Source: Metallumcola ferriviriculae (lineage in GTDB: Bacteria; Bacillota; JADQBR01). Taken from it: a stretch of DNA of 64,000 nt. The stretch lies in NCBI RefSeq assembly GCF_035573695.1, contig NZ_CP121694.1, forward strand, positions 844,501-908,500, read 5' to 3'. Below, one piece after another: positions 1 to 64,000 of the stretch (the first letter of the stretch is position 1; each line of letters opens with the position of its first letter). Under the pieces are notes generated by a model. The model saw nothing but the letters and a program-made list of their open reading frames with translations. It made no database searches and was not told where the DNA came from. Position numbers and translations under genes: made by a program.

Positions 1-2
1 AA

Positions 3-122
3 GAAAGAACCGAATTAATGGCAAAAGTCGGTCAACTCACTATTGAGAATGACTGGCTCAAAAAAAAATCTAAAGAAGTTCTTGGGGTCGACTGGGAGAA
101 TAAGTCTGGTTTCAAAAAATAA
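3..122 (+). CDS. IS3-family OrfA, C-terminal fragment
   Basis: Open from the window edge and read in the frame starting at base 3, ending with TAA at 120-122. The visible residues (ERTELMAKVGQLTIENDWLK, then KKSKEV) are the heptad-patterned helical end seen in IS3 OrfA proteins, which carry a helix-turn-helix followed by a leucine-zipper-like segment. It overlaps OrfB in a different frame. A run of nine A residues at 61-68 and its neighbours lies inside the overlap and is a likely -1 slippage site for making the OrfAB fusion transposase. Confidence 0.7.
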   Translation, partial: ERTELMAKVGQLTIENDWLKKKSKEVLGVDWENKSGFKK

Positions 123-930
123 CAAACTGCCGGTTAATCGGCAATGCCAGTTACTTGAGATCAATAGAACCAGTTTTTATTACACACCTAAAGAACCTGA
201 CAGAGAGCGCGAAAATATGATTAAAAACAGGCTTGATTACTGGCATACCAAGATGCCATATCTAGGGGTTAGGAAGCTTCGCAAAAAGCTACAGAATGAA
301 GACCACATTAAGGTTGGCCGTAAGTTAATTAAACGCTATATGGACGAAATGGGAATATATGCGGTCTATCCTAAACCCAACCTGTCAAAGCGTAATAAGC
401 AGCACAAAATCTATCCTTACCTGTTAAGAAACCTAGATATTAATCGGGCAAACCAGGTTTGGGCCATTGACATTACCTACATTAAGATGGGCAGAAGTCA
501 TATGTATCTAACAGCCGTCATCGACTGGTATAGTCGTTACATAGTAGGCTGGGAACTATCAGATACTTTGGACACCGCACCGGTGTTAGCAGCAGTTAAA
601 GAAGCTATCAACAGATACGGCACGCCGGAAATTATCAACAGCGATCAGGGGTCTCAGTTCACAAGCGCTGATTACACAGAATATTTAAAGAGCGTGAACA
701 TCAGACAAAGCATGGACGGCAAGGCCCGTTGGATTGATAATGTTATCATAGAGCGATGGTTTAGAAGTCTAAAAACCGAACAAATCTACACACATGAATA
801 TCTAACACCTAGAGACCTAAGGATCGGTATTAGAGAATATATCCAAGAATATAATATAGAACGGCCACATCAAACCCATGACTACCTAACTCCTCAAGAA
901 GTCTATCTGGGGATAAGCAAGGCAGCTTAA
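43..930 (+). CDS. IS3-family transposase OrfB (DDE integrase-like)
   Basis: Catalytic half of an IS3 transposase, 295 aa from a TTG at 43, although it is more likely made by frameshifting from orfA than from its own start. An HTH_21-like segment (YLGVRKLRKKL) precedes an rve integrase core. The acidic triad is visible as D143 (AIDITYI), D201 (NSDQGSQFT) and E237 (IIERWFRSLK), with the D-35-E spacing typical of the family. The C-terminus ends in the usual NIERPHQTHDYLTPQEVY motif. It is intact, so the element could be active if its left end is present. Confidence 0.92.
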   Translation: MRMTGSKKNLKKFLGSTGRISLVSKNNKLPVNRQCQLLEINRTSFYYTPKEPDRERENMIKNRLDYWHTKMPYLGVRKLRKKLQNEDHIKVGRKLIKRYMDEMGIYAVYPKPNLSKRNKQHKIYPYLLRNLDINRANQVWAIDITYIKMGRSHMYLTAVIDWYSRYIVGWELSDTLDTAPVLAAVKEAINRYGTPEIINSDQGSQFTSADYTEYLKSVNIRQSMDGKARWIDNVIIERWFRSLKTEQIYTHEYLTPRDLRIGIREYIQEYNIERPHQTHDYLTPQEVYLGISKAA

Positions 931-1213
931 TAATAGCAAGACATATCGTATATCAAAGTCAAGTAGGCTGATGGATAGTGCCGCCATGTGGACAACCCTC
1001 CGCTACGCTCCAGGTTGACGCACAAGGCTTGGACAACAAAAACCGTGTTGTCCACACTCTCCACAGCCTCGGCGACTGGTCTAAAGTTTACGACGACGAT
1101 AAAATCATTTCAAAAGAGGCAACTAATAGCATCGTTATTGCTGCTACTAAATGGGAATATCTGGTTCACTTAGAAAATTAAAATTTCTGTCTTGACAAGG
1201 GGGACACTTTAAT

Positions 1214-1423
1214 AAGCCAGTAAAAAAAATTACGGATCTTGCTTTAGAAAAGGCAATTCGTAAAGAATATAATATTGACCATTTAACGGAACTACCGTTA
1301 GAAGAGAGAAATAAAATAATCAGGGATATGTACCATAACACAGGAGTTAGCATACGGCAATTAGGAAGAGTAATAGGGATAGGAAAGACAATTATAGAGA
1401 AAGCAATTAGACAAGACAGATGA
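1214..1423 (+). pseudogene. Relic of a REP-associated Y1-type (IS200-like) transposase, C-terminus only
   Basis: A 69-codon open stretch starts directly after the IS3 right end without a start codon and ends TGA at 1421-1423. It encodes a C-terminal helix-turn-helix with the words LPLEERNKIIRDMY and VSIRQLGRVIGIGKTIIEKA, which I recognise from RAYT/Y1_Tnp proteins (SIRQIERLTGIS-type ending). The catalytic HUH and tyrosine part is absent, apparently removed by the IS3 insertion. Two REP-like repeats follow at once, which fits this family. Confidence 0.6.
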
Positions 1424-1470
1424 AACGTCCCTGCGTCTTCGACAAGACAGATGAAACGTCCCTGTGTCTT
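1410..1470 (+). repeat. Two tandem 30-bp REP-like units
   Basis: Copies at 1410-1439 and 1441-1470 differ at one base (C or T in the final GCGTCTT/GTGTCTT). Each begins GACAAGACAGATGAAACGTC and ends in GTCTT, so AAGAC and GTCTT give each unit inverted ends. The first unit overlaps the stop codon of the transposase relic. Short palindromic units beside a RAYT gene are the expected arrangement of a REP element. Confidence 0.7.
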
Positions 1471-1524
1471 TCCAAAAATTCACAATAAACCTGGTGGAGA
1501 AAGTTTTTAGTTAGGGGGGGAACC

Positions 1525-3270
1525 GTGCATTACCAATATAATCCCTACATATGGCCATTAATGGGCTCTGCATTAATTTCGCTATCACTCGGAATATATG
1601 CACTATTGAGAAGCAGAAATGTGAAAGGTTCCTCGCATTTTATCGTGCTAATGTTTCTGGTTGTAACATGGACTTCCGGCAATGCCCTAGAGATGTCCGG
1701 TGCAGATCTTTCTACTAAACTTTTTTGGGCGAACATACAGTATATCGCATATGGTTATTCTCCTGTAATCTTACTTGCAATGTGCATGGAATTCACTGGA
1801 TATGACCGGTGGATTCGGAATAGAAAATTTTTATTATGGCTGGCGGTTATACCTACGATCATCATTCTACTTGTCTGGACTGATAGAATATATGGCTTGG
1901 TAAGGTATGACATACATATGGATTACAGTGGTTTTTTCCCAGTCATCGTAAAAAAATATGGACCTGCCTTTTTTATACATGTGCTGTACGTAAATATTCT
2001 CAATATATCCGCCTGGGTGCTGCTTATAGTGACGGTATTTTTTAAGAAAGGCGTTTACAGAAAACAAGCGATGGCGCTGTTTCTCGGATTAAGTTTAACC
2101 TTAATACCAAATATTATCTATGTATTAGGTCTCAGTCCGCTGAAAGGATTTGATATTACACCGGTGCTTTTTGGACCGGCAAATTTGATTATTGCTTGGG
2201 GCATCTACCGCTTCAAGCTGTTAGACGTAGTTCCTGTAGCGCGTGCTACTGTGATTGAGACTATGGCTGCAGGGGTTATGGCCCTAGATTTACAAGATAG
2301 GGTATTGGATATTAATCCTGCCTTTGAAAAGATACTCGGCCATACTGCGGCACAGATTATTACAAAACCAGTTGGGGAAGTGTGTGCTGAAAATCCTGAA
2401 TTGGTAAGCGCCTGTGTTGATAGGAATACTAATCAAAGAGAGTTTCTCTTAAACACGAACGGATTGTCGAAGGTTTATGAGTTATTAATTTCTCCTCTTC
2501 ACGATCACAAGGGCACATTGATAGGCAGGCTTGTTGTAGCATATGATATAACAGAAAGAAAGAAGGTACAGCAGGAATATATGCAACAGCAGTGGAAGCT
2601 TGCTGTTGCAGAGGAAAGGGCACGGCTTGCCAGAGATATGCACGATAATTTGGGGCAGACAATGGGGTTTATCAATCTTCAGGCGCAGGGCATAAGGCAG
2701 GAGCTATTAAACGCAGGAGTAGAAATTGCTTCACATAAGCTTGACAGACTGGTGGAAGGTGCTCAATCGGCGCATCAGGAAATCAGGGAGTATATCCGAG
2801 ATGCCAGGAATACAGAATTAATGGAAAAGAATTTTATTACTGCGTTGACAAAGGATATTATGAATTTTGAAGAACAGACCGGCTTAAAGATAAAATTAGA
2901 TATTCCGAATGGATTTACAGGAGAAGACTTGGAACCCAATGTGCGTATCAATTTGCTCAACATTTGCAGAGAAGCCTTGAACAATATCCGGAAACATGCT
3001 GAGGCTGTTCAGGTGAAAATATTGATTTCAGATGTTGGAAACCAGCTAAGTGCTACAGTTGAGGATGACGGTAAGGGATTTGATCTTGCTAGCCATGATC
3101 ATGGAACGAAGACTAAGTTTGGATTAGACATCATGCAGGAGCGTGTATCACAAATAGGGGCTCAAATTGATATTCAATCTACAGTTGGAAAGGGAACCAG
3201 AATAGATTTTTCTGTACCGCTGAAGGAGGGGGAAAAGGAAAATGCAGATGAAATTGATGTTGGTAGATGA
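1525..3270 (+). CDS. Membrane sensor histidine kinase (7TM-PAS-HisKA_3-HATPase)
   Basis: 581 aa, GTG start after the G-rich TTAGGGGGGG. The first ~230 residues hold about seven hydrophobic segments like the 7TM histidine kinase N-terminal domain, followed by a PAS domain (about 235-340: GVMALDLQDRVLDINPAF). The phosphoacceptor is H373 in RLARDMHDNLGQ, a HisKA_3/NarX-type H-box. The ATPase shows an N-box (CREALNNIRKHAEA) and a G-box (VEDDGKGFD). It overlaps the next gene by 29 bases, so the two are translationally coupled partners. The ligand is unknown. Confidence 0.9.
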   Translation: MHYQYNPYIWPLMGSALISLSLGIYALLRSRNVKGSSHFIVLMFLVVTWTSGNALEMSGADLSTKLFWANIQYIAYGYSPVILLAMCMEFTGYDRWIRNRKFLLWLAVIPTIIILLVWTDRIYGLVRYDIHMDYSGFFPVIVKKYGPAFFIHVLYVNILNISAWVLLIVTVFFKKGVYRKQAMALFLGLSLTLIPNIIYVLGLSPLKGFDITPVLFGPANLIIAWGIYRFKLLDVVPVARATVIETMAAGVMALDLQDRVLDINPAFEKILGHTAAQIITKPVGEVCAENPELVSACVDRNTNQREFLLNTNGLSKVYELLISPLHDHKGTLIGRLVVAYDITERKKVQQEYMQQQWKLAVAEERARLARDMHDNLGQTMGFINLQAQGIRQELLNAGVEIASHKLDRLVEGAQSAHQEIREYIRDARNTELMEKNFITALTKDIMNFEEQTGLKIKLDIPNGFTGEDLEPNVRINLLNICREALNNIRKHAEAVQVKILISDVGNQLSATVEDDGKGFDLASHDHGTKTKFGLDIMQERVSQIGAQIDIQSTVGKGTRIDFSVPLKEGEKENADEIDVGR

Positions 3271-3913
3271 CCATTCCTTATTCCTGGAAGGCCTTCAATA
3301 CCTGCTTGAAACCCATGGCATCAACGTTACCGGTACAGCCCATAATGGCAGGGATGCACTTGTCAAAGCCCGTATTTTAAAACCGGATATTATCTTAATG
3401 GATATCAAAATGCCTGAGTGCAGCGGAATGGATGCCTTGAAGCTGATTAAGGCCGAAATGTCGGATATTAAGGTTGTAATGCTCACCACATCTGAGGAGG
3501 ATGAAGATCTTTTTGACGCAGTCAAATACGGCGCTTCAGGGTACCTGTTAAAAGACACTAATGCCAAAACACTTGTGGACATGTTGTCTGATCTTGAAAG
3601 AGGGGAGGTTCCTCTTTCGCCGGGCCTTGCTGCTAGGCTCTTAAGAGAATTCAGACTCAGTGGTAGATATGATCCTAAACCCTTGCAGCAGATAGCAGGC
3701 GACATCCAAGAAGGATATCTCACTAACAGGCAGTTGGAGGTTCTGGATATGGTGGCCAAGGGAAACACCTATAAAGAAGTGGGAGACGCTTTGGGAATTA
3801 CCGAAAGGACTATAAAGTATCATATGGGGAGAATAATTGAACTATTGCATCTAGAAAACCGAGCACAGGTGATTGCCTATGCGGCTCGTAGAGGGCGAAA
3901 TACCGGTGAATAA
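3242..3913 (+). CDS. NarL/FixJ-family response regulator
   Basis: 223 aa. The receiver domain (1-120) carries the acidic pair in LMLVDDHSLF, the phosphoacceptor D54 (IILMDIKMP) and the lysine in YLLKD. The C-terminal LuxR-type HTH (about 155-215) reads LTNRQLEVLDMVAKGNTYKE then ITERTIKYHMGRII. The start lies 29 bases inside the kinase gene behind GGAGGGGGAAAAGG. It is the cognate regulator of the upstream kinase. Whether it controls the neighbouring sigma factor/peptide locus is only an inference from position. Confidence 0.93.
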   Translation: MQMKLMLVDDHSLFLEGLQYLLETHGINVTGTAHNGRDALVKARILKPDIILMDIKMPECSGMDALKLIKAEMSDIKVVMLTTSEEDEDLFDAVKYGASGYLLKDTNAKTLVDMLSDLERGEVPLSPGLAARLLREFRLSGRYDPKPLQQIAGDIQEGYLTNRQLEVLDMVAKGNTYKEVGDALGITERTIKYHMGRIIELLHLENRAQVIAYAARRGRNTGE

Positions 3914-3944
3914 AGGGTTTGACAGTTATTAAAGGCGGGTTAGC

Positions 3945-3990
3945 AAAAAAAAAGTACAGTTTCCTACTATAGGAGACTGTACTTTTTTTA
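3945..3990 (+). terminator. Rho-independent terminator after the two-component pair
   Basis: AAAGTACAGT, TCCTA, loop, AGGA and ACTGTACTTT form a long stem followed by TTTTTTATTT. Confidence 0.85.
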
Positions 3991-4012
3991 TTTGTAAGAC
4001 TGTACTTTGGTA

Positions 4013-4050
4013 CATTGTAAATAAAAGGAAATAAATAATATAATGATAGA
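4013..4050 (+). promoter_or_regulatory. Candidate sigma-A promoter for the ECF sigma gene
   Basis: TTGTAA, an 18-base spacer and a perfect TATAAT (around 4039-4044) stand about 140 bases ahead of the sigma factor start. The A-rich leader between them shows no other clear element. I do not see the TGTAAT-N16/17-CGTATT pattern here, so autoregulation is not supported by the sequence. Confidence 0.45.
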
Positions 4051-4188
4051 AACGGTCGGATAATAACTTTTTTTAGTAATAATCGGCGAATATGATCTAA
4101 TTTCCAACGATAGTAAAGAAAAGTTGCAGCGCATATGCTTCGTTTGAAGACCAAGAAAGTTGTTTTTAGGAAGGATGGTTTAATAACG

Positions 4189-4758
4189 ATGGTAATGCTG
4201 AATCAAACAGAGGAAACATCAGTGATAGCCCTGGCTAATGATGACGATATTGCATTTACTAAGCTTTACAACTGTTACTTTTCCCGGATTTATAACTATG
4301 TGCACTATCGTGTTTCAGATTTTCATACTGCTGAGGATTTAACCAGTCAGATCTTTGAAAAGTTGTTTTCCAAACTGAAAAACTACCAGCCGGAAAAAGC
4401 GCCATTTTCTACTTGGGTTTTTAGCATTGCTCGTAATACCATCACGGATTATTATCGCAGTCAAACGCGAAATCGCGTTACTTCCCTCGACACAACTAAA
4501 GAGCTCATGGATGTTGATTCTAGCCTCGATGATATCGTTGCTTTCAATGAAACGCAGCAGCACTTACGAAAGGCTTTAGCTTCTTTAAACCAACGTGAGC
4601 GTAATATTATCGCTTTGAAGTTTTGGAGCGGATGCTCCAATAGAGATATTGCTAGACTTGTCGGTATTAGTGAAAGCAATACAGGGGTTATATTATTTCG
4701 GGCCATGCGGAGGTTGCGCATAATCCTGGAAAGCCAGGGGTTGAACATTGATGGATGA
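4189..4758 (+). CDS. ECF-type sigma-70 family RNA polymerase sigma factor
   Basis: 189 aa from ATG 4189, chosen because AGGAAGGA lies upstream (4168-4175); an in-frame ATG at 4135 would add 18 residues with no ribosome site. Region 2 is seen in KLYNCYFSRIYNYVHYRV through STWVFSIARNTITDYYRS and region 4 in LNQRERNIIALKFWSGCSNR with the helix-turn-helix ISESNTGVILFRAMRRL. There is no room for regions 1 or 3, as in ECF factors. It overlaps the next gene by 8 bases. I infer that it reads the three TGTAAT-N16/17-CGTATT promoters of this locus. Confidence 0.9.
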   Translation: MVMLNQTEETSVIALANDDDIAFTKLYNCYFSRIYNYVHYRVSDFHTAEDLTSQIFEKLFSKLKNYQPEKAPFSTWVFSIARNTITDYYRSQTRNRVTSLDTTKELMDVDSSLDDIVAFNETQQHLRKALASLNQRERNIIALKFWSGCSNRDIARLVGISESNTGVILFRAMRRLRIILESQGLNIDG

Positions 4759-5128
4759 AAAAACAAAGGCTGATATTTACCTAGAATACCTAGAGCAAAT
4801 TCTATCAGGGAAAAAAGACATTGGACATGTAGAGGATGTAGAGATTGAAAAGCTGCTTCTGCTGGCAAAGACCATGGTAGCTGCTGAAATTAGCATCAAC
4901 AATGAAACGAGAGAGAACTTGAAAAAACGGCTTCTAGCTCAAGTCACAAAAAACAATAAGTCACGTTTATCTGTGTTGTCAAGAAACGATGACGAATTAG
5001 ATGAAGAAGATTTAGAGTATGTTGCTGCGGGATTTGGAGGACAATCCGGAGAGCAGAATAATATCTGTCCTTTCTGTGGGGCGAGGTTCAATAAAATCGC
5101 GGGGAAATGTTCTTTTTGTAATCGTTAG
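4751..5128 (+). CDS. Anti-sigma-like small protein with leader-like motif and zinc ribbon
   Basis: 125 aa, translationally coupled to the sigma gene (ATG 8 bases before its end). Residues 1-75 are helical and charged (YLEYLEQILSGK, EKLLLLAKTMVAA), like the N-termini of small proteins paired with Clostridial ECF factors; no membrane segment is present. Residues 80-97 (DDELDEEDLEYVAAGFGG) strongly resemble the end of Nif11-type leaders; compare GELSDNDLDEVAGG in the next gene. The C-terminus carries CPFCG (106-110) and CSFC (120-123), a treble-clef/zinc-ribbon pair. It could be an anti-sigma factor, a second RiPP substrate, or both. No named family was recognised. Confidence 0.6.
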   Translation: MDEKTKADIYLEYLEQILSGKKDIGHVEDVEIEKLLLLAKTMVAAEISINNETRENLKKRLLAQVTKNNKSRLSVLSRNDDELDEEDLEYVAAGFGGQSGEQNNICPFCGARFNKIAGKCSFCNR

Positions 5129-5168
5129 AAGTAAATTGTGCAAAAGATTAAAAAGATTGTTTTTAAGA

Positions 5169-5197
5169 TGTAATACATTTTAGGGGAAAAACGTATT
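5169..5197 (+). promoter_or_regulatory. ECF-type promoter copy 1 (precursor peptide)
   Basis: TGTAAT (5169-5174), 17-base spacer, CGTATT (5192-5197). The pattern matches the TGWAAC-N16/17-CGTA type of Bacillus ECF sigma promoters. The flanks resemble copy 2 at 9088 over about 65 bases, including ACATTTTAGGGG. The start of transcription would lie near 5203, about 48 bases before the peptide start. Confidence 0.7.
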
Positions 5198-5250
5198 AAC
5201 CCTTGAAAAGGCACACGATGTGTGTGCAAATAAAAAAAGGAGGTTATATA

Positions 5251-5508
5251 ATGAGTGTTGAATCAGCAAAGAAGTTTTTGGAAAAGGTAAAAAATGATGA
5301 GGATTTTAAAAACAAGTTAAGTGGGCTGAAAAACGAACAAGAACGTTTGGATTTTTCTAAGGCAGAAGGTTTTGATTTTAGCGTGGCTGAGCTAACAGAA
5401 GCAAATGGTGGAGAGTTGTCAGACAATGATTTGGATGAAGTTGCAGGCGGTATTAGTGCGTGTGGAAAGATCTGTAAGTGGGGCGCGGAAATTAATGTCG
5501 AGTCGTAA
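5251..5508 (+). CDS. Nif11-type RiPP precursor peptide
   Basis: 85 aa. Start fixed by AAAAGGAGG seven bases before ATG 5251. The leader (1-67) opens MSVESAKKFLEKVKNDEDFK and shows the Nif11 patterns of charged repeats and a closing LSDNDLDEVAGG with a double-glycine cut site at G66-G67. The predicted core is ISACGKICKWGAEINVES (18 residues) with cysteines at 71 and 75. A radical SAM enzyme lies downstream in convergent orientation and a C39 exporter lies beyond it, so the inferred product is a cross-linked, exported peptide. Lanthionine synthetase genes are not present. Confidence 0.85.
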   Translation: MSVESAKKFLEKVKNDEDFKNKLSGLKNEQERLDFSKAEGFDFSVAELTEANGGELSDNDLDEVAGGISACGKICKWGAEINVES

Positions 5509-5557
5509 ATTTAGCTAGTAATGTTCAAAATTTAGATGCTCTAAAAAAGCAGGTTTA

Positions 5558-5606
5558 CTCAATAAATAGAGGGAGCTGATAAAATCAGCTCCCTCTATTT
5601 ATTGAG
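5558..5606. terminator. Bidirectional terminator between precursor and maturase
   Basis: A perfect 23-bp stem (CTCAATAAATAGAGGGAGCTGAT and its complement) with a 3-base AAA loop. A/T-rich flanks on both sides suit the two convergent genes. Confidence 0.9.
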
Positions 5607-5662
5607 AATTTATATTTAGTAGACCAGAAACTATAAGTCTTTTTGAGCTACTAAAAATTGAT

Positions 5663-7054
5663 TTAAAAATCAAGTGGACATGGTTTAGGAGGAAATATCT
5701 TGTGATCAAGAAGAAAATTGTGATCCTCGTGATCAAGCATACTATATATATAGGCAGATAGTTCAAGTTCGCGGCGCTTCAATCGGCATAAATCTTCAGA
5801 TTGTTTAAATACAGAGTCGCCGGAACTGGCATTCATATGCTTGCATCCACCAGCGCAGTAATATTGGGCAAAACAATTAGCACATTTTTTAATAAATGTT
5901 CGCGGGGGCTTGTGATACATATCTCGGTCAAGATCTTCCATGAATACGTTTCCTAGCTTATATCTGTCTAAACCAACGAAACGATGACACGGATACACAT
6001 CGCCACTACAGGAGACGCCTAGATACCCTACGCCTGCTCCACACGGATAATGAATTTTTTTGTTGTGTAGGATGAAGAAAATCCCTTCATATAGATTTCC
6101 GTTTACAATAAGCTCTTTTAAAGATTTTGAATTTTTGCTTTTGGTATCATTTATCCATGTTTCCGCTTCTAGTTCCATCATGTTGAGTATCTTGCTCAAT
6201 TCTTTAGTCGGTTTTACGCTGCATGATTCTCCCTCAAAGAGGGAGGCAGACATTATTGCAGTGGTAATTCGTAGAAAGCCGATTTTTTTTAATGATTCTG
6301 TTACAAGAATAGGGTCGGTACTTTCGTCTATTACAGCATGCCCCCTAGTCTCAGGTAAGGCTTTAAGTAGTTTTTTTATTTTAGGAAGGATGATATCGTA
6401 AGAACCTTTGCCCTTTGTGAATGGCCGCTGCATATCCTGTATTTCTTTGGGGCCGTCAATACTGACAGTAACATTTACTTTATGCTTTTCTAAAAATGAT
6501 ATTACATCATCGTTTAGAAGAGTAGCGTTGGTTGTGACATTAAAGCTAATTTTCTTATCAACTTCATTAACTCTTTGCTGAGCATATTGTATAACTTTCT
6601 TCATCAGGGGAAAATTTAAAAAGGGTTCGCCGCCGAAAAAAACGATATTAATTTTCTTTTTTTCCTTGGATTGTTCTATCAGCCAATCTACAGCTTGTAA
6701 AGCAGTTTTTTCTTCCATAGTGCCGCCAGTACCATATTCCCCACCTTCTCCAAAGCAATAAACACACTTTAGATTACAGGTTTGAGTTACGAAAAGGGCC
6801 ATAGTAACAATTGGAACGGCTTCTTTCTTTGTGGTATTGTTTTTTTTCTTCCTGTCTTCAGAAATTAATCCAAGTTTTTTTAGACTTTCTTCCATGTCCA
6901 ATGGCAAAGACATTTCCAGCTCATTATCAATCATATTAAGAGTTTCTGCAGTTAGCCTATCAATCCGATTTGCCTCCATACGTTCAATATTAATCACACA
7001 ATGGCTGCCATGATGATGAACCAGATGAAACGGCATAATATCTTTTTTATTCAT
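5663..7054 (-). CDS. Radical SAM/SPASM peptide maturase (Nif11-peptide associated)
   Basis: 463 aa; the ATG at 7054 is preferred because AAAGGA stands 12 bases ahead, whereas an upstream start would lack a site. Residues 1-80 are a PqqD-like/substrate-recognition type region. The radical SAM cluster motif is C93-x3-C97-x2-C100 (TCNLKCVYC), followed by the FFGGEPFLNF motif. The C-terminal SPASM region contains CGAGVGYLGVSCSGDVYPC and CANCFAQYYCAGGC, giving two auxiliary 4Fe-4S clusters. Enzymes of this type form thioether or carbon cross-links at cysteines (ranthipeptide/sactipeptide maturases). It most likely acts on the peptide at 5251. It is transcribed from ECF-type promoter copy 3. Confidence 0.87.
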   Translation of the reverse strand: MNKKDIMPFHLVHHHGSHCVINIERMEANRIDRLTAETLNMIDNELEMSLPLDMEESLKKLGLISEDRKKKNNTTKKEAVPIVTMALFVTQTCNLKCVYCFGEGGEYGTGGTMEEKTALQAVDWLIEQSKEKKKINIVFFGGEPFLNFPLMKKVIQYAQQRVNEVDKKISFNVTTNATLLNDDVISFLEKHKVNVTVSIDGPKEIQDMQRPFTKGKGSYDIILPKIKKLLKALPETRGHAVIDESTDPILVTESLKKIGFLRITTAIMSASLFEGESCSVKPTKELSKILNMMELEAETWINDTKSKNSKSLKELIVNGNLYEGIFFILHNKKIHYPCGAGVGYLGVSCSGDVYPCHRFVGLDRYKLGNVFMEDLDRDMYHKPPRTFIKKCANCFAQYYCAGGCKHMNASSGDSVFKQSEDLCRLKRRELELSAYIYSMLDHEDHNFLLDHKIFPPKPCPLDF

Positions 7055-7112
7055 AAAAAGTATCATTCCTTTCGCTGTGCTCAAGGCACAAAACCTCTCC
7101 GATTATATATTT

Positions 7113-7140
7113 AATACGTTTAAGTGGAGATATCATTACA
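7113..7140 (-). promoter_or_regulatory. ECF-type promoter copy 3 (radical SAM maturase)
   Basis: Read on the minus strand: TGTAAT (7140-7135), 16-base spacer, CGTATT (7118-7113). The start of transcription would be near 7107, about 50 bases from the maturase start. The IS1182 element sits only six bases upstream of the -35 word. Confidence 0.65.
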
Positions 7141-7146
7141 AACAAG

Positions 7147-9045
7147 GATTCCCCTGCAAAAACCCCTAAAAAAAGGTCTTAAAAAGGAAGATTTTACCCC
7201 CTTCGCGTCGAAGTAATAATGGTAGAAACCATTGGTAGGTCTACACTTGAGGCGAAGGGGCGTGCAAAGAATGTTTAGAAAAAACGATGGTCATTTGCAG
7301 GAAGAATTGTTCAGTCACTATCAAACCATGAACCCTAAAATAGCTAAAATGCTGAAAGATACCTGGGCACCGATTTTTTATGAGCATGTCTTTTGTAAAA
7401 TAGATGAAGAAGTGTTTGCTCCACTTTACTGTTTTGATAACGGCAGGCCTAATTTCCCGGTAAATATCCTTTTATCATTGGAATTAATAAAGAATATGTT
7501 CGACTACACAGATGAAGAAATCTTAGAACAATTCTATTTCAATTATCAGGTAATCTACGCTTTAGGTATCAAAAATATTGGCGAAATATACTTTGCTGAA
7601 CGCACCCTGTATGAATTTAGAGAACGCCTCGTCAACTACGTTAAGGAACACCCCGATGAAGAAGAAATCATGTTTAAGCAGTTTGAAATCTTAACTCGGC
7701 ATTTCATCGATAAAGCCAATATTAAAACAGACGAACAAAGAATGGACTCAACCTATGTTACCCCTAATATTAAAAGAGCTGGAAGGTTATCCCTTGCTTA
7801 TGATTTTTTAGAAAAAGCCGTGAAAGCAATACCTCAAAAACATTTAAGCAACTCACTAAAAGAAGTACTGGAGCCTTCCTTCAAGACCAAACTGCTGTTT
7901 AAAACCAAGGCCAGTAAGATAAATGCCAAGCTTGAGACAGTACTCATACTTTGTACAGAAATTTATGACCTCGCTAAAGCAAAACAACTAACTTCAAAAG
8001 AGGAAATCAAACTGTTAGCTCGTTTTCTCAATGAACAAGCACATTATGATACAGAAAAGAAAGTCTGGGTGCCCGAAGATAATAAAGAAATTTCTTCCGC
8101 ATCCATGCAGTCTGCCCATGATACGGACGCTACCTTTAGAAATAAAAACGGTAAGACGAACCAAGGCTATGTTGTTAATCTAGCTGAAACATGTTCGAAA
8201 GATAATCCGGTGCAGCTAATTACAGATTACGATCTGGATGTCAATATAAAAAGCGATACAGAACTGGCACGAAAACGTGTAGATACTATCAAGAAAAATA
8301 CTGATGTTACTGACCTCTACGTAGATGGCGGCTATTACGGCGAAGAAACAATTAACAAAGCTGATGAAGCAGAAGTCAAACTGCATTTTACAGACATGAC
8401 CGGCAGGAAAAGTACCAGTAACAAATTACCTCTGACAAACTTCAACTTCAATGAAGAACATGAGGTGGAAAAATGTCCTGCAGGTAAAATACCACTTCGA
8501 AGCGACTATAGTAAGAAATCTAAAAGTACAACGACCCATTTTGAGAAGTCAGAATGCCTTTATTGCCCCATAAGAGAGCATTGTCCCGTAAAGCCGCAGA
8601 AAAAATCAATGGTACTGAGAGCCAGTAAAAAAGCAATACTAGCAGCCAACACCCGCCAAGAAATTTCAAAAAAGGAAATACGACGTGAAAACACCAGTAA
8701 AAGGGCTGCCATAGAGGGTACCAACTCTGCAATTAAAAGGGGCCAAGGTGCTAACAAACTTAGAGTAAGAGGCCTGATCAAATGTCAGTTACAAATTGGC
8801 CTCAAGGTAATTGGTCATAACTTCAAACAATTTTCCCGAGCAATGAATAAGCCTAAACCAAAAGGCAGGGAAGTGGTGTGTCCAATGTAGAGCAAAACAC
8901 AGTGAAAACAAGGATTTATTGATGTATATGCACATCATATACCTGAAAAAATCCGGCTTTGAGGTAACTAAACAAAAAATGAGCTTATTTTAAATTCTCC
9001 CAAGGGGTTAATAGGGGGTAATCACTCCCTTTCAGCAGGGGAATC
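7147..9045 (+). mobile_element. IS1182-family insertion sequence, complete, with 7-bp target repeat
   Basis: Terminal inverted repeats GATTCCCCTGC (7147-7157) and GCAGGGGAATC (9035-9045) bound one transposase gene. The direct repeat AAACAAG flanks both ends (7140-7146 and 9046-9052). Near the left end, CCCCTTCGC (7198-7206) and GCGAAGGGG (7253-7261) form a stem that could shield the transposase from read-through transcripts. The element separates two divergent ECF-type promoters. Confidence 0.85.
7271..8890 (+). CDS. IS1182-family transposase
   Basis: 539 aa from ATG 7271; an upstream in-frame GTG-like start would run into the stem-loop. The N-terminus is the DUF772 type (RPNFPVNILLSLELIKNMF and FAERTLYEFRERL). 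The catalytic core follows with AHDTDATFRNKNG, LYVDGGYYGEET and the late glutamate in RAAIEGTNSAIKRGQG. A zinc-binding cysteine cluster (CLYCPIREHCP) sits before the end. Full length and no frame break, so probably active. Confidence 0.92.
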   Translation: MFRKNDGHLQEELFSHYQTMNPKIAKMLKDTWAPIFYEHVFCKIDEEVFAPLYCFDNGRPNFPVNILLSLELIKNMFDYTDEEILEQFYFNYQVIYALGIKNIGEIYFAERTLYEFRERLVNYVKEHPDEEEIMFKQFEILTRHFIDKANIKTDEQRMDSTYVTPNIKRAGRLSLAYDFLEKAVKAIPQKHLSNSLKEVLEPSFKTKLLFKTKASKINAKLETVLILCTEIYDLAKAKQLTSKEEIKLLARFLNEQAHYDTEKKVWVPEDNKEISSASMQSAHDTDATFRNKNGKTNQGYVVNLAETCSKDNPVQLITDYDLDVNIKSDTELARKRVDTIKKNTDVTDLYVDGGYYGEETINKADEAEVKLHFTDMTGRKSTSNKLPLTNFNFNEEHEVEKCPAGKIPLRSDYSKKSKSTTTHFEKSECLYCPIREHCPVKPQKKSMVLRASKKAILAANTRQEISKKEIRRENTSKRAAIEGTNSAIKRGQGANKLRVRGLIKCQLQIGLKVIGHNFKQFSRAMNKPKPKGREVVCPM

Positions 9046-9087
9046 AAACAAGAAGTTTTGTAAAAGACAGAAAAAAGTTTTCTGATG

Positions 9088-9115
9088 TGTAATACATTTA
9101 GGGGTAAAACGTATT
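9088..9115 (+). promoter_or_regulatory. ECF-type promoter copy 2 (export operon)
   Basis: TGTAAT (9088-9093), 16-base spacer, CGTATT (9110-9115). The flanking bases ACATTTAGGGG and the A-rich upstream stretch match copy 1. It would drive the export operon from about 9121, leaving a leader of about 180 bases that holds a small open frame. Confidence 0.7.
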
Positions 9116-9164
9116 AACCTTTAAAAAACGTAGGCCCGGTCAAACGGTCTCATTTTTGTAAGAT

Positions 9165-9281
9165 ATGATGGCGAAATATTTTCATGTTTTGAACTATTTA
9201 CATATGGAATTTACAAATGTTATAAAGCCATATATTAAAGAGAAAGCTGACAGGATCGGATTAAGCAAATTCTTCAGGTAA
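9165..9281 (+). CDS. Possible 38-residue leader protein, unrecognised
   Basis: An ATGATG start at 9165 opens a 38-codon frame (MMAKYFHVLNYLHMEFTNVI and so on) that ends TAA 18 bases before the export operon. It is lysine/aromatic rich with no cysteine and no double glycine. No good ribosome site is visible, so it may be chance. If real, it is a small cytosolic peptide at the head of the exporter transcript. Confidence 0.25.
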   Translation: MMAKYFHVLNYLHMEFTNVIKPYIKEKADRIGLSKFFR

Positions 9282-9299
9282 GGAAAAGGTGGTGGAGCT

Positions 9300-10424
9300 A
9301 TGTTTAAGAAAATTACAAAGTGCCAAATCGTTATTCTTTGTATTGTTATCTTCCTTTTATTAACAGGCTGTACACAAATAGAAGAAAATAATGAGATAGT
9401 CATAGGCGTGGCATGGCCGTTTGCAACCAATAACAATTTATTTAATGAAGGAATTGATCTTGCTGTCCAGGAGATTAACAGCAGCGGTGGGATTAAAGGT
9501 AGAGAACTTCGACTACTTAAAGAGGATGACGGCTCCGAACTTGAAAAAGGGATGGCAATAGCCCGGTCTTTTACAGAAAATATGACAATCCAAGCTGTGA
9601 TTGGGCACTATAATTCTTTTATCTCTATCCCTGTCTCCGCTATTTACAATAATGCAGGTCTCGTGATGTTATCACCAGGTTCCACAGCGCCGGCACTCAC
9701 AAAAAATGGCTATAAGCATATTTTTCGTAACATACCTTCTGATGATGAAATAGCACGACAATTGGCGGTTTATCTTGCAGACCAAGGTTACCGGCGCATG
9801 GCCATATATTATTCTGATGACGATTACGGTTCTGGGTTGGCCAATTCTTTTGAAGACCATGCCAGAACGCAGGGTATAACGATAGTCGATAGGTTTAACT
9901 ACTACAGCAGCACGGAGGATTTAAGGCGTCTAAATAGCAGATGGCAAGCCTTTGGATTGGATGGAATTTTCATAGCTAAAATCATGCCTGAAGGAGGCCA
10001 GTTTATTTTTGATGCCGGCCAAGCAGGGATTAATGTGCCTTTTATTGCTGGAGATGGTCTGGATTCTCCTTTACTCTCAGAAATAGGTGGTAAGGCGGCA
10101 GAAGGTACAATTATAGGTTCAGAGTTTAATCCTGATATAGATCGTCTAGAAGTAAAGAGATTTGTGACGGATTTCCTAAACGAGTACAATGAAATGCCCA
10201 ACTCTTATGCTGCGTTGGGCTATGACGCAGTAAAGATGCTGGCTGCTGCCATAGCAAAATCTGACTTGAACAACCGCTCCACAGTTGCCAAAGAATTAAT
10301 GAATTTAAGCAGGTGGTCGGGTGCAGTCGGTATTCATGAATTTGACGAAACGGGAGATGACATCGGTAAGCTGGTAGTGCTTAAAAAATTAAAAGATGGA
10401 AAATTTGAATATCTTGAGAAGTAG
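9300..10424 (+). CDS. Lipoprotein, branched-chain amino acid-type ligand-binding protein
   Basis: 374 aa with a lipoprotein signal (hydrophobic stretch to ~23, lipobox LLTGC). The rest is a type I periplasmic binding fold (Peripla_BP_6, LivJ-like): GVAWPFATNNNLFNEGIDLA, VIGHYNSFISIPVSAIYNNA and YAALGYDAVKMLAAAI. It stands first in the export operon, and the adaptor starts 15 bases after it. No LivHMFG import genes are near, so import is doubtful. It more likely senses or binds a ligand at the outer face, perhaps the mature peptide (inference). Confidence 0.8.
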   Translation: MFKKITKCQIVILCIVIFLLLTGCTQIEENNEIVIGVAWPFATNNNLFNEGIDLAVQEINSSGGIKGRELRLLKEDDGSELEKGMAIARSFTENMTIQAVIGHYNSFISIPVSAIYNNAGLVMLSPGSTAPALTKNGYKHIFRNIPSDDEIARQLAVYLADQGYRRMAIYYSDDDYGSGLANSFEDHARTQGITIVDRFNYYSSTEDLRRLNSRWQAFGLDGIFIAKIMPEGGQFIFDAGQAGINVPFIAGDGLDSPLLSEIGGKAAEGTIIGSEFNPDIDRLEVKRFVTDFLNEYNEMPNSYAALGYDAVKMLAAAIAKSDLNNRSTVAKELMNLSRWSGAVGIHEFDETGDDIGKLVVLKKLKDGKFEYLEK

Positions 10425-10439
10425 ATGGAGGTGCGAATC

Positions 10440-11396
10440 ATGAGTGAAGGTGTATTTCGTGAAGTATCCCTGGAGAGGCTTTCATCTCCGGAGCAGCTCG
10501 ATGAACTAATAAAGGTGACATCCCCTAGGTCTTGGTTTGCCCTGATAGCGATTGGCTGTATTCTTATTAGTGCGGTTGCTTGGAGTTTTTTAGGCAGTAT
10601 TCCTACAAAAATAGATGGTCGGGGGATTCTTATTAATGATGGAGGTGTTTTCACTTTACAGCATCATACCGCCGGACAGGTGATTGACGTTAGATTTATG
10701 CTAGGAGATATGGTGAAAAAGGGCGATGTCGTAGCAAGAATTGCACTGCCTCAACTGGTTGCCGAAATTAATAGTCTGCAGAGCACTCTCAATGAGATGG
10801 GAAATAACCAACGAGCCGATTCGCCTGAGTATAAAGTAATAGAAGACCAAGTGCTACAGCTTCGTGAAGAATTAGATTATAAGTCTCAAATTGTTTCCCA
10901 GATTGATGGACGTATATTAGAGTTAAATATCGAGAAAGGAAGCATCATCCAGCCAGGAGACCCCCTGGTTACCCTGGAGCAATATGGTGGAACGGTGAAG
11001 ATGGAAGCAGTGATCTATGTTCCTGCTGAACAAGGTGGTATCATCCTGCCCGGGATGGAAGCCCAGATTTCTCCTACGATTGTGAATAAAGAAGAGTATG
11101 GTTTTATGTTAGGAAGGGTTATTTCTGTTTCTGAGTATCCTGCTACGACGCAAAGTATGATGCAAACTTTAGGAAATGAAAATTTGGTTGCTCTGCTCTC
11201 GGGGCAAGGTGCTCCTCTGATGGTACGGATTGACTTAATTCCTGACGACAGCACTGAAAGTGGTTATCGGTGGTCATCGCATGGGGGACCTCCTATGTAC
11301 ATTCATAGTGGTACCATTGTTGAAAGTGCTGTAATTACCAATAGGGAAAAGCCGATAAGCAAGGTAATTCCTTTGTTTGGAAGTGCAGTTCATTAA
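10440..11396 (+). CDS. NHLP-type HlyD-like secretion adaptor
   Basis: 318 aa from ATG 10440, which follows GGAGGTG; the opening SLERLSSPEQLDELIKVTSP is characteristic of the HlyD-like subunit of NHLP bacteriocin export systems. One transmembrane helix near 30-55 is followed by a biotinyl-lipoyl-like half (GQVIDVRFMLGDMVKKGDVV), a short coiled coil (EINSSLQSTLNEM region) and the second half (GSIIQPGDPLVTLEQ). It links the two ABC subunits to the cell exterior. Here, in a Gram-positive type locus, it would extend into the wall. Confidence 0.88.
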   Translation: MSEGVFREVSLERLSSPEQLDELIKVTSPRSWFALIAIGCILISAVAWSFLGSIPTKIDGRGILINDGGVFTLQHHTAGQVIDVRFMLGDMVKKGDVVARIALPQLVAEINSLQSTLNEMGNNQRADSPEYKVIEDQVLQLREELDYKSQIVSQIDGRILELNIEKGSIIQPGDPLVTLEQYGGTVKMEAVIYVPAEQGGIILPGMEAQISPTIVNKEEYGFMLGRVISVSEYPATTQSMMQTLGNENLVALLSGQGAPLMVRIDLIPDDSTESGYRWSSHGGPPMYIHSGTIVESAVITNREKPISKVIPLFGSAVH

Positions 11397-11414
11397 AAGC
11401 GGGGAGGTGATAAG

Positions 11415-13571
11415 GTGAAAAAAAATAGAAGAGCTAAGGTTCCTACTGTACTGCAGATGGAAGCTGTGGAATGCGGCGCAGCCTCTCTTGCCATGATTTT
11501 AGGCTATTTTGGCAAATACATACCGTTAGAGGAACTAAGAACAGATTGTGGCGTATCCCGAGATGGCAGCAAAGCAAGCAATATACTGAAAGCAGCTAGA
11601 AAGTATGATCTGGAGGCCAAGGGTTATCGTAAGGAACCTGAGTCTTTAAAAGAAATTCCAATGCCCATGGTTGTGCATTGGAATTTTAGTCATTTCCTAG
11701 TGTTAGAAGGTTTCCATCAGGGGAAAGTCTTTTTAAACGATCCAGCCTCCGGCAGGCGGGTCGTGACAGAAGAGGAATTCAGTCAGTCCTTTACAGGGGT
11801 AGCATTGGTTTTTATACCACTGCCTCAGTTTCAAAAAGATGAAAAAAAACCCAGCCTTATCTCCGCTTTAAAAAAACGTTTGCATGGATCAGAAACTGCT
11901 TTGATCTATATAGTCTTATTAGGGCTGGCACTGGTAATCCCGGGATTAGCCATTCCTGTATTTGCCAGAGTTTTTATTGACGATATTTTGCTAGGTGGAA
12001 GGGATTTCTGGCTCGCGCCCCTGTTGTTAGGCATGGGAATAACGGCGGTCTTAAGGGGAATTTTAACCTGGCTGCAGCAGTATTACCTTTTAAGGCTGGA
12101 AACTAAAATAGCCTTGACGACATCAGGACAGTTTTTGTGGCATATTTTAAGGCTGCCAACCGAGTTTTTCTCTCAGCGATCTTCCGGGGAAATAACTTCT
12201 AGGATGCAGAGCAATGATAGGGTAGCGAAAATATTGTCAGGACAACTGGCCACTACAGCTTTAAATTTTGTGATGATTTTTTTCTATTTCACTTTAATGT
12301 TACAGTATAACGTTATCTTAGCTTTAGTAGGACTGGTTATTGCCCTTATCAATGTTCTTTATTTAAAATTGGTTTCTGCTAAAAGAGTGGACCAGAACCG
12401 AAAGCTATTAAAAGACCGAGGGAAACTAGGTGGTACGGGCATGTCCGGTCTACAAATAATAGAGACTCTAAAAGCTACCGGATCAGAATCGGACTTCTTT
12501 GCTAAGTGGTCAGGATACCAGGCAAAAGCACTAAACTCTGAACAAGAACTAGGTGTTTCTTCTCAATTTTTATCTGTCTTTCCTACTTTTCTTACGGGAA
12601 TAAATAATACGATTGTATTAGCTTTAGGCGGTTTTTTAATCCTGGAAGGGCAAATGACCATCGGCATGCTGGTAGCCTTTCAAAGTCTGATGGCCAGTTT
12701 TATGAGTCCTGTGACAGGAATCGTTGGGCTTGGAGCCGAGCTGCAGGAAATGGAAGGAGAAATGAACCGCTTAGACGATGTCTTGAAATATCCTCTTGAT
12801 CAAGAAGCTGGGGGTGAAAGGGAAGAAACTACCCCCTATGCAGGGCAAAAGCTGGAGGGATATATAGAGCTTAGTCAAATAACCTTTGGCTACAGTTCTT
12901 TGGAGCCTCCATTGATTGAAGATTTTACTTTATCACTCAGGCCAGGGTCTCGGGTAGCTCTTGTCGGTGGTTCCGGCAGCGGGAAATCCACAGTAGCAAA
13001 AATAATTGCTGGAATTTACCGACCCTGGTCTGGAAAAATACTTTTCGATGGCCAACCCCGTACATCATTTCTGAGGGTTGCAATTAGTAATTCCTTGGCC
13101 ATGGTAGATCAGGATATCAATATGTTTCAAGGGACAGTGCGGGACAACATCACCTTATGGGATGAGACTATCTCGGAATTTCAGATGATCCGTGCTGCCA
13201 AAGATTCCTGCATCCATGATGATATTACTTCTCGGTCCGGGGGGTATGACCATTCGGTAGAGGAAGGCGGAAAAAACTTTAGTGGCGGGCAGAGGCAGAG
13301 GCTGGAGATAGCCAGGGCGTTGGCTCAGAATCCAACGATTATCATCATGGACGAAGCCACCAGTGCCCTTGATCCTGTTACCGAAAAAATTGTTGATGAA
13401 AACATCCGGCGTCGTGGCTGCACCTGTATTATAGTGGCTCACCGCCTGAGTACCATTCGGGACTGTGATGAAATCATTGTTTTAGAAAAGGGAAAAATTG
13501 TGGAAAGAGGTACCCACGAGGAATTGAATAATCGTGCTGGAATTTATGCAAATCTGATCCAAACGGGTTAA
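11415..13571 (+). CDS. NHLP-family export ABC transporter with C39 peptidase domain
   Basis: 718 aa, GTG start behind GGGGAGGTGA. Residues 1-130 are a C39 peptidase with C20 (VECGAASLAMIL), H93 (HWNFSHFLVL) and D109 (LNDPASG), which cuts leaders after a double glycine. Six membrane helices follow (about 160-440). The ATPase domain carries Walker A GGSGSGKST, signature FSGGQRQRLEIARAL and Walker B IIIMDEATSALD. It should remove the leader of the 5251 peptide at G67 during export, and could equally act on the VAAG/FGG motif of the 4751 product. Confidence 0.93.
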   Translation: MKKNRRAKVPTVLQMEAVECGAASLAMILGYFGKYIPLEELRTDCGVSRDGSKASNILKAARKYDLEAKGYRKEPESLKEIPMPMVVHWNFSHFLVLEGFHQGKVFLNDPASGRRVVTEEEFSQSFTGVALVFIPLPQFQKDEKKPSLISALKKRLHGSETALIYIVLLGLALVIPGLAIPVFARVFIDDILLGGRDFWLAPLLLGMGITAVLRGILTWLQQYYLLRLETKIALTTSGQFLWHILRLPTEFFSQRSSGEITSRMQSNDRVAKILSGQLATTALNFVMIFFYFTLMLQYNVILALVGLVIALINVLYLKLVSAKRVDQNRKLLKDRGKLGGTGMSGLQIIETLKATGSESDFFAKWSGYQAKALNSEQELGVSSQFLSVFPTFLTGINNTIVLALGGFLILEGQMTIGMLVAFQSLMASFMSPVTGIVGLGAELQEMEGEMNRLDDVLKYPLDQEAGGEREETTPYAGQKLEGYIELSQITFGYSSLEPPLIEDFTLSLRPGSRVALVGGSGSGKSTVAKIIAGIYRPWSGKILFDGQPRTSFLRVAISNSLAMVDQDINMFQGTVRDNITLWDETISEFQMIRAAKDSCIHDDITSRSGGYDHSVEEGGKNFSGGQRQRLEIARALAQNPTIIIMDEATSALDPVTEKIVDENIRRRGCTCIIVAHRLSTIRDCDEIIVLEKGKIVERGTHEELNNRAGIYANLIQTG

Positions 13572-13597
13572 TTAACGAATTAAAGTAGGTGAGCTAA

Positions 13598-16306
13598 ATG
13601 AAGGTTGGGGATTTTTTTAACCAAGAAGGCATCAAGATTCCTATTGACGGCAGCAAACCTCGGATTTTAGACGATGCCGGCTATGTTTGGATGGTTGGGG
13701 AGGGGAAGATTTCTGTCTTCTTAACGGTTCTAACAAAAGAAAACAGGACAGGTGTAAAAAAATACTTGTTTGAAGCAAAACAAGGTGATTTACTTTTTGG
13801 AATTGAGCCTGGGGGTTTCCCCGATCGAAAAGGTCTTATGGCATCTGGTTTGATCGGTTCCAGCTTAATGCGTCTTGAGGTAAAGCAGCTTAGAAAACTA
13901 TTAGAGGAAGATATATCTGAAGAAGTTATAAAGCTGGTGAAGCGATGGCTTGAAGTTTTAGCTAAAGTCAATAAAAGTGACGATATATCACGCATAGAAA
14001 TTGCTGCTGCAGAAGAAAAGGGATTATCTGAGTATGAATATTTAAACGACCCCTTGATTATGGAAGATTATCATAGTCGGATTCTTCAGTCTATTACCGA
14101 CTTATGGGAAAAACAAAATCAAGGGGAAAAAATTCGCCTGCGTGAAAAAGAAAGATACGATAGACGTCTAATGGAAAACTCAATCTCTAGGCTAGCATCA
14201 ATTAACCAAAAGGAGAAAACAGTAAGCTTGGAGGAAGAAAGTGGGGATATTCTGCTAGATGCCTGCCGTTTGGTAGGTCGGAGTTTGAATATCGAAATCG
14301 TTACACCTGCCTTCAGTAGTCCTGGGAGCCGGAGTAATACTCAATTAGATGAGATTGCCCGAGCCTCACGCATCCGTACTAGAGAAGTGACTCTGCAAGG
14401 GGAATGGTACAGACAAGACGGCGGCCCCATCCTGGGTCATATGCAGGAAGATGATAGACCGATCGCCCTAATCCCTGCATCGCCTTCTAAATATATCTTA
14501 CATGACTTTGTTTTGGGGATAGAAAATGTTGTGGACAAGGAAACTGCTGCAAAAATCAAACATTTTGGTTTTGTCTTTTACCGTCCGTTTGAACATCAGG
14601 AAATTACTCTTCGCGATCTGCTATCCTTCGGCTACAGAAGCTGCTGGAAACGAGATTTAGCAATGATAGCATTGATGGGTGTCCTGGGGGGGATACTAGG
14701 CACTGCTATTCCCCTGGCAACGGGGATAGTCTTTAGCAGTATTATTCCTGAAGGTGAAAGAGGCCAGTTGCTACAAATCGCTTTTTTTCTAGGGGCAAGC
14801 GCCTTGGCCGCCATGCTCTTTCAATATACTCGTTCTCTTGCTACGCTGCGCATGGAAGGTAAAATGGACAGTTCTATTCAGGCTGCTGTTTGGGATCGAT
14901 TACTAAGCTTACCCGTACCTTTTTTTAAGCAGTTTTCTGCAGGAGAATTAGCCATGCGGGCTATGGGTATCAGCCGGATACGAATGATCCTCTCAGGAGT
15001 GACTCTAAATACAATTCTATCCAGCATTTTTTCTGTTTTTACCTTTGCTTTGCTTTTTTATTATGATATTAAGCTAGCCGGGGTAGCGGCTGTATTGGTT
15101 GTGTTAGCCATAATTGTGATGGGTTCTTTAGGCTACTGGCAGGTACGCTACGAGCGTAAAGTATTAGAAATTTCTAATAGCATCTCCGGCATGATGCTGC
15201 AGCTTATCGGAGGAATAACCAAATTCCGTGTAGCAGGAGCAGAAAGCAGGGCTTTTCACCGATGGGCAAAAGAGTTTGGTGAACAACGGAAGTTATCTTT
15301 TAAAAGAGAGACTTTGGGCAGCTGGCTGGCCACTTTTAACTCTTTTTTTCCCGTCCTATCGAGCATGGCTATTTTTTATACCTTGACTTCATCCAACAGT
15401 ATTTTATCACCAGGTCAGTTTATTGCTTTTAATTCAGCCTTTGTTACTTTTATGTTTTCCATGGTTTCTTTGTCGGAGTCATTAATCAGTGCAAACATTG
15501 TTATCCCCTTATATCAAAGAGCTAAGCCTATACTTGAAACTTTACCTGAATATGATGATACCAAGATAAACCCGGAAACCCTTACCGGCTCGATAGAAGT
15601 TAGCCATGTATTTTTTCGCTACAAAGCAGATGCTCCCTTAGTGCTGCAAGATGTCTCTTTTCAAATTAATGAGGGGGATTATGTAGCCTTAGTGGGTACT
15701 TCAGGCTGCGGGAAGTCTACCTTATTTAGAGTCTTGCTGGGCTTTGAAAAACCAGAGACAGGGAAGGTTTACTACAATGAGCAAGACTTATCTAAAGTAG
15801 ATATTCGCGCTGTACGCAAGCAACTGGGTGTAGTGTTGCAAAACGGGCAGCTCATGTCCGGGAGCATCTTCAGTAATATTGTAGGTGCCAACCCTTACCT
15901 GACTATAGAAGATGCTTGGGAAGCGGCCAGGATGGCCGGCATTGAGGAAGACATCAAGGAAATGCCGATGGGTATGCATACTGTCATCAGCGAAGGAGCA
16001 GGTACAATCTCCGGAGGACAAAAACAGCGATTGATGATAGCTAGAGCTATCATCAATAAACCTAAGATTATATTCTTCGATGAGGCCACCAGTGCTCTAG
16101 ATAACCGTACCCAAGCCATAGTCAGCAAAAGCCTTGACCAACTCCAGGCTACACGGGTAGTTATTGCACATCGTCTAAGTACTATTATGAACTGCAATAA
16201 GATCATCGTTATGGACCGGGGAAAGATTGTGGAAAGTGGGACTTATCAAGAGCTTATGGAGAATAAAGATATTTTTGCTGACCTAGCTAAAAGACAGCTA
16301 GCTTGA
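13598..16306 (+). CDS. NHLP-family export ABC permease/ATPase, second subunit
   Basis: 902 aa. A long N-terminal part (1-340) holds a cyclic nucleotide-binding-like fold but no peptidase motif. Membrane helices lie between about 350 and 620. The C-terminal ATPase shows GTSGCGKST, ISGGQKQRLMIARAI and IIFFDEATSALD. The length and layout match the partner subunit regularly found beside C39-containing NHLP exporters. Last gene of the export operon; a strong terminator follows. Confidence 0.9.
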   Translation: MKVGDFFNQEGIKIPIDGSKPRILDDAGYVWMVGEGKISVFLTVLTKENRTGVKKYLFEAKQGDLLFGIEPGGFPDRKGLMASGLIGSSLMRLEVKQLRKLLEEDISEEVIKLVKRWLEVLAKVNKSDDISRIEIAAAEEKGLSEYEYLNDPLIMEDYHSRILQSITDLWEKQNQGEKIRLREKERYDRRLMENSISRLASINQKEKTVSLEEESGDILLDACRLVGRSLNIEIVTPAFSSPGSRSNTQLDEIARASRIRTREVTLQGEWYRQDGGPILGHMQEDDRPIALIPASPSKYILHDFVLGIENVVDKETAAKIKHFGFVFYRPFEHQEITLRDLLSFGYRSCWKRDLAMIALMGVLGGILGTAIPLATGIVFSSIIPEGERGQLLQIAFFLGASALAAMLFQYTRSLATLRMEGKMDSSIQAAVWDRLLSLPVPFFKQFSAGELAMRAMGISRIRMILSGVTLNTILSSIFSVFTFALLFYYDIKLAGVAAVLVVLAIIVMGSLGYWQVRYERKVLEISNSISGMMLQLIGGITKFRVAGAESRAFHRWAKEFGEQRKLSFKRETLGSWLATFNSFFPVLSSMAIFYTLTSSNSILSPGQFIAFNSAFVTFMFSMVSLSESLISANIVIPLYQRAKPILETLPEYDDTKINPETLTGSIEVSHVFFRYKADAPLVLQDVSFQINEGDYVALVGTSGCGKSTLFRVLLGFEKPETGKVYYNEQDLSKVDIRAVRKQLGVVLQNGQLMSGSIFSNIVGANPYLTIEDAWEAARMAGIEEDIKEMPMGMHTVISEGAGTISGGQKQRLMIARAIINKPKIIFFDEATSALDNRTQAIVSKSLDQLQATRVVIAHRLSTIMNCNKIIVMDRGKIVESGTYQELMENKDIFADLAKRQLA

Positions 16307-16337
16307 CATACATTACAAACGAAAAAGTTTAACTGTA

Positions 16338-16376
16338 AAAAAAGTGTCAGAAGCATTGCTTCTGACACTTTTTTTA
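16338..16376 (+). terminator. Terminator of the export operon
   Basis: AAAAAGTGTCAGAAGCA and TTGCTTCTGACACTTTTTTT give a near-perfect 16-bp stem followed by a T-run. Confidence 0.92.
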
Positions 16377-16666
16377 GGGAGTTGGTCTCCAGGATCAATA
16401 AACTAAGGGTCAAATATCACAGACGTACTGTGGAAAATATTCGCAACGATCAAATTAAACCTGTTGAAATCCAAAACAAAATGGGCAAAATATTGAAGCT
16501 TATTGTAGCTAGCCCTGAAAAGGGCTGTTAAAAAGGGGCAACTTGAAATTGCATAGAGACAGATGATCAAGAATACAACGCTTGTCTGAAAATTACTACG
16601 GGAATTTAGCACCCGTGGTCTTTTTTTAAAATCAGGGTAAATTTATCGAATTTTATTCCAATACCC
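16377..16666. other. Intergenic stretch with a short coding-like relic
   Basis: A 49-codon frame opens at TTG 16382 and ends TAA 16529-16531 (SRINKLRVKYHRRTVENIRN in part). It is basic and coding-like but has no convincing ribosome site, and I do not recognise it; it may be a gene remnant. Further on, ACGGG...CCCGT (16598-16617) followed by TTTTTTT looks like a weak terminator. Confidence 0.35.
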
Positions 16667-16719
16667 TTGACGGCAACTACTAAGTGTAGTAAATTGAATA
16701 TATACCCCCTATAGGTATA
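16667..16719 (+). promoter_or_regulatory. Promoter with CsoR-like copper operator
   Basis: A -35 TTGACG (16667-16672) and a -10-like TAAATT (16690-16695) are separated by 17 bases. Immediately downstream lies the near-palindrome TATACCCCCTATAGGTATA (16701-16719), similar to the TACCCC...GGGGTA operators bound by CsoR-type Cu(I) repressors. It overlaps the expected transcription start, as needed for repression. No csoR gene is in the window. Confidence 0.6.
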
Positions 16720-16747
16720 AAGAGGGGGCTAAACGGGAGGCGAAAGA

Positions 16748-16909
16748 ATGTCTGATTTTCTTAATAGTTATGGAAGCTGGATTTTGTTTGGAGGGTTGAT
16801 GTTATTGATGATGCGTATGCATGGCTCCGGCGGTGGTTGTTGTGGCGGCCAGCAACATACTACGCAAAATAAAGATGATGGTGCAGACCATAGACCGCAT
16901 CAGCATTAA
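16748..16909 (+). CDS. Small Met/Cys/His-rich membrane protein (DUF2933-like)
   Basis: 53 aa from ATG 16748 behind GGGAGG. One hydrophobic helix (SWILFGGLMLLMMRM) is followed by GSGGGCCGG and a His-rich tail (HRPHQH). The Met, Cys-Cys and His residues are soft-metal ligands. It sits between a CsoR-like operator and copA, so a role in copper handling at the membrane is likely. Such proteins resemble the short DUF2933 type found beside copper exporters. Confidence 0.7.
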   Translation: MSDFLNSYGSWILFGGLMLLMMRMHGSGGGCCGGQQHTTQNKDDGADHRPHQH

Positions 16910-16962
16910 TGGATGTTATAAGTTTAGGATGATTTGCTGTACAGAAAGGGGAGAGCAATCAG

Positions 16963-19410
16963 GTGAATACTACTTCAGTTAACTTACCTATTTCTGGCAT
17001 GAGCTGCGCAGCATGTGCCAGCAGAATCGAAAAAGGACTTAACAAACTAGATGGTGTAGAAAAAGCAAATGTTAATTTTGCAGTTGAAAAAGCTACGCTG
17101 GAATACCATCCTGATCGATTGGGCGTAGATGATTTCATCAAAACTGTTCATGACCTGGGATATGAAGTTGGTACCGAAAAAATTGAACTAAAAATTGGCG
17201 GCATGACATGTGCGGCATGCGCGAGCAGAGTGGAAAAACAGCTTCATAGTCTTGAAGGGGTTATTAAGGCCGGAGTAAACATTGCCACTGAAAAGGGTAC
17301 TGTAGAGTTCATTGCAAGACAGCTTAAAGTTCATGACCTGCGGCAGGCAGTAGAAAAAATTGGCTATACGGCTGAGCTGGTTGAAGAGCTTAATGAAGAT
17401 AAGGAGAGGCAGCAGCGGCAGAATGAGATTGTTCGTCAGCGGAATGTATTCATTCTCTCAGCGATACTTTCCGTTCCCTTGCTGTTGACCATGTTTGCTC
17501 ACATTTTCGAATGGGCTTGGTACCCTGAAATCTTAAAGTCGTCGTGGGTTCAATTATTGTTGGCGACACCTGTCCAATTTGTTGCAGGCTGGCAGTTTTA
17601 TCGCGGCGCTTATCTCAACCTTAAACATGGGTCGGCAAATATGGATGTACTGGTTGCCATGGGTACTTCTGCCGCCTATTTTTACAGTCTGGTGAACACG
17701 TTTATTGGGGGACCGCTTTATTACGAAACAGCGGCGGTATTAATCACTCTAATCATTTTGGGGCACATGTTAGAGTCAATTGCCAAGGGTAGAACTTCTG
17801 AAGCCATTAAAAAGCTCATGGGGCTTCAAGCGAAAACTGCCAGGGTAATCCGTAACGGAGAAGAAATGGACATCCCGGTTGATACAGTAGAGCTGGGCGA
17901 CGTGATTGTCGTTCGTCCCGGTGAAAAAATTCCGGTAGACGGAAAGGTGATTGAAGGTACATCGGCAGTAGACGAATCCATGCTGACGGGTGAAAGCATT
18001 CCGGTGGACAAAAAAGCCGGCGATGAAGTGATTGGTGCCACCATCAATAAACATGGTTCCTTTAAGTTTGAGGCAACCAAAGTGGGTAAGGATACGGCGC
18101 TTGCACAGATTATCAAGGTTGTAGAAGATGCGCAGGGTTCAAAAGCACCTATCCAGAAAATGGCGGACATCATTTCCGGGTACTTTGTGCCGGTGGTGGT
18201 GGCAATTGCAGTAGTTACCTTTTTGATATGGTATTTTGTCGTCACACCCGGTAATTTACCGGTAGCTTTAATTAACTTTACCGCCGTACTAGTGATTGCC
18301 TGCCCCTGTGCGCTGGGGTTGGCTACACCGACCTCAATTATGGTGGGTACGGGTAGGGGTGCAGAAACCGGTATCCTTTTTAAAGGCGGCGAACACCTTG
18401 AAAAAGCGCACAAACTAAATGCCATTGTTCTGGATAAAACCGGAACCATTACTAAAGGTCAGCCCGAAGTCACGGATGTGGTGTCATTGGACGACACTCG
18501 GGAGGAAGACTTACTAATAATTGCCGGGGCAGTAGAGAAAAATTCCGAGCATCCGCTCGGCCAGGCCATTGTGAAAAAGGCCGAAGAGAAGCAGAGACTG
18601 CCTCAAACCGACAGTTTTAATGCTATTCCCGGCCATGGGATTGAGGCTCATATCGATGGGAAGCGAGTATTGGTAGGTAATACAAAATTAATGATTGAAC
18701 GCGACGTCAATGTATCTAATTTTGAAGAGCAAAAGGCAAAGCTTGAGAACGAAGGGAAAACAGCCATGCTCATGGCAATCAATGGCCGTCCTTCTGGTCT
18801 CATTGCAGTGGCTGATACCGTGAAACAGCATTCAAAGACCGCAATTGCTCAACTTAAGCAAATGGGGATTGAAGTCTACATGATAACCGGGGATAACCGG
18901 CGTACGGCGAATGCTATCGCCAAGCAGGTAGGCGTGGATAATGTTTTAGCAGAGGTACTGCCTGAAGATAAGGCCAAAGAAGTACAAAAACTAAAAGATG
19001 CCGGCAAGAACGTGGGTATGGTTGGTGATGGTATCAATGACGCACCGGCTCTGGCGACGGCTGATATCGGTATGGCAATCGGGACAGGAACCGATGTTGC
19101 GATGGAAGCCGCTGACGTCACCCTCATGCGTGGAGATTTGCGTAGTATAGTTGCTGCTGTACAGCTTAGTAAAGCCACTATGAAAAACATCAAGCAGAAT
19201 CTATTTTGGGCTTTAATTTACAATACCATTGGTATACCCGTTGCAGCGAGCGGTTTACTGAACCCGATCATCGCCGGTGCCGCTATGGCGTTTAGTTCCG
19301 TATCTGTGGTGAGTAACGCTCTTCGCCTGAAAAGATGGCGTTTTCATATGGAAACCGGAGAAATGCATGTTGAAGAAGCAGATCAGAGCCGCGTTTCGGC
19401 AGCAGTATAG
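16963..19410 (+). CDS. copA: Copper-translocating P-type ATPase CopA
   Basis: 815 aa, GTG start behind AAAGGGGAG. Two N-terminal heavy-metal domains carry GMSCAACAS (about 13-20) and GMTCAACAS (about 83-90). The membrane metal site is CPCALG, the phosphorylated aspartate is in [13 protein letters not shown] is the actuator motif, HP is in SEHPLG, and the ATP/Mg region reads [10 protein letters not shown]. These define a P1B-type Cu(I) exporter. It is followed by 75 bases and then a radical SAM peptide cassette in the same direction with no terminator between, so co-transcription is likely. Confidence 0.96.
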
Positions 19411-19485
19411 TTAGCAGGCAGTGAGTGGGCGGTTAGTTTGGCAAGGGATGTCCAACTAGGTTATTTACCAAGGAGGCGAAAGAAA

Positions 19486-19716
19486 GTGGCAAACTATTGT
19501 TTTCCTAATTTGAAAGCAAACATTGAGAACTTAAAGAAAAAGGATAAGGACTATCTTACCGGCCACGAAGGCTGCGTTGAATTGTTCTGCAAGGATTGTG
19601 ATTTCTTTCGAGAAGATGAGAGGGACTTGGAATGCGGGGCTTTTAAATTGCTAAAGAAATTGATGGATAATAAAATCATTACTCCCGAGGATATCTTCAA
19701 TGTCGTCAGCGATTGA
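19486..19716 (+). CDS. Small cysteine-containing protein of the radical SAM cassette, unrecognised
   Basis: 76 aa from GTG 19486, ten bases after AAGGAGG. Six cysteines occur: C4, then the cluster GCVELFCKDCDFF, then ECGAF, on a largely helical, Lys/Asp-rich chain. It overlaps the radical SAM gene by 17 bases, so it is coupled to it. The C-x5-C-x2-C spacing could bind a metal. I do not recognise a family. It could be a partner or chaperone of the maturase or a second substrate. Confidence 0.7.
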   Translation: MANYCFPNLKANIENLKKKDKDYLTGHEGCVELFCKDCDFFREDERDLECGAFKLLKKLMDNKIITPEDIFNVVSD

Positions 19717-20866
19717 TTCGCTAAACTTTAACCCGGCATTTTCCCTCAAAAATCTGGAAGAACCTGTGATATATGATAAGGTAAACGACGAACTTTACGA
19801 ACTTAACCAGGAAGCATACCAATTCTTATTGTCTTGTGCACGGGGTAATGTTCGTGTGAAAGACGTACCTACGGATGCTGAGGCGAAGGAATTCATAGAT
19901 TTCTGCATTGAGGAAGAAATATTGGCGGTTAAGCCTGTCAGCGCGCCGGTAGAGGTTGTTGCTGACAGTACACCAAATCCTTCGTTGCGCTATCTTGAAG
20001 TTCAATTAACTGATCGCTGCAACCTTCGCTGCCACCATTGCTTTCTTGGCGATACCCAGGGACATGATATGGGATTGGAACACTTTTATGCTGTGGCGCA
20101 GCAGTTTGAGGCTCTGCAAGGACTCAAAATGATGTTGACAGGGGGAGAACCGCTTCTGTACCCTCATTTCTGGGAGATAAATGAGAAGTTGCCGAAATAT
20201 GATTTTCGAAGCGTGTTGCTTTCTAACGGGCATTTAATCAGCAGGGAAGCGGCTCAAAAGTTGAACGTGCATGAAGTACAGTTAAGTATTGATGGCATGG
20301 AAGAAGCACACGATTCTCTGCGAGGTAGGGGCAGTTTTAGGAAAGTGACGGAGGCTTTGGAAGCTCTATTGGCATGCGGTAAGAAAGTATCTATCGCTAC
20401 CATGATTCACGCCCGTAACCTTAATGATTTTGCCCAACTGGAAAAACTAATTGACCAGTACGGCATAGATGAATGGAACATTGATTTTCCTACACCAACT
20501 GGTCGTCTTGCACAGAATGAAATCTGCCAAGTAACGCCGGAAGTGGCTGCGCCGTTAATGCAGTACAGCAGAAGTGGAGGACATTTTAACGGCAACGGCC
20601 CTTGGGCATGTGGCGCACATTTGGCCACAGCCACAGTAGACGGGCATCTGGAAAAGTGCAGTTTTTATTCGACAAAGGAAAATCCAATTTTCGAAATAGG
20701 ACTCCGCGCGGCTTGGGTTAATACGCCTCGGGTAACCCTAGTAGAATTGGAATGTGACTGTGAGTACCTGGAACAATGCAAAGGAGGCTGCAGGTTCCGA
20801 GCGGAGACCTTTGGCAATCCCAAAAGTCCTGACCCGCTGCAATGCCATTGCTGTGGTGTAATCTAG
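19700..20866 (+). CDS. Radical SAM/SPASM peptide maturase with fused PqqD-like domain
   Basis: 388 aa. Residues 10-80 (YDKVNDELYELNQEAYQFLL) are PqqD-like, i.e. a RiPP recognition element that binds a leader peptide. The radical SAM cluster is C107-x3-C111-x2-C114 (DRCNLRCHHC), with MLTGGEPLLY and LSIDGMEEAHDSLRG following. The C-terminal SPASM part is Cys-rich: CGAH, CSFY, ECDCEYLEQCKGGC and CHCC, enough for auxiliary clusters. A 20-residue peptide gene follows 55 bases later. The predicted job is cross-linking or other modification of that peptide's cysteine region. Confidence 0.85.
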   Translation: MSSAIDSLNFNPAFSLKNLEEPVIYDKVNDELYELNQEAYQFLLSCARGNVRVKDVPTDAEAKEFIDFCIEEEILAVKPVSAPVEVVADSTPNPSLRYLEVQLTDRCNLRCHHCFLGDTQGHDMGLEHFYAVAQQFEALQGLKMMLTGGEPLLYPHFWEINEKLPKYDFRSVLLSNGHLISREAAQKLNVHEVQLSIDGMEEAHDSLRGRGSFRKVTEALEALLACGKKVSIATMIHARNLNDFAQLEKLIDQYGIDEWNIDFPTPTGRLAQNEICQVTPEVAAPLMQYSRSGGHFNGNGPWACGAHLATATVDGHLEKCSFYSTKENPIFEIGLRAAWVNTPRVTLVELECDCEYLEQCKGGCRFRAETFGNPKSPDPLQCHCCGVI

Positions 20867-20871
20867 CTTTT

Positions 20872-20887
20872 AACCCTTGGAAGGGTT
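20872..20887 (+). other. Small stem-loop between maturase and mini-peptide
   Basis: AACCCT, loop TGGA, AGGGTT. No T-run follows, so it is more likely an mRNA processing or stability element that could set a different peptide:enzyme ratio than a terminator. Confidence 0.4.
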
Positions 20888-20920
20888 GAATATAAAATTT
20901 CATAAAGGAGGTGTTAAGGC

Positions 20921-20983
20921 ATGAAGATTAAAAAAGTATCCAAGCGTCAGTCCAACCTGTGCAAGTGCCATGCATCCTGCTAA
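20921..20983 (+). CDS. 20-residue Cys-rich mini precursor peptide
   Basis: The full translation is MKIKKVSKRQSNLCKCHASC. Translation is well supported: AAAGGAGGTG lies seven bases before the ATG and a strong terminator lies just after the stop. A basic stretch (1-11) would be the leader and NLCKCHASC the modified part, with cysteines at 14, 16 and 20 and His17. The length is comparable with PqqA, another tiny radical SAM substrate. It follows a radical SAM/SPASM gene with a fused leader-binding domain and a copper ATPase. I know no named family for it. Confidence 0.75.
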   Translation: MKIKKVSKRQSNLCKCHASC

Positions 20984-20991
20984 TAAGTGTG

Positions 20992-21031
20992 AAAAAAGAT
21001 AGCCCCCTGTCAGGGGGTTTATCTTTTTTTG
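20992..21031 (+). terminator. Terminator after the mini-peptide
   Basis: AAAAAGATAGCCCCCTG and CAGGGGGTTTATCTTTTTTT form a strong GC stem with a T-run; it closes the copper/radical SAM operon. Confidence 0.92.
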
Positions 21032-21731
21032 ACTTCATTAGCCCTCTCTTCACAATTAATAGCGACCGCAAATGATACGTTTGTGAAAAAGTTATCGTTT
21101 GAGCTGTTTTCAACGCACGCAAGAGGGCATTGACTAATACTACCCATTGTAGTACGATTAAAGAAAATATATATTATCGTATGGGGGTATGGTATAAAAG
21201 TCCGGACAATACAGGTGGCTGGTAACTCCAGCAAGTCATGAGCTTGATTATTCACTTATTGGTTATGTCTCTCCGGATTATTGGTCAAAAGCAAGAAGAA
21301 AATCTGAGAAACGTTAAAAGGGAGTTTCCAAAAAAACTGAAGCATCTCCCAAAAAGGGAAGGTGCTTTTTTTGATTCACGTAGCAAGCTAGGAACGATTC
21401 TTTAATATAATTACCTAGTAAGACTAAGGCCGCCCAAACCATTAGTCAATTTTAAGTGACTGGCATACGGATTATTTTCGTTTTTTGCTATACCACCCTC
21501 CCATTATCAATTATTCTGCCGAAGTACTATAGTGAATGCCATAAAATAACCTAATAATTAAAGATAATTTAAATGGAACGTTTTTCAAGTGGCTAACGTC
21601 TATTCTAGGCGATAGTTTATTTATGCTTTTTTGCGCGCAATATCACCAATGCAATGCTAAACCGATTGATGTATTAGTTACATAATCAATGCTTGATTTT
21701 GATAATTAGACAACAAGAAGGAGACATAACT
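21032..21731. other. 700-base gap with a transposase relic and a terminator-like stem
   Basis: At about 21,250-21,318 one frame reads YSLIGYVSPDYWSKARRKSE to a stop, resembling the C-terminal end of IS3 OrfB proteins, with no remaining core. A stem AGCATCTCCC/GGGAAGGTGCT with a T-run ends at 21,371. The rest (21,380-21,700) is A/T-rich; I see no clear gene or structured RNA in it. Confidence 0.4.
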
Positions 21732-24443
21732 ATGCCTAAAAACTCGTACTGGTTAGCAACAAAAAAATTTCGAATGGCTCTTAAAAAAATTTCACTATCT
21801 ACATGTTCAATCTTTCTGGCAACATCCATGTTAACTGGGCCGCCCCTTCTGGCTCGGGAGGATTCAAGTGGGCGGGGGCAGATAAGTAGTGAAATTGAAG
21901 TGGCAGCGAACGAAGAAGTTTTGCTAGCCGATCCGAATTTGATAACAGCTGTTCCGATTACCGCAGGGGCAATAATGGAGGAATATCATTGGCAAACGGC
22001 GGATGGGCCGGCCAAGGCTTGGGTAACAAAGGTAGATATTAGTGATCCCAATATCGAATTAGCGGTCATTCCCGGGCAGGGAAAACTAACAGAGCGACTT
22101 AATGTCACTGCCATGGCTAAAAACACGGGGGCAGTCGCTGCCATTAACGGTGATTTTTTTAATACGAAAGGAGAAGGGGTTCCTATCGGGCCCATGGCCA
22201 CGGGGGGAAGTTTAGCAGCTTCACCTGCGCAGCTTGTGGGCTGGCATGCCCTGGGAATAACCGCTGATCGGCAGGCTTACATAGAGTCTTTTGCTTTTTC
22301 AGGCAGCGTAAAGGCAGCCAACGGAGCAACATTTGAATTGGCGGGCTTGAATAAGACAGCCTATTGGGAGCAGCCAGGGGGAAGCCACAGTCATGTGGAC
22401 AAGCTGCATTTGTATAATGATCTATGGGCCGGGCATACCCGCGGCGAGGACAGTTATACCACTCCTACGGAAATACTGGTGAAAGACAGCAAAGTAGTTA
22501 AGATTAGTCATGGGGAGTATTTGGATATTCCTGTACCCAAAGATGCTTATATCCTACGGGGCCACGGTAAAGCAGCGCGCTTTTTGGAGGATAATTTCGG
22601 GGTAGGTGATCCCATTGATATCGAATATGCAGTTAGCCCTGACCGAAATTGGAGTACGATTATGGGCGGGTACAGTTTGCTGGTGGATGGCGGAAAAGCC
22701 GTTCCACTCCCTAAGGAAGTGCTTGCTTCCCTAGATGGGGTGCGGGCGCGTTCCGCTGTAGGTATTTCTAAAGACCGGAAAACTATCTATTTAGTGGGGG
22801 TAGAAGGGCGTACTAAGGCCAGCAAGGGACTCAGATTAGGTGATTTGGCTGGGTTTTTCGAAGAATTGGGGGTTTGGCAAGCCATTAATTTGGATGGTGG
22901 CGGTTCTACCACTATGGCAGCCAGGCCGTTGGGTGAGTGGCAGGCCAAGAGAGTGTTTTCACCGGAGCAGGGGGCAAACGAGCGCCTGATAGTGAATGCA
23001 TTGGCGGTCTATTCTACTGCACCTCAAGGTAAGCTGGAGGGCCTAATTATGTCGGGTAACCAAGTGGCATTAATTGGTGAAGGAGTTAGCTATTCTTTAA
23101 AAGCCTATGACCAGTATTTCAATCCAATGGATACAGCCAAATTACCGATAACTTGGACCAAAAAAGGCGAAGTAGGTACCTTGCAGGCCAACCGCTTTGT
23201 GGCTAAGCGTCCGGGAATAGTTGAGATTATTGCCGGTGCCAATCAGGTGGGCACTAGGCTGCCGATTGAGGTAGTAGGTAAGGGAGAATTAAGCGCGTTA
23301 AACCTTACTTTAGCGAAAAATGATGAGCAAATAAACTTGGGGCAGGGAATACCTCTAGCCCTGACTTTAGAAACTGTTACCGGCAAGACCAGGGAGATAC
23401 CCGCGGCGTTTGTGGACTGGCAGCTGCATAACTTGAAGGGGGAAGTATCTTCAGATGGAATACTGACTGTACAGGGAGCAGGAAGCGGCGGAAGCGGAAT
23501 TGTAGTAGCCAGATATCAAGGCTTTAGTGCACCGTTAGCTGTGACAGTAAGGAAAGGGGTGCCAATACCGTTGTTTAATTCATTGACGGACCTCTCTTTC
23601 TTAACATATCCACAAGAAGTGAGCGGAAGGATAAAACGGGTGGCGGACCCCGTGGATGCCCAAGGTCGGCAGGTAACAGCGCTGGATTATGATTTTACCG
23701 GCGTTACTGATGCAAATGCTGCTGCGTATATTAAACTTGGCGAGGCCGGACTCGTGATAGATAAGGAGGCCGAAAGCCTAACGCTGGATGTCTATGGCAG
23801 TGGGGGCAGCGAATGGCTGAGGGCCGAATTGGAGGATGCTGAGGGTAATAGTCAGCGGGTAGATTTAGCGAAGCGTATTGATTGGCAAGGTTGGCAATCG
23901 GTAGAGTTGTATTTTGGGGAACTCACTAATAGTAAACCGTTAACTGTAAAGCGGATTTATGTAGTCACTGCTGAAAATGAGCAACAAGTGCGGGCACTTC
24001 AAGGGCGACTGTTGTTTAAGAATTTGCGATTAAACTATGACCGGGAGGAAAAACCCGTCGTAACCCAGCCTAGGTTGTCCTTGGGGTTAAAAGAAGGCCA
24101 GCGGCAGATGAGTGTTAACGGTACAGTAACGGAAATGGATGTAGCCCCGGTGATAGTGGCTGGGCGGACATTGGTACCGGTAAGGTTTGTCTCCCAGGCT
24201 CTAAACGGAACGGTGCTTTGGAATGGTAATACCGAAAACGTGACTGTCATTCAAAAAGATAACTGGATAGACTTATGGTTGGGAGACCAACAGATGGTGG
24301 TCAACGGGAAAGCCATATCTTTGGAGGTGCCGCCGGAGTTAACAAGTAATCGGACTATGCTGCCCCTAAGAGCCGTAGCGGAAGTGCTGGGGTTAACGGT
24401 CCAGTGGGATGCGGAAACCCGGGGGATCACCTTGAGTAATTAA
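21732..24443 (+). CDS. Secreted phosphodiester glycosidase with C-terminal stalk domains
   Basis: 903 aa from ATG 21732 (AAGAAGGAG upstream; the longer frame has no site). Signal peptide at 1-45 ending near LLAR. A NAGPA/DUF2233 domain occupies about 60-430: AAINGDFFNTKGEG, GRTKASKGLRLGDLAGFFEE and INLDGGGSTTMAAR are family motifs. Such enzymes hydrolyse phosphodiester-linked sugars, including wall polymers. A long beta-rich middle is followed by two copper amine oxidase N-terminal-like (stalk) repeats (GRTLVPVRFVSQAL, NRTMLPLRAVAEVL), typical of Clostridia surface proteins. It stands alone. Confidence 0.87.
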   Translation: MPKNSYWLATKKFRMALKKISLSTCSIFLATSMLTGPPLLAREDSSGRGQISSEIEVAANEEVLLADPNLITAVPITAGAIMEEYHWQTADGPAKAWVTKVDISDPNIELAVIPGQGKLTERLNVTAMAKNTGAVAAINGDFFNTKGEGVPIGPMATGGSLAASPAQLVGWHALGITADRQAYIESFAFSGSVKAANGATFELAGLNKTAYWEQPGGSHSHVDKLHLYNDLWAGHTRGEDSYTTPTEILVKDSKVVKISHGEYLDIPVPKDAYILRGHGKAARFLEDNFGVGDPIDIEYAVSPDRNWSTIMGGYSLLVDGGKAVPLPKEVLASLDGVRARSAVGISKDRKTIYLVGVEGRTKASKGLRLGDLAGFFEELGVWQAINLDGGGSTTMAARPLGEWQAKRVFSPEQGANERLIVNALAVYSTAPQGKLEGLIMSGNQVALIGEGVSYSLKAYDQYFNPMDTAKLPITWTKKGEVGTLQANRFVAKRPGIVEIIAGANQVGTRLPIEVVGKGELSALNLTLAKNDEQINLGQGIPLALTLETVTGKTREIPAAFVDWQLHNLKGEVSSDGILTVQGAGSGGSGIVVARYQGFSAPLAVTVRKGVPIPLFNSLTDLSFLTYPQEVSGRIKRVADPVDAQGRQVTALDYDFTGVTDANAAAYIKLGEAGLVIDKEAESLTLDVYGSGGSEWLRAELEDAEGNSQRVDLAKRIDWQGWQSVELYFGELTNSKPLTVKRIYVVTAENEQQVRALQGRLLFKNLRLNYDREEKPVVTQPRLSLGLKEGQRQMSVNGTVTEMDVAPVIVAGRTLVPVRFVSQALNGTVLWNGNTENVTVIQKDNWIDLWLGDQQMVVNGKAISLEVPPELTSNRTMLPLRAVAEVLGLTVQWDAETRGITLSN

Positions 24444-24532
24444 TTGGCCAATCTACCATTAATTCTACTTTTCCACCGCATACTTTTGAAATCGTATCCA
24501 GGTTGTGTTGTTACCTGTGGAATATTACATTA

Positions 24533-25021
24533 CTATACCAAGTTATCCTCTAAATAGGCAAGGAATTTTTTTAACCGCTTTTCATCATCCAGCATAAAGT
24601 CCACCAGAATACGGATGCGCAGCATGGTCATTTCGCTAATGTTGTGCTCAATTTTCTCTGTCTCCTCTAACACTCCTTCGGTTACACCGATTATTTTTAA
24701 GAATTGTTCTATGCTTTCGTGGCGTTGGAGCAAGTAATCGCCCAACTCATTGCCTTTTGTGGTAAGCTCGATGATGCCATATTTTTCGTAATTCAGGTAA
24801 TTAAGCTCAGCCAATTTCTGTACCATTTTACTGGCGGAGGGCGGTTGTACGTTTAATGCTCTTGATAGATCGCCAATCCTGGCGTAACCCTTGTCTTTAG
24901 AAAGGCGGGCTACCATCTCCAGATAATCTTCCATACTGGGTGTTAGGGCATCATTTTCCCGGTGGAGTAAAGCATAGCCCCTAACGGTATAGAACTGTTT
25001 TTGGTCGTTTTTTTGTTTCAT
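24533..25021 (-). CDS. DtxR/MntR-family metal-dependent repressor
   Basis: 162 aa. A winged helix (TPSMEDYLEMVARLSKDKGYARIGDLSRALNVQPPSASKMVQ in segments) is followed by a dimerisation/metal domain with HESIEQFLKIIGV and EKIEHNISEMT, where His and Glu act as metal ligands. The lack of an SH3-like third domain favours MntR-sized members. It is the last gene of the Feo group on the minus strand and probably senses Fe(II) or Mn(II) to control feo. A candidate operator lies before feoA at 27,586. Confidence 0.85.
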   Translation of the reverse strand: MKQKNDQKQFYTVRGYALLHRENDALTPSMEDYLEMVARLSKDKGYARIGDLSRALNVQPPSASKMVQKLAELNYLNYEKYGIIELTTKGNELGDYLLQRHESIEQFLKIIGVTEGVLEETEKIEHNISEMTMLRIRILVDFMLDDEKRLKKFLAYLEDNLV

Positions 25022-25094
25022 AAGATTACCTCCAAGTAATATTTACTACTTGATTGCAGGGTTTATGCTTTGCAGATCAACATTTTCAAAAAGG

Positions 25095-25128
25095 TCAAAA
25101 AGAAAAGGGACGGCCATAATCCGCCCCC
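25095..25128 (-). terminator. Probable terminator after feoB C-half
   Basis: On the minus strand GGGGCGG, a short loop and CCGTCCC (one G-T pair) are followed by TTTTCTTTTT. It may reduce read-through into the repressor gene. Confidence 0.6.
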
Positions 25129-25145
25129 GTTTAGCACATAGTTTG

Positions 25146-26498
25146 TTAAGCCCAGCCAAAGTAATAGACAGTTTGGGCTACTAAGAAACACACTGCAACA
25201 GCAACTAAGGTGGGGATTAAAAATGCCAGGAAGGTCCATTTTTTGCTTTTAGTTTCCTTTAAAATGGTGATTAATGTAGTACTGCATGGATAATGAAGTA
25301 GAGAAAAAAGCATCATATTTAGAGCAGTGAGCCAGGTCCAACCGTTGCTTACCAGCAGTGTACGCATCTCTTGCAGACTACCCATCTCCATCATTGCTCC
25401 CGTGGACAGATAACTCATCACCATAATCGGGACTACGATTTCATTGGCCGGAAGACCCAGGATAAAGGCCATCAGTATCAGGCCATCGAGACCGATTGCT
25501 TTGGCGAAGGGGTCTAACCACCGGGCTATAACGGCAATCAAACTGATGCCGCCCACATGAATGTTGGCCATGAGCCAGATTATCATTCCAGCAGGTGCGG
25601 CCACCATTACAGCTCTACCCAAGACAAAAATTGTTCGGTCCATTATGGAAGTTATTATTACCCGTCCCATCTGAGGCGGGCGATATGGAGGAAGTTCCAA
25701 AGTAAAAGTTGACGGAATTCCTTTCAACAAGGTTTTTGACAACAGATAGGATACTGCTAAAGTTATTATAATGCCAAATAAGATTAGACCTACTATTATA
25801 GAAACTGTGGACATACTATTGAGGGGTCCCGGGGCAATGCCTACCATGAAAATGCTGGCAATAAGAATAAGGGCGGGGAAACGGCCGTTACATGGAACAA
25901 AATTATTGGTCAGCATGGCAATCAGCCTTTCCCGAGGCGAATCGATAATTCTACAGGAAGTTATTCCGGCGGCATTACAGCCAAATCCCATGCACATCGT
26001 TAGTGCCTGCTTGCCGTGGGTGCCGCATTTTTTAAACAAATAATCCAGGTTGAAAGCGACCCGGGGAAGATAGCCCAGGTCTTCAAAAAGGGTGAACAAC
26101 GGGAAAAATATCGCCATGGGTGGCAGCATTACCGCTACTACCCAGGCCAAGGTGCGGTACATACCTTTGACAAATAAACCGGGTATCCATTCGGGTATGT
26201 TGGCGGCAGTCGCAAATTGCAGCAGCTTCGCTTCGATACCAAATAAAAAATCAGCGATTACTGCGGACGGATAGTTGGCACCGGCCAGGGTAATCCAAAA
26301 AACAGCGCCCAATAACAGAAGCATTAGCGGATAGCCAAAGAGTCGGGAGGTTGCGATGTCGTCAAGAATTTTATCCCATTTGAAGGCCGGTTCTGTCTGT
26401 TTGGATACGACTCTATTCGCAATGGCTTCCGCCTGGCGGTACAAGTTAGTGACTATTATGTCTCTATGATCACTGCCTAAATGGGTATTATCTTTCAC
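25146..26498 (-). CDS. feoB: Ferrous iron transporter FeoB, membrane half
   Basis: 450 aa with about eight to ten membrane helices and two Gate (nucleoside-recognition) repeats. The Fe-path motif is recognisable in LTMCMGFGCNAAGITSCRII and the second Gate in ILGLPANEIVVPIM. It lacks a G-domain; that is encoded by the preceding gene. It begins at GTG 26498, overlapping the G-domain gene by four bases (GTGA), so the pair is tightly coupled. Together the halves equal one normal FeoB. Confidence 0.92.
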   Translation of the reverse strand: MKDNTHLGSDHRDIIVTNLYRQAEAIANRVVSKQTEPAFKWDKILDDIATSRLFGYPLMLLLLGAVFWITLAGANYPSAVIADFLFGIEAKLLQFATAANIPEWIPGLFVKGMYRTLAWVVAVMLPPMAIFFPLFTLFEDLGYLPRVAFNLDYLFKKCGTHGKQALTMCMGFGCNAAGITSCRIIDSPRERLIAMLTNNFVPCNGRFPALILIASIFMVGIAPGPLNSMSTVSIIVGLILFGIIITLAVSYLLSKTLLKGIPSTFTLELPPYRPPQMGRVIITSIMDRTIFVLGRAVMVAAPAGMIIWLMANIHVGGISLIAVIARWLDPFAKAIGLDGLILMAFILGLPANEIVVPIMVMSYLSTGAMMEMGSLQEMRTLLVSNGWTWLTALNMMLFSLLHYPCSTTLITILKETKSKKWTFLAFLIPTLVAVAVCFLVAQTVYYFGWA

Positions 26499-27277
26499 AC
26501 ATAAAGCCCCTTTCCGAAATTTTTAATCTTCAGTAGATTACTATCGGCATTATTCAAGGTTTCGAATATTGTTGTGTCCCCTTCCAGCAACCTTAAAGCA
26601 AGCCAGCGAGGACTTATATCCCGGCCAAAATCATCAATTACTTTTGGCAGGAGTGTTTCTATAGCCGATTCAATTTCGGCATTATATCTTGGTTGAATGG
26701 GTTGAGGTATAATTCTTTCTTCCGCAATATCGGCAATTGCCTGCATCAGTTTTTTCAGCCCCACTCCTTTGCGGGCAATTGTTCCCACGACGGGCACCCC
26801 CAGTTCCTGGGCCAGCATATTAACATCAACAATCATTTTCTTTCTTTCCGCTTCGTCCAAAAGATTTACGCAAACCACTACCTTAGCAGTTATCTCCACC
26901 ACTTGGAGCACAAGGTTTAGATTTCTCTCAAGACAGGTAGCATCTACCACCACTACGGTCACATCGGGCTTGCCAAAACAAATGTAATCTCTCGCTACCT
27001 GTTCTTCTACGGAATTGGCAAATAAGGAATAGGTGCCGGGAAGGTCTACCAATGTATATGGCTTCCCATTGAACAGATATTCACCTTGCACCTGGACCAC
27101 TGTTTTTCCGGGCCAATTACCTGTATGCTGCTTCAGCCCGGTAAGATTATTAAAGACAGTGCTTTTACCTGTATTGGGGTTTCCGGCTAAAGCTATCATT
27201 AAGCTTTTTTTGTCCAGCCGCTTATTATATTGTTTTTGGGCCGCATTACGACCTTGAGATTGATGCGTTAATCCCAT
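26495..27277 (-). CDS. feoB: Ferrous iron transporter FeoB, GTPase half
   Basis: 260 aa. G1 is GNPNTGKST, followed by TGLKQHTGNWPGKTV (switch I), G3 DLPGTYSL, and a G4-like VNLLDEA in place of the usual NxxD word. It continues through the GDI helical region and stops at the point where the polytopic part would begin. It drives or gates the membrane half encoded by the overlapping next gene. The join has no frame-broken extra sequence, so this is a genuine gene split and not decay. Confidence 0.92.
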   Translation of the reverse strand: MGLTHQSQGRNAAQKQYNKRLDKKSLMIALAGNPNTGKSTVFNNLTGLKQHTGNWPGKTVVQVQGEYLFNGKPYTLVDLPGTYSLFANSVEEQVARDYICFGKPDVTVVVVDATCLERNLNLVLQVVEITAKVVVCVNLLDEAERKKMIVDVNMLAQELGVPVVGTIARKGVGLKKLMQAIADIAEERIIPQPIQPRYNAEIESAIETLLPKVIDDFGRDISPRWLALRLLEGDTTIFETLNNADSNLLKIKNFGKGLYV

Positions 27278-27293
27278 TGTTAAGCCCCTTTCA

Positions 27294-27533
27294 TTACTTT
27301 ATCGGCATTATTTTGATCAGCTTGGCTTCATCCCTGCGAAGAGCAATCATGGCGCCGCGTATTGCATAGGCCTTTGGGTCATTAAAAAGACTTTGTCGTT
27401 CGCATGTCACTAGAGCTCCCGGGATAAACCCCAGGTCCAATAACCGCCGGCGTAATCTGCCGCTGGCTGTTAAACTGTCAATGATACCGCCCCTGCCGGT
27501 GTCCAGTTGATACAACGTCATCTGCTTTTCCAT
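27294..27533 (-). CDS. feoA: FeoA-domain protein
   Basis: 79 aa, SH3-like FeoA fold: LYQLDTGRGGIIDSLTASGR, LRRRLLDLGFIPGALVTCER and YAIRGAMIALRRDEAKLI. Start at 27533 is preceded on its strand by GGGGGAAATC. It is the first gene of the feoA-feoB(N)-feoB(C) operon and presumably modulates FeoB. Confidence 0.92.
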   Translation of the reverse strand: MEKQMTLYQLDTGRGGIIDSLTASGRLRRRLLDLGFIPGALVTCERQSLFNDPKAYAIRGAMIALRRDEAKLIKIMPIK

Positions 27534-27585
27534 TAGATTTCCCCCTTGGTTTGCCGCGTGAAAAAAATTTATTAGCGGCTATAAG

Positions 27586-27615
27586 AGTTACCCCAGACTA
27601 ACTTTTGTTATTATA
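27586..27615 (-). promoter_or_regulatory. feo promoter with candidate metal-repressor operator
   Basis: On the minus strand TATAAT (27615-27610) is followed by AGTTAGTCTGGGGTAACT (27603-27586), an interrupted palindrome with 5-bp arms that covers the expected transcription start. The half-sites resemble those of DtxR-type boxes. No clear -35 word was found. Confidence 0.45.
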
Positions 27616-27759
27616 CTATGGCTCAAATCCAATGTGGTTACAGCTTTGCGGTATTTTAAAAGGTGTAATTCGCTTTATTTCAATTTAGAAGGGAATAACG
27701 GCAAGAGTTTTGCATATAATTATAAGTTATCGATTTACGCTAAAATATGAAAAATGGGC

Positions 27760-27788
27760 TTGATAGCGTAATCAACATATAGTATAAT
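27760..27788 (+). promoter_or_regulatory. Sigma-A promoter of the ACR3/BASS-like permease
   Basis: TTGATA (27760-27765), a 17-base spacer and a perfect TATAAT (27783-27788), about 30 bases before the start codon. Confidence 0.8.
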
Positions 27789-27819
27789 AAAAACCAACTT
27801 AACCCTAGGGGGGTATTAA

Positions 27820-28794
27820 ATGACAATATTTAAACTAATTAAGGACAAATTACCTTATTTGATTATGGGAGCTATTGGGTTGGGGCTGGTAAACGGCTAT
27901 TTTAACGAAGTCGGTTATTACAAGCAGTTTCTGACCCCGGTAATATTTCTGATGATTTACCCTATGATGATTAATCTGAAAGTTACCGACGTGTTGTCGG
28001 GTTTTTCCACACCCAGGCCGCTGCTTTATAGTGTCGCCATAAACTTTATTTTTTCGCCTTTACTTGCATATGTTCTTAGCAGACTTTTTTTCGCGGACTA
28101 CCCAACTCTGACCATGGGTCTGATGTTGATTGCATTAGTTCCTACCAGCGGCATGACAGCTTCCTGGACGGGGCTGGCAAATGGTAATATGAAAACCGCA
28201 TTATTAATAATTTCAGTGAACCTGCTGTTAGCAATTGTGATGATACCGCTTTACCTCAAACTACTACTGGGTCGGGTAATCCCATTGGATACCATGTTGG
28301 TTATAAAAAGTTTGGTGCAGGTAGTGGTTGTTCCTTTGATTTTGGGTGACTTGACCCGGCGCCTGCTGACTAAGAAATACGGTATGAAGGGATTTAAGGC
28401 AATGAAACCGCAGTTTGCCGGCATCAGCTCAACTGGTGTGATTTTAATTGTTTTTATTGCCACGTCCTTAAAAAGCAGGACTATTTTAGGCGATGGTCAG
28501 ATGGTGTTAAATGTGCTGGTACCGTTGGCAATCTATTATGCTTTAATATTACTGGCCAGTAACTTACTGGGGCAGAAATACTTGGATTATGGTGATCGGG
28601 TGGCCTTGATATACGGCACTACCATGCGCAATCTTACCATTGCCATGGCTCTGACCATTAGCTCACTGGAAGCGGGGCTGGCAGTGTTTCTAATTGCTGT
28701 GGGCTATCTCTTGCAGGTACCTTTCGCAGCTCTATATATGCGTTATCTCAATTGGCGGGGCAGCGATGCGCTGAATGTCGAACATATATCATGA
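27820..28794 (+). CDS. ACR3/bile acid:Na+ symporter-superfamily permease
   Basis: 324 aa, about ten membrane helices, start behind TAGGGGGG. It looks like the ACR3 arsenite exporter branch (VIFLMIYPMMINLKVTDVL, LVPTSGMTASWTGLANGNMK, IYGTTMRNLTIAMAL). However, the helix where ACR3 proteins carry their essential cysteine (the CTAMVxxW-like word) reads SGMTASW here, without cysteine. The substrate is thus probably an organic anion or something other than arsenite. It forms a two-gene unit with the ferredoxin that follows after 12 bases. Confidence 0.8.
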   Translation: MTIFKLIKDKLPYLIMGAIGLGLVNGYFNEVGYYKQFLTPVIFLMIYPMMINLKVTDVLSGFSTPRPLLYSVAINFIFSPLLAYVLSRLFFADYPTLTMGLMLIALVPTSGMTASWTGLANGNMKTALLIISVNLLLAIVMIPLYLKLLLGRVIPLDTMLVIKSLVQVVVVPLILGDLTRRLLTKKYGMKGFKAMKPQFAGISSTGVILIVFIATSLKSRTILGDGQMVLNVLVPLAIYYALILLASNLLGQKYLDYGDRVALIYGTTMRNLTIAMALTISSLEAGLAVFLIAVGYLLQVPFAALYMRYLNWRGSDALNVEHIS

Positions 28795-28806
28795 GGAGGA
28801 ATAGAA

Positions 28807-29052
28807 ATGCCTATCTATGTTGACCCAGATATCTGCGATAATAGTAAGGACTGTCCGGCGGCGTCCTATTGTGTACCGCTGGCCCTGGAGTTCGATAATG
28901 AAAAGGGGAAAATAGCTTACGATAAGAGTAAATGTAAAAGCTGCGGCACTTGTGTACATCACTGCGGTCCCGGGGCCATTTACCTGGCCAAAGATGATGA
29001 GGAATTGGAAATGTTAGTAGAGGAACTGAATAAACTGAAAGAAATGGGATAA
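28807..29052 (+). CDS. 4Fe-4S ferredoxin-like protein
   Basis: 81 aa behind TGAGGAGGAA. The second half has a complete CKSCGTCVHHCGPGAI motif for one cluster. The first half (CDNSKDCPAASYCVP) has three or four cysteines with altered spacing and may hold a second cluster. A C-terminal acidic helix follows. Its role beside the permease is unknown. Confidence 0.85.
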   Translation: MPIYVDPDICDNSKDCPAASYCVPLALEFDNEKGKIAYDKSKCKSCGTCVHHCGPGAIYLAKDDEELEMLVEELNKLKEMG

Positions 29053-29054
29053 AA

Positions 29055-29092
29055 AGAAACCGTGCACTGAAAGGGTGCACGGTTTCTTTATT
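29055..29092. terminator. Terminator between ferredoxin and glcF
   Basis: GAAACCGTGCAC, loop, GTGCACGGTTTC followed by TTTATTA; it can serve both convergent genes. Confidence 0.88.
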
Positions 29093-29110
29093 ACATAGCC
29101 ATTAATCTCT

Positions 29111-30403
29111 CTAGCTAATTTTGGTAGAACGTTTGGCCTGGCGATAAGCTTCCGCCAAAAATTCTACCGGATGTTTAACTGTTAGGGGCATAGCGTGTTC
29201 GTTGAGGCCGTGGCCTAACTGCATCGAACAGGCAGGGCAGGAAGTGGTGAGTATTTCGGCACCGGTGTCCTCGATGGCCTGAATTTTTCGGTCCAAAATT
29301 TTCCGGGATAGGTCATAGTGACCCATGCTGAAAGTACCGGCGCCGCCGCAGCATTGGTCGGCACCAACCATTTCTACTAATTCCACACCGGGGACCATAT
29401 TAAGCAGCTGCCGGGGCTCTTTTGTAACTCCCTGACTTTTGACCAAGTGACAGGGGTCGTGATAGGTGACCTTTACGGCGGGAAGCTGCCCTAGATCATT
29501 GTTCAGGTCCACATGATCAATGAGAAATTTGTTTAAATCATAGATTTTTCCTTTAAAGTGAGCTATCTCTTCCGGCAGCTCTTGGAAAAGCTGATCGTAA
29601 TAATCACCCTGCAGCATACTGCTGCAGGAAGCGCAATCACTGATAATTACATCCACTCCAGCGTCAAAGAAAATTTTGAAATTATGCCGAGTCATGGCTG
29701 CGGCAGATTCTGCATCACCGTTAGCAATATGGGGCATGCCGCAGCAATGCAGATCTGAAGGTGTGAATACCTCGCAGTTATTTGCCGTCAGAACTTCCAC
29801 AGTATCCCTTGCCCGCTTTGGATAAAACATATTAGTGGCACAGCCAAGGAAATAGCCCACTCGGATTTTGCGTTTGCCTTTTGCTGGGGCCGTTTCCGGA
29901 ATGTTTTTGCTGGCCATGGTGCCGGAAACCGGGGCAATCAGTTTATTGGCCTTATCGAGATCTTTTGACACGAGTCCCAAGACGCCTGTCTTTTGAACTA
30001 GGCTTTTTATACCGGTTGACTGGTAGCTTTGGAGCAGAAAACGCGCCCGCCCCAGTGCTTTTCTATCTTTAAACATATGATTGAGCATTAATTTTTTGGT
30101 AGTATCATTATTCAAGTCGTGGAGGTGATGCCGCATGGCAACTACCATTTGGTCCACAGGTATACCTGAAGGACATTCCTTACTGCAGGATTTACATAGC
30201 AGGCAGCGGCTGGCCCGTTCGGCCACGTCGGCAGTGGCGCCTAGCTCCCCATCTCGCATCAATTGCGTGAGAAAAACATGGGCTCGGGGTGCGGCCCCTT
30301 CGTTTTTTATTTCTTTGAAGATAGGGCAGACGGAACGGCATTTGCCGCAGCGCACACATTTACGCAGTAAGTCTTTAACTGCCGGAACTTGTTGAAGTGC
30401 CAT
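29111..30403 (-). CDS. glcF: Glycolate/lactate oxidase iron-sulfur subunit (GlcF-like)
   Basis: 430 aa. Two N-terminal 4Fe-4S motifs (CVRCGKCRSVCP and CLLCKSCSKECP) are followed by two cysteine-rich CCG domains (CCGMPHIANG and CCGGAGTFSMGH regions, with GCATNMFYP and DPCHLVKSQG). This is the electron-transfer partner of GlcD-type flavoproteins. Its start overlaps the end of the glcD gene by 29 bases, so the two are coupled. Glycolate or lactate is the likely substrate, given the adjacent lactate racemase. Confidence 0.9.
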   Translation of the reverse strand: MALQQVPAVKDLLRKCVRCGKCRSVCPIFKEIKNEGAAPRAHVFLTQLMRDGELGATADVAERASRCLLCKSCSKECPSGIPVDQMVVAMRHHLHDLNNDTTKKLMLNHMFKDRKALGRARFLLQSYQSTGIKSLVQKTGVLGLVSKDLDKANKLIAPVSGTMASKNIPETAPAKGKRKIRVGYFLGCATNMFYPKRARDTVEVLTANNCEVFTPSDLHCCGMPHIANGDAESAAAMTRHNFKIFFDAGVDVIISDCASCSSMLQGDYYDQLFQELPEEIAHFKGKIYDLNKFLIDHVDLNNDLGQLPAVKVTYHDPCHLVKSQGVTKEPRQLLNMVPGVELVEMVGADQCCGGAGTFSMGHYDLSRKILDRKIQAIEDTGAEILTTSCPACSMQLGHGLNEHAMPLTVKHPVEFLAEAYRQAKRSTKIS

Positions 30404-31820
30404 GTTTGTTTCCCTCCTCAGGCAGTAGCTTTCCCGGGTTCATAATATTTTTGGGGTCTAGGGTTCTTTTGATTGACTGCATTACATCCAGCGCGGCACC
30501 GTGTTCTTTCCGGGCATATTGGGACCGCACAGCTCCTACACCATGTTCGCCGGTGGTGACGCCGCCCATGGCAATAGCTAGAAGGTGAATTTCGTCGGCT
30601 AAGGCTGCACCTAGCTTCACTTCTTCCGGGTCTTCAGGATTGATTACCGGAGCAGTGTGTACGTTGCCGTCGCCGATGTGGCCGTAGTTGACTACACCGA
30701 TTCCATATTTTTTACCTATTTCTTTAATCTTTTTTAAGGACTCAGTTACTTTGTTTAAAGGAATACTAATATCTTCACCGGCAAAGATACGGCTGCCATC
30801 TTCTCTAACTCGGGCAGCTGCCGTGGCCGTTACTGCCCGACCCTGCCAAAGCTCTGACATGCGTTGGGGGTCGGTGGACCATTCCACATTGGCAGCCAGT
30901 AACCCGACAATGCGGGAAACTTCTTCACCTTCCCATTTGACACTGGCGGGGTTGCCGTCCAGTTCGTATAATAGGATTGCTTCGGCATTAGGCAGATTGA
31001 TGTCGGGCTTATATTCGTTTACCGCTTTAATGGCGGAAGAATCTAGGATTTCTATCCCTGAAGGCAGTATACCGCCTTTATATACATCCAGCACCGCCTG
31101 GGGTGCCTGCTCCAAATCATTAAAGACAGCCATCAGGATGCCTCGCGCTTTGGGCTTGGGCCAGAGACGCAGACGAATTTTGGTGATAATGCCCAGGGTA
31201 CCCTCAGAACCAACGAAGAGTTTTGTCAGGTTCAAACCGGACACGTTTTTAATGGCCCGACAGTTGACACCGCCCGTTACGATTACTTCACCGTTGGGCA
31301 GCACGACTTCAAGGCCTAATACATACTGCTCGGTAGTACCGTATTTAACTGCCCGCAGACCGCTGCTGTTGTTGGCTACCATGCCGCCTACGGTACACAT
31401 TTGGGAACTGCCCGGGTCTGGTGGAAAGAAGAGGCCGTATTCAGCCAATCTTTTATTAAGTTCCGCATGAATAACACCGGGGCGCATCTGTACCTGCATA
31501 TTCTCCGCGTCGATTTCTTCTATGGTATCCCAGGTGGCCAAATCCATGACAATGCCGCCTTGAATTGCTAGAGAGCCGCAGGTTTCTCCAGAACCGGCAC
31601 CCCGGGGGGTGACAGAAATATTATTATTAAATGCGTACTTCATCACCTTGCTGACCTCTTCAGTACTAGTGGGGGTAATGACTACATCGGGGACAAAACG
31701 ATTGTTGCGTGCCATAAAGGAACTATCATAGGAATAACTTAATAAGTCCAGCTTCTCAGAGAGTACCTTAGCACTGCCCAAGATAGCTTGAAGGTCTTTT
31801 ACTAACTGTTCATTTTGCAT
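30375..31820 (-). CDS. glcD: FAD-linked glycolate/D-lactate dehydrogenase (GlcD-like)
   Basis: 481 aa from ATG 31820, chosen over an earlier in-frame ATG because GAGGTGAAAAG precedes it. The FAD_binding_4 domain shows PRGAGSGETCGSLA and GGMVANNSSGLRAVKYG; the C-terminal FAD-oxidase domain ends GEHGVGAVRSQYARKE and DPKNIMNPGKLLP. It oxidises a 2-hydroxy acid, most likely D-lactate or glycolate, passing electrons to GlcF. It is divergent from larA. Confidence 0.92.
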   Translation of the reverse strand: MQNEQLVKDLQAILGSAKVLSEKLDLLSYSYDSSFMARNNRFVPDVVITPTSTEEVSKVMKYAFNNNISVTPRGAGSGETCGSLAIQGGIVMDLATWDTIEEIDAENMQVQMRPGVIHAELNKRLAEYGLFFPPDPGSSQMCTVGGMVANNSSGLRAVKYGTTEQYVLGLEVVLPNGEVIVTGGVNCRAIKNVSGLNLTKLFVGSEGTLGIITKIRLRLWPKPKARGILMAVFNDLEQAPQAVLDVYKGGILPSGIEILDSSAIKAVNEYKPDINLPNAEAILLYELDGNPASVKWEGEEVSRIVGLLAANVEWSTDPQRMSELWQGRAVTATAAARVREDGSRIFAGEDISIPLNKVTESLKKIKEIGKKYGIGVVNYGHIGDGNVHTAPVINPEDPEEVKLGAALADEIHLLAIAMGGVTTGEHGVGAVRSQYARKEHGAALDVMQSIKRTLDPKNIMNPGKLLPEEGNKHGTSTSSGS

Positions 31821-31871
31821 TCTTTTCACCTCGCATAATATTATACAGCAAATTTCTAAAAACTTGAATTG

Positions 31872-31950
31872 TTCCAATAAAAGTATCATGTATACATTTT
31901 CTAGCAGCCATGATTGTATCAAATATTTATGATAAAATAATAAATTGGAA
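31872..31950. promoter_or_regulatory. Palindromes in the glcD-larA divergent region
   Basis: The perfect 10-bp palindrome ATGTATACAT (31888-31897) and the separated inverted words TTCCAAT (31872-31878) and ATTGGAA (31944-31950) lie between the divergent glcD and larA genes. They are reasonable sites for a GntR/LldR-like regulator, but no such gene is in the window. Confidence 0.35.
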
Positions 31951-32006
31951 TAGTATATAAACGACAATTAATTTTTAGAGGTGGTGAGCCCTGCGTAGGG
32001 GAGACA

Positions 32007-33263
32007 ATGGAGATTAAATTGGCTTATGGTAAGGAGTATGTTACGGGCAAATTAGACCGAAGTAATGTCCTGGCGGAGGTTGATCCTAAACTGGTGGCAG
32101 GAGTGGAAAATCCTTTGGCTGCCGTGAAAAAGGCCCTGGCCCAGCCTATTGGCAGTGATACCTTGGCAGAAATAGTTAATAAAAAACGGCCGAAAAAGAT
32201 TGCAGTGGTGGTAAATGACGTTACCAGGCCCACGCCATATAACTATATGCTGGCACCGCTGGTGGAGCAATTGGTACAGGCGGGGGTAGAGGATGACCAG
32301 GTAGTATTTGTGGTAGCTACCGGAATCCATCGGCCAAATACCGACCAAGAGAATCGAGATACCTTCACACCGGAAATAGCGGACCGTTTTCGGGTGGTTA
32401 ATCATGATTGCGATAATGATTTAGTTTCTTTGGGCAAAATGACTGACGGTACTGAGCTGGTGATTAATCGGGAGGTTGCCGAAGCAGATATGGTTATTAC
32501 CACCGGCTTAATCGGCCTGCATTACTTTGCCGGCTATTCCGGCGGACGGAAGTCCATTCTTCCCGGTGTTGCAGCCCGGGAATTAATTACCAACAATCAT
32601 TCTCGTATGACTGAACCGGGAGCAGCAACCGGCAGCTATAAGGAAAACCCCGTTCATTGGGTTATGTTGGAAGCAGCCCGTATGGCCGGAGTGGATTTTA
32701 TCCTCAATGTAGTTACCAATAGTAATAAGGAAGTAGTGTCGGTAGTGGCCGGAGACTTGGATCAGGCCTGGCTGGCCGGTGTCAAAGCCTGTGAAGAAAT
32801 GAGTGTGGTAAAAATCTCCCGGCAGGCGGATGTGATTATTGCCGGGGCAGGCGGACATCCTAAGGATTTGAACATTTACCAAGCGCAAAAAGCTCTGGAA
32901 AACGCGGCCGGGGCGGTAAAACCCGGTGGTACAATCGTGCTGATTGGGCGGTGCGCTGAAGGTTTTGGTGAGGATACTTTCGAGGAATGGGTCCGGGAGG
33001 CTGACAAACTGGCGGACATTTTCGAGCGTTTCCATAAGCAATTCGTCTTAGGCGGCCACAAGGCTTTTGCAATAGCTCAGGTGCTAAAAGAAAAGGATGT
33101 AATCTTGGTGTCGGATATGTCCCGGGAGGATACAGAAAAGATGTTTTTCCGTTATGCGGCTAGTTTGGATGAAGCGCTGCAGATGGTGCGGGACAAACAC
33201 GGTGAAAATTTCCTCAGCTACTTAATGCCTCAGGCGAGCTTGGTACTGCCTCAGGTGGAATAG
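32007..33263 (+). CDS. larA: Nickel-dependent lactate racemase
   Basis: 418 aa. Residues equivalent to the characterised Lactobacillus plantarum LarA can be lined up almost one for one: D71 and R74 (NDVTRPTP), H108 (GIHRP), H172 (LHYFAGYSGG), K182 (GGRKSILPG) and H198 (NNHSR). K182 would bind the nickel-pincer cofactor. It interconverts L- and D-lactate and is divergent from glcDF, so the two units can funnel both isomers into oxidation. The cofactor genes larB, larC and larE are not in the window. Confidence 0.92.
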   Translation: MEIKLAYGKEYVTGKLDRSNVLAEVDPKLVAGVENPLAAVKKALAQPIGSDTLAEIVNKKRPKKIAVVVNDVTRPTPYNYMLAPLVEQLVQAGVEDDQVVFVVATGIHRPNTDQENRDTFTPEIADRFRVVNHDCDNDLVSLGKMTDGTELVINREVAEADMVITTGLIGLHYFAGYSGGRKSILPGVAARELITNNHSRMTEPGAATGSYKENPVHWVMLEAARMAGVDFILNVVTNSNKEVVSVVAGDLDQAWLAGVKACEEMSVVKISRQADVIIAGAGGHPKDLNIYQAQKALENAAGAVKPGGTIVLIGRCAEGFGEDTFEEWVREADKLADIFERFHKQFVLGGHKAFAIAQVLKEKDVILVSDMSREDTEKMFFRYAASLDEALQMVRDKHGENFLSYLMPQASLVLPQVE

Positions 33264-33303
33264 AAGTCATTTAATAGTTGGTAAAGTTAAGGGGTGGCAT
33301 AAT

Positions 33304-34557
33304 ATGCAAAGTTTCCCAGAGTTTTATAAAATCAGACAGGTTTTTGATGACCAAAAGGAAGAAAATCTGGATAGGGCGATGAAACGGGCCTTTTCCGAAG
33401 CGGGCATTGACCAAAGGATAAAACCTGGACAGAGTATTGCCATCACTGCTGGCAGCCGAGGAATAACTGATATTCCTCGGCTACTGGCACTTGTGGGTCA
33501 GGAAGTTCGCGCTCTGGGTGGTGAACCCTTTCTTGTCGCGGCCATGGGCAGTCATGGCGGCGGTACTGCTGAAGGAATGTTAGAGGTGCTGCATAGCTTA
33601 GGCATTACCGAGGATACGGTAAAAATGCCATTGGCAGTATCTTCCGAAACGATACAGCTGGACGAGACATCTAAGGGGCTGCCGGTCTTTTGTGCGGTGG
33701 AGGCCAAGAAGGCGGATGGCGTGATTGTAGTAAACCGAGTTAAGGCCCACACCGCCTTTCGGGGTGACCATGAGAGCGGCTTATTGAAAATGCTGGCGGT
33801 GGGTTTGGGGCGTGCCGCCGGTGCAGCGGTCGTCCATCGGCACGGCCCTGCCCGGATGGCGCAGACAGTGGTGGAGATGGGGAATGCTACGTTACAATGT
33901 CTGCCGGTAATTGGTGGTATCGGCATTATAGAAAATGGTGCCGAGGAAACTGCGCTGCTGGCAGGGGCGGCGCCGGCCGACTTTCAGCGGGTTGACCGAG
34001 AGTTGCTTCAGAAAGCCAAGAAAATGATGTCCCGCTTGCCCGTTGATAATTTGGACCTGTTGGTGGTGGAGGAAATGGGTAAGAACTATAGCGGCACTGG
34101 TATGGATACCAATGTTATCGGCAGGTTTTATTTGGAGGGAGTTGCCGAGCCCAAACTACCGGAAATCCGACGAATCGCAGTATTAGGTTTATCAGCGGCA
34201 TCCCATGGTAATGCCAATGGTGTGGGCCTAGCTGATATTATAACCAGGAAACTATATAATGCCATAGATTTTCCCGCTACATATAAGAACGGTCTCACTA
34301 CCAATTTTTTGGAGCGTATTAAAATACCCGTGGTTATGCCTGATGATGAGCGGGCATTGCTTCAGGCATGGGCGAGTCTCGGTCTTGATGCTCCGGAATG
34401 TGCACGGGTGGTAATGATTCACGATACGTTGAATTTACACGAGATGTATCTTTCTCCGGCTCTGAAGGAAGAAATTAAAGATTTGGAGCATATTACGGTC
34501 ACGGGGAAGTACACATTATCATTTAACCGGGGAAGGCTTCGGTTTGTCCAAAGTTAA
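33304..34557 (+). CDS. LarA-like DUF2088 protein, distinct paralogue
   Basis: 417 aa, start 40 bases after larA behind AAGGGGTGG. It has the LarA N-terminal fold (SIAITAGSRGITDIPRLLA, FLVAAMGSHGGGTAEGMLEV) and a conserved KAHTAFRGDHESGLLKML, but the active site words of larA (DxTRPTP, GGRKS) are missing or changed. It belongs to the wider LarA-homologue family, whose members racemise or epimerise other 2-hydroxy acids. It may handle a second substrate, and its place in the larA unit favours hydroxy acid metabolism. Confidence 0.8.
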   Translation: MQSFPEFYKIRQVFDDQKEENLDRAMKRAFSEAGIDQRIKPGQSIAITAGSRGITDIPRLLALVGQEVRALGGEPFLVAAMGSHGGGTAEGMLEVLHSLGITEDTVKMPLAVSSETIQLDETSKGLPVFCAVEAKKADGVIVVNRVKAHTAFRGDHESGLLKMLAVGLGRAAGAAVVHRHGPARMAQTVVEMGNATLQCLPVIGGIGIIENGAEETALLAGAAPADFQRVDRELLQKAKKMMSRLPVDNLDLLVVEEMGKNYSGTGMDTNVIGRFYLEGVAEPKLPEIRRIAVLGLSAASHGNANGVGLADIITRKLYNAIDFPATYKNGLTTNFLERIKIPVVMPDDERALLQAWASLGLDAPECARVVMIHDTLNLHEMYLSPALKEEIKDLEHITVTGKYTLSFNRGRLRFVQS

Positions 34558-34887
34558 ATAAAGATAATGCCGCTCAACTACGGTGGGCTTTTCGAATAAC
34601 CTCTTTAAACGAGCGTTTGAAAAGCGCATCACAGCGGACGCAAAAAGTTAGGGCATCAATTGCGCCAGAGCCAGCAAACTGGAAATACCTGCAGGGTACG
34701 TTTCCAACAGCCTTTTTAAGGGTTATATTTATCCGGGGCTGTTTTTTTATGCCTGGTTTGGGAACTTTTTCCCAGCCTGTACGTCTAATAGTTGTTAGAT
34801 TAACGTAACTTGAAAAGGATAGCTGGAGGAAACTAACAATTATTGGCGAAGAACTTAAGTGTTAGGTGGTAGATTGGGGGGGAGAGT
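34558..34887. other. Intergenic stretch, possibly a structured leader with terminator
   Basis: It contains inverted words AACAGCC (34,706) and GGCTGTT followed by TTTTTT near 34,738-34,748, a plausible terminator. Before it, 34,600-34,700 has GCGCATCACAG, GGACGCAAA and CCAGCAAACTGG in an order that could form stems. No riboswitch class fits convincingly. Confidence 0.35.
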
Positions 34888-35598
34888 TTGCTGTTAAAAT
34901 TAGAACAGGTGGCCCGTCAGTACAAAAGTGGACAGGTGCTGGTTGATGCATTAAAAGGAATAGACTTGTCAGTGGAACAGGGGGATTTTGTTTCTATTAT
35001 GGGTCCTTCCGGTTCGGGGAAGTCAACACTGTTAAATATCATCGGCTGCTTGGATAGACCCAGCGCCGGGCTGTACGAGCTTTCGAGTCAGCGGGTGGAA
35101 AAGCTTAGCGACAGCCGCTTGGCTGATATCAGAAACGACTTTATCGGTTTTGTATTTCAAAGCTTTCATTTGCTTCCTGACCTGGACGCTCAGGCCAATG
35201 TGGAGCTGCCGTTAATATACCGAGGTATCGGGGCTAAGGAACGGCACCGGCGAGCGGCGGCATCTCTTGAGGCAGTGGGGTTGGGTGAAAGGGTTCACCA
35301 TCGGCCGTCTCAGCTTTCAGGTGGTGAGCAGCAGCGGGTGGCTATTGCCAGGTCTTTGGTAGGGGAACCGAAGTTGATTCTGGCTGATGAGCCCACCGGT
35401 GCATTGGATTCTAAGACCGGTGATAATATTATGGCTATATTTCAAAAGTTAAACAAAGAGCAGGGATTGACTATCGTTCAGGTTACTCACGAAGAAAATA
35501 TTGCCTGCTTTGGCCGCCGTATCATTCGTTTGCTGGACGGTGAAGTAGAGCGGGAAGAAACGGTAAAGGAGAATAAAGCGGAGGTGAATGTGCAATGA
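34888..35598 (+). CDS. ABC transporter ATPase (MacB/LolD type)
   Basis: 236 aa, TTG start behind GGGGGGGAG. Walker [11 protein letters not shown]-loop [12 protein letters not shown], signature [15 protein letters not shown] and Walker [14 protein letters not shown] are all intact. The next gene begins four bases before its end. With the adaptor and permease that follow, it forms a three-gene MacA-MacB-like efflux system. Confidence 0.93.
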
Positions 35599-37370
35599 TG
35601 CAGCGCTTGGGAATGATTCTGGTAATAGTGACTGTGGTATTAGGTGGCGGTTATTACGCTTACCGTCAATTGGTTCCACCGCCGGCTGAAGAAGCCCAGG
35701 GGCCGGTATACGCTACGGAAAAGGTGGTGCGTGGTGACATCGCGGTAGGCGTAGATGCCACTGGCACATTAAATCCATCTAACGGTGGTGGTATTCAAGT
35801 GCCCGGGGGCTACGGCCCTAGGACGTCGGGGGTTTCCAGTTACATAGTTGACGAAGTTTTGGCGAAGGAAGGCGATAACGTCAAAAAGGACCAACTGTTG
35901 GTGAAGCTGAGTTCGCCGGAGTTGGAAACTAAAATAGAAAATATGGAAAAGCAGCTTAAATCAGATAAAAAGGCACTGGCAGAGCAGTTTAACATACCGG
36001 TAAGCGAGCTAAGCCAGATAAACCCGGCCCAGGGCATTACCTTAAGAGCACCCATCAGCGGTCGGGTAATCGGTCTTGAGGTGTCTGAAGGTGAAGAAAT
36101 GCTTGCCGGCTCAATCGTGGCGAAAGTGGTGGATGATTCTCGCTTTAAGGTTACCGCCAGCTTGACCCCGGGAGAATTTGAAACCGTGAAGAAAGGTCAA
36201 CAGGCGGTACTGCGTTTTTCGGAATTTGGCGGATTGATTGAAGCTAAAGTTACCAATGTTAATTCTAGTGCCGCGCCGATACAGCGTTCTCAGCTGAAGG
36301 ATGCTCAATATGCCGGTGATGGTGACGGTAAGGAGCAGTATCAGCTAATCTACCGGGTTACACTGGAAGGTAAAAACCCTGGTCTGGTGCGTCCCGGAAT
36401 GCTGGTTCAAGTGGGGCTGCTAACCACTGCTCTTGCAGTGGGCGAAGAACCGGATGCCACTCAGGCGAACTGGCTGCGATATTATGCTGAAGTCAAGGGA
36501 TATGTGGATGAGGAATCTGTGCTCAGCACCGCTGAAGCTATCGCCACAAAAATCTATGTAGATGAGATGGAAACTGTAGAGGAAGGCGCACCTCTCGTTT
36601 CTCTGTCCGGAGAAGATGCCCGTCAGCAGATCCGGGAAGATTTAGATGAGATTCAACAACAGGAAATGGATCTGCAGCAGCTCTATGCTCAGTTTGAACA
36701 GATGGAGGTACGTGCGCCCATGGATGGCATTGTAGCAAGGATAGAGAGCGAACCTGGGCAGACTATTGAACCCGGGCGTTGGCTTGGGCATATCTACACC
36801 ACCTCAGATATGCAGATGTGGGTGCAGGTGGATGATGTAGATGTATTACTTGTGAAACAAGATGCACCGGTAACAGTGACAGTGGCGGCTCTGCCTAACA
36901 AAACCTTCGAAGGTAAGGTTACCCATGTTTCCACCATGGGCAGTGACCAAAACGGCATTCCTCGTTTCCAAGTGGGTGTTCAAGTCACCGGTAGTGCAGA
37001 ACTGAGGCCGGGAATGCAGGCCCAGGCCTTCATTGACGCGGGTAGCGCTGAAGATGTGCTGATGGTGCCGTTGGAAGCTATTTTCGAAGAGGATAGCCAA
37101 TCTAAGGTAGAGGTGCTCCAGGATAACGGTATGCCTAAAGTTGTCAAAGTGGAAATTGGTTTGATGAATGATCGCAATGCTGAGATAAAAAGCGGCTTGG
37201 AAGAAGGGCAGCTTGTGGTAACCGGAAGCACCGCGGACCTTCTGCCCAGCCAGCATATACAGTCTCAAGACGGCCTGCTGCCTTCCAACGGTGATGGCGG
37301 CGGTGAAGAGCCGGCTAACGGAGGAGATAACGGTGGGGGCAGCCAGCCTGCACCGGCCAAGGGAGAGTGA
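35595..37370 (+). CDS. Periplasmic adaptor-type HlyD/MacA-like protein
   Basis: 591 aa, overlaps the ATPase gene. One N-terminal membrane helix, then two lipoyl-like halves (VGVDATGTLNPSNGG, VLAKEGDNVKKDQLLVKLSS, LRAPISGRVIGLEVSEGE) and a second similar copy (VRAPMDGIVARIESEPGQTI), separated by a helical hairpin, then barrel and membrane-proximal domains. The duplicated lipoyl unit makes it longer than MacA (about 370 aa). A Gly/Asn-rich tail ends the protein. It should link the permease to the cell exterior. Confidence 0.85.
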   Translation: MMQRLGMILVIVTVVLGGGYYAYRQLVPPPAEEAQGPVYATEKVVRGDIAVGVDATGTLNPSNGGGIQVPGGYGPRTSGVSSYIVDEVLAKEGDNVKKDQLLVKLSSPELETKIENMEKQLKSDKKALAEQFNIPVSELSQINPAQGITLRAPISGRVIGLEVSEGEEMLAGSIVAKVVDDSRFKVTASLTPGEFETVKKGQQAVLRFSEFGGLIEAKVTNVNSSAAPIQRSQLKDAQYAGDGDGKEQYQLIYRVTLEGKNPGLVRPGMLVQVGLLTTALAVGEEPDATQANWLRYYAEVKGYVDEESVLSTAEAIATKIYVDEMETVEEGAPLVSLSGEDARQQIREDLDEIQQQEMDLQQLYAQFEQMEVRAPMDGIVARIESEPGQTIEPGRWLGHIYTTSDMQMWVQVDDVDVLLVKQDAPVTVTVAALPNKTFEGKVTHVSTMGSDQNGIPRFQVGVQVTGSAELRPGMQAQAFIDAGSAEDVLMVPLEAIFEEDSQSKVEVLQDNGMPKVVKVEIGLMNDRNAEIKSGLEEGQLVVTGSTADLLPSQHIQSQDGLLPSNGDGGGEEPANGGDNGGGSQPAPAKGE

Positions 37371-37374
37371 TAGC

Positions 37375-38697
37375 ATGGCCAAGAAAATGCGCGGATTATT
37401 GGTGCGGCTTTGGTTTACCGCCCAAATGGCTGGGCATGGCGTCCTGGCTAACCCGCTGCGCTCAGCATTAACAATTCTCGGCGTGGCTATTGGTGTTGCT
37501 TCGGTGGTCAGTCTGATGGGCATTGGCGAAGGAGCGCGACAGGCGGTGGTGAGTCAGTTCCGCAGCATGGGCACCAATGTAATTGTAGTCAAGGTTCAGG
37601 ATCCGAAGGTGGAATTCGCTCCGGAAGATGCGGCACAGTTGGTGGAACGGGTGGAAGGATTAGAGATGGCTACACCGGTAGTACATACCAAGGGCTTAAT
37701 GCGCTGGCGCCGGGCTCGGGGTAATGCAGATATAATCGGTGTCAATTATGAGTTTCCGGAAATACGGGACCATGCATTAATGGCAGGACATTTTTTCACT
37801 AAATGGCATGTAAAACAGCGCTCGCCGGTGGCGGTGCTGGGCTATAACATTGGCGTAGGACTACTGGGCGGGCGTAACCCGGTGGGCCAAACCTTTGCGA
37901 TTAACGGTCGTACCTATCGGATTGTCGGTGTTCTTTCCGAAAAAGGGGAAGGTAACGCTGAAGGTATTGACAATAAGATATTAGTTCCTTATACTACCGC
38001 CCAGAGTATTGCGGAAAAGAAGACGGTGGAGGAAATTTGGGGGAAAGCCGGTTCACCTCAAGAAGCAGATCTGGCGGTGGTTCAGTTAGGGCGTATATTC
38101 CGTAGACAGTTGGGATTGGACCAGAAGGCCCCCACACCGGCAGCCCCCGGGGAGCAGGAAGGTGAGCCCGGCATGCCGACGGCAGAAGGAAAACCGGGTA
38201 TGCCTGCGCCGAGCGGTCCGGATAAAAATGAACTGCCGGTGCTTTCTACCAGTGAAGATGTGATTACTATTACAAACCTCAATCAACTGGTGGATGAGGC
38301 GAATACTGCCAACCGGGTGATGACCTTGCTTCTAGGCGGCATTGCTGCGGTATCACTGCTGGTAGGTGGTTTGGGCATTATGAATATTATGCTGGTGGCG
38401 GTTACGGAAAGGACCAGCGAAATCGGCGTGCGGCGGGCGCTGGGGGCAAAGCAAAGCGACCTGTTGGTGCAGTTCCTCCTGGAGGCTTTGTATTTAAGTG
38501 CAGTTGGGTCAATTGCCGGGGTGGCGGCCGGTATTTGGGGCATAAATCTTTTTGCCCAATATGGGTTTGAGACGGCCATCAGTTTCCAGTCCATTGAGAT
38601 TGCCACTGGAGTTGCGCTTGGTGCCGGCCTTTTGTTTGGTGTTTATCCGGCAGTATCCGCATCGGCTGTTCCCCCGGTTGAGGCACTCAGGCGTTAA
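37375..38697 (+). CDS. MacB-type ABC permease (FtsX-like)
   Basis: 440 aa from ATG 37375, four bases after the adaptor stop. An N-terminal helix (LRSALTILGVAIGVASVVSL) is followed by the extracellular MacB-PCD domain (to about 270, with a Pro/Gly-rich insert rich in PGE and PGM words) and three C-terminal FtsX helices (LLGGIAAVSLLVGGLGIMNIM, TERTSEIGVRRALGA). A mechanotransmission-type exporter; substrate unknown. Confidence 0.9.
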   Translation: MAKKMRGLLVRLWFTAQMAGHGVLANPLRSALTILGVAIGVASVVSLMGIGEGARQAVVSQFRSMGTNVIVVKVQDPKVEFAPEDAAQLVERVEGLEMATPVVHTKGLMRWRRARGNADIIGVNYEFPEIRDHALMAGHFFTKWHVKQRSPVAVLGYNIGVGLLGGRNPVGQTFAINGRTYRIVGVLSEKGEGNAEGIDNKILVPYTTAQSIAEKKTVEEIWGKAGSPQEADLAVVQLGRIFRRQLGLDQKAPTPAAPGEQEGEPGMPTAEGKPGMPAPSGPDKNELPVLSTSEDVITITNLNQLVDEANTANRVMTLLLGGIAAVSLLVGGLGIMNIMLVAVTERTSEIGVRRALGAKQSDLLVQFLLEALYLSAVGSIAGVAAGIWGINLFAQYGFETAISFQSIEIATGVALGAGLLFGVYPAVSASAVPPVEALRR

Positions 38698-38732
38698 TTG
38701 TATAAATGGTTCTTTATTTCTTGGATTAAGGG

Positions 38733-38771
38733 AGTAAGCATTCGGGCTTTTGGGTTCGGGTGCTTTTTTTC
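38733..38771 (+). terminator. Weak terminator of the efflux operon
   Basis: AAGCATTCGGGC and GGGTTCGGGTGCTT pair imperfectly and are followed by a T-run. Confidence 0.45.
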
Positions 38772-38898
38772 TTTAGACTTTTAACGGTGCATTTGATATA
38801 ATACGCAATTATGACCACAAGTGGGGCAGCGCACTTTTCGCTCCTGCTGCGATGGACTTTTCAAACTCGTACTTAAAGCAGGAAAGGGAGATAAAGTT

Positions 38899-40011
38899 AT
38901 GAATGTCGGACCACGCATATGGAAAACCGGATTGGCAGTAATATTAAGTATCTGGGCCAGCGAACTATTGGGAATTCCTGCTATGCTGGGAGTAATTGCT
39001 GCGATTATCGGTATTCAGCCGTCTTTGGCACAATCCTTTACTGAAGGATGGAACAGGGTGGTAGCTACCATAATCGGCGGGTTAGTGGGCTTTGTGATGG
39101 CTTATTTTCTCGATACCGACCCGGTACTGGTGGGGCTGGCAGTAATTATCTCAATTATTATTACGCTCAACTTGAAACTGCAGAATGCGGTGGTGCTTAC
39201 TGCAATTACCGCTGCCGCAGTAATGACCAATGTCACTGGGCCGGCATACCTTTATGCCGGCGAACGGCTGTTCTCCACCATTATCGGCATTATTATTGGC
39301 GTATTAGTTAATTTTCTTTTTGCGCCGCCCAATTTTGAACAAGATCTCTTTGTAAATATAGAGACCCTTAATTATAAGCTGAAAGCATTTTATGTCAAAG
39401 TGCTTACTGGTTTTATCGCCGGCAGGGGTTATCATGAAGAAGCGATTAACAATGTGGTCGGTGAAATCCGGGAGGCATTGGATGAAACACGCAAAAGTCT
39501 GTTCCAATTTAAAAACGAAATTGGCTTTCGACGCGGTAATAATAACAATGAAAGAGTGATAATGTATGAGAGCATGTTATCCTCATTCAACTTAATTTTC
39601 GAACGAATTTTGGGGATTTATAATACGGAGTACAATCGGGCCATGCGCGATATTAACCTATCAGAAGCAACTCCGGAATATGAGGAAATCATTAAGGTTA
39701 TTAAACAGCTTTTGGCGGCGACCGTCAGTGTCCAGGATAATCTAATTGCATTTTTGACTACCAGGGATGAGGACATACATGACTATATCTTATCTAGATC
39801 CGGGGAAACTAAGGAACTTGCTGCCCAATTAAAAGAAAAAATCGGCCAGTGGCATCTAGTGGCGGAAAATCGCGGCAATGTTACATCCTTAATGGAGTTG
39901 GCCAACATCGGTTATGAAATTGAACAGATTATTAATTTTCTTGAACGAATTGTACGCATCTACCGGGAAAACAAATCCCAACTAAGGGGAATTAAGCAAG
40001 GTTCGCTCTAA
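38899..40011 (+). CDS. FUSC/aromatic acid exporter-family membrane protein
   Basis: 370 aa from ATG 38899 (GGAAAGGGAG upstream). Four to six N-terminal helices (MLGVIAAIIGIQPSLAQSFT, RVVATIIGGLVGFVMAYFL, TVITALNLK region) form an ArAE_1-like domain, followed by a 200-residue cytoplasmic helical part. Such proteins are putative aromatic acid or drug exporters; the substrate is not known. It stands as a single-gene unit between the efflux operon and the lipoate genes. Confidence 0.75.
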   Translation: MNVGPRIWKTGLAVILSIWASELLGIPAMLGVIAAIIGIQPSLAQSFTEGWNRVVATIIGGLVGFVMAYFLDTDPVLVGLAVIISIIITLNLKLQNAVVLTAITAAAVMTNVTGPAYLYAGERLFSTIIGIIIGVLVNFLFAPPNFEQDLFVNIETLNYKLKAFYVKVLTGFIAGRGYHEEAINNVVGEIREALDETRKSLFQFKNEIGFRRGNNNNERVIMYESMLSSFNLIFERILGIYNTEYNRAMRDINLSEATPEYEEIIKVIKQLLAATVSVQDNLIAFLTTRDEDIHDYILSRSGETKELAAQLKEKIGQWHLVAENRGNVTSLMELANIGYEIEQIINFLERIVRIYRENKSQLRGIKQGSL

Positions 40012-40016
40012 TTAGG

Positions 40017-40826
40017 TTAACTAAATACGGCCTTTCCTTTGGCCTTGTTCATTCGTCCGGCGATAAGCCGGTTTTCTTTTTTGGTCAGTTTATCCGGTAC
40101 AGCATTTATCTGCCATTCATCTATAAAGCCATTTGTCAGGGCTTTTGTAACTTCTTGGACAGTAAATTGCCGGGGCATTATTTGATTTATGGCACAGGCC
40201 CGGTCTGCCATCATTCTTTTAAACCGATCTTTTGCTTGGGGGCCGGAGAATTTCATGGTGTCGGCCAACTCGTTAATGTCCAGATCAAGCAGTATTGAAC
40301 CGTGTTGGAGCAGTGCTCCTTGTTTCCGGGTCTGGGCACTGCCCGCCAGTTTTTTCCCCGATATAGTTAATTCATACCAGGAAGGCGCATCAAAGCAGGC
40401 GGTGGTTAAACCCTTTTTTTTGCCGCCGTGGGGCACCAGCTCTGCCGGGATGCTGAGTGAGCGAAGCCCTCGAAGCAATGCTTTGCTGATTTTTAAATAA
40501 GATTGGATGATGGAACCTGAGACTAAGGTTTCGTTTTCCGAGGCAATGATACTATAAGTGACTTCGTAGTGATGCAGCACCGCCCTACCGCCGGTAATTC
40601 GTTTTACCACATCAATATTGCGATCCCTGCACCCTGCCAGGTCAAGCACTTCTTCCGGTTTCTGAAAATAACCCAAGGAAATTGCAGCCGGTGCCCAAGA
40701 ATAAAAACGAATGATAGGCAGGCTGTCACCGGTAATTACCTGGTGCAGCAGCTTCTCGTCTACGGCCATATTATAGGCGCCGGGGTTACAGCCGGTGTTG
40801 AGCAGACGCCACTTTGATTTACTCAA
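40017..40826 (-). CDS. Lipoate-protein ligase family protein
   Basis: 269 aa, TTG start overlapping the stop of the preceding gene. The BPL/LplA/LipB fold is evident: NMAVDEKLLHQV, RFYSWAPAAISLGYFQ, VDVVKRITGGRAVLHHYEVTYS and KLAGSAQTRKQGALLQHGSI with a conserved lysine in SGKKL. It attaches lipoate or octanoate to E2/H-proteins. It ends a three-gene cassette with two radical SAM genes, which fits the sLpl-LipS1-LipS2 lipoate assembly system. Confidence 0.85.
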   Translation of the reverse strand: MSKSKWRLLNTGCNPGAYNMAVDEKLLHQVITGDSLPIIRFYSWAPAAISLGYFQKPEEVLDLAGCRDRNIDVVKRITGGRAVLHHYEVTYSIIASENETLVSGSIIQSYLKISKALLRGLRSLSIPAELVPHGGKKKGLTTACFDAPSWYELTISGKKLAGSAQTRKQGALLQHGSILLDLDINELADTMKFSGPQAKDRFKRMMADRACAINQIMPRQFTVQEVTKALTNGFIDEWQINAVPDKLTKKENRLIAGRMNKAKGKAVFS

Positions 40827-41776
40827 TTTAATAACCCCAGTTCCCGTAGAACTGCTTGTTTTTCCTCTGCATGTAATGCCCGGGGATAGTTATAGAGGGT
40901 ACTGCCTGGACTTTCGTTATAGTAAGGTCGGTTACAGCCGGGACATCCACTGGTGCGGAAGGCCTGGCCAGTGGCTAGCAGGCTGCAGAGTTCTCCCGCA
41001 GGAAGACCAAAGTCAGTCAGGATGCCATCCACGAAAGTAAATGAATCTTTTTCAGTAAATTTATTTACCATCAGATAAAGGGCGGCCTGCAAACGCCGAT
41101 AACTTGGTAGCGGCGGAGGCGAGGCATGCTCCAGGCGAGTACCCCGCACCGGCGTAAAGGCAAAAAGTCCGATGGTAACACCGGATTTGATTAACAGGGA
41201 CATGATATCTATCATTTCCTCCTCTGTCTCGCCCAGCCCCGCAATTAGGTGGGTGCTGATCTTGCCGGGCAGTATGGCTGTCGCTTCGATTATTAAGGCC
41301 AAACGACTGTCAAAAGAACCTCCTTTAGTATGTCCATAAATTCGGGGGCAGGCTGCATCAAGTGGGATGCCTACTCGTTCGGCTCCCGCTTCTATTAGTG
41401 CTTCGGCTTCCTTAACGTGAGAAAGAGCTGCAGAGATACATACGGGCACTGTAGATTTGTTTTTCAGATGCTGTAAAAATTCCTTTGCGTTTGATAATGC
41501 GTTCGTTCCATGGGTCAGCTGTAAGCAGGTTCGCTGCAGCCGGCCTGCTTTAACGGCGGTACTAATCTTAGTCAAAACGCTTTCAACCTGGTAATCGGGC
41601 CAGGTTATTCGGGACAACCTGTTGCTGTTCTTAGGGACACTGCGGCCCTGGGGACAGAAAGCGCAGTCCCTGCTGCATTTATCACCTGCCATCAGGTATG
41701 CTGTGGTGGGCGGAGCATCGGTGGACAGTTTTTTTAAACCCAGTACATCCGCGGTACCTGCAGAAACTCTTATCAT
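40823..41776 (-). CDS. Radical SAM lipoyl synthase subunit, LipS1/LipS2 type
   Basis: 317 aa; ATG 41776 is chosen because it overlaps the previous stop (ATGA). The cluster motif is CSRDCAFC and the C-terminus holds a CPGC pair in SGCPGCNRPYYNE, which could ligate an auxiliary cluster used as sulfur donor. Together with the preceding radical SAM gene and a lipoate ligase it matches the bipartite lipoyl synthase LipS1/LipS2 described in archaea and some bacteria. Assignment of which subunit it is remains uncertain. Confidence 0.65.
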   Translation of the reverse strand: MIRVSAGTADVLGLKKLSTDAPPTTAYLMAGDKCSRDCAFCPQGRSVPKNSNRLSRITWPDYQVESVLTKISTAVKAGRLQRTCLQLTHGTNALSNAKEFLQHLKNKSTVPVCISAALSHVKEAEALIEAGAERVGIPLDAACPRIYGHTKGGSFDSRLALIIEATAILPGKISTHLIAGLGETEEEMIDIMSLLIKSGVTIGLFAFTPVRGTRLEHASPPPLPSYRRLQAALYLMVNKFTEKDSFTFVDGILTDFGLPAGELCSLLATGQAFRTSGCPGCNRPYYNESPGSTLYNYPRALHAEEKQAVLRELGLLN

Positions 41777-42648
41777 AATACACAGCACTCCTCTCCATTT
41801 TTGATAGTTAAACCCAAATCAGAGGCGGTCTTTACAGCAGCTTTTACCGGAAGGACGATTTTATTGACACCGCATTTTACAGCTAGACAATCAAGCTTCT
41901 TCCGGTAGAGCCCACCGGGTCGCATACAGCCAAGATGAATTGCAGTAGTGGGAAACATATTTCTGGCCCGGGCCAGCAGTTCTCCCACTTCTTCCAACGG
42001 CGGCGGTTGGTTATTAGCTAGACGGGTACCCCGAGTGGGCACAAAGACCAGGAAGACCAAACCGTCCGCCCCATCGTCGGACAGAATATCCAGGGCATTG
42101 TATTCGCCGCTGATTTCCCCCCCGTTTAAACCGATACAGATATGGGGAAGGGTTTTTACATGACGACGCAAATTATTATAGCTTTCCCTTAAGTCGGATA
42201 CGGAAAGGTTAAGCCCATAAACTTCTTGAATAGTCACATCGTCTCCCACCATATCAAAGGAAACTGTGTCGCAGATTTCCGGGAGCATGGCTGCTTCCCG
42301 AGATGATACCAGCCCCGAATGAAGGTTGATTTTACCCTGTTGCCGGAGATGCTTAATAAGCTCTTTATTTTGTTCCAGCGGCAGTTTGCCATCTTTGCTG
42401 CAGCCGCCGCTGACCAGATAGCTGTTGTATTTTTCCGTACTACCGGCCTCTCTTGATGCAGGCTGCATCTGTTTAAGGTAATGGCCGCCGCAATGAGCAC
42501 AATTAAGGTCACAATCTTGACCGGTAAGACTAAGCGCTTTAGTCTTATGCGGGTAATCAAATTGAATTTCCCGAGGAAAAAATTTAACCCGAGTTTGCCA
42601 AGCACTATCTATCAGTGAAGTGAGTTTAGTATCCACCTTAGTCACCAC
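41773..42648 (-). CDS. Radical SAM lipoyl synthase subunit, LipS1/LipS2 type
   Basis: 291 aa; start is one of several in-frame GTGs near 42,648 behind AAGGAG. The radical SAM motif is CDLNCAHC. Other motifs are YNSYLVSGGCSKDG, FVPTRGTRLA and HLGCMRPGG, and the chain ends in CCVL. It shows biotin synthase/elongator-like relatedness but is coupled to the second radical SAM gene and the lipoate ligase, so it is probably the LipS partner. No lipA or lipB is seen nearby. Confidence 0.62.
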   Translation of the reverse strand: MVTKVDTKLTSLIDSAWQTRVKFFPREIQFDYPHKTKALSLTGQDCDLNCAHCGGHYLKQMQPASREAGSTEKYNSYLVSGGCSKDGKLPLEQNKELIKHLRQQGKINLHSGLVSSREAAMLPEICDTVSFDMVGDDVTIQEVYGLNLSVSDLRESYNNLRRHVKTLPHICIGLNGGEISGEYNALDILSDDGADGLVFLVFVPTRGTRLANNQPPPLEEVGELLARARNMFPTTAIHLGCMRPGGLYRKKLDCLAVKCGVNKIVLPVKAAVKTASDLGLTIKNGEECCVL

Positions 42649-42775
42649 CTGCTCCTTATTAGAATGGTATTCTCTTTACTAAAATTCTTTATTCTCTTCA
42701 TTGTTATGTATTGCTAAAGGAATATGAGCTTAAAAACGAGAAATTAGTGTCAACTTGGGCAAAGGATGGATTGCT

Positions 42776-44338
42776 ATGGCGGTATTAAAATTTAAAGTGT
42801 TAAACCAAGATCGGGTGGGACTGCTGCAGGATATTTCGGCAGTGTTAACCCAAAATGATATCAATGTCAACAATCTGGAAGTAGTACCGAACAGCATGTT
42901 TTTTGAAGTAGAAAGGGAAGGGGTAGTGGCACGGGGCCTTCTTTTTAAGGAAATAGAAGCTGTTGTGGGAGTCGGTAAATGTGTGGAAATAGAGCTGCTT
43001 CCCTGGGAGGGAGTGACCCAGCGTCTGCAAGCGGTTCTTGACTCTGTCAGTGAAGGGGTACTGTCTATTGACTGGGAAGAAAGGATTACCACGGTAAACC
43101 CCGTGGCAGAGGCAATATTCGGGATGAAGCGGGATGAATTAATCGGCGAAAAAATAAGCAAAATTTTACCGGCTGATTTGCCCATGCTGCACTGTTTAGC
43201 CAACGGCCAGGCTTATAGTCATCAGGAGATATGTATTAATAAAGGACGCAGGAAATATCATTATGTCACCAGCGGTCGCCCCATCAAGGACAAGCATCAG
43301 CGTGTGGTAGGGGTGGTGGCTACTATTAAAGATATGACTGAGGTACGGCGGTTGGTTTATTCCATGACCAAGCCCACCATGGTAACATTCGAAGATATAG
43401 TGGGCGATAGTGATAAACTGCAGTGCGTAATTCAAATGGGTGAAAGGGTGGCCGAGGGAAGTTCTACGGTACTCTTACGCGGTGAAAGTGGCACCGGCAA
43501 GGAACTGTTTGCGCGGTCCGTTCATATGGCTAGTCCACGCAGAGAGCAGCCTTTCGTACCGGTGAACTGTGCGGCGCTGCCGGATTCCCTGCTGGAAAGT
43601 GAGTTATTCGGCTATACTGACGGGGCCTTTACCGGTTCCAGGAAAAACGGCAAACAGGGTTTATTCGAATTTGCCGGCGGCGGTACAATCTTTTTGGACG
43701 AAATAGCCGAAATATCGCCCCACCTGCAGGCAAAGTTGCTGCGGGTACTGCAGGAGGGTAAGGTTCGGCGGGTTGGTGGACAGGAAGAAACAGCTATTGA
43801 TGTCCGGGTCATAGCTGCCACCAATAAAAACCTAGAAGAGATGGTAGAAAAGAATGAGTTTCGTAAAGACCTCTATTATCGGCTTAACGTTATTCCATTA
43901 TTCTTGCCGGCGCTGCGTGAACGGATGGAGGATATAGCTCCGTTGGTGAACCACTTTTTAGCTAAAATGAATATACGTTTTGGCAAAAATGTGGAGTTTG
44001 TCAGCAAAGAAGCTTTGGAGAAACTGTACCATCATGATTGGCCGGGCAATGTCAGGGAATTAGAGAATGTGGTTGAAAGAGCTGCTAATCTAGTGGCCGG
44101 CAAATGGCTCACTGCCGACGTGATTATGATTGACCCCGGTGTCGGGAGGATGGATAAAGAGGGGTATGAAGGGCAATCTCTGGCGGAAATTATGGATCAG
44201 GTTGAAAAACAGGTTGTTAGCCGTACTATCCAAAAAACCGGTTCTATTAGGAAAGCGGCGTCACAGTTAGGGGTTTCTCATACAACAGTGTTGAATAAAA
44301 TTAAGAAATATAACATTCCTCATGGCAAAAATAGTTGA
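42776..44338 (+). CDS. TyrR-like sigma-54-dependent activator (ACT-PAS-AAA-HTH)
   Basis: 520 aa from ATG 42776 (AAAGGATGG upstream). An ACT domain (1-75: [20 protein letters not shown]) suggests amino acid sensing; a PAS domain (about 80-190) follows. The sigma-54 domain shows Walker [11 protein letters not shown], the GAFTG loop (GAFTGSRKN), [12 protein letters not shown] and arginine-finger region. The C-terminus is a Fis/TyrR-type HTH ([21 protein letters not shown]). It sits directly upstream of ald, which has a sigma-54 promoter, so control of alanine catabolism is the likely task. Confidence 0.9.
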
Positions 44339-44340
44339 CA

Positions 44341-44440
44341 GTGGAAATTTTTCTTTCCGAACAATAAAAATCACCTAAAACCCTTTAAACTATATAAATA
44401 ACCAAGCCAAAAGACGGGATGTGGAAATAATTCTTTCCAC
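44341..44440 (+). promoter_or_regulatory. Two near-identical palindromes, candidate activator sites
   Basis: GTGGAAATTTTTCTTTCCGA (44341-44360) and GTGGAAATAATTCTTTCCAC (44421-44440) share GGAAA-TwwTTC-TTTCC. They lie 80 bases apart and upstream of the -24/-12 promoter, as enhancer sites for the TyrR-like activator would. The second also forms the loop end of a terminator. Confidence 0.5.
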
Positions 44441-44455
44441 ATCCCGTCTTTTGGC
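44406..44455 (+). terminator. Perfect 22-bp stem-loop after the activator gene
   Basis: GCCAAAAGACGGGATGTGGAAA, loop TAATTC, and the perfect complement. There is no strong T-run beyond the stem's own T-rich 3' arm. It doubles as a possible protein binding site. Confidence 0.6.
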
Positions 44456-44510
44456 AATTCTGATAATCAATCAAAGCCCATAAAATAAGGGTTTTCGACC
44501 TCGAAAGGGT

Positions 44511-44527
44511 TTGGTATGGAAGTTGCA
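44511..44527 (+). promoter_or_regulatory. Sigma-54 (-24/-12) promoter of ald
   Basis: TTGGTATGGAAGTTGCA: GG at 44513-44514 and GC at 44525-44526 are separated by ten bases, the invariant spacing. Transcription would start near 44,538. Confidence 0.75.
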
Positions 44528-44563
44528 AAAGTATAATGAAAACTATTTGTGGGGTGAATCGTG

Positions 44564-45667
44564 ATGATAATTGGAATACCTAAAGAGATTAAAAATAATG
44601 AAAACCGCGTTGCCATTACTCCTGCTGGTGTGGAAGCTTTGGTTGCTAATAACCATCAGGTAATTGTGGAAGAAAATGCCGGGATGGGCAGCGGCTTTAA
44701 TGACGGGGAATATAAGAATGCCGGCGCAGAAGTTGCGGCAGCGGCGGATGTTTTTTCCCATTCAGAAATGATTATGAAAGTAAAGGAACCTCAACCCGAG
44801 GAGTATGACCTTTTCCAGGAGGGGCAGATATTATTTACTTATCTGCATGCTGCGACGGGACCAGAATTGATAAAAACGCTGTTGGCAAAAAAAGTGGTAG
44901 GGATTTCTTATGATACGGTCCAACTGGAAAACGGCGCTTTGCCTTTATTGGCTCCAATGAGCGAGGTTGCCGGTCGTATGAGTGTGCAAATCGGCGCCCA
45001 GTTTCTTGAAAAACCCAAAGGGGGCAGGGGAGTTCTTTTGGCCGGGGTACCCGGTGTGCCGGCAGCTAATGTGGTGATCGTAGGTGGCGGTGTAGTAGGT
45101 ACCAATGCAGCCAAAATGGCGGTGGGTATGGGTGCCCGGGTTACCATACTGGATATTAACCCGGACCGACTGATGCATTTGGACGACTTGTTTGGGTCTA
45201 AAGTGCAGACCCTGATGTCCAACAGCTTTAACATCGAACAGGCGGCAAAAACCGCTGACCTTTTAATCGGTGCGGTACTGCTTCCCGGGGCCAGAGCACC
45301 TCAGCTAGTGACTGAAGCGATGGTAAAACAGATGAATTTCGGTGCGGTGATTGTGGACGTGGCTATTGACCAAGGTGGATGCATTGAAACGATTGACCGT
45401 ATAACCACCCACGACCAACCTACTTACACCAAGCACGGTGTCCTGCATTATGCGGTGGCTAATATGCCTGGCGCCGTGCCTCGCACTTCAACTTTCGCTT
45501 TGACCAATGCCACTATGCCTTATGCGTTGAATATCGCTAACAAGGGCTATCTACAGGCTGTCCGGGAAGATTTGGCTTTGGCCAAAGGATTGAATGTCTG
45601 TGCCGGTAAAGTGACCCATCCGGTGGTGGCGGACGGTCTAGGGTATCCTTTTGAGCCGATTGTGTAG
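44564..45667 (+). CDS. ald: Alanine dehydrogenase
   Basis: 367 aa; ATG 44564 rather than the adjacent GTG 44561, since the family starts MIIGIPKE. The family words [50 protein letters not shown] (NAD fold) and [14 protein letters not shown] are all visible. It deaminates L-alanine to pyruvate with NAD+. Expression should depend on sigma-54 and the upstream ACT-PAS activator. A D-amino acid aminotransferase is encoded 4 kb downstream. Confidence 0.96.
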
Positions 45668-45694
45668 AAATATTTAAAGGGTTCATTTAGCATT

Positions 45695-46099
45695 TTAGTC
45701 GTTGGACTGCTCTTTTTGCTTACTAGAAGCTAAAAAAAAACTGGCTGTACCATGACCCAAGGCTGCGGCAGCCAATCCCACAACAATACTGATGAATAAA
45801 TAGAAAAGACCGTATTTGATTCGGCCCTGCTCTAACAGAACCAATATTTCGTTGCTGAAAGTGGAGAAGGTAGTAAAAGCGCCAAGAAAGCCAACGGTGA
45901 GCAGGGCTTTGGTGCCGTCGCTGACGTTTGTCTGCAGGCCAACAGTATAAAGAAGGCCTAGTAAAAAACTGCCTACAGTGTTAACTGTCAGAGTACCTAT
46001 GGGTATGGCGCTTACGAAATGTTCGGCAGTCCAATTGGAAACCAGAAAACGCATAATGGCACCGATAGCACCGCCCAAACCGATGTAGACAAATAACAT
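45695..46099 (-). CDS. crcB: Fluoride ion channel Fluc/CrcB
   Basis: 134 aa from ATG 46099, behind GGAGGTGA; the longer open frame lies in the riboswitch and is not needed. Four helices with the characteristic GGAIGAIMRFLVS, GTLTVNTVGSFLLG and GFLGAFTTFSTFSNE motifs. It exports fluoride as a dual-topology dimer. A fluoride riboswitch stands in its leader. Confidence 0.95.
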   Translation of the reverse strand: MLFVYIGLGGAIGAIMRFLVSNWTAEHFVSAIPIGTLTVNTVGSFLLGLLYTVGLQTNVSDGTKALLTVGFLGAFTTFSTFSNEILVLLEQGRIKYGLFYLFISIVVGLAAAALGHGTASFFLASSKQKEQSND

Positions 46100-46126
46100 A
46101 AAGTCACCTCCATAACCTAAAGACAT

Positions 46127-46194
46127 GGCTCCTACCCAACCGGGTAGGAGCCATCAGCTTACTGCCAAGCGGTTTTGGCGAGCTCCATCGCCAT
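46127..46194 (-). ncRNA. Fluoride riboswitch (crcB motif)
   Basis: On the minus strand, GGCGATGGAGCTCGCC, then AAAACCGCTT, AAGCTGATGGCTCC and TACC in this order match the crcB aptamer (GGCGATG..CGCC stem, pseudoknot, CTGATGGCTCC). The 3' part can alternatively form GGCTCCTACCC/GGGTAGGAGCC (46127-46153), an expression-platform stem. It lies directly before the fluoride channel gene. Confidence 0.92.
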
Positions 46195-46245
46195 TTATCT
46201 AAAATAATATTGTTTTTGGTTTATAATGTCAATACTAATGCAGTG

Positions 46246-47313
46246 TTAAGCTTTGAATTTGGTTTGTTTGATTATGCCTGCGGCCAGTTGATGGTAGTTG
46301 GCCGCCAGGGGATGCTCGTCGTTTAAAGCGATCGGTGCGCCTTCATCGCTTTTTTCCCTAATTTCCGGAGCCAACGGTATTTGCGACAGCAGCTCCACAT
46401 TTAGTTCGGCGGCAATTCTTTCTCCTTGGCCTTGACCAAAAATGAAATATTTATTACCACAGTCAGGGCATTGGAAATATGACATATTTTCTGCTACTCC
46501 CAGGATATCAATGTTCATTTGCCGCGCCATGGAACCCAGTCGAACGGACACCTGAGCTGCAGCGGACTGAGGTGTGGTCACTAACAGCAGGTGTGCTTTA
46601 GGAAGCTGCTGCATAATGGTTAGAGGGATGTCGCCGGTACCCGGAGGCAGATCAATTATTAGGTAATCTAAATCGCCCCACTGGACGTTATAGAAGAATT
46701 GGTCCAGCACGCCGCGAATTACCGGTGCCCGCCAGATTAAAGCTTGATTTCCTTTGGTGAGGTTACCCATGGATAGGGCTTTTAAGCCGTACACCTGGAT
46801 TGGCAGGATAGTCTCTTTGTCTAAAGCCATCGGGCGCTTATCTTCAATTCCCAGCAGGGTGGCAACGCTGAAACCCAGCACATCGGCGTCCAAGATGCCA
46901 ACGGTTTTACCGGCCTTCTGTAGGGCGACGGCCATGTTAACGGCAACAGTGGACTTACCTACGCCGCCTTTACCACTCCCCACCGCGATCACGGAGACAC
47001 CCTCAAAGACCGCCCCCTTTTCTTGCTGCGTCCCTTTTAAGGAGTTGGCCAGACTTTGTTTTTCTTCTGCGGTCATTTCGCCAAATATCACTGTTACTTC
47101 ATCTACATCATTCAGTGATTTTACCGCCTGCTTTACATCGTCTTTGATGGTTTGTTTCATGGGACAGCCCTTGACGGTAAGATTTACTGTAACGGATATA
47201 GAATTGCCCTCTACGGACACATCCTTAATCATGTTCAGTGTCACCAGGTCTTTACCTATTTCTGGATCATTGACCTGCTTAAGTACTTCCATTACTTGTT
47301 CTTTTGTTGCCAC
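46246..47313 (-). CDS. Mrp/NBP35-family ATP-binding protein with MIP18-like domain
   Basis: 355 aa. An N-terminal DUF59/MIP18 domain (1-85, DPEIGKDLVTLNMIKDV) is fused to a P-loop ATPase with GSGKGGVGKSTVAVNMA, DADVLGFSV and LIIDLPPGTGDI. CPDCG near the C-terminus supplies cysteines for a bridging 4Fe-4S cluster. It is an Fe-S carrier or assembly factor for target apoproteins. It is a separate unit upstream of the riboswitch. Confidence 0.92.
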   Translation of the reverse strand: MATKEQVMEVLKQVNDPEIGKDLVTLNMIKDVSVEGNSISVTVNLTVKGCPMKQTIKDDVKQAVKSLNDVDEVTVIFGEMTAEEKQSLANSLKGTQQEKGAVFEGVSVIAVGSGKGGVGKSTVAVNMAVALQKAGKTVGILDADVLGFSVATLLGIEDKRPMALDKETILPIQVYGLKALSMGNLTKGNQALIWRAPVIRGVLDQFFYNVQWGDLDYLIIDLPPGTGDIPLTIMQQLPKAHLLLVTTPQSAAAQVSVRLGSMARQMNIDILGVAENMSYFQCPDCGNKYFIFGQGQGERIAAELNVELLSQIPLAPEIREKSDEGAPIALNDEHPLAANYHQLAAGIIKQTKFKA

Positions 47314-47487
47314 ATAGACCCCTCCGTTTTTTTTGATACTGTTTTTATTCTTTTTCTATTTTCTCACGAATATCCCTCTAATAAAAACGATGGCTGAAAA
47401 TTCACGCAGGAAATGAGGTTTTTTAGGAGAATTCTATCTTACTGGAAGAATTTAATCTTAGCTAATTGATGACAAGGAGTGTATTTG

Positions 47488-48366
47488 TTGCGGAATATTG
47501 CTGATGGAGTAAAACTGGTAATAGGGGAGAATGACGGACGCCCACCCTATTGTAATGGCCTATTTATTGATGATGATATAAAAATTTTAGTTGATACAGG
47601 AAGCGGCCGGGAGCCTTTGGAGAAACTTTTGGAGCAGGTCGGCCATGTGGATGTGGTGATAAATTCACATTATCATTTAGACCACATTGCCCATAATAGC
47701 CTCTTTAAGGAATCGGAATTCTGGGCCCATGAATATGACGCCCCGGCACTGCGGTCTAAGGAAGACTTCTGCCGTTTTGTCGGTATCGACGATAAATTTT
47801 GGACAGAGCTGTTGAAGGCATTTCCTGTACCAGACGATCTATATTCTACTGAGGTAGACAAAGTATTGACAGATGGGCAGTGGATTAATACCGGCAGAAT
47901 GCAGTGGCAGGTAGTACATCTACCCGGACATACTCCGGGCCATATTGGGCTGTACCAACCGGAAAGAGGAATTTTATTTACCGGAGATATTGATTTAAGC
48001 TCCTTTGGCCCATGGTACGGTAATAAGAGCTCTGATATTCAACAGTTTTTGCAGTCCATTGAGCGGGTGAAGCAATTTCAACCTAACACAGTGGTTACTA
48101 GTCATGGTAAGGTGGTTACCGAAAAGATAGAATTTGCTCTGGACCGATACGCAGGAGTAGTTTTTGAAAGAGAACAGAAGATTACAAATGCTCTAAAGGA
48201 AAGGCCAATGTCTTTGGCAGAGTTGGTACCTAAATGTATCATCCATCCGCATCAATCTAAACAAGCACATGAATTTTTCGAGGGCATGATGTTGGAAAAA
48301 CACCTCGGGCAGCTGCTTGAGCAGGATAGGGTGGAATGCAGTGGAGGACTGTACCATGTCAAGTAG
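47488..48366 (+). CDS. MBL-fold metallo-hydrolase
   Basis: 292 aa. The TTG at 47488, eight bases from AAGGAG, is chosen because an in-frame GTG at 47479 overlaps the ribosome site itself. Zinc motif HYHLDH is present, followed by GHTPGHIGLYQ and FTGDIDLS, with a late SHGKVV histidine. A C-terminal helical domain resembles that of uncharacterised MBL hydrolases. Substrate unknown. Confidence 0.88.
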   Translation: MRNIADGVKLVIGENDGRPPYCNGLFIDDDIKILVDTGSGREPLEKLLEQVGHVDVVINSHYHLDHIAHNSLFKESEFWAHEYDAPALRSKEDFCRFVGIDDKFWTELLKAFPVPDDLYSTEVDKVLTDGQWINTGRMQWQVVHLPGHTPGHIGLYQPERGILFTGDIDLSSFGPWYGNKSSDIQQFLQSIERVKQFQPNTVVTSHGKVVTEKIEFALDRYAGVVFEREQKITNALKERPMSLAELVPKCIIHPHQSKQAHEFFEGMMLEKHLGQLLEQDRVECSGGLYHVK

Positions 48367-49018
48367 ACGTACGGTTTACATGTTTAAATATTTATACATG
48401 ATAGCTGGTTTTGCGATTATTGCTGTGGGCATTGATATGCAGCGCCAGGCTCAGGTAGGTCTACCCAGTTACGGGGTATTACATCAGGGCATTGCTATTA
48501 AGACTATGCTTACTTTTGGCCAAGCAAGCATATTGGTAAGTCTTCTCTGTATAGTCATCAGTACTTTGCTGGCGGTGAAACCGCGTATGGCTACAATACT
48601 GAACATGCTTTTTATTGGTTACTTTGTTGATTGGTTTTACCCAGTAGTGGTTTCTTTACAAACTGCCGATAAGCTCTGGCAGCAGCTATTACTCTTTCTG
48701 GCGGGGACTGCGTTGGTAGCTTGGGGAATAGCCATGTATATCAGTGCCAACCTGGGTTCAGGCCCCAGGGATAGTCTGATGCTGGCCCTGGTAAAGAAGA
48801 TAAGACAGAGAGTGGGTTTGGTGGTAACCGGTATTGAAAGTATCGTACTGGTATTGGGGTTTTTATTGGGCGGTCCGGTGGGATGGGGTACTATCATATC
48901 TGCTCTCACCATGGGCTGGTTTGTAGAAATCGGCTTAAAGTTTTTTCGGTGGGTAGGCACAATGAATAGATTTAGTCAGGTGATTCAAGTCACGGTGGAA
49001 CAGTCGGCAAAACACTAG
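48356..49018 (+). CDS. YczE/YitT-like integral membrane protein
   Basis: 220 aa from ATG 48356 (GGAGGA upstream), overlapping the previous gene by 11 bases. Five helices with AGFAIIAVGIDMQRQAQVGL, MYISANLGSGPRDSLMLALV and GPVGWGTIISALTMGWFVEI match the YczE/YyaS family. Function unknown; translationally coupled to the MBL hydrolase. Confidence 0.82.
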   Translation: MSSRRTVYMFKYLYMIAGFAIIAVGIDMQRQAQVGLPSYGVLHQGIAIKTMLTFGQASILVSLLCIVISTLLAVKPRMATILNMLFIGYFVDWFYPVVVSLQTADKLWQQLLLFLAGTALVAWGIAMYISANLGSGPRDSLMLALVKKIRQRVGLVVTGIESIVLVLGFLLGGPVGWGTIISALTMGWFVEIGLKFFRWVGTMNRFSQVIQVTVEQSAKH

Positions 49019-49050
49019 TTGCTGCAATTCTTTAATCGGGGGGTTTAGAA

Positions 49051-49893
49051 ATGTATGTCTATCAAAACGGTGTCATCAAGAAGAAGGAAGATGCAGCATT
49101 GTCTATTGACGACAGGGGATATACTTTCGGTGAAGGCATTTATGAAGTAGTAAGAGTTTACGGGGGGCGGGTATTTACCTTGGCGGATCATTGGCAGAGA
49201 CTTAAGCGTAGTGCCGATGAAATGGAGATACTGCTGCCCGATTATTTTACTAGGAAACATTGTATGGAAACAATCAGCCAATTAGTAGAAAAGAATAATC
49301 AACCGGAAAGCTGGGTCTATCTGCAAGTAACTCGTGGTGTTCAATTTCGCAGCCACGGTTTCTTAGACAACATGACGCCGATGATAACCATGTATTTAAT
49401 TCCTGCAGGAAGTTGGGAAAAGGAACGTCAGGGGGTCAAAGTATCCCTGGCCGAGGATATTCGCTGGCATCGGTGTGATGTTAAGAGTACCATGCTGATG
49501 GCTAACACGCTGATGAAGACTCGGGCTGCTAGGGAAGGGTATTTTGAAGTAATTTTTGAACGAGAGGGTTTTATTACTGAGGGGTCGGCCTCCAACGTGT
49601 TTTTTGTGAAGGAGGGAGAGCTTATCACCCCGCCCTTATCCAACTATATTCTTCCGGGTATTACCCGCAGTTATATCATGCAATTGGCGGGTAGATTATC
49701 GCTAAAATGTATTGAACGCCCGGTGAAAGTGGCGGAACTGCCCACCATGGATGAAATATTTGTCACAGCCACCGGCATTGAAGCCATCCCGGTAAGTGCT
49801 GTTGGGCAATTGGATTATCGCTCACCGGGTCCTGTCTATACCCAATTGATGGACGAATTTAACCAAGATATTGAAAAGTTAAAATGGCTTTAA
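49051..49893 (+). CDS. D-amino acid aminotransferase (class IV)
   Basis: 280 aa. PLP lysine K145 in DVKSTMLMANTLMK lies at the position known for Bacillus D-AAT, and the fold-type IV words DDRGYTFGEGIYEVVRVYGG, EGSASNVFFV and PGITRSYIMQLA are present. It would move amino groups between D-alanine, D-glutamate and 2-oxo acids. Branched-chain aminotransferase or aminodeoxychorismate lyase are less likely alternatives given the overall match. Confidence 0.88.
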   Translation: MYVYQNGVIKKKEDAALSIDDRGYTFGEGIYEVVRVYGGRVFTLADHWQRLKRSADEMEILLPDYFTRKHCMETISQLVEKNNQPESWVYLQVTRGVQFRSHGFLDNMTPMITMYLIPAGSWEKERQGVKVSLAEDIRWHRCDVKSTMLMANTLMKTRAAREGYFEVIFEREGFITEGSASNVFFVKEGELITPPLSNYILPGITRSYIMQLAGRLSLKCIERPVKVAELPTMDEIFVTATGIEAIPVSAVGQLDYRSPGPVYTQLMDEFNQDIEKLKWL

Positions 49894-49896
49894 AGG

Positions 49897-50112
49897 CAAG
49901 AACAAAAGCATTTCATGCCTTTCGGCACTTAAAGGTAATGCTTTTGTTCTTACCCAGGGAACCCCTGGTTCCCTAGGTCGCTTCGCTATGACCCTCCTAA
50001 AATTAACATAAGGGGGCACACCCCCTTAATAACCCCCATGTATAGGAAATTATCCACAACCCATAATTTCCTATACATTAAATTACGCCCCCGGCATCCC
50101 GGGGGCTTTTAC
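49897..50112. repeat. Cluster of stem-loops between convergent genes
   Basis: Five inverted repeats in succession: AAGAACAAAAGCATT/AATGCTTTTGTTCTT (49,898-49,951), GGGAACC/GGTTCCC, AAGGGGG/CCCCCTT (50,010-50,027), a perfect 16-bp stem ATGTATAGGAAATTAT (50,038-50,053, partner 50,063-50,078), and CCCCCGG/CCGGGGG followed by TTTT, a terminator (50,086-50,112) for the plus strand. This is more structure than two terminators need. Confidence 0.65.
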
Positions 50113-50128
50113 ATGGGCAGAAAAAGTA

Positions 50129-50509
50129 CTACCAGATGTTTTGAAAGTTGAAGGCCTCTTTTTCAGGAATGTGTTTTAAGTAATGTTTTACAGTGCTGAT
50201 TTCCCCCAGGGCCAATGTTTCATCTTTTGTTTTAAGATATTTTTTAAGTTTCGCTAAAGAACCATCGATGTTATCCATTTCGTGATGCTCAATAATCATG
50301 TCCCAGTGGAACTGTACTTTTTGCCATTGCTGTTCCATTGTTATCAAAGTTTTTTGGGCCTGCTGCCATTCCCCGTCTGATACCATCAGTTCCATATCTA
50401 CAAAGTAATTGCTTAATTCCTCTGCTTGACTGGTAAGGCCACTGTTGGAATATAAACCAAACGCGACCAGCACCACCAGAAATGCTATGGCTACTATTAA
50501 AATGCGCAT
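50129..50509 (-). CDS. DUF4363-family protein
   Basis: 126 aa: an N-terminal helix (ILIVAIAFLVVLVAFGLY) then a soluble helical domain (EWQQAQKTLITMEQQWQKVQ, LAKLKKYLKTKDETLALGEI). It touches the previous gene by one base. Commonly found beside DUF421 membrane proteins; function unknown. Confidence 0.8.
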   Translation of the reverse strand: MRILIVAIAFLVVLVAFGLYSNSGLTSQAEELSNYFVDMELMVSDGEWQQAQKTLITMEQQWQKVQFHWDMIIEHHEMDNIDGSLAKLKKYLKTKDETLALGEISTVKHYLKHIPEKEAFNFQNIW

Positions 50510-51219
50510 TAGTGGATATCTCCTTCATTGTCAATTATAATCGGCGGTCCGTTTTTGGGCTGAATATAAATTTGTCCGGTGGTGTCCAGGTTGACCAGAA
50601 GCACCTCTTTTAATTTGGGAAAGTTATTTTCTTCAAGCAAATTATGCAGCCATTCTTTTGAAAGATGTGCCTTGTGCAGGTTACTTTGGTTGATCTGACC
50701 ATCCATCACCAGATCCAGGGGCAGTCCTTCGTATTCTGTCGGTACCTCCATGTCATCGGGGTTTATTGGGCGCTTCTGCGCCCGGGGAATTACCGTTAGC
50801 TCGCCGGTGGTTTCTAAGATAGCATATTCTACGTCTGCAATGTTAGGCATATTCTTCGCACGCAGTTGCTCTAATAAATCGTTGACATTATAGCGCTGGT
50901 GCCGCAATTCTTTGTCAACGATCTTGCCGTTCTCAATTAAGATGCTGGGCGTACCGCAGATAATCGCCCGGGCAGTCTGGCTTTTTAAAGTTAGATAGGA
51001 AAGAATTACCTGCAGAGCAAACAAGGTGAATATGGGTACGAGCCCGTTTAGCAGGGGGATCTCCTTATCCTCCATTGGCACTGAGGCAAGTTCAGCAATC
51101 ATCAGCGAAATCACCAGCTCGTACGGATGTAGCTGGCTGAATTGACGTTTCCCCATCAATCTCATGACTAGTACAACTACAGCAAAAAGGATTACCGCTC
51201 TGAAAAAAACGATTAGCAT
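50509..51219 (-). CDS. DUF421 (YetF-like) membrane protein
   Basis: 236 aa with three N-terminal helices and the LMGKRQFSQLHPYELVISLM, ICGTPSILIENGKIV and LPLDLVMDGQINQSNL motifs of DUF421 proteins. The C-terminal domain faces the cytosol. Pairs with the DUF4363 gene; family members are linked to spore or membrane functions but not defined. Confidence 0.88.
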   Translation of the reverse strand: MLIVFFRAVILFAVVVLVMRLMGKRQFSQLHPYELVISLMIAELASVPMEDKEIPLLNGLVPIFTLFALQVILSYLTLKSQTARAIICGTPSILIENGKIVDKELRHQRYNVNDLLEQLRAKNMPNIADVEYAILETTGELTVIPRAQKRPINPDDMEVPTEYEGLPLDLVMDGQINQSNLHKAHLSKEWLHNLLEENNFPKLKEVLLVNLDTTGQIYIQPKNGPPIIIDNEGDIH

Positions 51220-51416
51220 GATAAGTCACTCCGGTGTCTTTGCTAGTTTTTGGCCTTTTTTTACTGTTCTTGTATGGCGCAATTATTATTATTGCCGGAA
51301 ACAAAAAGATATATAAACTGGGTAATGGTAAAAAATTTCAAGCAGGGTTTAGACAATAATGTGCGAATAAAGAATAAGTTAAAATAAAAAGTTTTTACAA
51401 GAAGGGAGTATTTATT

Positions 51417-51614
51417 ATGGCGAAAAAATTATACCGATCCCAAAATGATAAGATGTTAACCGGTCTATGCGGTGGTATGGCAGATTATTTTGATATGGAT
51501 GTATCGATGATGCGTTTGATTTGGGTACTGGGTACCCTGCTGTTGACAGCCGGATTTGGAGGATTATTTATTTATTTAATTGCCAGTATAGTGGTGCCGG
51601 TAGAACCGGTGTAA
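51417..51614 (+). CDS. PspC-domain protein
   Basis: 65 aa, behind GAAGGGAG. The PspC domain is complete (LYRSQNDKMLTGLCGGMADY, MRLIWVLGTLLLTAGFGGL) with one or two helices. It is probably a membrane stress-related regulator. Confidence 0.92.
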   Translation: MAKKLYRSQNDKMLTGLCGGMADYFDMDVSMMRLIWVLGTLLLTAGFGGLFIYLIASIVVPVEPV

Positions 51615-51700
51615 ACTAAAAAATTTATTCCCCCTCCCAGTAGTTGTTATTTAGTTTTGTAGAAAAATGCGGTAAAATGATGAACGGGGGAGGTGGAAAA

Positions 51701-53389
51701 TTGGAATTAGAGCGTAAAAAAAGGTATTACGGGCCGCCATGGCTTTTTTTCTTTTTATCCCTGGTAGTATTGTTATCTTTTGGGGCGGGTCTCTATTTTT
51801 ATCCTGCTTTCATTAAGCAGTCCTTTGAAACAAAGCTCCATTTAATTCTCGAGGATAAAGACTTGGGCAGGGATAAGGCGGACGTAATTAACGGTGATGT
51901 ATATTTACCTTTGGCGATAATAAGAGAACATTTGGATGAGAATATCTTCTGGGAGGAAGATACGGGTACGGTGGTTGTTACTACTAAAGATAGAGTAGTG
52001 CGTATGGCTACTAAGGATTTGACGGCGAGGGTTAATTCCCAGGAAGTGACACTACAGGCGCCGGTGATTGAGAGGGATGGCGTGCCGTGGGTACCGGTAG
52101 AATTCTTGGCGCCTCTTTATAGAGTGGATATCAACTATTTTTCCGACACCGGGAGAGTGGTAATAACCCGCTTAGATAAGCGGCAGGATATAGGGCGAGT
52201 ACTTAAAGAAATTAAACTACGTACAGCATGGGGCTTCCGCAACCCGTGGCTTAAGGAGTTAGAGCCTGGTGCGGTTGTGACGGTATTTGAAGTTAATGCG
52301 GGTTACGCAAGAGTTCGTACAAAAGGTGGACTGCTAGGATATATTCCGGCGGATAGTATCCACGACAAACGAACTATTGTACCTGAATCTCAAGAGGAAC
52401 CAGGGGCGGCCAAACTGTGGCACCCTGAGGATAAAAAGATAAACCTGACTTGGGAATTTGTTACCGGTAGAAATCCAGATACCACAAAGATTCCCCAATT
52501 GACCGGAGTAAATGTGGTCTCACCCACATGGTTTTACCTCAGCGACTCTCGGGGGAATATCGCTAATAAGGCAAGCAGCAGTTATGTCTCTTGGGCGCAT
52601 CGGCAGAATTACCAAGTGTGGGCTTTATTTAGCAATGACTTCGACCGTGAGCGCACCCACGCGGTGTTAACATCGGCCGGTAAGCGGGAGCAGGTTATCG
52701 ATCAACTGCTGGTTTATGCCAGTCTTTACCAATTGAATGGGATAAACATCGATTTCGAAAATGTATACCTTAAAGACAGGGAACTGCTGGTACAGTTTGT
52801 CCGGGAATTGGTACCCTTAGCACATCAGCAGGGACTGGTGGTATCCATTGATGTAACGATCAAAGGGGGCAGTGCAAATTATTCCCTCTTTTATGACAGA
52901 AAGGCCCTGGGAAAGGCCGTGGATTACGTTATTCTCATGACTTATGACGAACACTGGGCATCAAGTCCTAAGGCGGGTTCGGTTGCTTCCCTTCCCTGGG
53001 TGGAAGATGGCGTGCGGGGTTTGCTTGAGGATGTGCCGCAGGAGAAATTGGTGTTGGGCGTGCCGTTCTACACCCGTCTATGGATTGAAAAAGAGGCTGA
53101 AGATGGCTCACTAACGGTAAAGTCTCAGGCACTGTCCATGAATGCGGCTGAGCGACTATTGGAGGAAAAGGGAGCGGAAGTTACCCATGACAATGCTGCG
53201 GGGCAGCATTATGCCAGTTGGCAGCAGGGTGATATCGTCTACGAAATATGGTTGGAAAATGAAGAATCGATGCGGCAGCGGGCATCCCTGGTGAAAAAGT
53301 ATGGGCTGGCCGGAATTGCCTCTTGGCGTCGCGGCTTTGAAAAGAGTTCCATCTGGCAGGTAATTGATGAGGAATTAAAACGGAACTAA
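51701..53389 (+). CDS. GH18 spore germination-type glycoside hydrolase with SH3 domain
   Basis: 562 aa from TTG 51701, preceded by GGGGGAGGTGG. One N-terminal helix, a copper amine oxidase-like (stalk) segment (KDRVVRMATKDLTARVNSQE, VPWVPVEFLAPLYRVD), an SH3b domain (TVFEVNAGYARVRTKGGLLG), then a GH18 barrel with the signature LNGINIDFENV (catalytic Glu). It resembles YaaH-type cortex/peptidoglycan hydrolases. A membrane-anchored cell wall enzyme is likely, consistent with a spore former. Confidence 0.86.
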   Translation: MELERKKRYYGPPWLFFFLSLVVLLSFGAGLYFYPAFIKQSFETKLHLILEDKDLGRDKADVINGDVYLPLAIIREHLDENIFWEEDTGTVVVTTKDRVVRMATKDLTARVNSQEVTLQAPVIERDGVPWVPVEFLAPLYRVDINYFSDTGRVVITRLDKRQDIGRVLKEIKLRTAWGFRNPWLKELEPGAVVTVFEVNAGYARVRTKGGLLGYIPADSIHDKRTIVPESQEEPGAAKLWHPEDKKINLTWEFVTGRNPDTTKIPQLTGVNVVSPTWFYLSDSRGNIANKASSSYVSWAHRQNYQVWALFSNDFDRERTHAVLTSAGKREQVIDQLLVYASLYQLNGINIDFENVYLKDRELLVQFVRELVPLAHQQGLVVSIDVTIKGGSANYSLFYDRKALGKAVDYVILMTYDEHWASSPKAGSVASLPWVEDGVRGLLEDVPQEKLVLGVPFYTRLWIEKEAEDGSLTVKSQALSMNAAERLLEEKGAEVTHDNAAGQHYASWQQGDIVYEIWLENEESMRQRASLVKKYGLAGIASWRRGFEKSSIWQVIDEELKRN

Positions 53390-53392
53390 GAA

Positions 53393-53440
53393 AAACAAAA
53401 GGCGTATCTCTCCTTCCTTGGAGAGATACGCCTTTTGTTT
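53393..53440. terminator. Bidirectional terminator between GH18 gene and GGDEF/HD-GYP gene
   Basis: AAACAAAAGGCGTATCTCTC and its perfect complement with a six-base loop; the A/T ends suit both convergent genes. Confidence 0.93.
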
Positions 53441-53445
53441 GTGCG

Positions 53446-55533
53446 CTAGTTAACATTAACTGCTTTTTCATCTGCTGCTATAGCGATAATAAATGCCTCG
53501 ACAATCTCCGGGTCAAATTGGGTACCGCTGCAGCGCCGAAGCTCTTCAATGGCTTCTAGATGGGTCTTACCCGGTTTATAAGGACGATCGGTGGACATGG
53601 CATCATAGCTATCAGCCACGGCCCCTATCCTGGCAATGAGCGGGATGTCCTTACCCTTAATACCTTCAGGATAGCCGGTGCCGTCGAAGTGTTCATGATG
53701 ATACATGATAAACGGTACTGCCGGCTCCAACTGACCGAGGGGCTTGATTATATCGGCCCCCATAGTCGGGTGCTGTTTGATAATATCAAACTCTTCTTTA
53801 GTGAGGCGTCCCGGCTTGTTCAAAAGGGGTGCGGCGATTTCTATTTTGCCTATATCATGTAGAAAAGACCCGTAGCGAACGCTGGTAAGGGTGTCTTTAT
53901 CCAGGCCCAACTGTTTGCCAATAATTGTAGCGTAGTGCATTACCCTTTCAGAATGACCATATGTATAGCGGTCTTTAGCTTGAATTACAGAGTTAAAGGT
54001 CTTAATGGTATTGAAAAGATTTTGATCCGACTTTTTCAAGTCTTCCTTGAGTTCATCTAAAACTGAATAATAAACTTCAACCTTATTCTTCATTGATGCA
54101 TATTTCGCCTTGTAAAGCGCTTGGTCTGCGATTTTAAGCAGTTCGTCTTTGCTGCCGCTATGTGCGGGAAAACAGCCAACGCCTACGGAAACTGTTAGTT
54201 TACCCAGGGGCAGGTTTTCCTCACCGTTGAAGTGAAAGTCGGCTATTGCCTGCCGGATAGTCTCTGCTACAGAAAGTGCAGTTTTTGCAGCAGTCTCGGG
54301 AAGGATGATGGCGAACTCTTCACCGCCGTAACGGGCAACAAAATCTTGGGGGCGACAATGTCTCTTAATAATTTCACTTATTTGCAGTAATACGGCGTCA
54401 CCGGCTTGATGACCGTAGGCGTCATTATAGTAGCGAAAGAAATCTAAGTCCAGCAGTATCAAATTAAGACTTTCCTGACTTTCAGAGTGTTCATCCACCA
54501 GTGCCTTGAGCCGGTCGTGAAAATAACGGTGGTTATGTAATCCGGTGAGACTATCGGTTATTACCAGACGAGATAATTTTTTATTGGTTTCCACCAGTTC
54601 GGTTTGCTTGCGGGTGAGAATAACACCAAACCTTATCAACAAAAAGAAAACCGGACTAGCCATAAGGACAAAGAATAAAAATGGCCCAAACAATTTACTG
54701 AACATGCGGTTGTATGCGTAATGCTGCGGTACATCTACCACAACCAGCCATCTGCTATCAGCAACCTTTTGATATGCGAGAATTTCTTGAGTAGCTTTCA
54801 CTTCGTCAAATGTAGTCAAAAAGCCCTTAGCAAGATTTGTATTTCGTAATATTTTGCCCGTCGAAAGCGGTTGTCGCTTCTTAACTAGGTTATTGTCGGG
54901 ATGAATCAGGGGAACGTTATTACCGTCCAACAAATAAAGGTGTTCCCCAGGATCTAAGTCAATGTTACCAAGGCGTTGTTTCAGAATATCCAATTCCAGT
55001 AAGGCATAGACCACGCCATCAAGCTGGTTGTCGGTGCTTAGAATCGGATTTGCTATCACTACGATAGTTTCATTGTCTATTTTATCCAACATACCATCCG
55101 TTACAATTAAAGCTTTTTCTTCTGCCGCCTGTTTGAAAAAGGGCCTGGATGACACATTGAACTCAGGAAGGACATCGGAAGAAGTCGAAATAACATTACC
55201 GTCGGCGTCAGCAAGGGCTAGACCTTTATAGTAAGGATAATGTTCTCGGATTTTAGCCAGGTAATGGCGGGTTTCTTCGGCGTTTAACCGTTTGACTGGT
55301 TGGGATGCACTGACGGTACGAAGCAGGGAGGATGTTTGGCCGATAATACCATTTACAAAGGCGGCCGCTGCAGTGGAATTCTGGGTCATATCTTGTTTCA
55401 GATCCTTTTCAGTAACATTCAACAAGTAGGCAAAAACAACTACAGCTACTATTATTATAGAAGCTAAAGCGATACTGATGCTCAAAAGATTTGGCCTTAA
55501 TACTTGCTTAAAAAGCGTTCGAAAATAACTCAT
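53446..55533 (-). CDS. Membrane sensor with GGDEF and HD-GYP domains
   Basis: 695 aa. Two membrane helices bracket a dCache-type extracellular sensor (about 40-280: YYKGLALADADGNVISTSSD). A GGDEF domain (about 320-490) keeps its active motif RYGGEEFAIIL, followed by an HD-GYP phosphodiesterase with HDIGKIEIAAPLLNK, YHHEHFDGTGYPEG and RIGAVADSYDAM. Synthesis and breakdown of cyclic di-GMP are thus both possible in one protein, with the outcome likely set by the ligand. Confidence 0.9.
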   Translation of the reverse strand: MSYFRTLFKQVLRPNLLSISIALASIIIVAVVVFAYLLNVTEKDLKQDMTQNSTAAAAFVNGIIGQTSSLLRTVSASQPVKRLNAEETRHYLAKIREHYPYYKGLALADADGNVISTSSDVLPEFNVSSRPFFKQAAEEKALIVTDGMLDKIDNETIVVIANPILSTDNQLDGVVYALLELDILKQRLGNIDLDPGEHLYLLDGNNVPLIHPDNNLVKKRQPLSTGKILRNTNLAKGFLTTFDEVKATQEILAYQKVADSRWLVVVDVPQHYAYNRMFSKLFGPFLFFVLMASPVFFLLIRFGVILTRKQTELVETNKKLSRLVITDSLTGLHNHRYFHDRLKALVDEHSESQESLNLILLDLDFFRYYNDAYGHQAGDAVLLQISEIIKRHCRPQDFVARYGGEEFAIILPETAAKTALSVAETIRQAIADFHFNGEENLPLGKLTVSVGVGCFPAHSGSKDELLKIADQALYKAKYASMKNKVEVYYSVLDELKEDLKKSDQNLFNTIKTFNSVIQAKDRYTYGHSERVMHYATIIGKQLGLDKDTLTSVRYGSFLHDIGKIEIAAPLLNKPGRLTKEEFDIIKQHPTMGADIIKPLGQLEPAVPFIMYHHEHFDGTGYPEGIKGKDIPLIARIGAVADSYDAMSTDRPYKPGKTHLEAIEELRRCSGTQFDPEIVEAFIIAIAADEKAVNVN

Positions 55534-55642
55534 GTCCTCACCTGCTGTTATGGAAAATTACGGTACAGACACTATTCGACGCTTAAATTTAAAATCCCTC
55601 CAAAAAGTAGCTCATTTACCAACTACTTAGGTAATTTTTTTA

Positions 55643-55927
55643 TCAGACTCCGCGTGGGAATTTGCGGATTACTCTGCCGTTTTCATATTTTGCAAAGTAG
55701 GCGCTGTCTTCACTGAGTTCAGTCAGGGTGAGGTCTTCCCAGACATTAAAACCCAGCTGCTCCGTGATGGGTACCAGTTCACTGACCGCAGATTCAATGG
55801 TAGCGGTTTTTTCAAATTTGGATAGGTCTTGTGAAAATTCATAGCCCATTGGTTCAAGCATATTTTTTAATTTTCTTAAGCGTTCGGCTTTCATTCCTTT
55901 AAGACTGCCGTTAACTTTATTAAGCAT
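55643..55927 (-). CDS. Hypothetical 94-residue protein
   Basis: Start at 55927 fixed by GGGAGGT six bases ahead. The sequence (LKGMKAERLRKLKNMLEPMG, LVPITEQLGFNVWEDLTLTE) is helical and charged with no cysteine or membrane segment. No family was recognised. It is a stand-alone gene upstream of the GGDEF sensor. Confidence 0.65.
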   Translation of the reverse strand: MLNKVNGSLKGMKAERLRKLKNMLEPMGYEFSQDLSKFEKTATIESAVSELVPITEQLGFNVWEDLTLTELSEDSAYFAKYENGRVIRKFPRGV

Positions 55928-56098
55928 GTTGTTACCTCCCGGGAAGTTGTTAGTATTAATTTGTCTAAATAAAGAGGGAATCATACCAGTAAATGAACAA
56001 AAGTGCCATCACCTTCAACTCACAGGTATGAATGAAAATATGGCTATTTTCGTGTAAAAGCATTCCTTTGGCTGTAAGGGGATGTTTTCTCGCACTTA

Positions 56099-56130
56099 AA
56101 AGACCCATCCGTTGAAGGATGGGTCCGATT
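56099..56130 (-). terminator. Terminator of the Gly/Met-rich exported protein gene
   Basis: GGACCCATCC, loop, GGATGGGTC followed by TTTT on the minus strand. Confidence 0.88.
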
Positions 56131-56148
56131 AGGAGGTCTGAATAGATT

Positions 56149-56538
56149 CTATAAGGGGTTTGAGCTATTTTGGAATCCGCCGGCATTGCCGTTAGGACCA
56201 AAACCGCCCATCATGCCGCCGTAGCCCGGGCCGCCAAAACCGCCCATCATGCCGCCGCCCATACCGCAGCCGCCTCGGCCCATACCGTAACCAGGACCGT
56301 AGTTGTAGCCGTTTTCCTGCTGGAATTCTTGCGCTGCTTCCATGTGCTCTTTCATGTAAGCGCCTTGTTCCTCAGTTAACTGACCTTGATTCACATACTC
56401 GTCAACTATCTTTTGTCTGGTTTCAAACATTTGATTGAAAAGGTCGCCAAGTTTGCTGTTAGCCTCTGTGTCAGCAAATGCAGGTAGAGCCATGGCCAAC
56501 ACCAAAATAGCTACTGCTAAAACAGTGAATTTTTTCAT
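56149..56538 (-). CDS. Exported DUF2680-like protein with Gly/Met-rich tail
   Basis: 129 aa. Signal peptide (cut after AFA near 22), helical middle with LTEEQGAYMKEHMEAAQEF (DUF2680/YckD-like), then a Gly/Met/Tyr tail (GMGRGGCGMGGGMMGGFGGP and repeats) with one cysteine. The tail could bind soft metals or stick to surfaces. GGGAGGTGAAAAGC is a strong ribosome site. Confidence 0.78.
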   Translation of the reverse strand: MKKFTVLAVAILVLAMALPAFADTEANSKLGDLFNQMFETRQKIVDEYVNQGQLTEEQGAYMKEHMEAAQEFQQENGYNYGPGYGMGRGGCGMGGGMMGGFGGPGYGGMMGGFGPNGNAGGFQNSSNPL

Positions 56539-56666
56539 AGCTTTTCACCTCCCATAGGTTTATTTTTTTACTGCCAACTATAGTATAAAACTAAAGTGTG
56601 GTTACAATATGATAGAAGTATGAAGAAACTGTGAAGATTAATATTTTTACTGTGGAGTGAGATATT

Positions 56667-58532
56667 ATGCTGCTGACGGTGCCCGGTGAAATAAACAAAC
56701 ATAACAGATATATGCTGACAGGTAATGACTATGTCAGCCTGCCTTGGATTGGTACGGATGGCTCAATCAAAGAAGCCGGAGTAGTACACTATGGAAACAA
56801 CTGCTTGGTCAGATTTTCCAGCAGTTCAGCGGAAGGTTTGATAAGCCCAATAGTGAGCATCGATGGAAAAGTAAAAGAATTTCAGTGGCACTGGCATCTA
56901 TTGGAGCATTGGATTCCAATGGGAAGGTTAATGTATGGTGATGTGGTAGTGACTATCACCGTCCTGACACCGGTTGATGAGAAGGGATTTTGCTGTCGGC
57001 TGTCTGCAGCCAATAGGGGGCCGGAGAATCATCGGGTGGTGCTGGGCTTTAACGTGGCAGCGGGTGAAGTACAAAAACATATTTTCAGTTCCATGCCGCT
57101 GCCGCATTCAAGGCATTTTTTTCACCAATGGACGCAGACGTTGGTGCTGGATGGAGGACCAGGGGGGCCTGCGCTGGCCATGGGTGGAGAACTAGAGTGG
57201 GAAGCATGTGATCGCAGAGGCAGGTACCGATTTAAACAAAAGGAGTTTTTGTTAAGTCCCGGGGAACAGATTGGAATGACTTTATATGCGGCGGTAAACA
57301 AAGAGGCAGATGGGGCTGCTACCGGGGTAATTCATTTGAGGCGTGTGGGCTGGGGACGATTACTGGCAAGGACTGTTAAGTGGTTAAGTATGCGGAAACC
57401 GCTTTTCCCCCAAAATGACTCATGCGGTTTATTTTATCGTAATCTTTGGTTTAACTACTTTTACGCAGCGGGTAAAGCGGTGGATAACGGGAACCTAGTT
57501 TCGGTTACTTCTCGGAGTCCATACTATTATGTCAGCGGCGCTTTTTGGGCTAGGGATTCCTTATTATGGTCATTTCCAGCCTTGCTGCTGGTATCGCCGG
57601 CAAGGGCTAAGGGAGTGCTAAAGGCCGCGTTTGTCAGACATCTTAGACATGCAGGTAAGCATGCTCATTATCTGGATGGGACGGAACTTTATCCCGGTTT
57701 TGAACTGGATCAGCTGGCGGCGTATGCAGTAGCAGTGAAGAAGTACCTGAGCAGGACGAGAGATTTTTCCCTCTTAAGAGGGGCCGATATCAAAAGGGGA
57801 TTGGAATCACTGGCAGCGAAACTTTTGGCATGTAAAGGAAAAGAAGGGCTTTATCGGACATTTCTTGACCCTTCGGATGACCCTGTCAGTTACCCATATC
57901 TAACTTACGATAATGTACTCTGCTGGCGTGCATTGAGGAATTTGGCAGGATTTTTTCAAATTATGGGTAATAGGGTAATGTGTACCCGAATTAACAAGGC
58001 CGCCAAGGAGTTAAAAAACAACATTTACCGCCGCTGTATGACAGACGGACCTTGCGGCAGGATGTTTTGCTGGGCGGTTGACGGCCGGGGTAATTACGAA
58101 CTTTATGATGCACCTCCTGGTAGTCTGCAGCTGATTACCTGGTATGGATTTTGTACGCCGGAAAGCACAGCCTACCGTAACACAGTCAAATGGATATATT
58201 CTCGACATAACCCTTACTATATCCCGGGAAAATATAAGGGACTTGGCTCTAAGCATGCCTATTTTCCCTGGGTGCTTTCCCTGGCAAATGATCTGCTTTC
58301 CGGAGCGCACCATGACGTGTCGGCGGTGCTGGAGGGTTTGACCATGGACAATGGTTATGCGTGTGAAACATACCGGCCGGAGAATGGCATGGCAGCAACT
58401 GGTGCTGCCTTTGCTGCATGTGCCGGATTTCTCGCTAATGCCCTTTGGGAGCATTTTTCTCGAGGTGAAAGAAAAGGAGAAAGTGATGCAGAAAGTAACC
58501 GCCGGTATATTACCAAAATTAAAGAGAGATAA
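56667..58532 (+). CDS. Six-hairpin glycosidase-like protein (GH125/GH15-type)
   Basis: 621 aa, cytosolic. A beta-rich N-terminal half (1-240) is followed by an (alpha/alpha)6 barrel with SPYYYVSGAFWARDSLLWSF and PYLTYDNVLCWRAL, words seen in GH125/GH15/GH63-like glycosidases. The precise specificity cannot be read. It is coupled by a 47-base overlap to a nitrilase-like gene, an uncommon pairing. Confidence 0.65.
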   Translation: MLLTVPGEINKHNRYMLTGNDYVSLPWIGTDGSIKEAGVVHYGNNCLVRFSSSSAEGLISPIVSIDGKVKEFQWHWHLLEHWIPMGRLMYGDVVVTITVLTPVDEKGFCCRLSAANRGPENHRVVLGFNVAAGEVQKHIFSSMPLPHSRHFFHQWTQTLVLDGGPGGPALAMGGELEWEACDRRGRYRFKQKEFLLSPGEQIGMTLYAAVNKEADGAATGVIHLRRVGWGRLLARTVKWLSMRKPLFPQNDSCGLFYRNLWFNYFYAAGKAVDNGNLVSVTSRSPYYYVSGAFWARDSLLWSFPALLLVSPARAKGVLKAAFVRHLRHAGKHAHYLDGTELYPGFELDQLAAYAVAVKKYLSRTRDFSLLRGADIKRGLESLAAKLLACKGKEGLYRTFLDPSDDPVSYPYLTYDNVLCWRALRNLAGFFQIMGNRVMCTRINKAAKELKNNIYRRCMTDGPCGRMFCWAVDGRGNYELYDAPPGSLQLITWYGFCTPESTAYRNTVKWIYSRHNPYYIPGKYKGLGSKHAYFPWVLSLANDLLSGAHHDVSAVLEGLTMDNGYACETYRPENGMAATGAAFAACAGFLANALWEHFSRGERKGESDAESNRRYITKIKER

Positions 58533-59256
58533 ACAGGGATTGCATGACGATATAAGCAGAGCGGCAGCAGCATTATCGGGGGAAATAAAACTGTTGGCAC
58601 TTCCTTCTTGGCGCGGCAATGAGGGTCATCCTGACGGATTGGTAGAGCAGTTGGCGTTAGTGGCGGAAAAGCATCGCACTTACTTCGCCTTTCATGCCTA
58701 TGTTCGGGAAGGGAAGCAGTTATATTCTCGCTGTTGGTTAGTAGATGACCGTGGGCAAGTATGTTTCCGGCAGGATCAGACTCACGACCGGAGCGGCACG
58801 CTGACAATAGGTGATAGCCTGCATATTTGCAGAACATCACTGGGGACAGTGGGGTTTTTACTCGGGGACGATGTGAGGGTGCCGGAAGTTGGGCGCATCT
58901 TACGTCTTCAAGGGGCTAATCTTTTTCTTGCTTATTCTTTTCTACCTGCACCCGCCAATCCATGGCGGCAGTGGGCAGGCGTTTGGCAGCAGGTGCAGCA
59001 AAACCAGGTTTTCGCCCTGGAAGCCAGTTTTAACGGTCAGATTGACGGACATGATTATGCCGGTGATAATGTTATCCATGCTCCCTGCGAAATGACTGTG
59101 GGCGATAGTGGATTTCTAGCCCGGGGCAGCGCGGGGGGCTTGTCTGCCGACTTGAATTATCAAACACTTGAGCAGGTAAAGGGGGATTATCCTCTGCATC
59201 AATATTATAATAATAGTTTCTATCAAAATAATTTAGCAAATTGTTACCGGAGGTAG
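58486..59256 (+). CDS. Nitrilase-superfamily homologue lacking all three catalytic residues
   Basis: 256 aa from ATG 58486 behind AAAGGAGAAAG. The nitrilase fold is recognisable (LLGDDVRVPEVGRILRLQGA, FLAYSFLPAPAN, DGHDYAGDNVIHAPCEMT) but the Glu (LALPSW in place of FPE), Lys (RQDQTHD) and Cys (GDD in place of CYD) of the triad are absent. It is therefore probably a structural or regulatory pseudoenzyme. It directly precedes a complete nitrilase, separated by three bases. Confidence 0.78.
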   Translation: MQKVTAGILPKLKRDKQGLHDDISRAAAALSGEIKLLALPSWRGNEGHPDGLVEQLALVAEKHRTYFAFHAYVREGKQLYSRCWLVDDRGQVCFRQDQTHDRSGTLTIGDSLHICRTSLGTVGFLLGDDVRVPEVGRILRLQGANLFLAYSFLPAPANPWRQWAGVWQQVQQNQVFALEASFNGQIDGHDYAGDNVIHAPCEMTVGDSGFLARGSAGGLSADLNYQTLEQVKGDYPLHQYYNNSFYQNNLANCYRR

Positions 59257-59259
59257 GAC

Positions 59260-60309
59260 ATGGGTTGGAAACAGCTGCAGGAACAAGCGCTAATTAAATA
59301 TTTGCTTTGGCGGAGCAGACCGAAGCGCCTTCGTCGTTTTCTTGCAGGCAAAGAATATTTCCCAATCCCTTCTACGGTGGGGGACACGGTCAAGGTGGCT
59401 GCGGTGCAGCAGAAGCTCAGCCTAATATCTGATCCACTGGCTTACGCCGGTGAAATGTATGCTCGGGTGAGGCAGGCGGTGGACATGGGCGCTCAGTTGG
59501 TGGTGTTCCCTGAGGACAATACTACTCAATTGCTTGGTATGCTGCCCGGCTTATCTGCGGCGGATAATGTAACGGAAGCGGTGGGTGAACTAGATCCCCA
59601 GCTGAAAGTGGCGGATATCTTTAATTATTTATCTCCCGTAACCAGACAGGTATATTACAATGTCTTTAGTTATTTGGCTGCCCGTTTTAATATTCACCTC
59701 TTGGGCGGCAGTATAATTGTTTGCGACCGAAGGGGAAGGACCGTGAATCAGGCCAGCCTTTTCGGGCCCGACGGCAAGATATTAGGGACCCAGATGAAAC
59801 TGCACCTCCTACCGGTAGAGGTGGAGTGGGGTCTCAGTTGTGGGGAAGAACTTTCTGTGTTTGATACAGCCGTTGGTAAACTTGCCTTTCCTATCTGTAT
59901 GGATGCCACATATTTTGAAACTTTCCGCATAGCGGTGAGCAAAGGTGCGGAGTTGGTAATAATTCCAGCTGCTAACCCCGATGAGTATAACCCATGGAAG
60001 GAACTGCGTGGAGTTTGGCCCAGGGTACAGGAAAGCGGGGTTTATGGTATTAGGGCGAGTATGGTTGGGGAAGTGCTGGGCATGAGATTGACCGGTCGGT
60101 CAGCCATATTTGCGCCATTGGAGATTACCCCCAACCAGGATGGTATTTTAGCTCAGGCGGAGAGTTTTGACCAACAAGAAATGGTTATATCTGAGCTGGA
60201 TTATAAAAAACTGCGGCAATACCGCCGGCAGTTTGGTTTTGAAAGTTACCTAAATAAGGAGCTATGTAAAAAATATCTACCCCATCTCTATGGCACTTCT
60301 CCTGGATAA
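59260..60309 (+). CDS. Active nitrilase-superfamily amidohydrolase
   Basis: 349 aa behind CGGAGGTAGG. The triad is intact: E85 (VVFPEDN), K180 (TQMKLHLL) and C213 (FPICMDATYFE). A helical N-terminal extension of about 40 residues precedes the domain. It hydrolyses a non-peptide C-N bond; the substrate is unknown. It pairs with the inactive paralogue and may form a hetero-oligomer with it (inference). Confidence 0.85.
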   Translation: MGWKQLQEQALIKYLLWRSRPKRLRRFLAGKEYFPIPSTVGDTVKVAAVQQKLSLISDPLAYAGEMYARVRQAVDMGAQLVVFPEDNTTQLLGMLPGLSAADNVTEAVGELDPQLKVADIFNYLSPVTRQVYYNVFSYLAARFNIHLLGGSIIVCDRRGRTVNQASLFGPDGKILGTQMKLHLLPVEVEWGLSCGEELSVFDTAVGKLAFPICMDATYFETFRIAVSKGAELVIIPAANPDEYNPWKELRGVWPRVQESGVYGIRASMVGEVLGMRLTGRSAIFAPLEITPNQDGILAQAESFDQQEMVISELDYKKLRQYRRQFGFESYLNKELCKKYLPHLYGTSPG

Positions 60310-60355
60310 GTTTGAAAAAGGGTGCACATAATAATATGTGTGGAGGTGGATAATA

Positions 60356-60688
60356 ATGAAAAAAAGAGTTGCTGTTGAGCAAACATTACGAAATGTAGGA
60401 CAATTTTTATCTGAAAAAGGTTATGAGATTGCTTCCTTGGACCCTCTCAGCGAGAGCAAAGCGGAGCTTCATAACGTCAATGCGGTAATTATCAGTGGGC
60501 AGGATGAAAATCTGATGGGAATGGAAGACACCAAGACCCGGGTCCCGGTAATCGACGCCCGGGGAATGACACCGGAAAACATCTATCAACACCTGCAGCA
60601 GTTGGAGCAAAATACAGACAAACTGCAAGTCAGCAATGCTGCCAGGGAACAAAAAGCTTATAAAGGATATACTAAAACAGAAGTATAA
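60356..60688 (+). CDS. YkuS/UPF0180-like small protein
   Basis: 110 aa from ATG 60356, after GGAGGTGG. The motif EIASLDPLSESKAELHNVNAV and ISGQDENLMGMEDT are typical of UPF0180. A C-terminal extension is lysine/glutamine rich. Function unknown. Confidence 0.82.
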   Translation: MKKRVAVEQTLRNVGQFLSEKGYEIASLDPLSESKAELHNVNAVIISGQDENLMGMEDTKTRVPVIDARGMTPENIYQHLQQLEQNTDKLQVSNAAREQKAYKGYTKTEV

Positions 60689-60716
60689 AAATTGACCGGG
60701 TAATCCCGGTCAATTT
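60689..60716. terminator. Terminator between UPF0180 gene and methyltransferase gene
   Basis: AAATTGACCGGG, loop TAAT, CCCGGTCAATTT, a perfect 12-bp stem usable in both directions. Confidence 0.88.
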
Positions 60717-60721
60717 AATTA

Positions 60722-61345
60722 TTATTTACCCGGTAATGCTTCGATGAGAAACAGGATATCCGACCAGAGAGGCGTGACGCTTTTAATTTGCAATCCTGCC
60801 TGTCGGATATTATTTTGCGTGTCCCGGTTAATATTTGTACCAATAAGACTGCGTACTACCGGGTTAATTATGTCCATTAGCGGACCTAATAAGGGGCGGC
60901 AGCTGCGTACATGTTCGAGCATTAGCACCTGTCCAGCGGGTTTGCATACCCGCTTAATTTCTCTTAAACCTAGGATTGGGTCGGGCACAGTACAAAAGAC
61001 ACATGTGCTGACAACTGTATCAAAGCTATTGTCTGGGAAATCCATTCTTTGAGCATCCATTAATCTCAATTCCACGGGGTGATGAAGTTTTTCCTTGCGC
61101 TTTACTGCCTTGGCTAACATGCGTTCGCTGAAATCAATACCGGTGACGGAGGTGTTATCAGGATAATACGGAATATTTTTGCCGGTACCTACGCCTACTT
61201 CCAGGGTCTTACCCCGAGCATGACTCCAAACCATTCGGCGATGCTTATCAAATTTATGCATCTCCATCGGTGACTCCATCAGGTCGTAAATAAGAGCGAC
61301 CCTGTTGTATTTGCGTCGGACAGAGTCCGTATGAATTTGGTCCAT
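60722..61345 (-). CDS. Class I SAM-dependent methyltransferase
   Basis: 207 aa with SAM-binding words LEVGVGTGKNIPYYP, VTGIDFSERMLAKAV and FDTVVSTCVFCTVPDP; the last resembles phospholipid N-methyltransferase/UbiE-like proteins. Substrate uncertain. Confidence 0.85.
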   Translation of the reverse strand: MDQIHTDSVRRKYNRVALIYDLMESPMEMHKFDKHRRMVWSHARGKTLEVGVGTGKNIPYYPDNTSVTGIDFSERMLAKAVKRKEKLHHPVELRLMDAQRMDFPDNSFDTVVSTCVFCTVPDPILGLREIKRVCKPAGQVLMLEHVRSCRPLLGPLMDIINPVVRSLIGTNINRDTQNNIRQAGLQIKSVTPLWSDILFLIEALPGK

Positions 61346-61470
61346 GGAATTACTACCTCCCGTAGTATATATTTAATAGTTTATTTCTTAGTATGTGCTA
61401 AAAATCCTGCCGGCATAAAAACAAATTTATCGTAAAAAATAAAGGTAGCTTTTTAAAGGAGGTAAATTAT

Positions 61471-62172
61471 ATGGCTGGAAAGACTTGGGTAATACTGCTC
61501 GGGGGCTTATTGGTCGGTTTTTTTGCGGCTTTTTTGTTAGTACCAGTGCTTTCACCCCAGTATGCAGGAAAGCCGATCGGTTTAAGCAACCAGTGGGGGG
61601 CGGGGATGATGCCCCGGGGATATATGGCACCTAATGGCAGTTACAGCCAGACAGCTCCGGGCGGTAATTACCCATGGATGGGATATGGTATGATGGGCCA
61701 GGGTATGATGGGTAACGGCATGATGGTCGTACCCGGGGCGAATAACGGTTTTGGTGCGCAGAACTTAACTGTCCCATCGCAATTTAATTCAAACGGTCAG
61801 CAAATCTATTTTACCGGCACAAGCAGATCAGGTAGGCCCATAGGTGCAAGGATGATGGGCATGCAGATGGTGGATATGCGTATGGGCTGTGCGTACTGCC
61901 ATGGTGATAAAGGTCAGGGAAGCACTATTACGATGCCTATGGGCACTTGGAAAACACCGCGCATCTCTTATAACTACCTGACGCAAACCGACCACGGTCA
62001 GAATATGGAGAGTGCGGAAAGGCATGAAGCGTATACTGACAGAACCCTTAAAAGAGCAATTGTGGACGGTGCGAATCCTGACGGGGAAACACTGGAATTC
62101 CCCATGCCCCGTTGGAGTATGAGCGATTCTGATTTAAATGACATTGTCAATTATTTAAAGAAATTACCATAG
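61471..62172 (+). CDS. Membrane-anchored Met-rich c-type cytochrome
   Basis: 233 aa behind AAAGGAGG. An N-terminal helix (WVILLGGLLVGFFAAFLLVP) anchors it outside. A Met/Gly-rich stretch (GMMGQGMMGNGMMVV) leads to a class I haem c site C140-AYC143-H144, with a distal Met in MPRWSMSDSDLND. Haem would be attached outside the membrane. Role in extracellular electron transfer or metal sensing is open. Confidence 0.85.
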   Translation: MAGKTWVILLGGLLVGFFAAFLLVPVLSPQYAGKPIGLSNQWGAGMMPRGYMAPNGSYSQTAPGGNYPWMGYGMMGQGMMGNGMMVVPGANNGFGAQNLTVPSQFNSNGQQIYFTGTSRSGRPIGARMMGMQMVDMRMGCAYCHGDKGQGSTITMPMGTWKTPRISYNYLTQTDHGQNMESAERHEAYTDRTLKRAIVDGANPDGETLEFPMPRWSMSDSDLNDIVNYLKKLP

Positions 62173-62288
62173 TGGGTATGGACCTGCCCTATCTGTGGGG
62201 CGGGTCTTTTTTATCGGAAAAGAAAAACAGGAAAAAGCGTCCTTTTGCAGAATATTCGTAATAGGATATTAGTAAGGGGTTGATTGCC

Positions 62289-62933
62289 TTGTTTGTCGAA
62301 GATATAATGCGTAAAAAATTAATTACCATTAAAATGGAGCAGACCATACTGCACGCGCTGCAGTTAATAAAAGTTAACCGTATTAGGCATTTGCCCGTCC
62401 TTCATAATGGGGAATTGGTAGGTATTGTCTCAGACCGGGATTTGCGCGATGTCAGTCCGTCGGTACTCCTTAACGAACATTCGTTCATTTTGCAAAATAC
62501 TTCGGTCAAGCAAATAATGAAGCATGAGGTTATCGTTATTCATCCGCTTGATTATTTGGAGGATGCCGTCAAACTGATGTATGATCACAGGATTGGCTGT
62601 TTGCCGGTCACTAGGAACGACCGATTGGTGGGTATTGTTACTGAGACAGACTTGCTTCGGGCATTGATTGAATTAACCGGTTCCACCGAGCCGGGTTCTA
62701 CCCTGGAAATCCGTGTGCCTGAACGCTACGGTCCGCTGGCGGAAATTACTAAGATTGTCAAGAATAATAAAGTAAGTATTAACAGCTGTTTTATCCGCCC
62801 TGACCAATCACCGCAATACCGCCTCATTGTGATGAGGTTGAAGACCATTGATCCAGCGAACATTATTCAAGAGATTCAACAGGCAGGATATCAGGTTCTC
62901 CGTCCGCTGGTAGGAGGGGATATTGATGAGTAG
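62289..62933 (+). CDS. acuB: CBS-CBS-ACT protein (AcuB-like)
   Basis: 214 aa; TTG 62289 is preferred as AAGGGG lies nine bases ahead (an in-frame TTG at 62280 has no room). Two CBS repeats (RHLPVLHNGELVGIVSDRDL and GCLPVTRNDRLVGIVTETDL) and a C-terminal ACT-like segment. It lies four codons into acuC and pairs with it as in acu operons, so it likely binds adenine nucleotides and steers acetoin/acetate metabolism. Confidence 0.85.
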   Translation: MFVEDIMRKKLITIKMEQTILHALQLIKVNRIRHLPVLHNGELVGIVSDRDLRDVSPSVLLNEHSFILQNTSVKQIMKHEVIVIHPLDYLEDAVKLMYDHRIGCLPVTRNDRLVGIVTETDLLRALIELTGSTEPGSTLEIRVPERYGPLAEITKIVKNNKVSINSCFIRPDQSPQYRLIVMRLKTIDPANIIQEIQQAGYQVLRPLVGGDIDE

Positions 62934-64000
62934 CAACCCCTGTCTGATTTATGTGCCGGAACTTTTGCAATATAACTTTGGGCCGCAGCATCCATTTAAC
63001 CCGCTGCGGTTAAAGCTAACCATAGATTTAATAGACCAGTTGGGGCTTTTAACACCAACACTACTTTATCCGCCGGAATCCGCTGTGGATGCAGACCTGC
63101 ATACTGTTCATGACCGTCACTACGTGGATGCGGTTAAGAAAGCGGGCGATACGGGTGAAGCGGAACCTCAGGATACCCAGTATTATGAATTAGGCACAGA
63201 AGATAACCCGGTCTTTTCCGGTATGCATCATGCTTCACTGCTGCTGGTAGGGGGGACACTAACCGGTGCAAAAAGAATTGCTTCGGGTAAAGCAGACCAC
63301 GTGCTTAATTTTTCCGGTGGTTTACATCATGCAGTAAGGGCTAAGGCTTCGGGCTTTTGCATTTATAATGATCTCGCTGTAGCTATTTCTTATCTTCGCA
63401 GCCAGGGGATGCGGGTCGCTTATGTGGACATAGATGCCCATCATGGGGACGGGGTGCAGTGGTTATTCTATGATGACCCAGAGGTTCTGACTATTTCTTT
63501 TCATGAATCCGGGAAATTCCTTTTCCCGGGAACAGGGACGGTATATGAACGTGGCAGTAAAGCAGGGTTTGGCTATTCGTTAAATATACCATTAGAGCCC
63601 TTTACCCAAGACCAAAGTTTTAAAGAAGTGTTGGACATGGTGCTGCCTGTAGCGTTAGAGCAATTTAGACCGGATGTAATCGTCAGCCAGCATGGCTGTG
63701 ATGGCCATGAATTCGACCCATTGGCCCATCTTTCTTTTACAACAGAAGCTTATTCTTATGCTGCCAAGACAATACACCAATTGTCCCATCGGCTTTGCGA
63801 CGGTAGATGGCTGGCCACTGGGGGAGGCGGTTATGATTTTTGGCGGGTAGTGCCGCGGGTATGGACCCTACTTTGGGCGGAGATGATAGAAAAAGGTGAT
63901 TTGGTTGATATGCCGGGAGAGTGGTTGAAAAAATACGGCAAGCATTCGCCGGTGGCGTTACCGGAAATGGTATCTGATGACACGGAGGCATTTTCCCCAA
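62926..64000 (+). CDS. acuC: AcuC-like histone deacetylase-superfamily protein, runs past window end
   Basis: Open from ATG 62926 (ribosome site AGGAGGGGA, overlapping acuB by eight bases) to the window edge, so the end is unseen. Zinc-hydrolase motifs are clear: VLNFSGGLHHAVRAKASGFC, YVDIDAHHGDGVQWLFY, SFHESGKFLFPGTG and QHGCDGHEFDPL. It deacetylates lysine, e.g. on acetyl-CoA synthetase in known cases. Only about 358 residues are visible of an expected 370-400. Confidence 0.9.
   Translation, partial: MSSNPCLIYVPELLQYNFGPQHPFNPLRLKLTIDLIDQLGLLTPTLLYPPESAVDADLHTVHDRHYVDAVKKAGDTGEAEPQDTQYYELGTEDNPVFSGMHHASLLLVGGTLTGAKRIASGKADHVLNFSGGLHHAVRAKASGFCIYNDLAVAISYLRSQGMRVAYVDIDAHHGDGVQWLFYDDPEVLTISFHESGKFLFPGTGTVYERGSKAGFGYSLNIPLEPFTQDQSFKEVLDMVLPVALEQFRPDVIVSQHGCDGHEFDPLAHLSFTTEAYSYAAKTIHQLSHRLCDGRWLATGGGGYDFWRVVPRVWTLLWAEMIEKGDLVDMPGEWLKKYGKHSPVALPEMVSDDTEAFSP

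Follow-up and report, generated by a model that had tools for sequence, protein, structure and literature searches.

A radical SAM cassette with a CKCxxSC precursor peptide: a candidate RiPP-like family apparently drawn into the copper response of one Bacillota clade

In the window, i.e., the whole analysed stretch of 64,000 nucleotides from Metallumcola ferriviriculae, copA is followed by genes for a small cysteine-containing protein (F8), a radical SAM (rSAM) enzyme and a 20-residue peptide, and the four genes appear to form a single run, closed by a terminator, that lies behind a CsoR-type operator (Table 1). The F8 and rSAM genes overlap by 17 nt. No terminator was found in the window sequence between copA and the F8 cassette, and no Rfam family lies within the operon. 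The first gene after the operator encodes a single-span protein (MSDFLNSYGSWILFGGLMLLMMRMHGSGGGCCGGQQHTTQNKDDGADHRPHQH), while CopA carries two HMA (CopZ-like) domains. An earlier note on this DNA had described a run comprising the operator, a His/Cys/Met-rich membrane protein, copA and a small Cys protein, and all of these are present as it had them.

Table 1. Features of the copA-cassette operon (positions in the window)
Feature	Position	Strand	Basis
Promoter-like TTGACG-17-TAAATT of the copA-cassette operon	16667..16695	+	9/12 consensus match
CsoR-type operator, palindrome TACCCCCTATAGGTA	16703..16717	+	sequence; 7 nt past -10
53-aa His/Cys/Met-rich small membrane protein	16748..16909	+	no NCBIfam/Pfam match
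copA, Cu(I)-exporting P1B-type ATPase	16963..19410	+	TIGR01511, 646 bits vs. cut-off 397
F8, 76 aa, GTG start	19486..19716	+	three invariant Cys, alignment
RRE-radical SAM-SPASM maturase (predicted), 388 aa, ATG start	19700..20866	+	PF04055, 1.7e-18
Shine-Dalgarno sequence AAAGGAGGTG of the peptide gene	20903..20912 (within 2 nt)	+	sequence
Precursor peptide (predicted) MKIKKVSKRQSNLCKCHASC, 20 aa	20921..20983	+	conserved CKCxxSC(G)
Intrinsic terminator of the operon	21001..21029	+	8-pair stem (21001-21019) and T tract

Immediately before the copA operon ends an NHLP bacteriocin export set (10440-16303), comprising an HlyD-type adaptor, a peptidase ABC transporter and a second ABC transporter (TIGR03794/03796/03797, all above cut-off). 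Between the two groups of genes, at approximately 16335-16375, lies an inverted repeat with a T run after it. A remnant similar to the end of a transposase gene lies at 8500-8890.

In total, 41 loci were read, two of them from Bacillota (the window and locus L032 of genome G284) and 39 others. The peptide gene, with its ribosome site and terminator, had been noticed earlier in the window alone, and a search for similar peptides beside rSAM homologues had been proposed. The gene was confirmed where it had been placed, and peptides preceded by a Shine-Dalgarno sequence and ending in CKCxxSC or CKCxxSCG are encoded at 35 of the 41 loci; nearly all have 20–21 residues, and their ribosome sites are as strong as that in the window. 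A Shine-Dalgarno-preceded ORF ending in CxCx3C was found at most 500 nt downstream at 30 of the 41 loci, versus none of 8200 shuffles. Because of this conservation of the ending and its absence from the shuffles, the ORF is not a product of chance, and MKIKKVSKRQSNLCKCHASC is, on sequence grounds, a genuine peptide. Within the core, the codons for Cys, Lys and Ser show synonymous variation and the encoded residues are fixed, although the search pattern itself demanded those residues. Six loci are devoid of the peptide, and several of these stop at a contig edge.

The peptides consist of a basic N-terminal half, K-I-x-K-x-x-K/R, and a conserved TCKCxxSC(G) end. The peptides of the window and of G284 share the core CKCHASC; members of the Thermoleophilia clade have CKCSSSC, CKCCSSC or CKCHSSC, and those of another clade CKCNKSCG. 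The three cysteines are conserved, whereas histidine is present in 4 of the 35 members and absent from 31. The gene is mostly situated just downstream of that of the enzyme, in some loci as far as about 450 nt away, and it is on the opposite strand in L149 and L155. No Sec signal peptide was identified in these basic peptides of 20–21 residues, which have no hydrophobic stretch, and no conserved exporter or peptidase was observed as a part of the cassette among the loci read.

The rSAM enzyme of the window contains the motif CNLRCHHC. In an alignment of 30 sequences, the three cysteines of the CxxxCxxC motif (C107, C111, C114) are invariant, and so are C304, G315, C320, C354, C360, C364 and C382 of the SPASM pattern (C-x9-15-G... 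Cx2Cx5Cx3C ... C); its first spacing reads CxC in the window, as against CxxC in the HK clade. In the AF2 model (pLDDT 91.6), residues 6-79 form beta-strands followed by helices, as in a PqqD-like RRE. The model aligns with peptide-bound SuiB from residue 7 (Z 27.4, 3.7 A, 361 residues) and with SkfB from residue 12 (Z 26.6, 330 residues), in both cases with the RRE included. The next structural matches, to anSME, CteB, ChlB and PqqE, cover the rSAM-SPASM part. As the N-terminus has no Pfam PqqD match, the RRE assignment is one of structural support; it agrees with the fused PqqD-like domain that had been proposed for this radical SAM/SPASM enzyme. By its modelled fold, the enzyme is predicted to be a peptide maturase. 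All matches to NCBIfam rSAM families are far below their cut-offs, so that homology gives no indication of the reaction.

F8 is the second constant component of the cassette, situated upstream of the rSAM gene at 37 of the 41 loci. A search of 396 Actinomycetota genomes with a profile of F8 recovered it in the same 29 genomes that contain the enzyme, whereas the remaining 367 gave no hit. Thus, F8 and the rSAM enzyme are obligate partners. The three invariant cysteines of F8 belong to the aligned motifs CxxDCxF and EC. The model of F8 is helical and confident (pLDDT 90.5), with no fold match in PDB, none by Foldseek or VIA, and no family match in NCBIfam or Pfam.

The three-gene module occurs mostly in Actinomycetota. 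Enzyme homologues were detected in a Thermoleophilia MAG (locus L007) and, within the phylum of the window, in one further genome, G284. They are present in 17 of 249 genomes of the class of the former and in the above 29 Actinomycetota genomes (about 7% of the sample); G284 is the only genome of its class with a homologue. None was found in 400 Chloroflexota genomes, and searches of plasmids and IMG/VR yielded distant relatives only. The window and G284 loci form a clade with support of 0.93. Several genomic contexts recur elsewhere. In one clade (L149, L153, L154, L155), the cassette directly precedes the dcw cell-wall cluster (mraZ-rsmH-ftsI-mur). At L007 (7599-7988, minus strand) and several similar loci, a YlbF/YmcA-family protein with a CSCSH or CSCGH C-terminal tail, a weak relative of halo-CC-star HcsL, is encoded downstream of the cassette, as is a small ferredoxin.

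The two Bacillota loci share signs of copper regulation, although their layouts differ. In the window, the cassette is the tail of the copA operon, whereas in G284 it stands alone, and copA is located elsewhere in the genome. The G284 cassette has its own promoter, TTGACG-17-TATAAT, and 7–8 nt beyond it the perfect palindrome TACCCCTCAGGGGTA, which is separated from F8 by about 35 nt; the TTGACG element and the promoter-operator spacing are identical to those in the window. The copA promoter of G284 (TTGACA-17-TATAAT) has a palindrome of the same type inside its spacer. Each of the two genomes has one gene of the CsoR family. The Cu(I) ligands of CsoR are Cys36, His61 and Cys65, and both proteins retain equivalents of all three. 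Operators and regulator type thus give good support to copper regulation of the cassette in this clade. Further perfect palindromes precede lgt in G284, where it is the third of the CsoR type (L108, 4001-4903), and a small operon with lgt at its end in the genome of the window (L109, 4001-6169), which suggests that prolipoprotein diacylglyceryl transferase may be copper-controlled in both genomes.

The copper link proposed from the window therefore holds for the two Bacillota loci, including the one with a CsoR operator of its own, and does not hold as a property of the family, as the other 39 of the 41 loci show no copper control. Among the 40 loci besides the window, copA occurs within about 8 kb in a single one (L062, 7 kb away). 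In the HK and dcw clades, neither a CsoR-type operator nor a convincing shared upstream motif was found. Since the link is present in two Bacillota loci and missing in 39 others, the sequences point to a new rSAM-RiPP-like family that a single clade has drawn into its copper response.

The Thermoleophilia clade requires separate consideration. Here, TACCC-N3-GGGGTA palindromes occur, including one before the single csoR-like gene. These operators were considered as control elements of the cassette and rejected by a distance test and by locus L052. The palindrome keeps a constant distance to the start of a divergent Phs-like operon (128 +/- 11 bp), whereas its distance to F8 varies (321 +/- 113 bp); in L052, it is 7.4 kb from the cassette, beyond an ORF of 1889 aa. 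This ORF, at -6166 to -497 relative to the rSAM start, separates the cassette from the Phs-type operator. Hence, the palindromes are more likely owned by the Phs-like operon and do not constitute evidence for copper. In L053, L055, L059, L060, L063 and others, the CsoR-type operator stands at the head of a divergent Phs/Psr-like operon for a molybdoenzyme and multihaem cytochromes. The sole CsoR homologue of this clade has two cysteines and an arginine at the His position (Cys-Arg-Cys), a CstR-like pattern as expected of a thiol/persulfide sensor, not a copper sensor, which suggests that the Phs/Psr-like operon may belong to a reactive-sulfur regulon. A two-Cys CsoR homologue of Thermus, TTHA1953, controls sulfur oxidation (PMC10318464).

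The module, its conservation, gene linkage, operators and type of regulator can be read from the sequences. In the joint reading that we favor, with a probability of roughly 45%, the rSAM enzyme and F8 modify the peptide, the product is intracellular, and its role in Bacillota is that of a thiolate ligand for Cu(I) or of a hand-off peptide. The built-in RRE would bind the basic N-terminal half (K-I-x-K-x-x-K/R) of the 20–21-residue peptide, and rSAM/SPASM together with F8 would modify the TCKCxxSC(G) end; the likeliest change would be a cross-link between a Cys sulfur and a neighboring residue. As peptidase, exporter and signal peptide are not part of the cassette, the product would remain intracellular. 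In the Bacillota clade, Cu(I) would relieve repression by CsoR, so that the module would be made together with CopA. Its product, whose core is CKCHASC in both members, could then take on the role named above, and an intracellular Cu(I)-ligand role in this clade is plausible. Against this reading stand the 39 loci that show no copper control and the 31 peptides that lack the His of the proposed copper site. The more specific proposal, that a Cu(I)-induced intracellular peptide made by a radical SAM enzyme binds copper and either buffers it or passes it to CopA, is less likely than not. If true, it would be the first copper-handling RiPP from a radical SAM enzyme, arisen within the wider, unnamed CKCxxSC family.

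The main rival is a general thiol/redox peptide merely placed under copper control. Such an intracellular thiol, redox or persulfide peptide would resemble the mycofactocin cofactor in role, its function would not be copper, and CsoR control in Bacillota would reflect the destruction by Cu(I) of thiols or of the Fe-S enzymes served. We regard this as a tentative but serious candidate. It accommodates the scarcity of copper genes at most loci, the conservation of three thiols but not of His, the lack of an exporter, and the position of the Thermoleophilia cassette next to a thiosulfate/polysulfide-reductase-like molybdoenzyme operon with the operator of a CstR-like regulator. This last association is weakened by the operator tracking the Phs operon, not the cassette, with L052 as the extreme case, and other clades adjoin unrelated genes (kinases, the dcw cluster).

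Two further explanations concern the identity of the substrate and the fate of the product. The peptide might be an unmodified metal- or Fe-S-binding accessory, with the enzyme acting on F8 or another protein, given that F8 is linked as tightly as the enzyme and has three invariant cysteines, and that the peptide may be encoded on the opposite strand (L149, L155). This is improbable, as the RRE of the enzyme aligns with those of SuiB and SkfB, and the peptide has a RiPP layout with a basic leader-like half and a conserved Cys core. Less probable still is a secreted copper chelator or antimicrobial RiPP, an analogue of methanobactin or bufferin exported by the neighboring NHLP transporter. The latter is encoded just upstream in the window, but NHLP genes were not seen beside other loci, and the inverted repeat and T run intervene between them and the copA operon. 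The earlier note's comparison with such chelators is not borne out by the cassette, which has no signal peptide, conserved exporter or peptidase and, by NCBIfam and Pfam, no MNIO (DUF692) domain among its proteins.

Among known systems, the closest are SuiB/SuiA (streptide) and SkfB/SkfA (sporulation killing factor), which have the same full-length fold with an RRE and an adjacent short precursor gene. The present enzyme differs from SuiB and SkfB in sequence (16–19% identity), in its 20-aa Cys-rich precursor, in a cassette without exporter or peptidase, in the extra obligate three-Cys partner of unmatched fold, and in the copper control observed in one clade. PqqA/PqqD/PqqE and mycofactocin MftA/B/C are alike in combining a tiny precursor, a PqqD-like domain, a SPASM rSAM enzyme and a presumably intracellular product. 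PqqA contains the motif E-x3-Y, and MftA ends in V-Y; the peptide described here has neither, and the enzyme does not reach the cut-off of the mycofactocin maturase model TIGR03962 (78.6 vs. 265 bits). The SbtM selenobiotic, GeoRSP and other NCBIfam rSAM-peptide systems likewise place an rSAM/SPASM enzyme beside small peptides; for our enzyme, the scores are 60.5 vs. 350 bits (SbtM) and 66.4 vs. 400 bits (GeoRSP), and the partner proteins differ. The Cys-rich core is compatible with the Cys-to-C thioethers of sactipeptides and ranthipeptides, as judged from its sequence.

Bufferins and methanobactins are likewise copper-linked Cys peptides (PMC12452194, PMC3621798). Both owe their synthesis to MNIO enzymes, and bufferin precursors carry a Sec signal peptide (PMC12452194), whereas here the enzyme is a radical SAM protein and the peptide has no signal peptide. 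The view that no described family has this layout was upheld: searches of NCBIfam, Pfam and the open literature returned nothing corresponding to the peptide family, F8 or the copper branch, and no paper among those searched mentions the cores CKCNKSC, TCKCSSSC or CKCHASC. Annotation misses the system because the precursor has only 20 residues. As a kind, rSAM-RRE peptide systems are known; the CKCxxSC family, the F8 partner and the copper-controlled branch are apparently new. They add a compact, testable three-gene system of peptide modification, and if its product binds Cu(I), copper-handling peptides would be made by radical SAM chemistry and not by MNIO enzymes alone.
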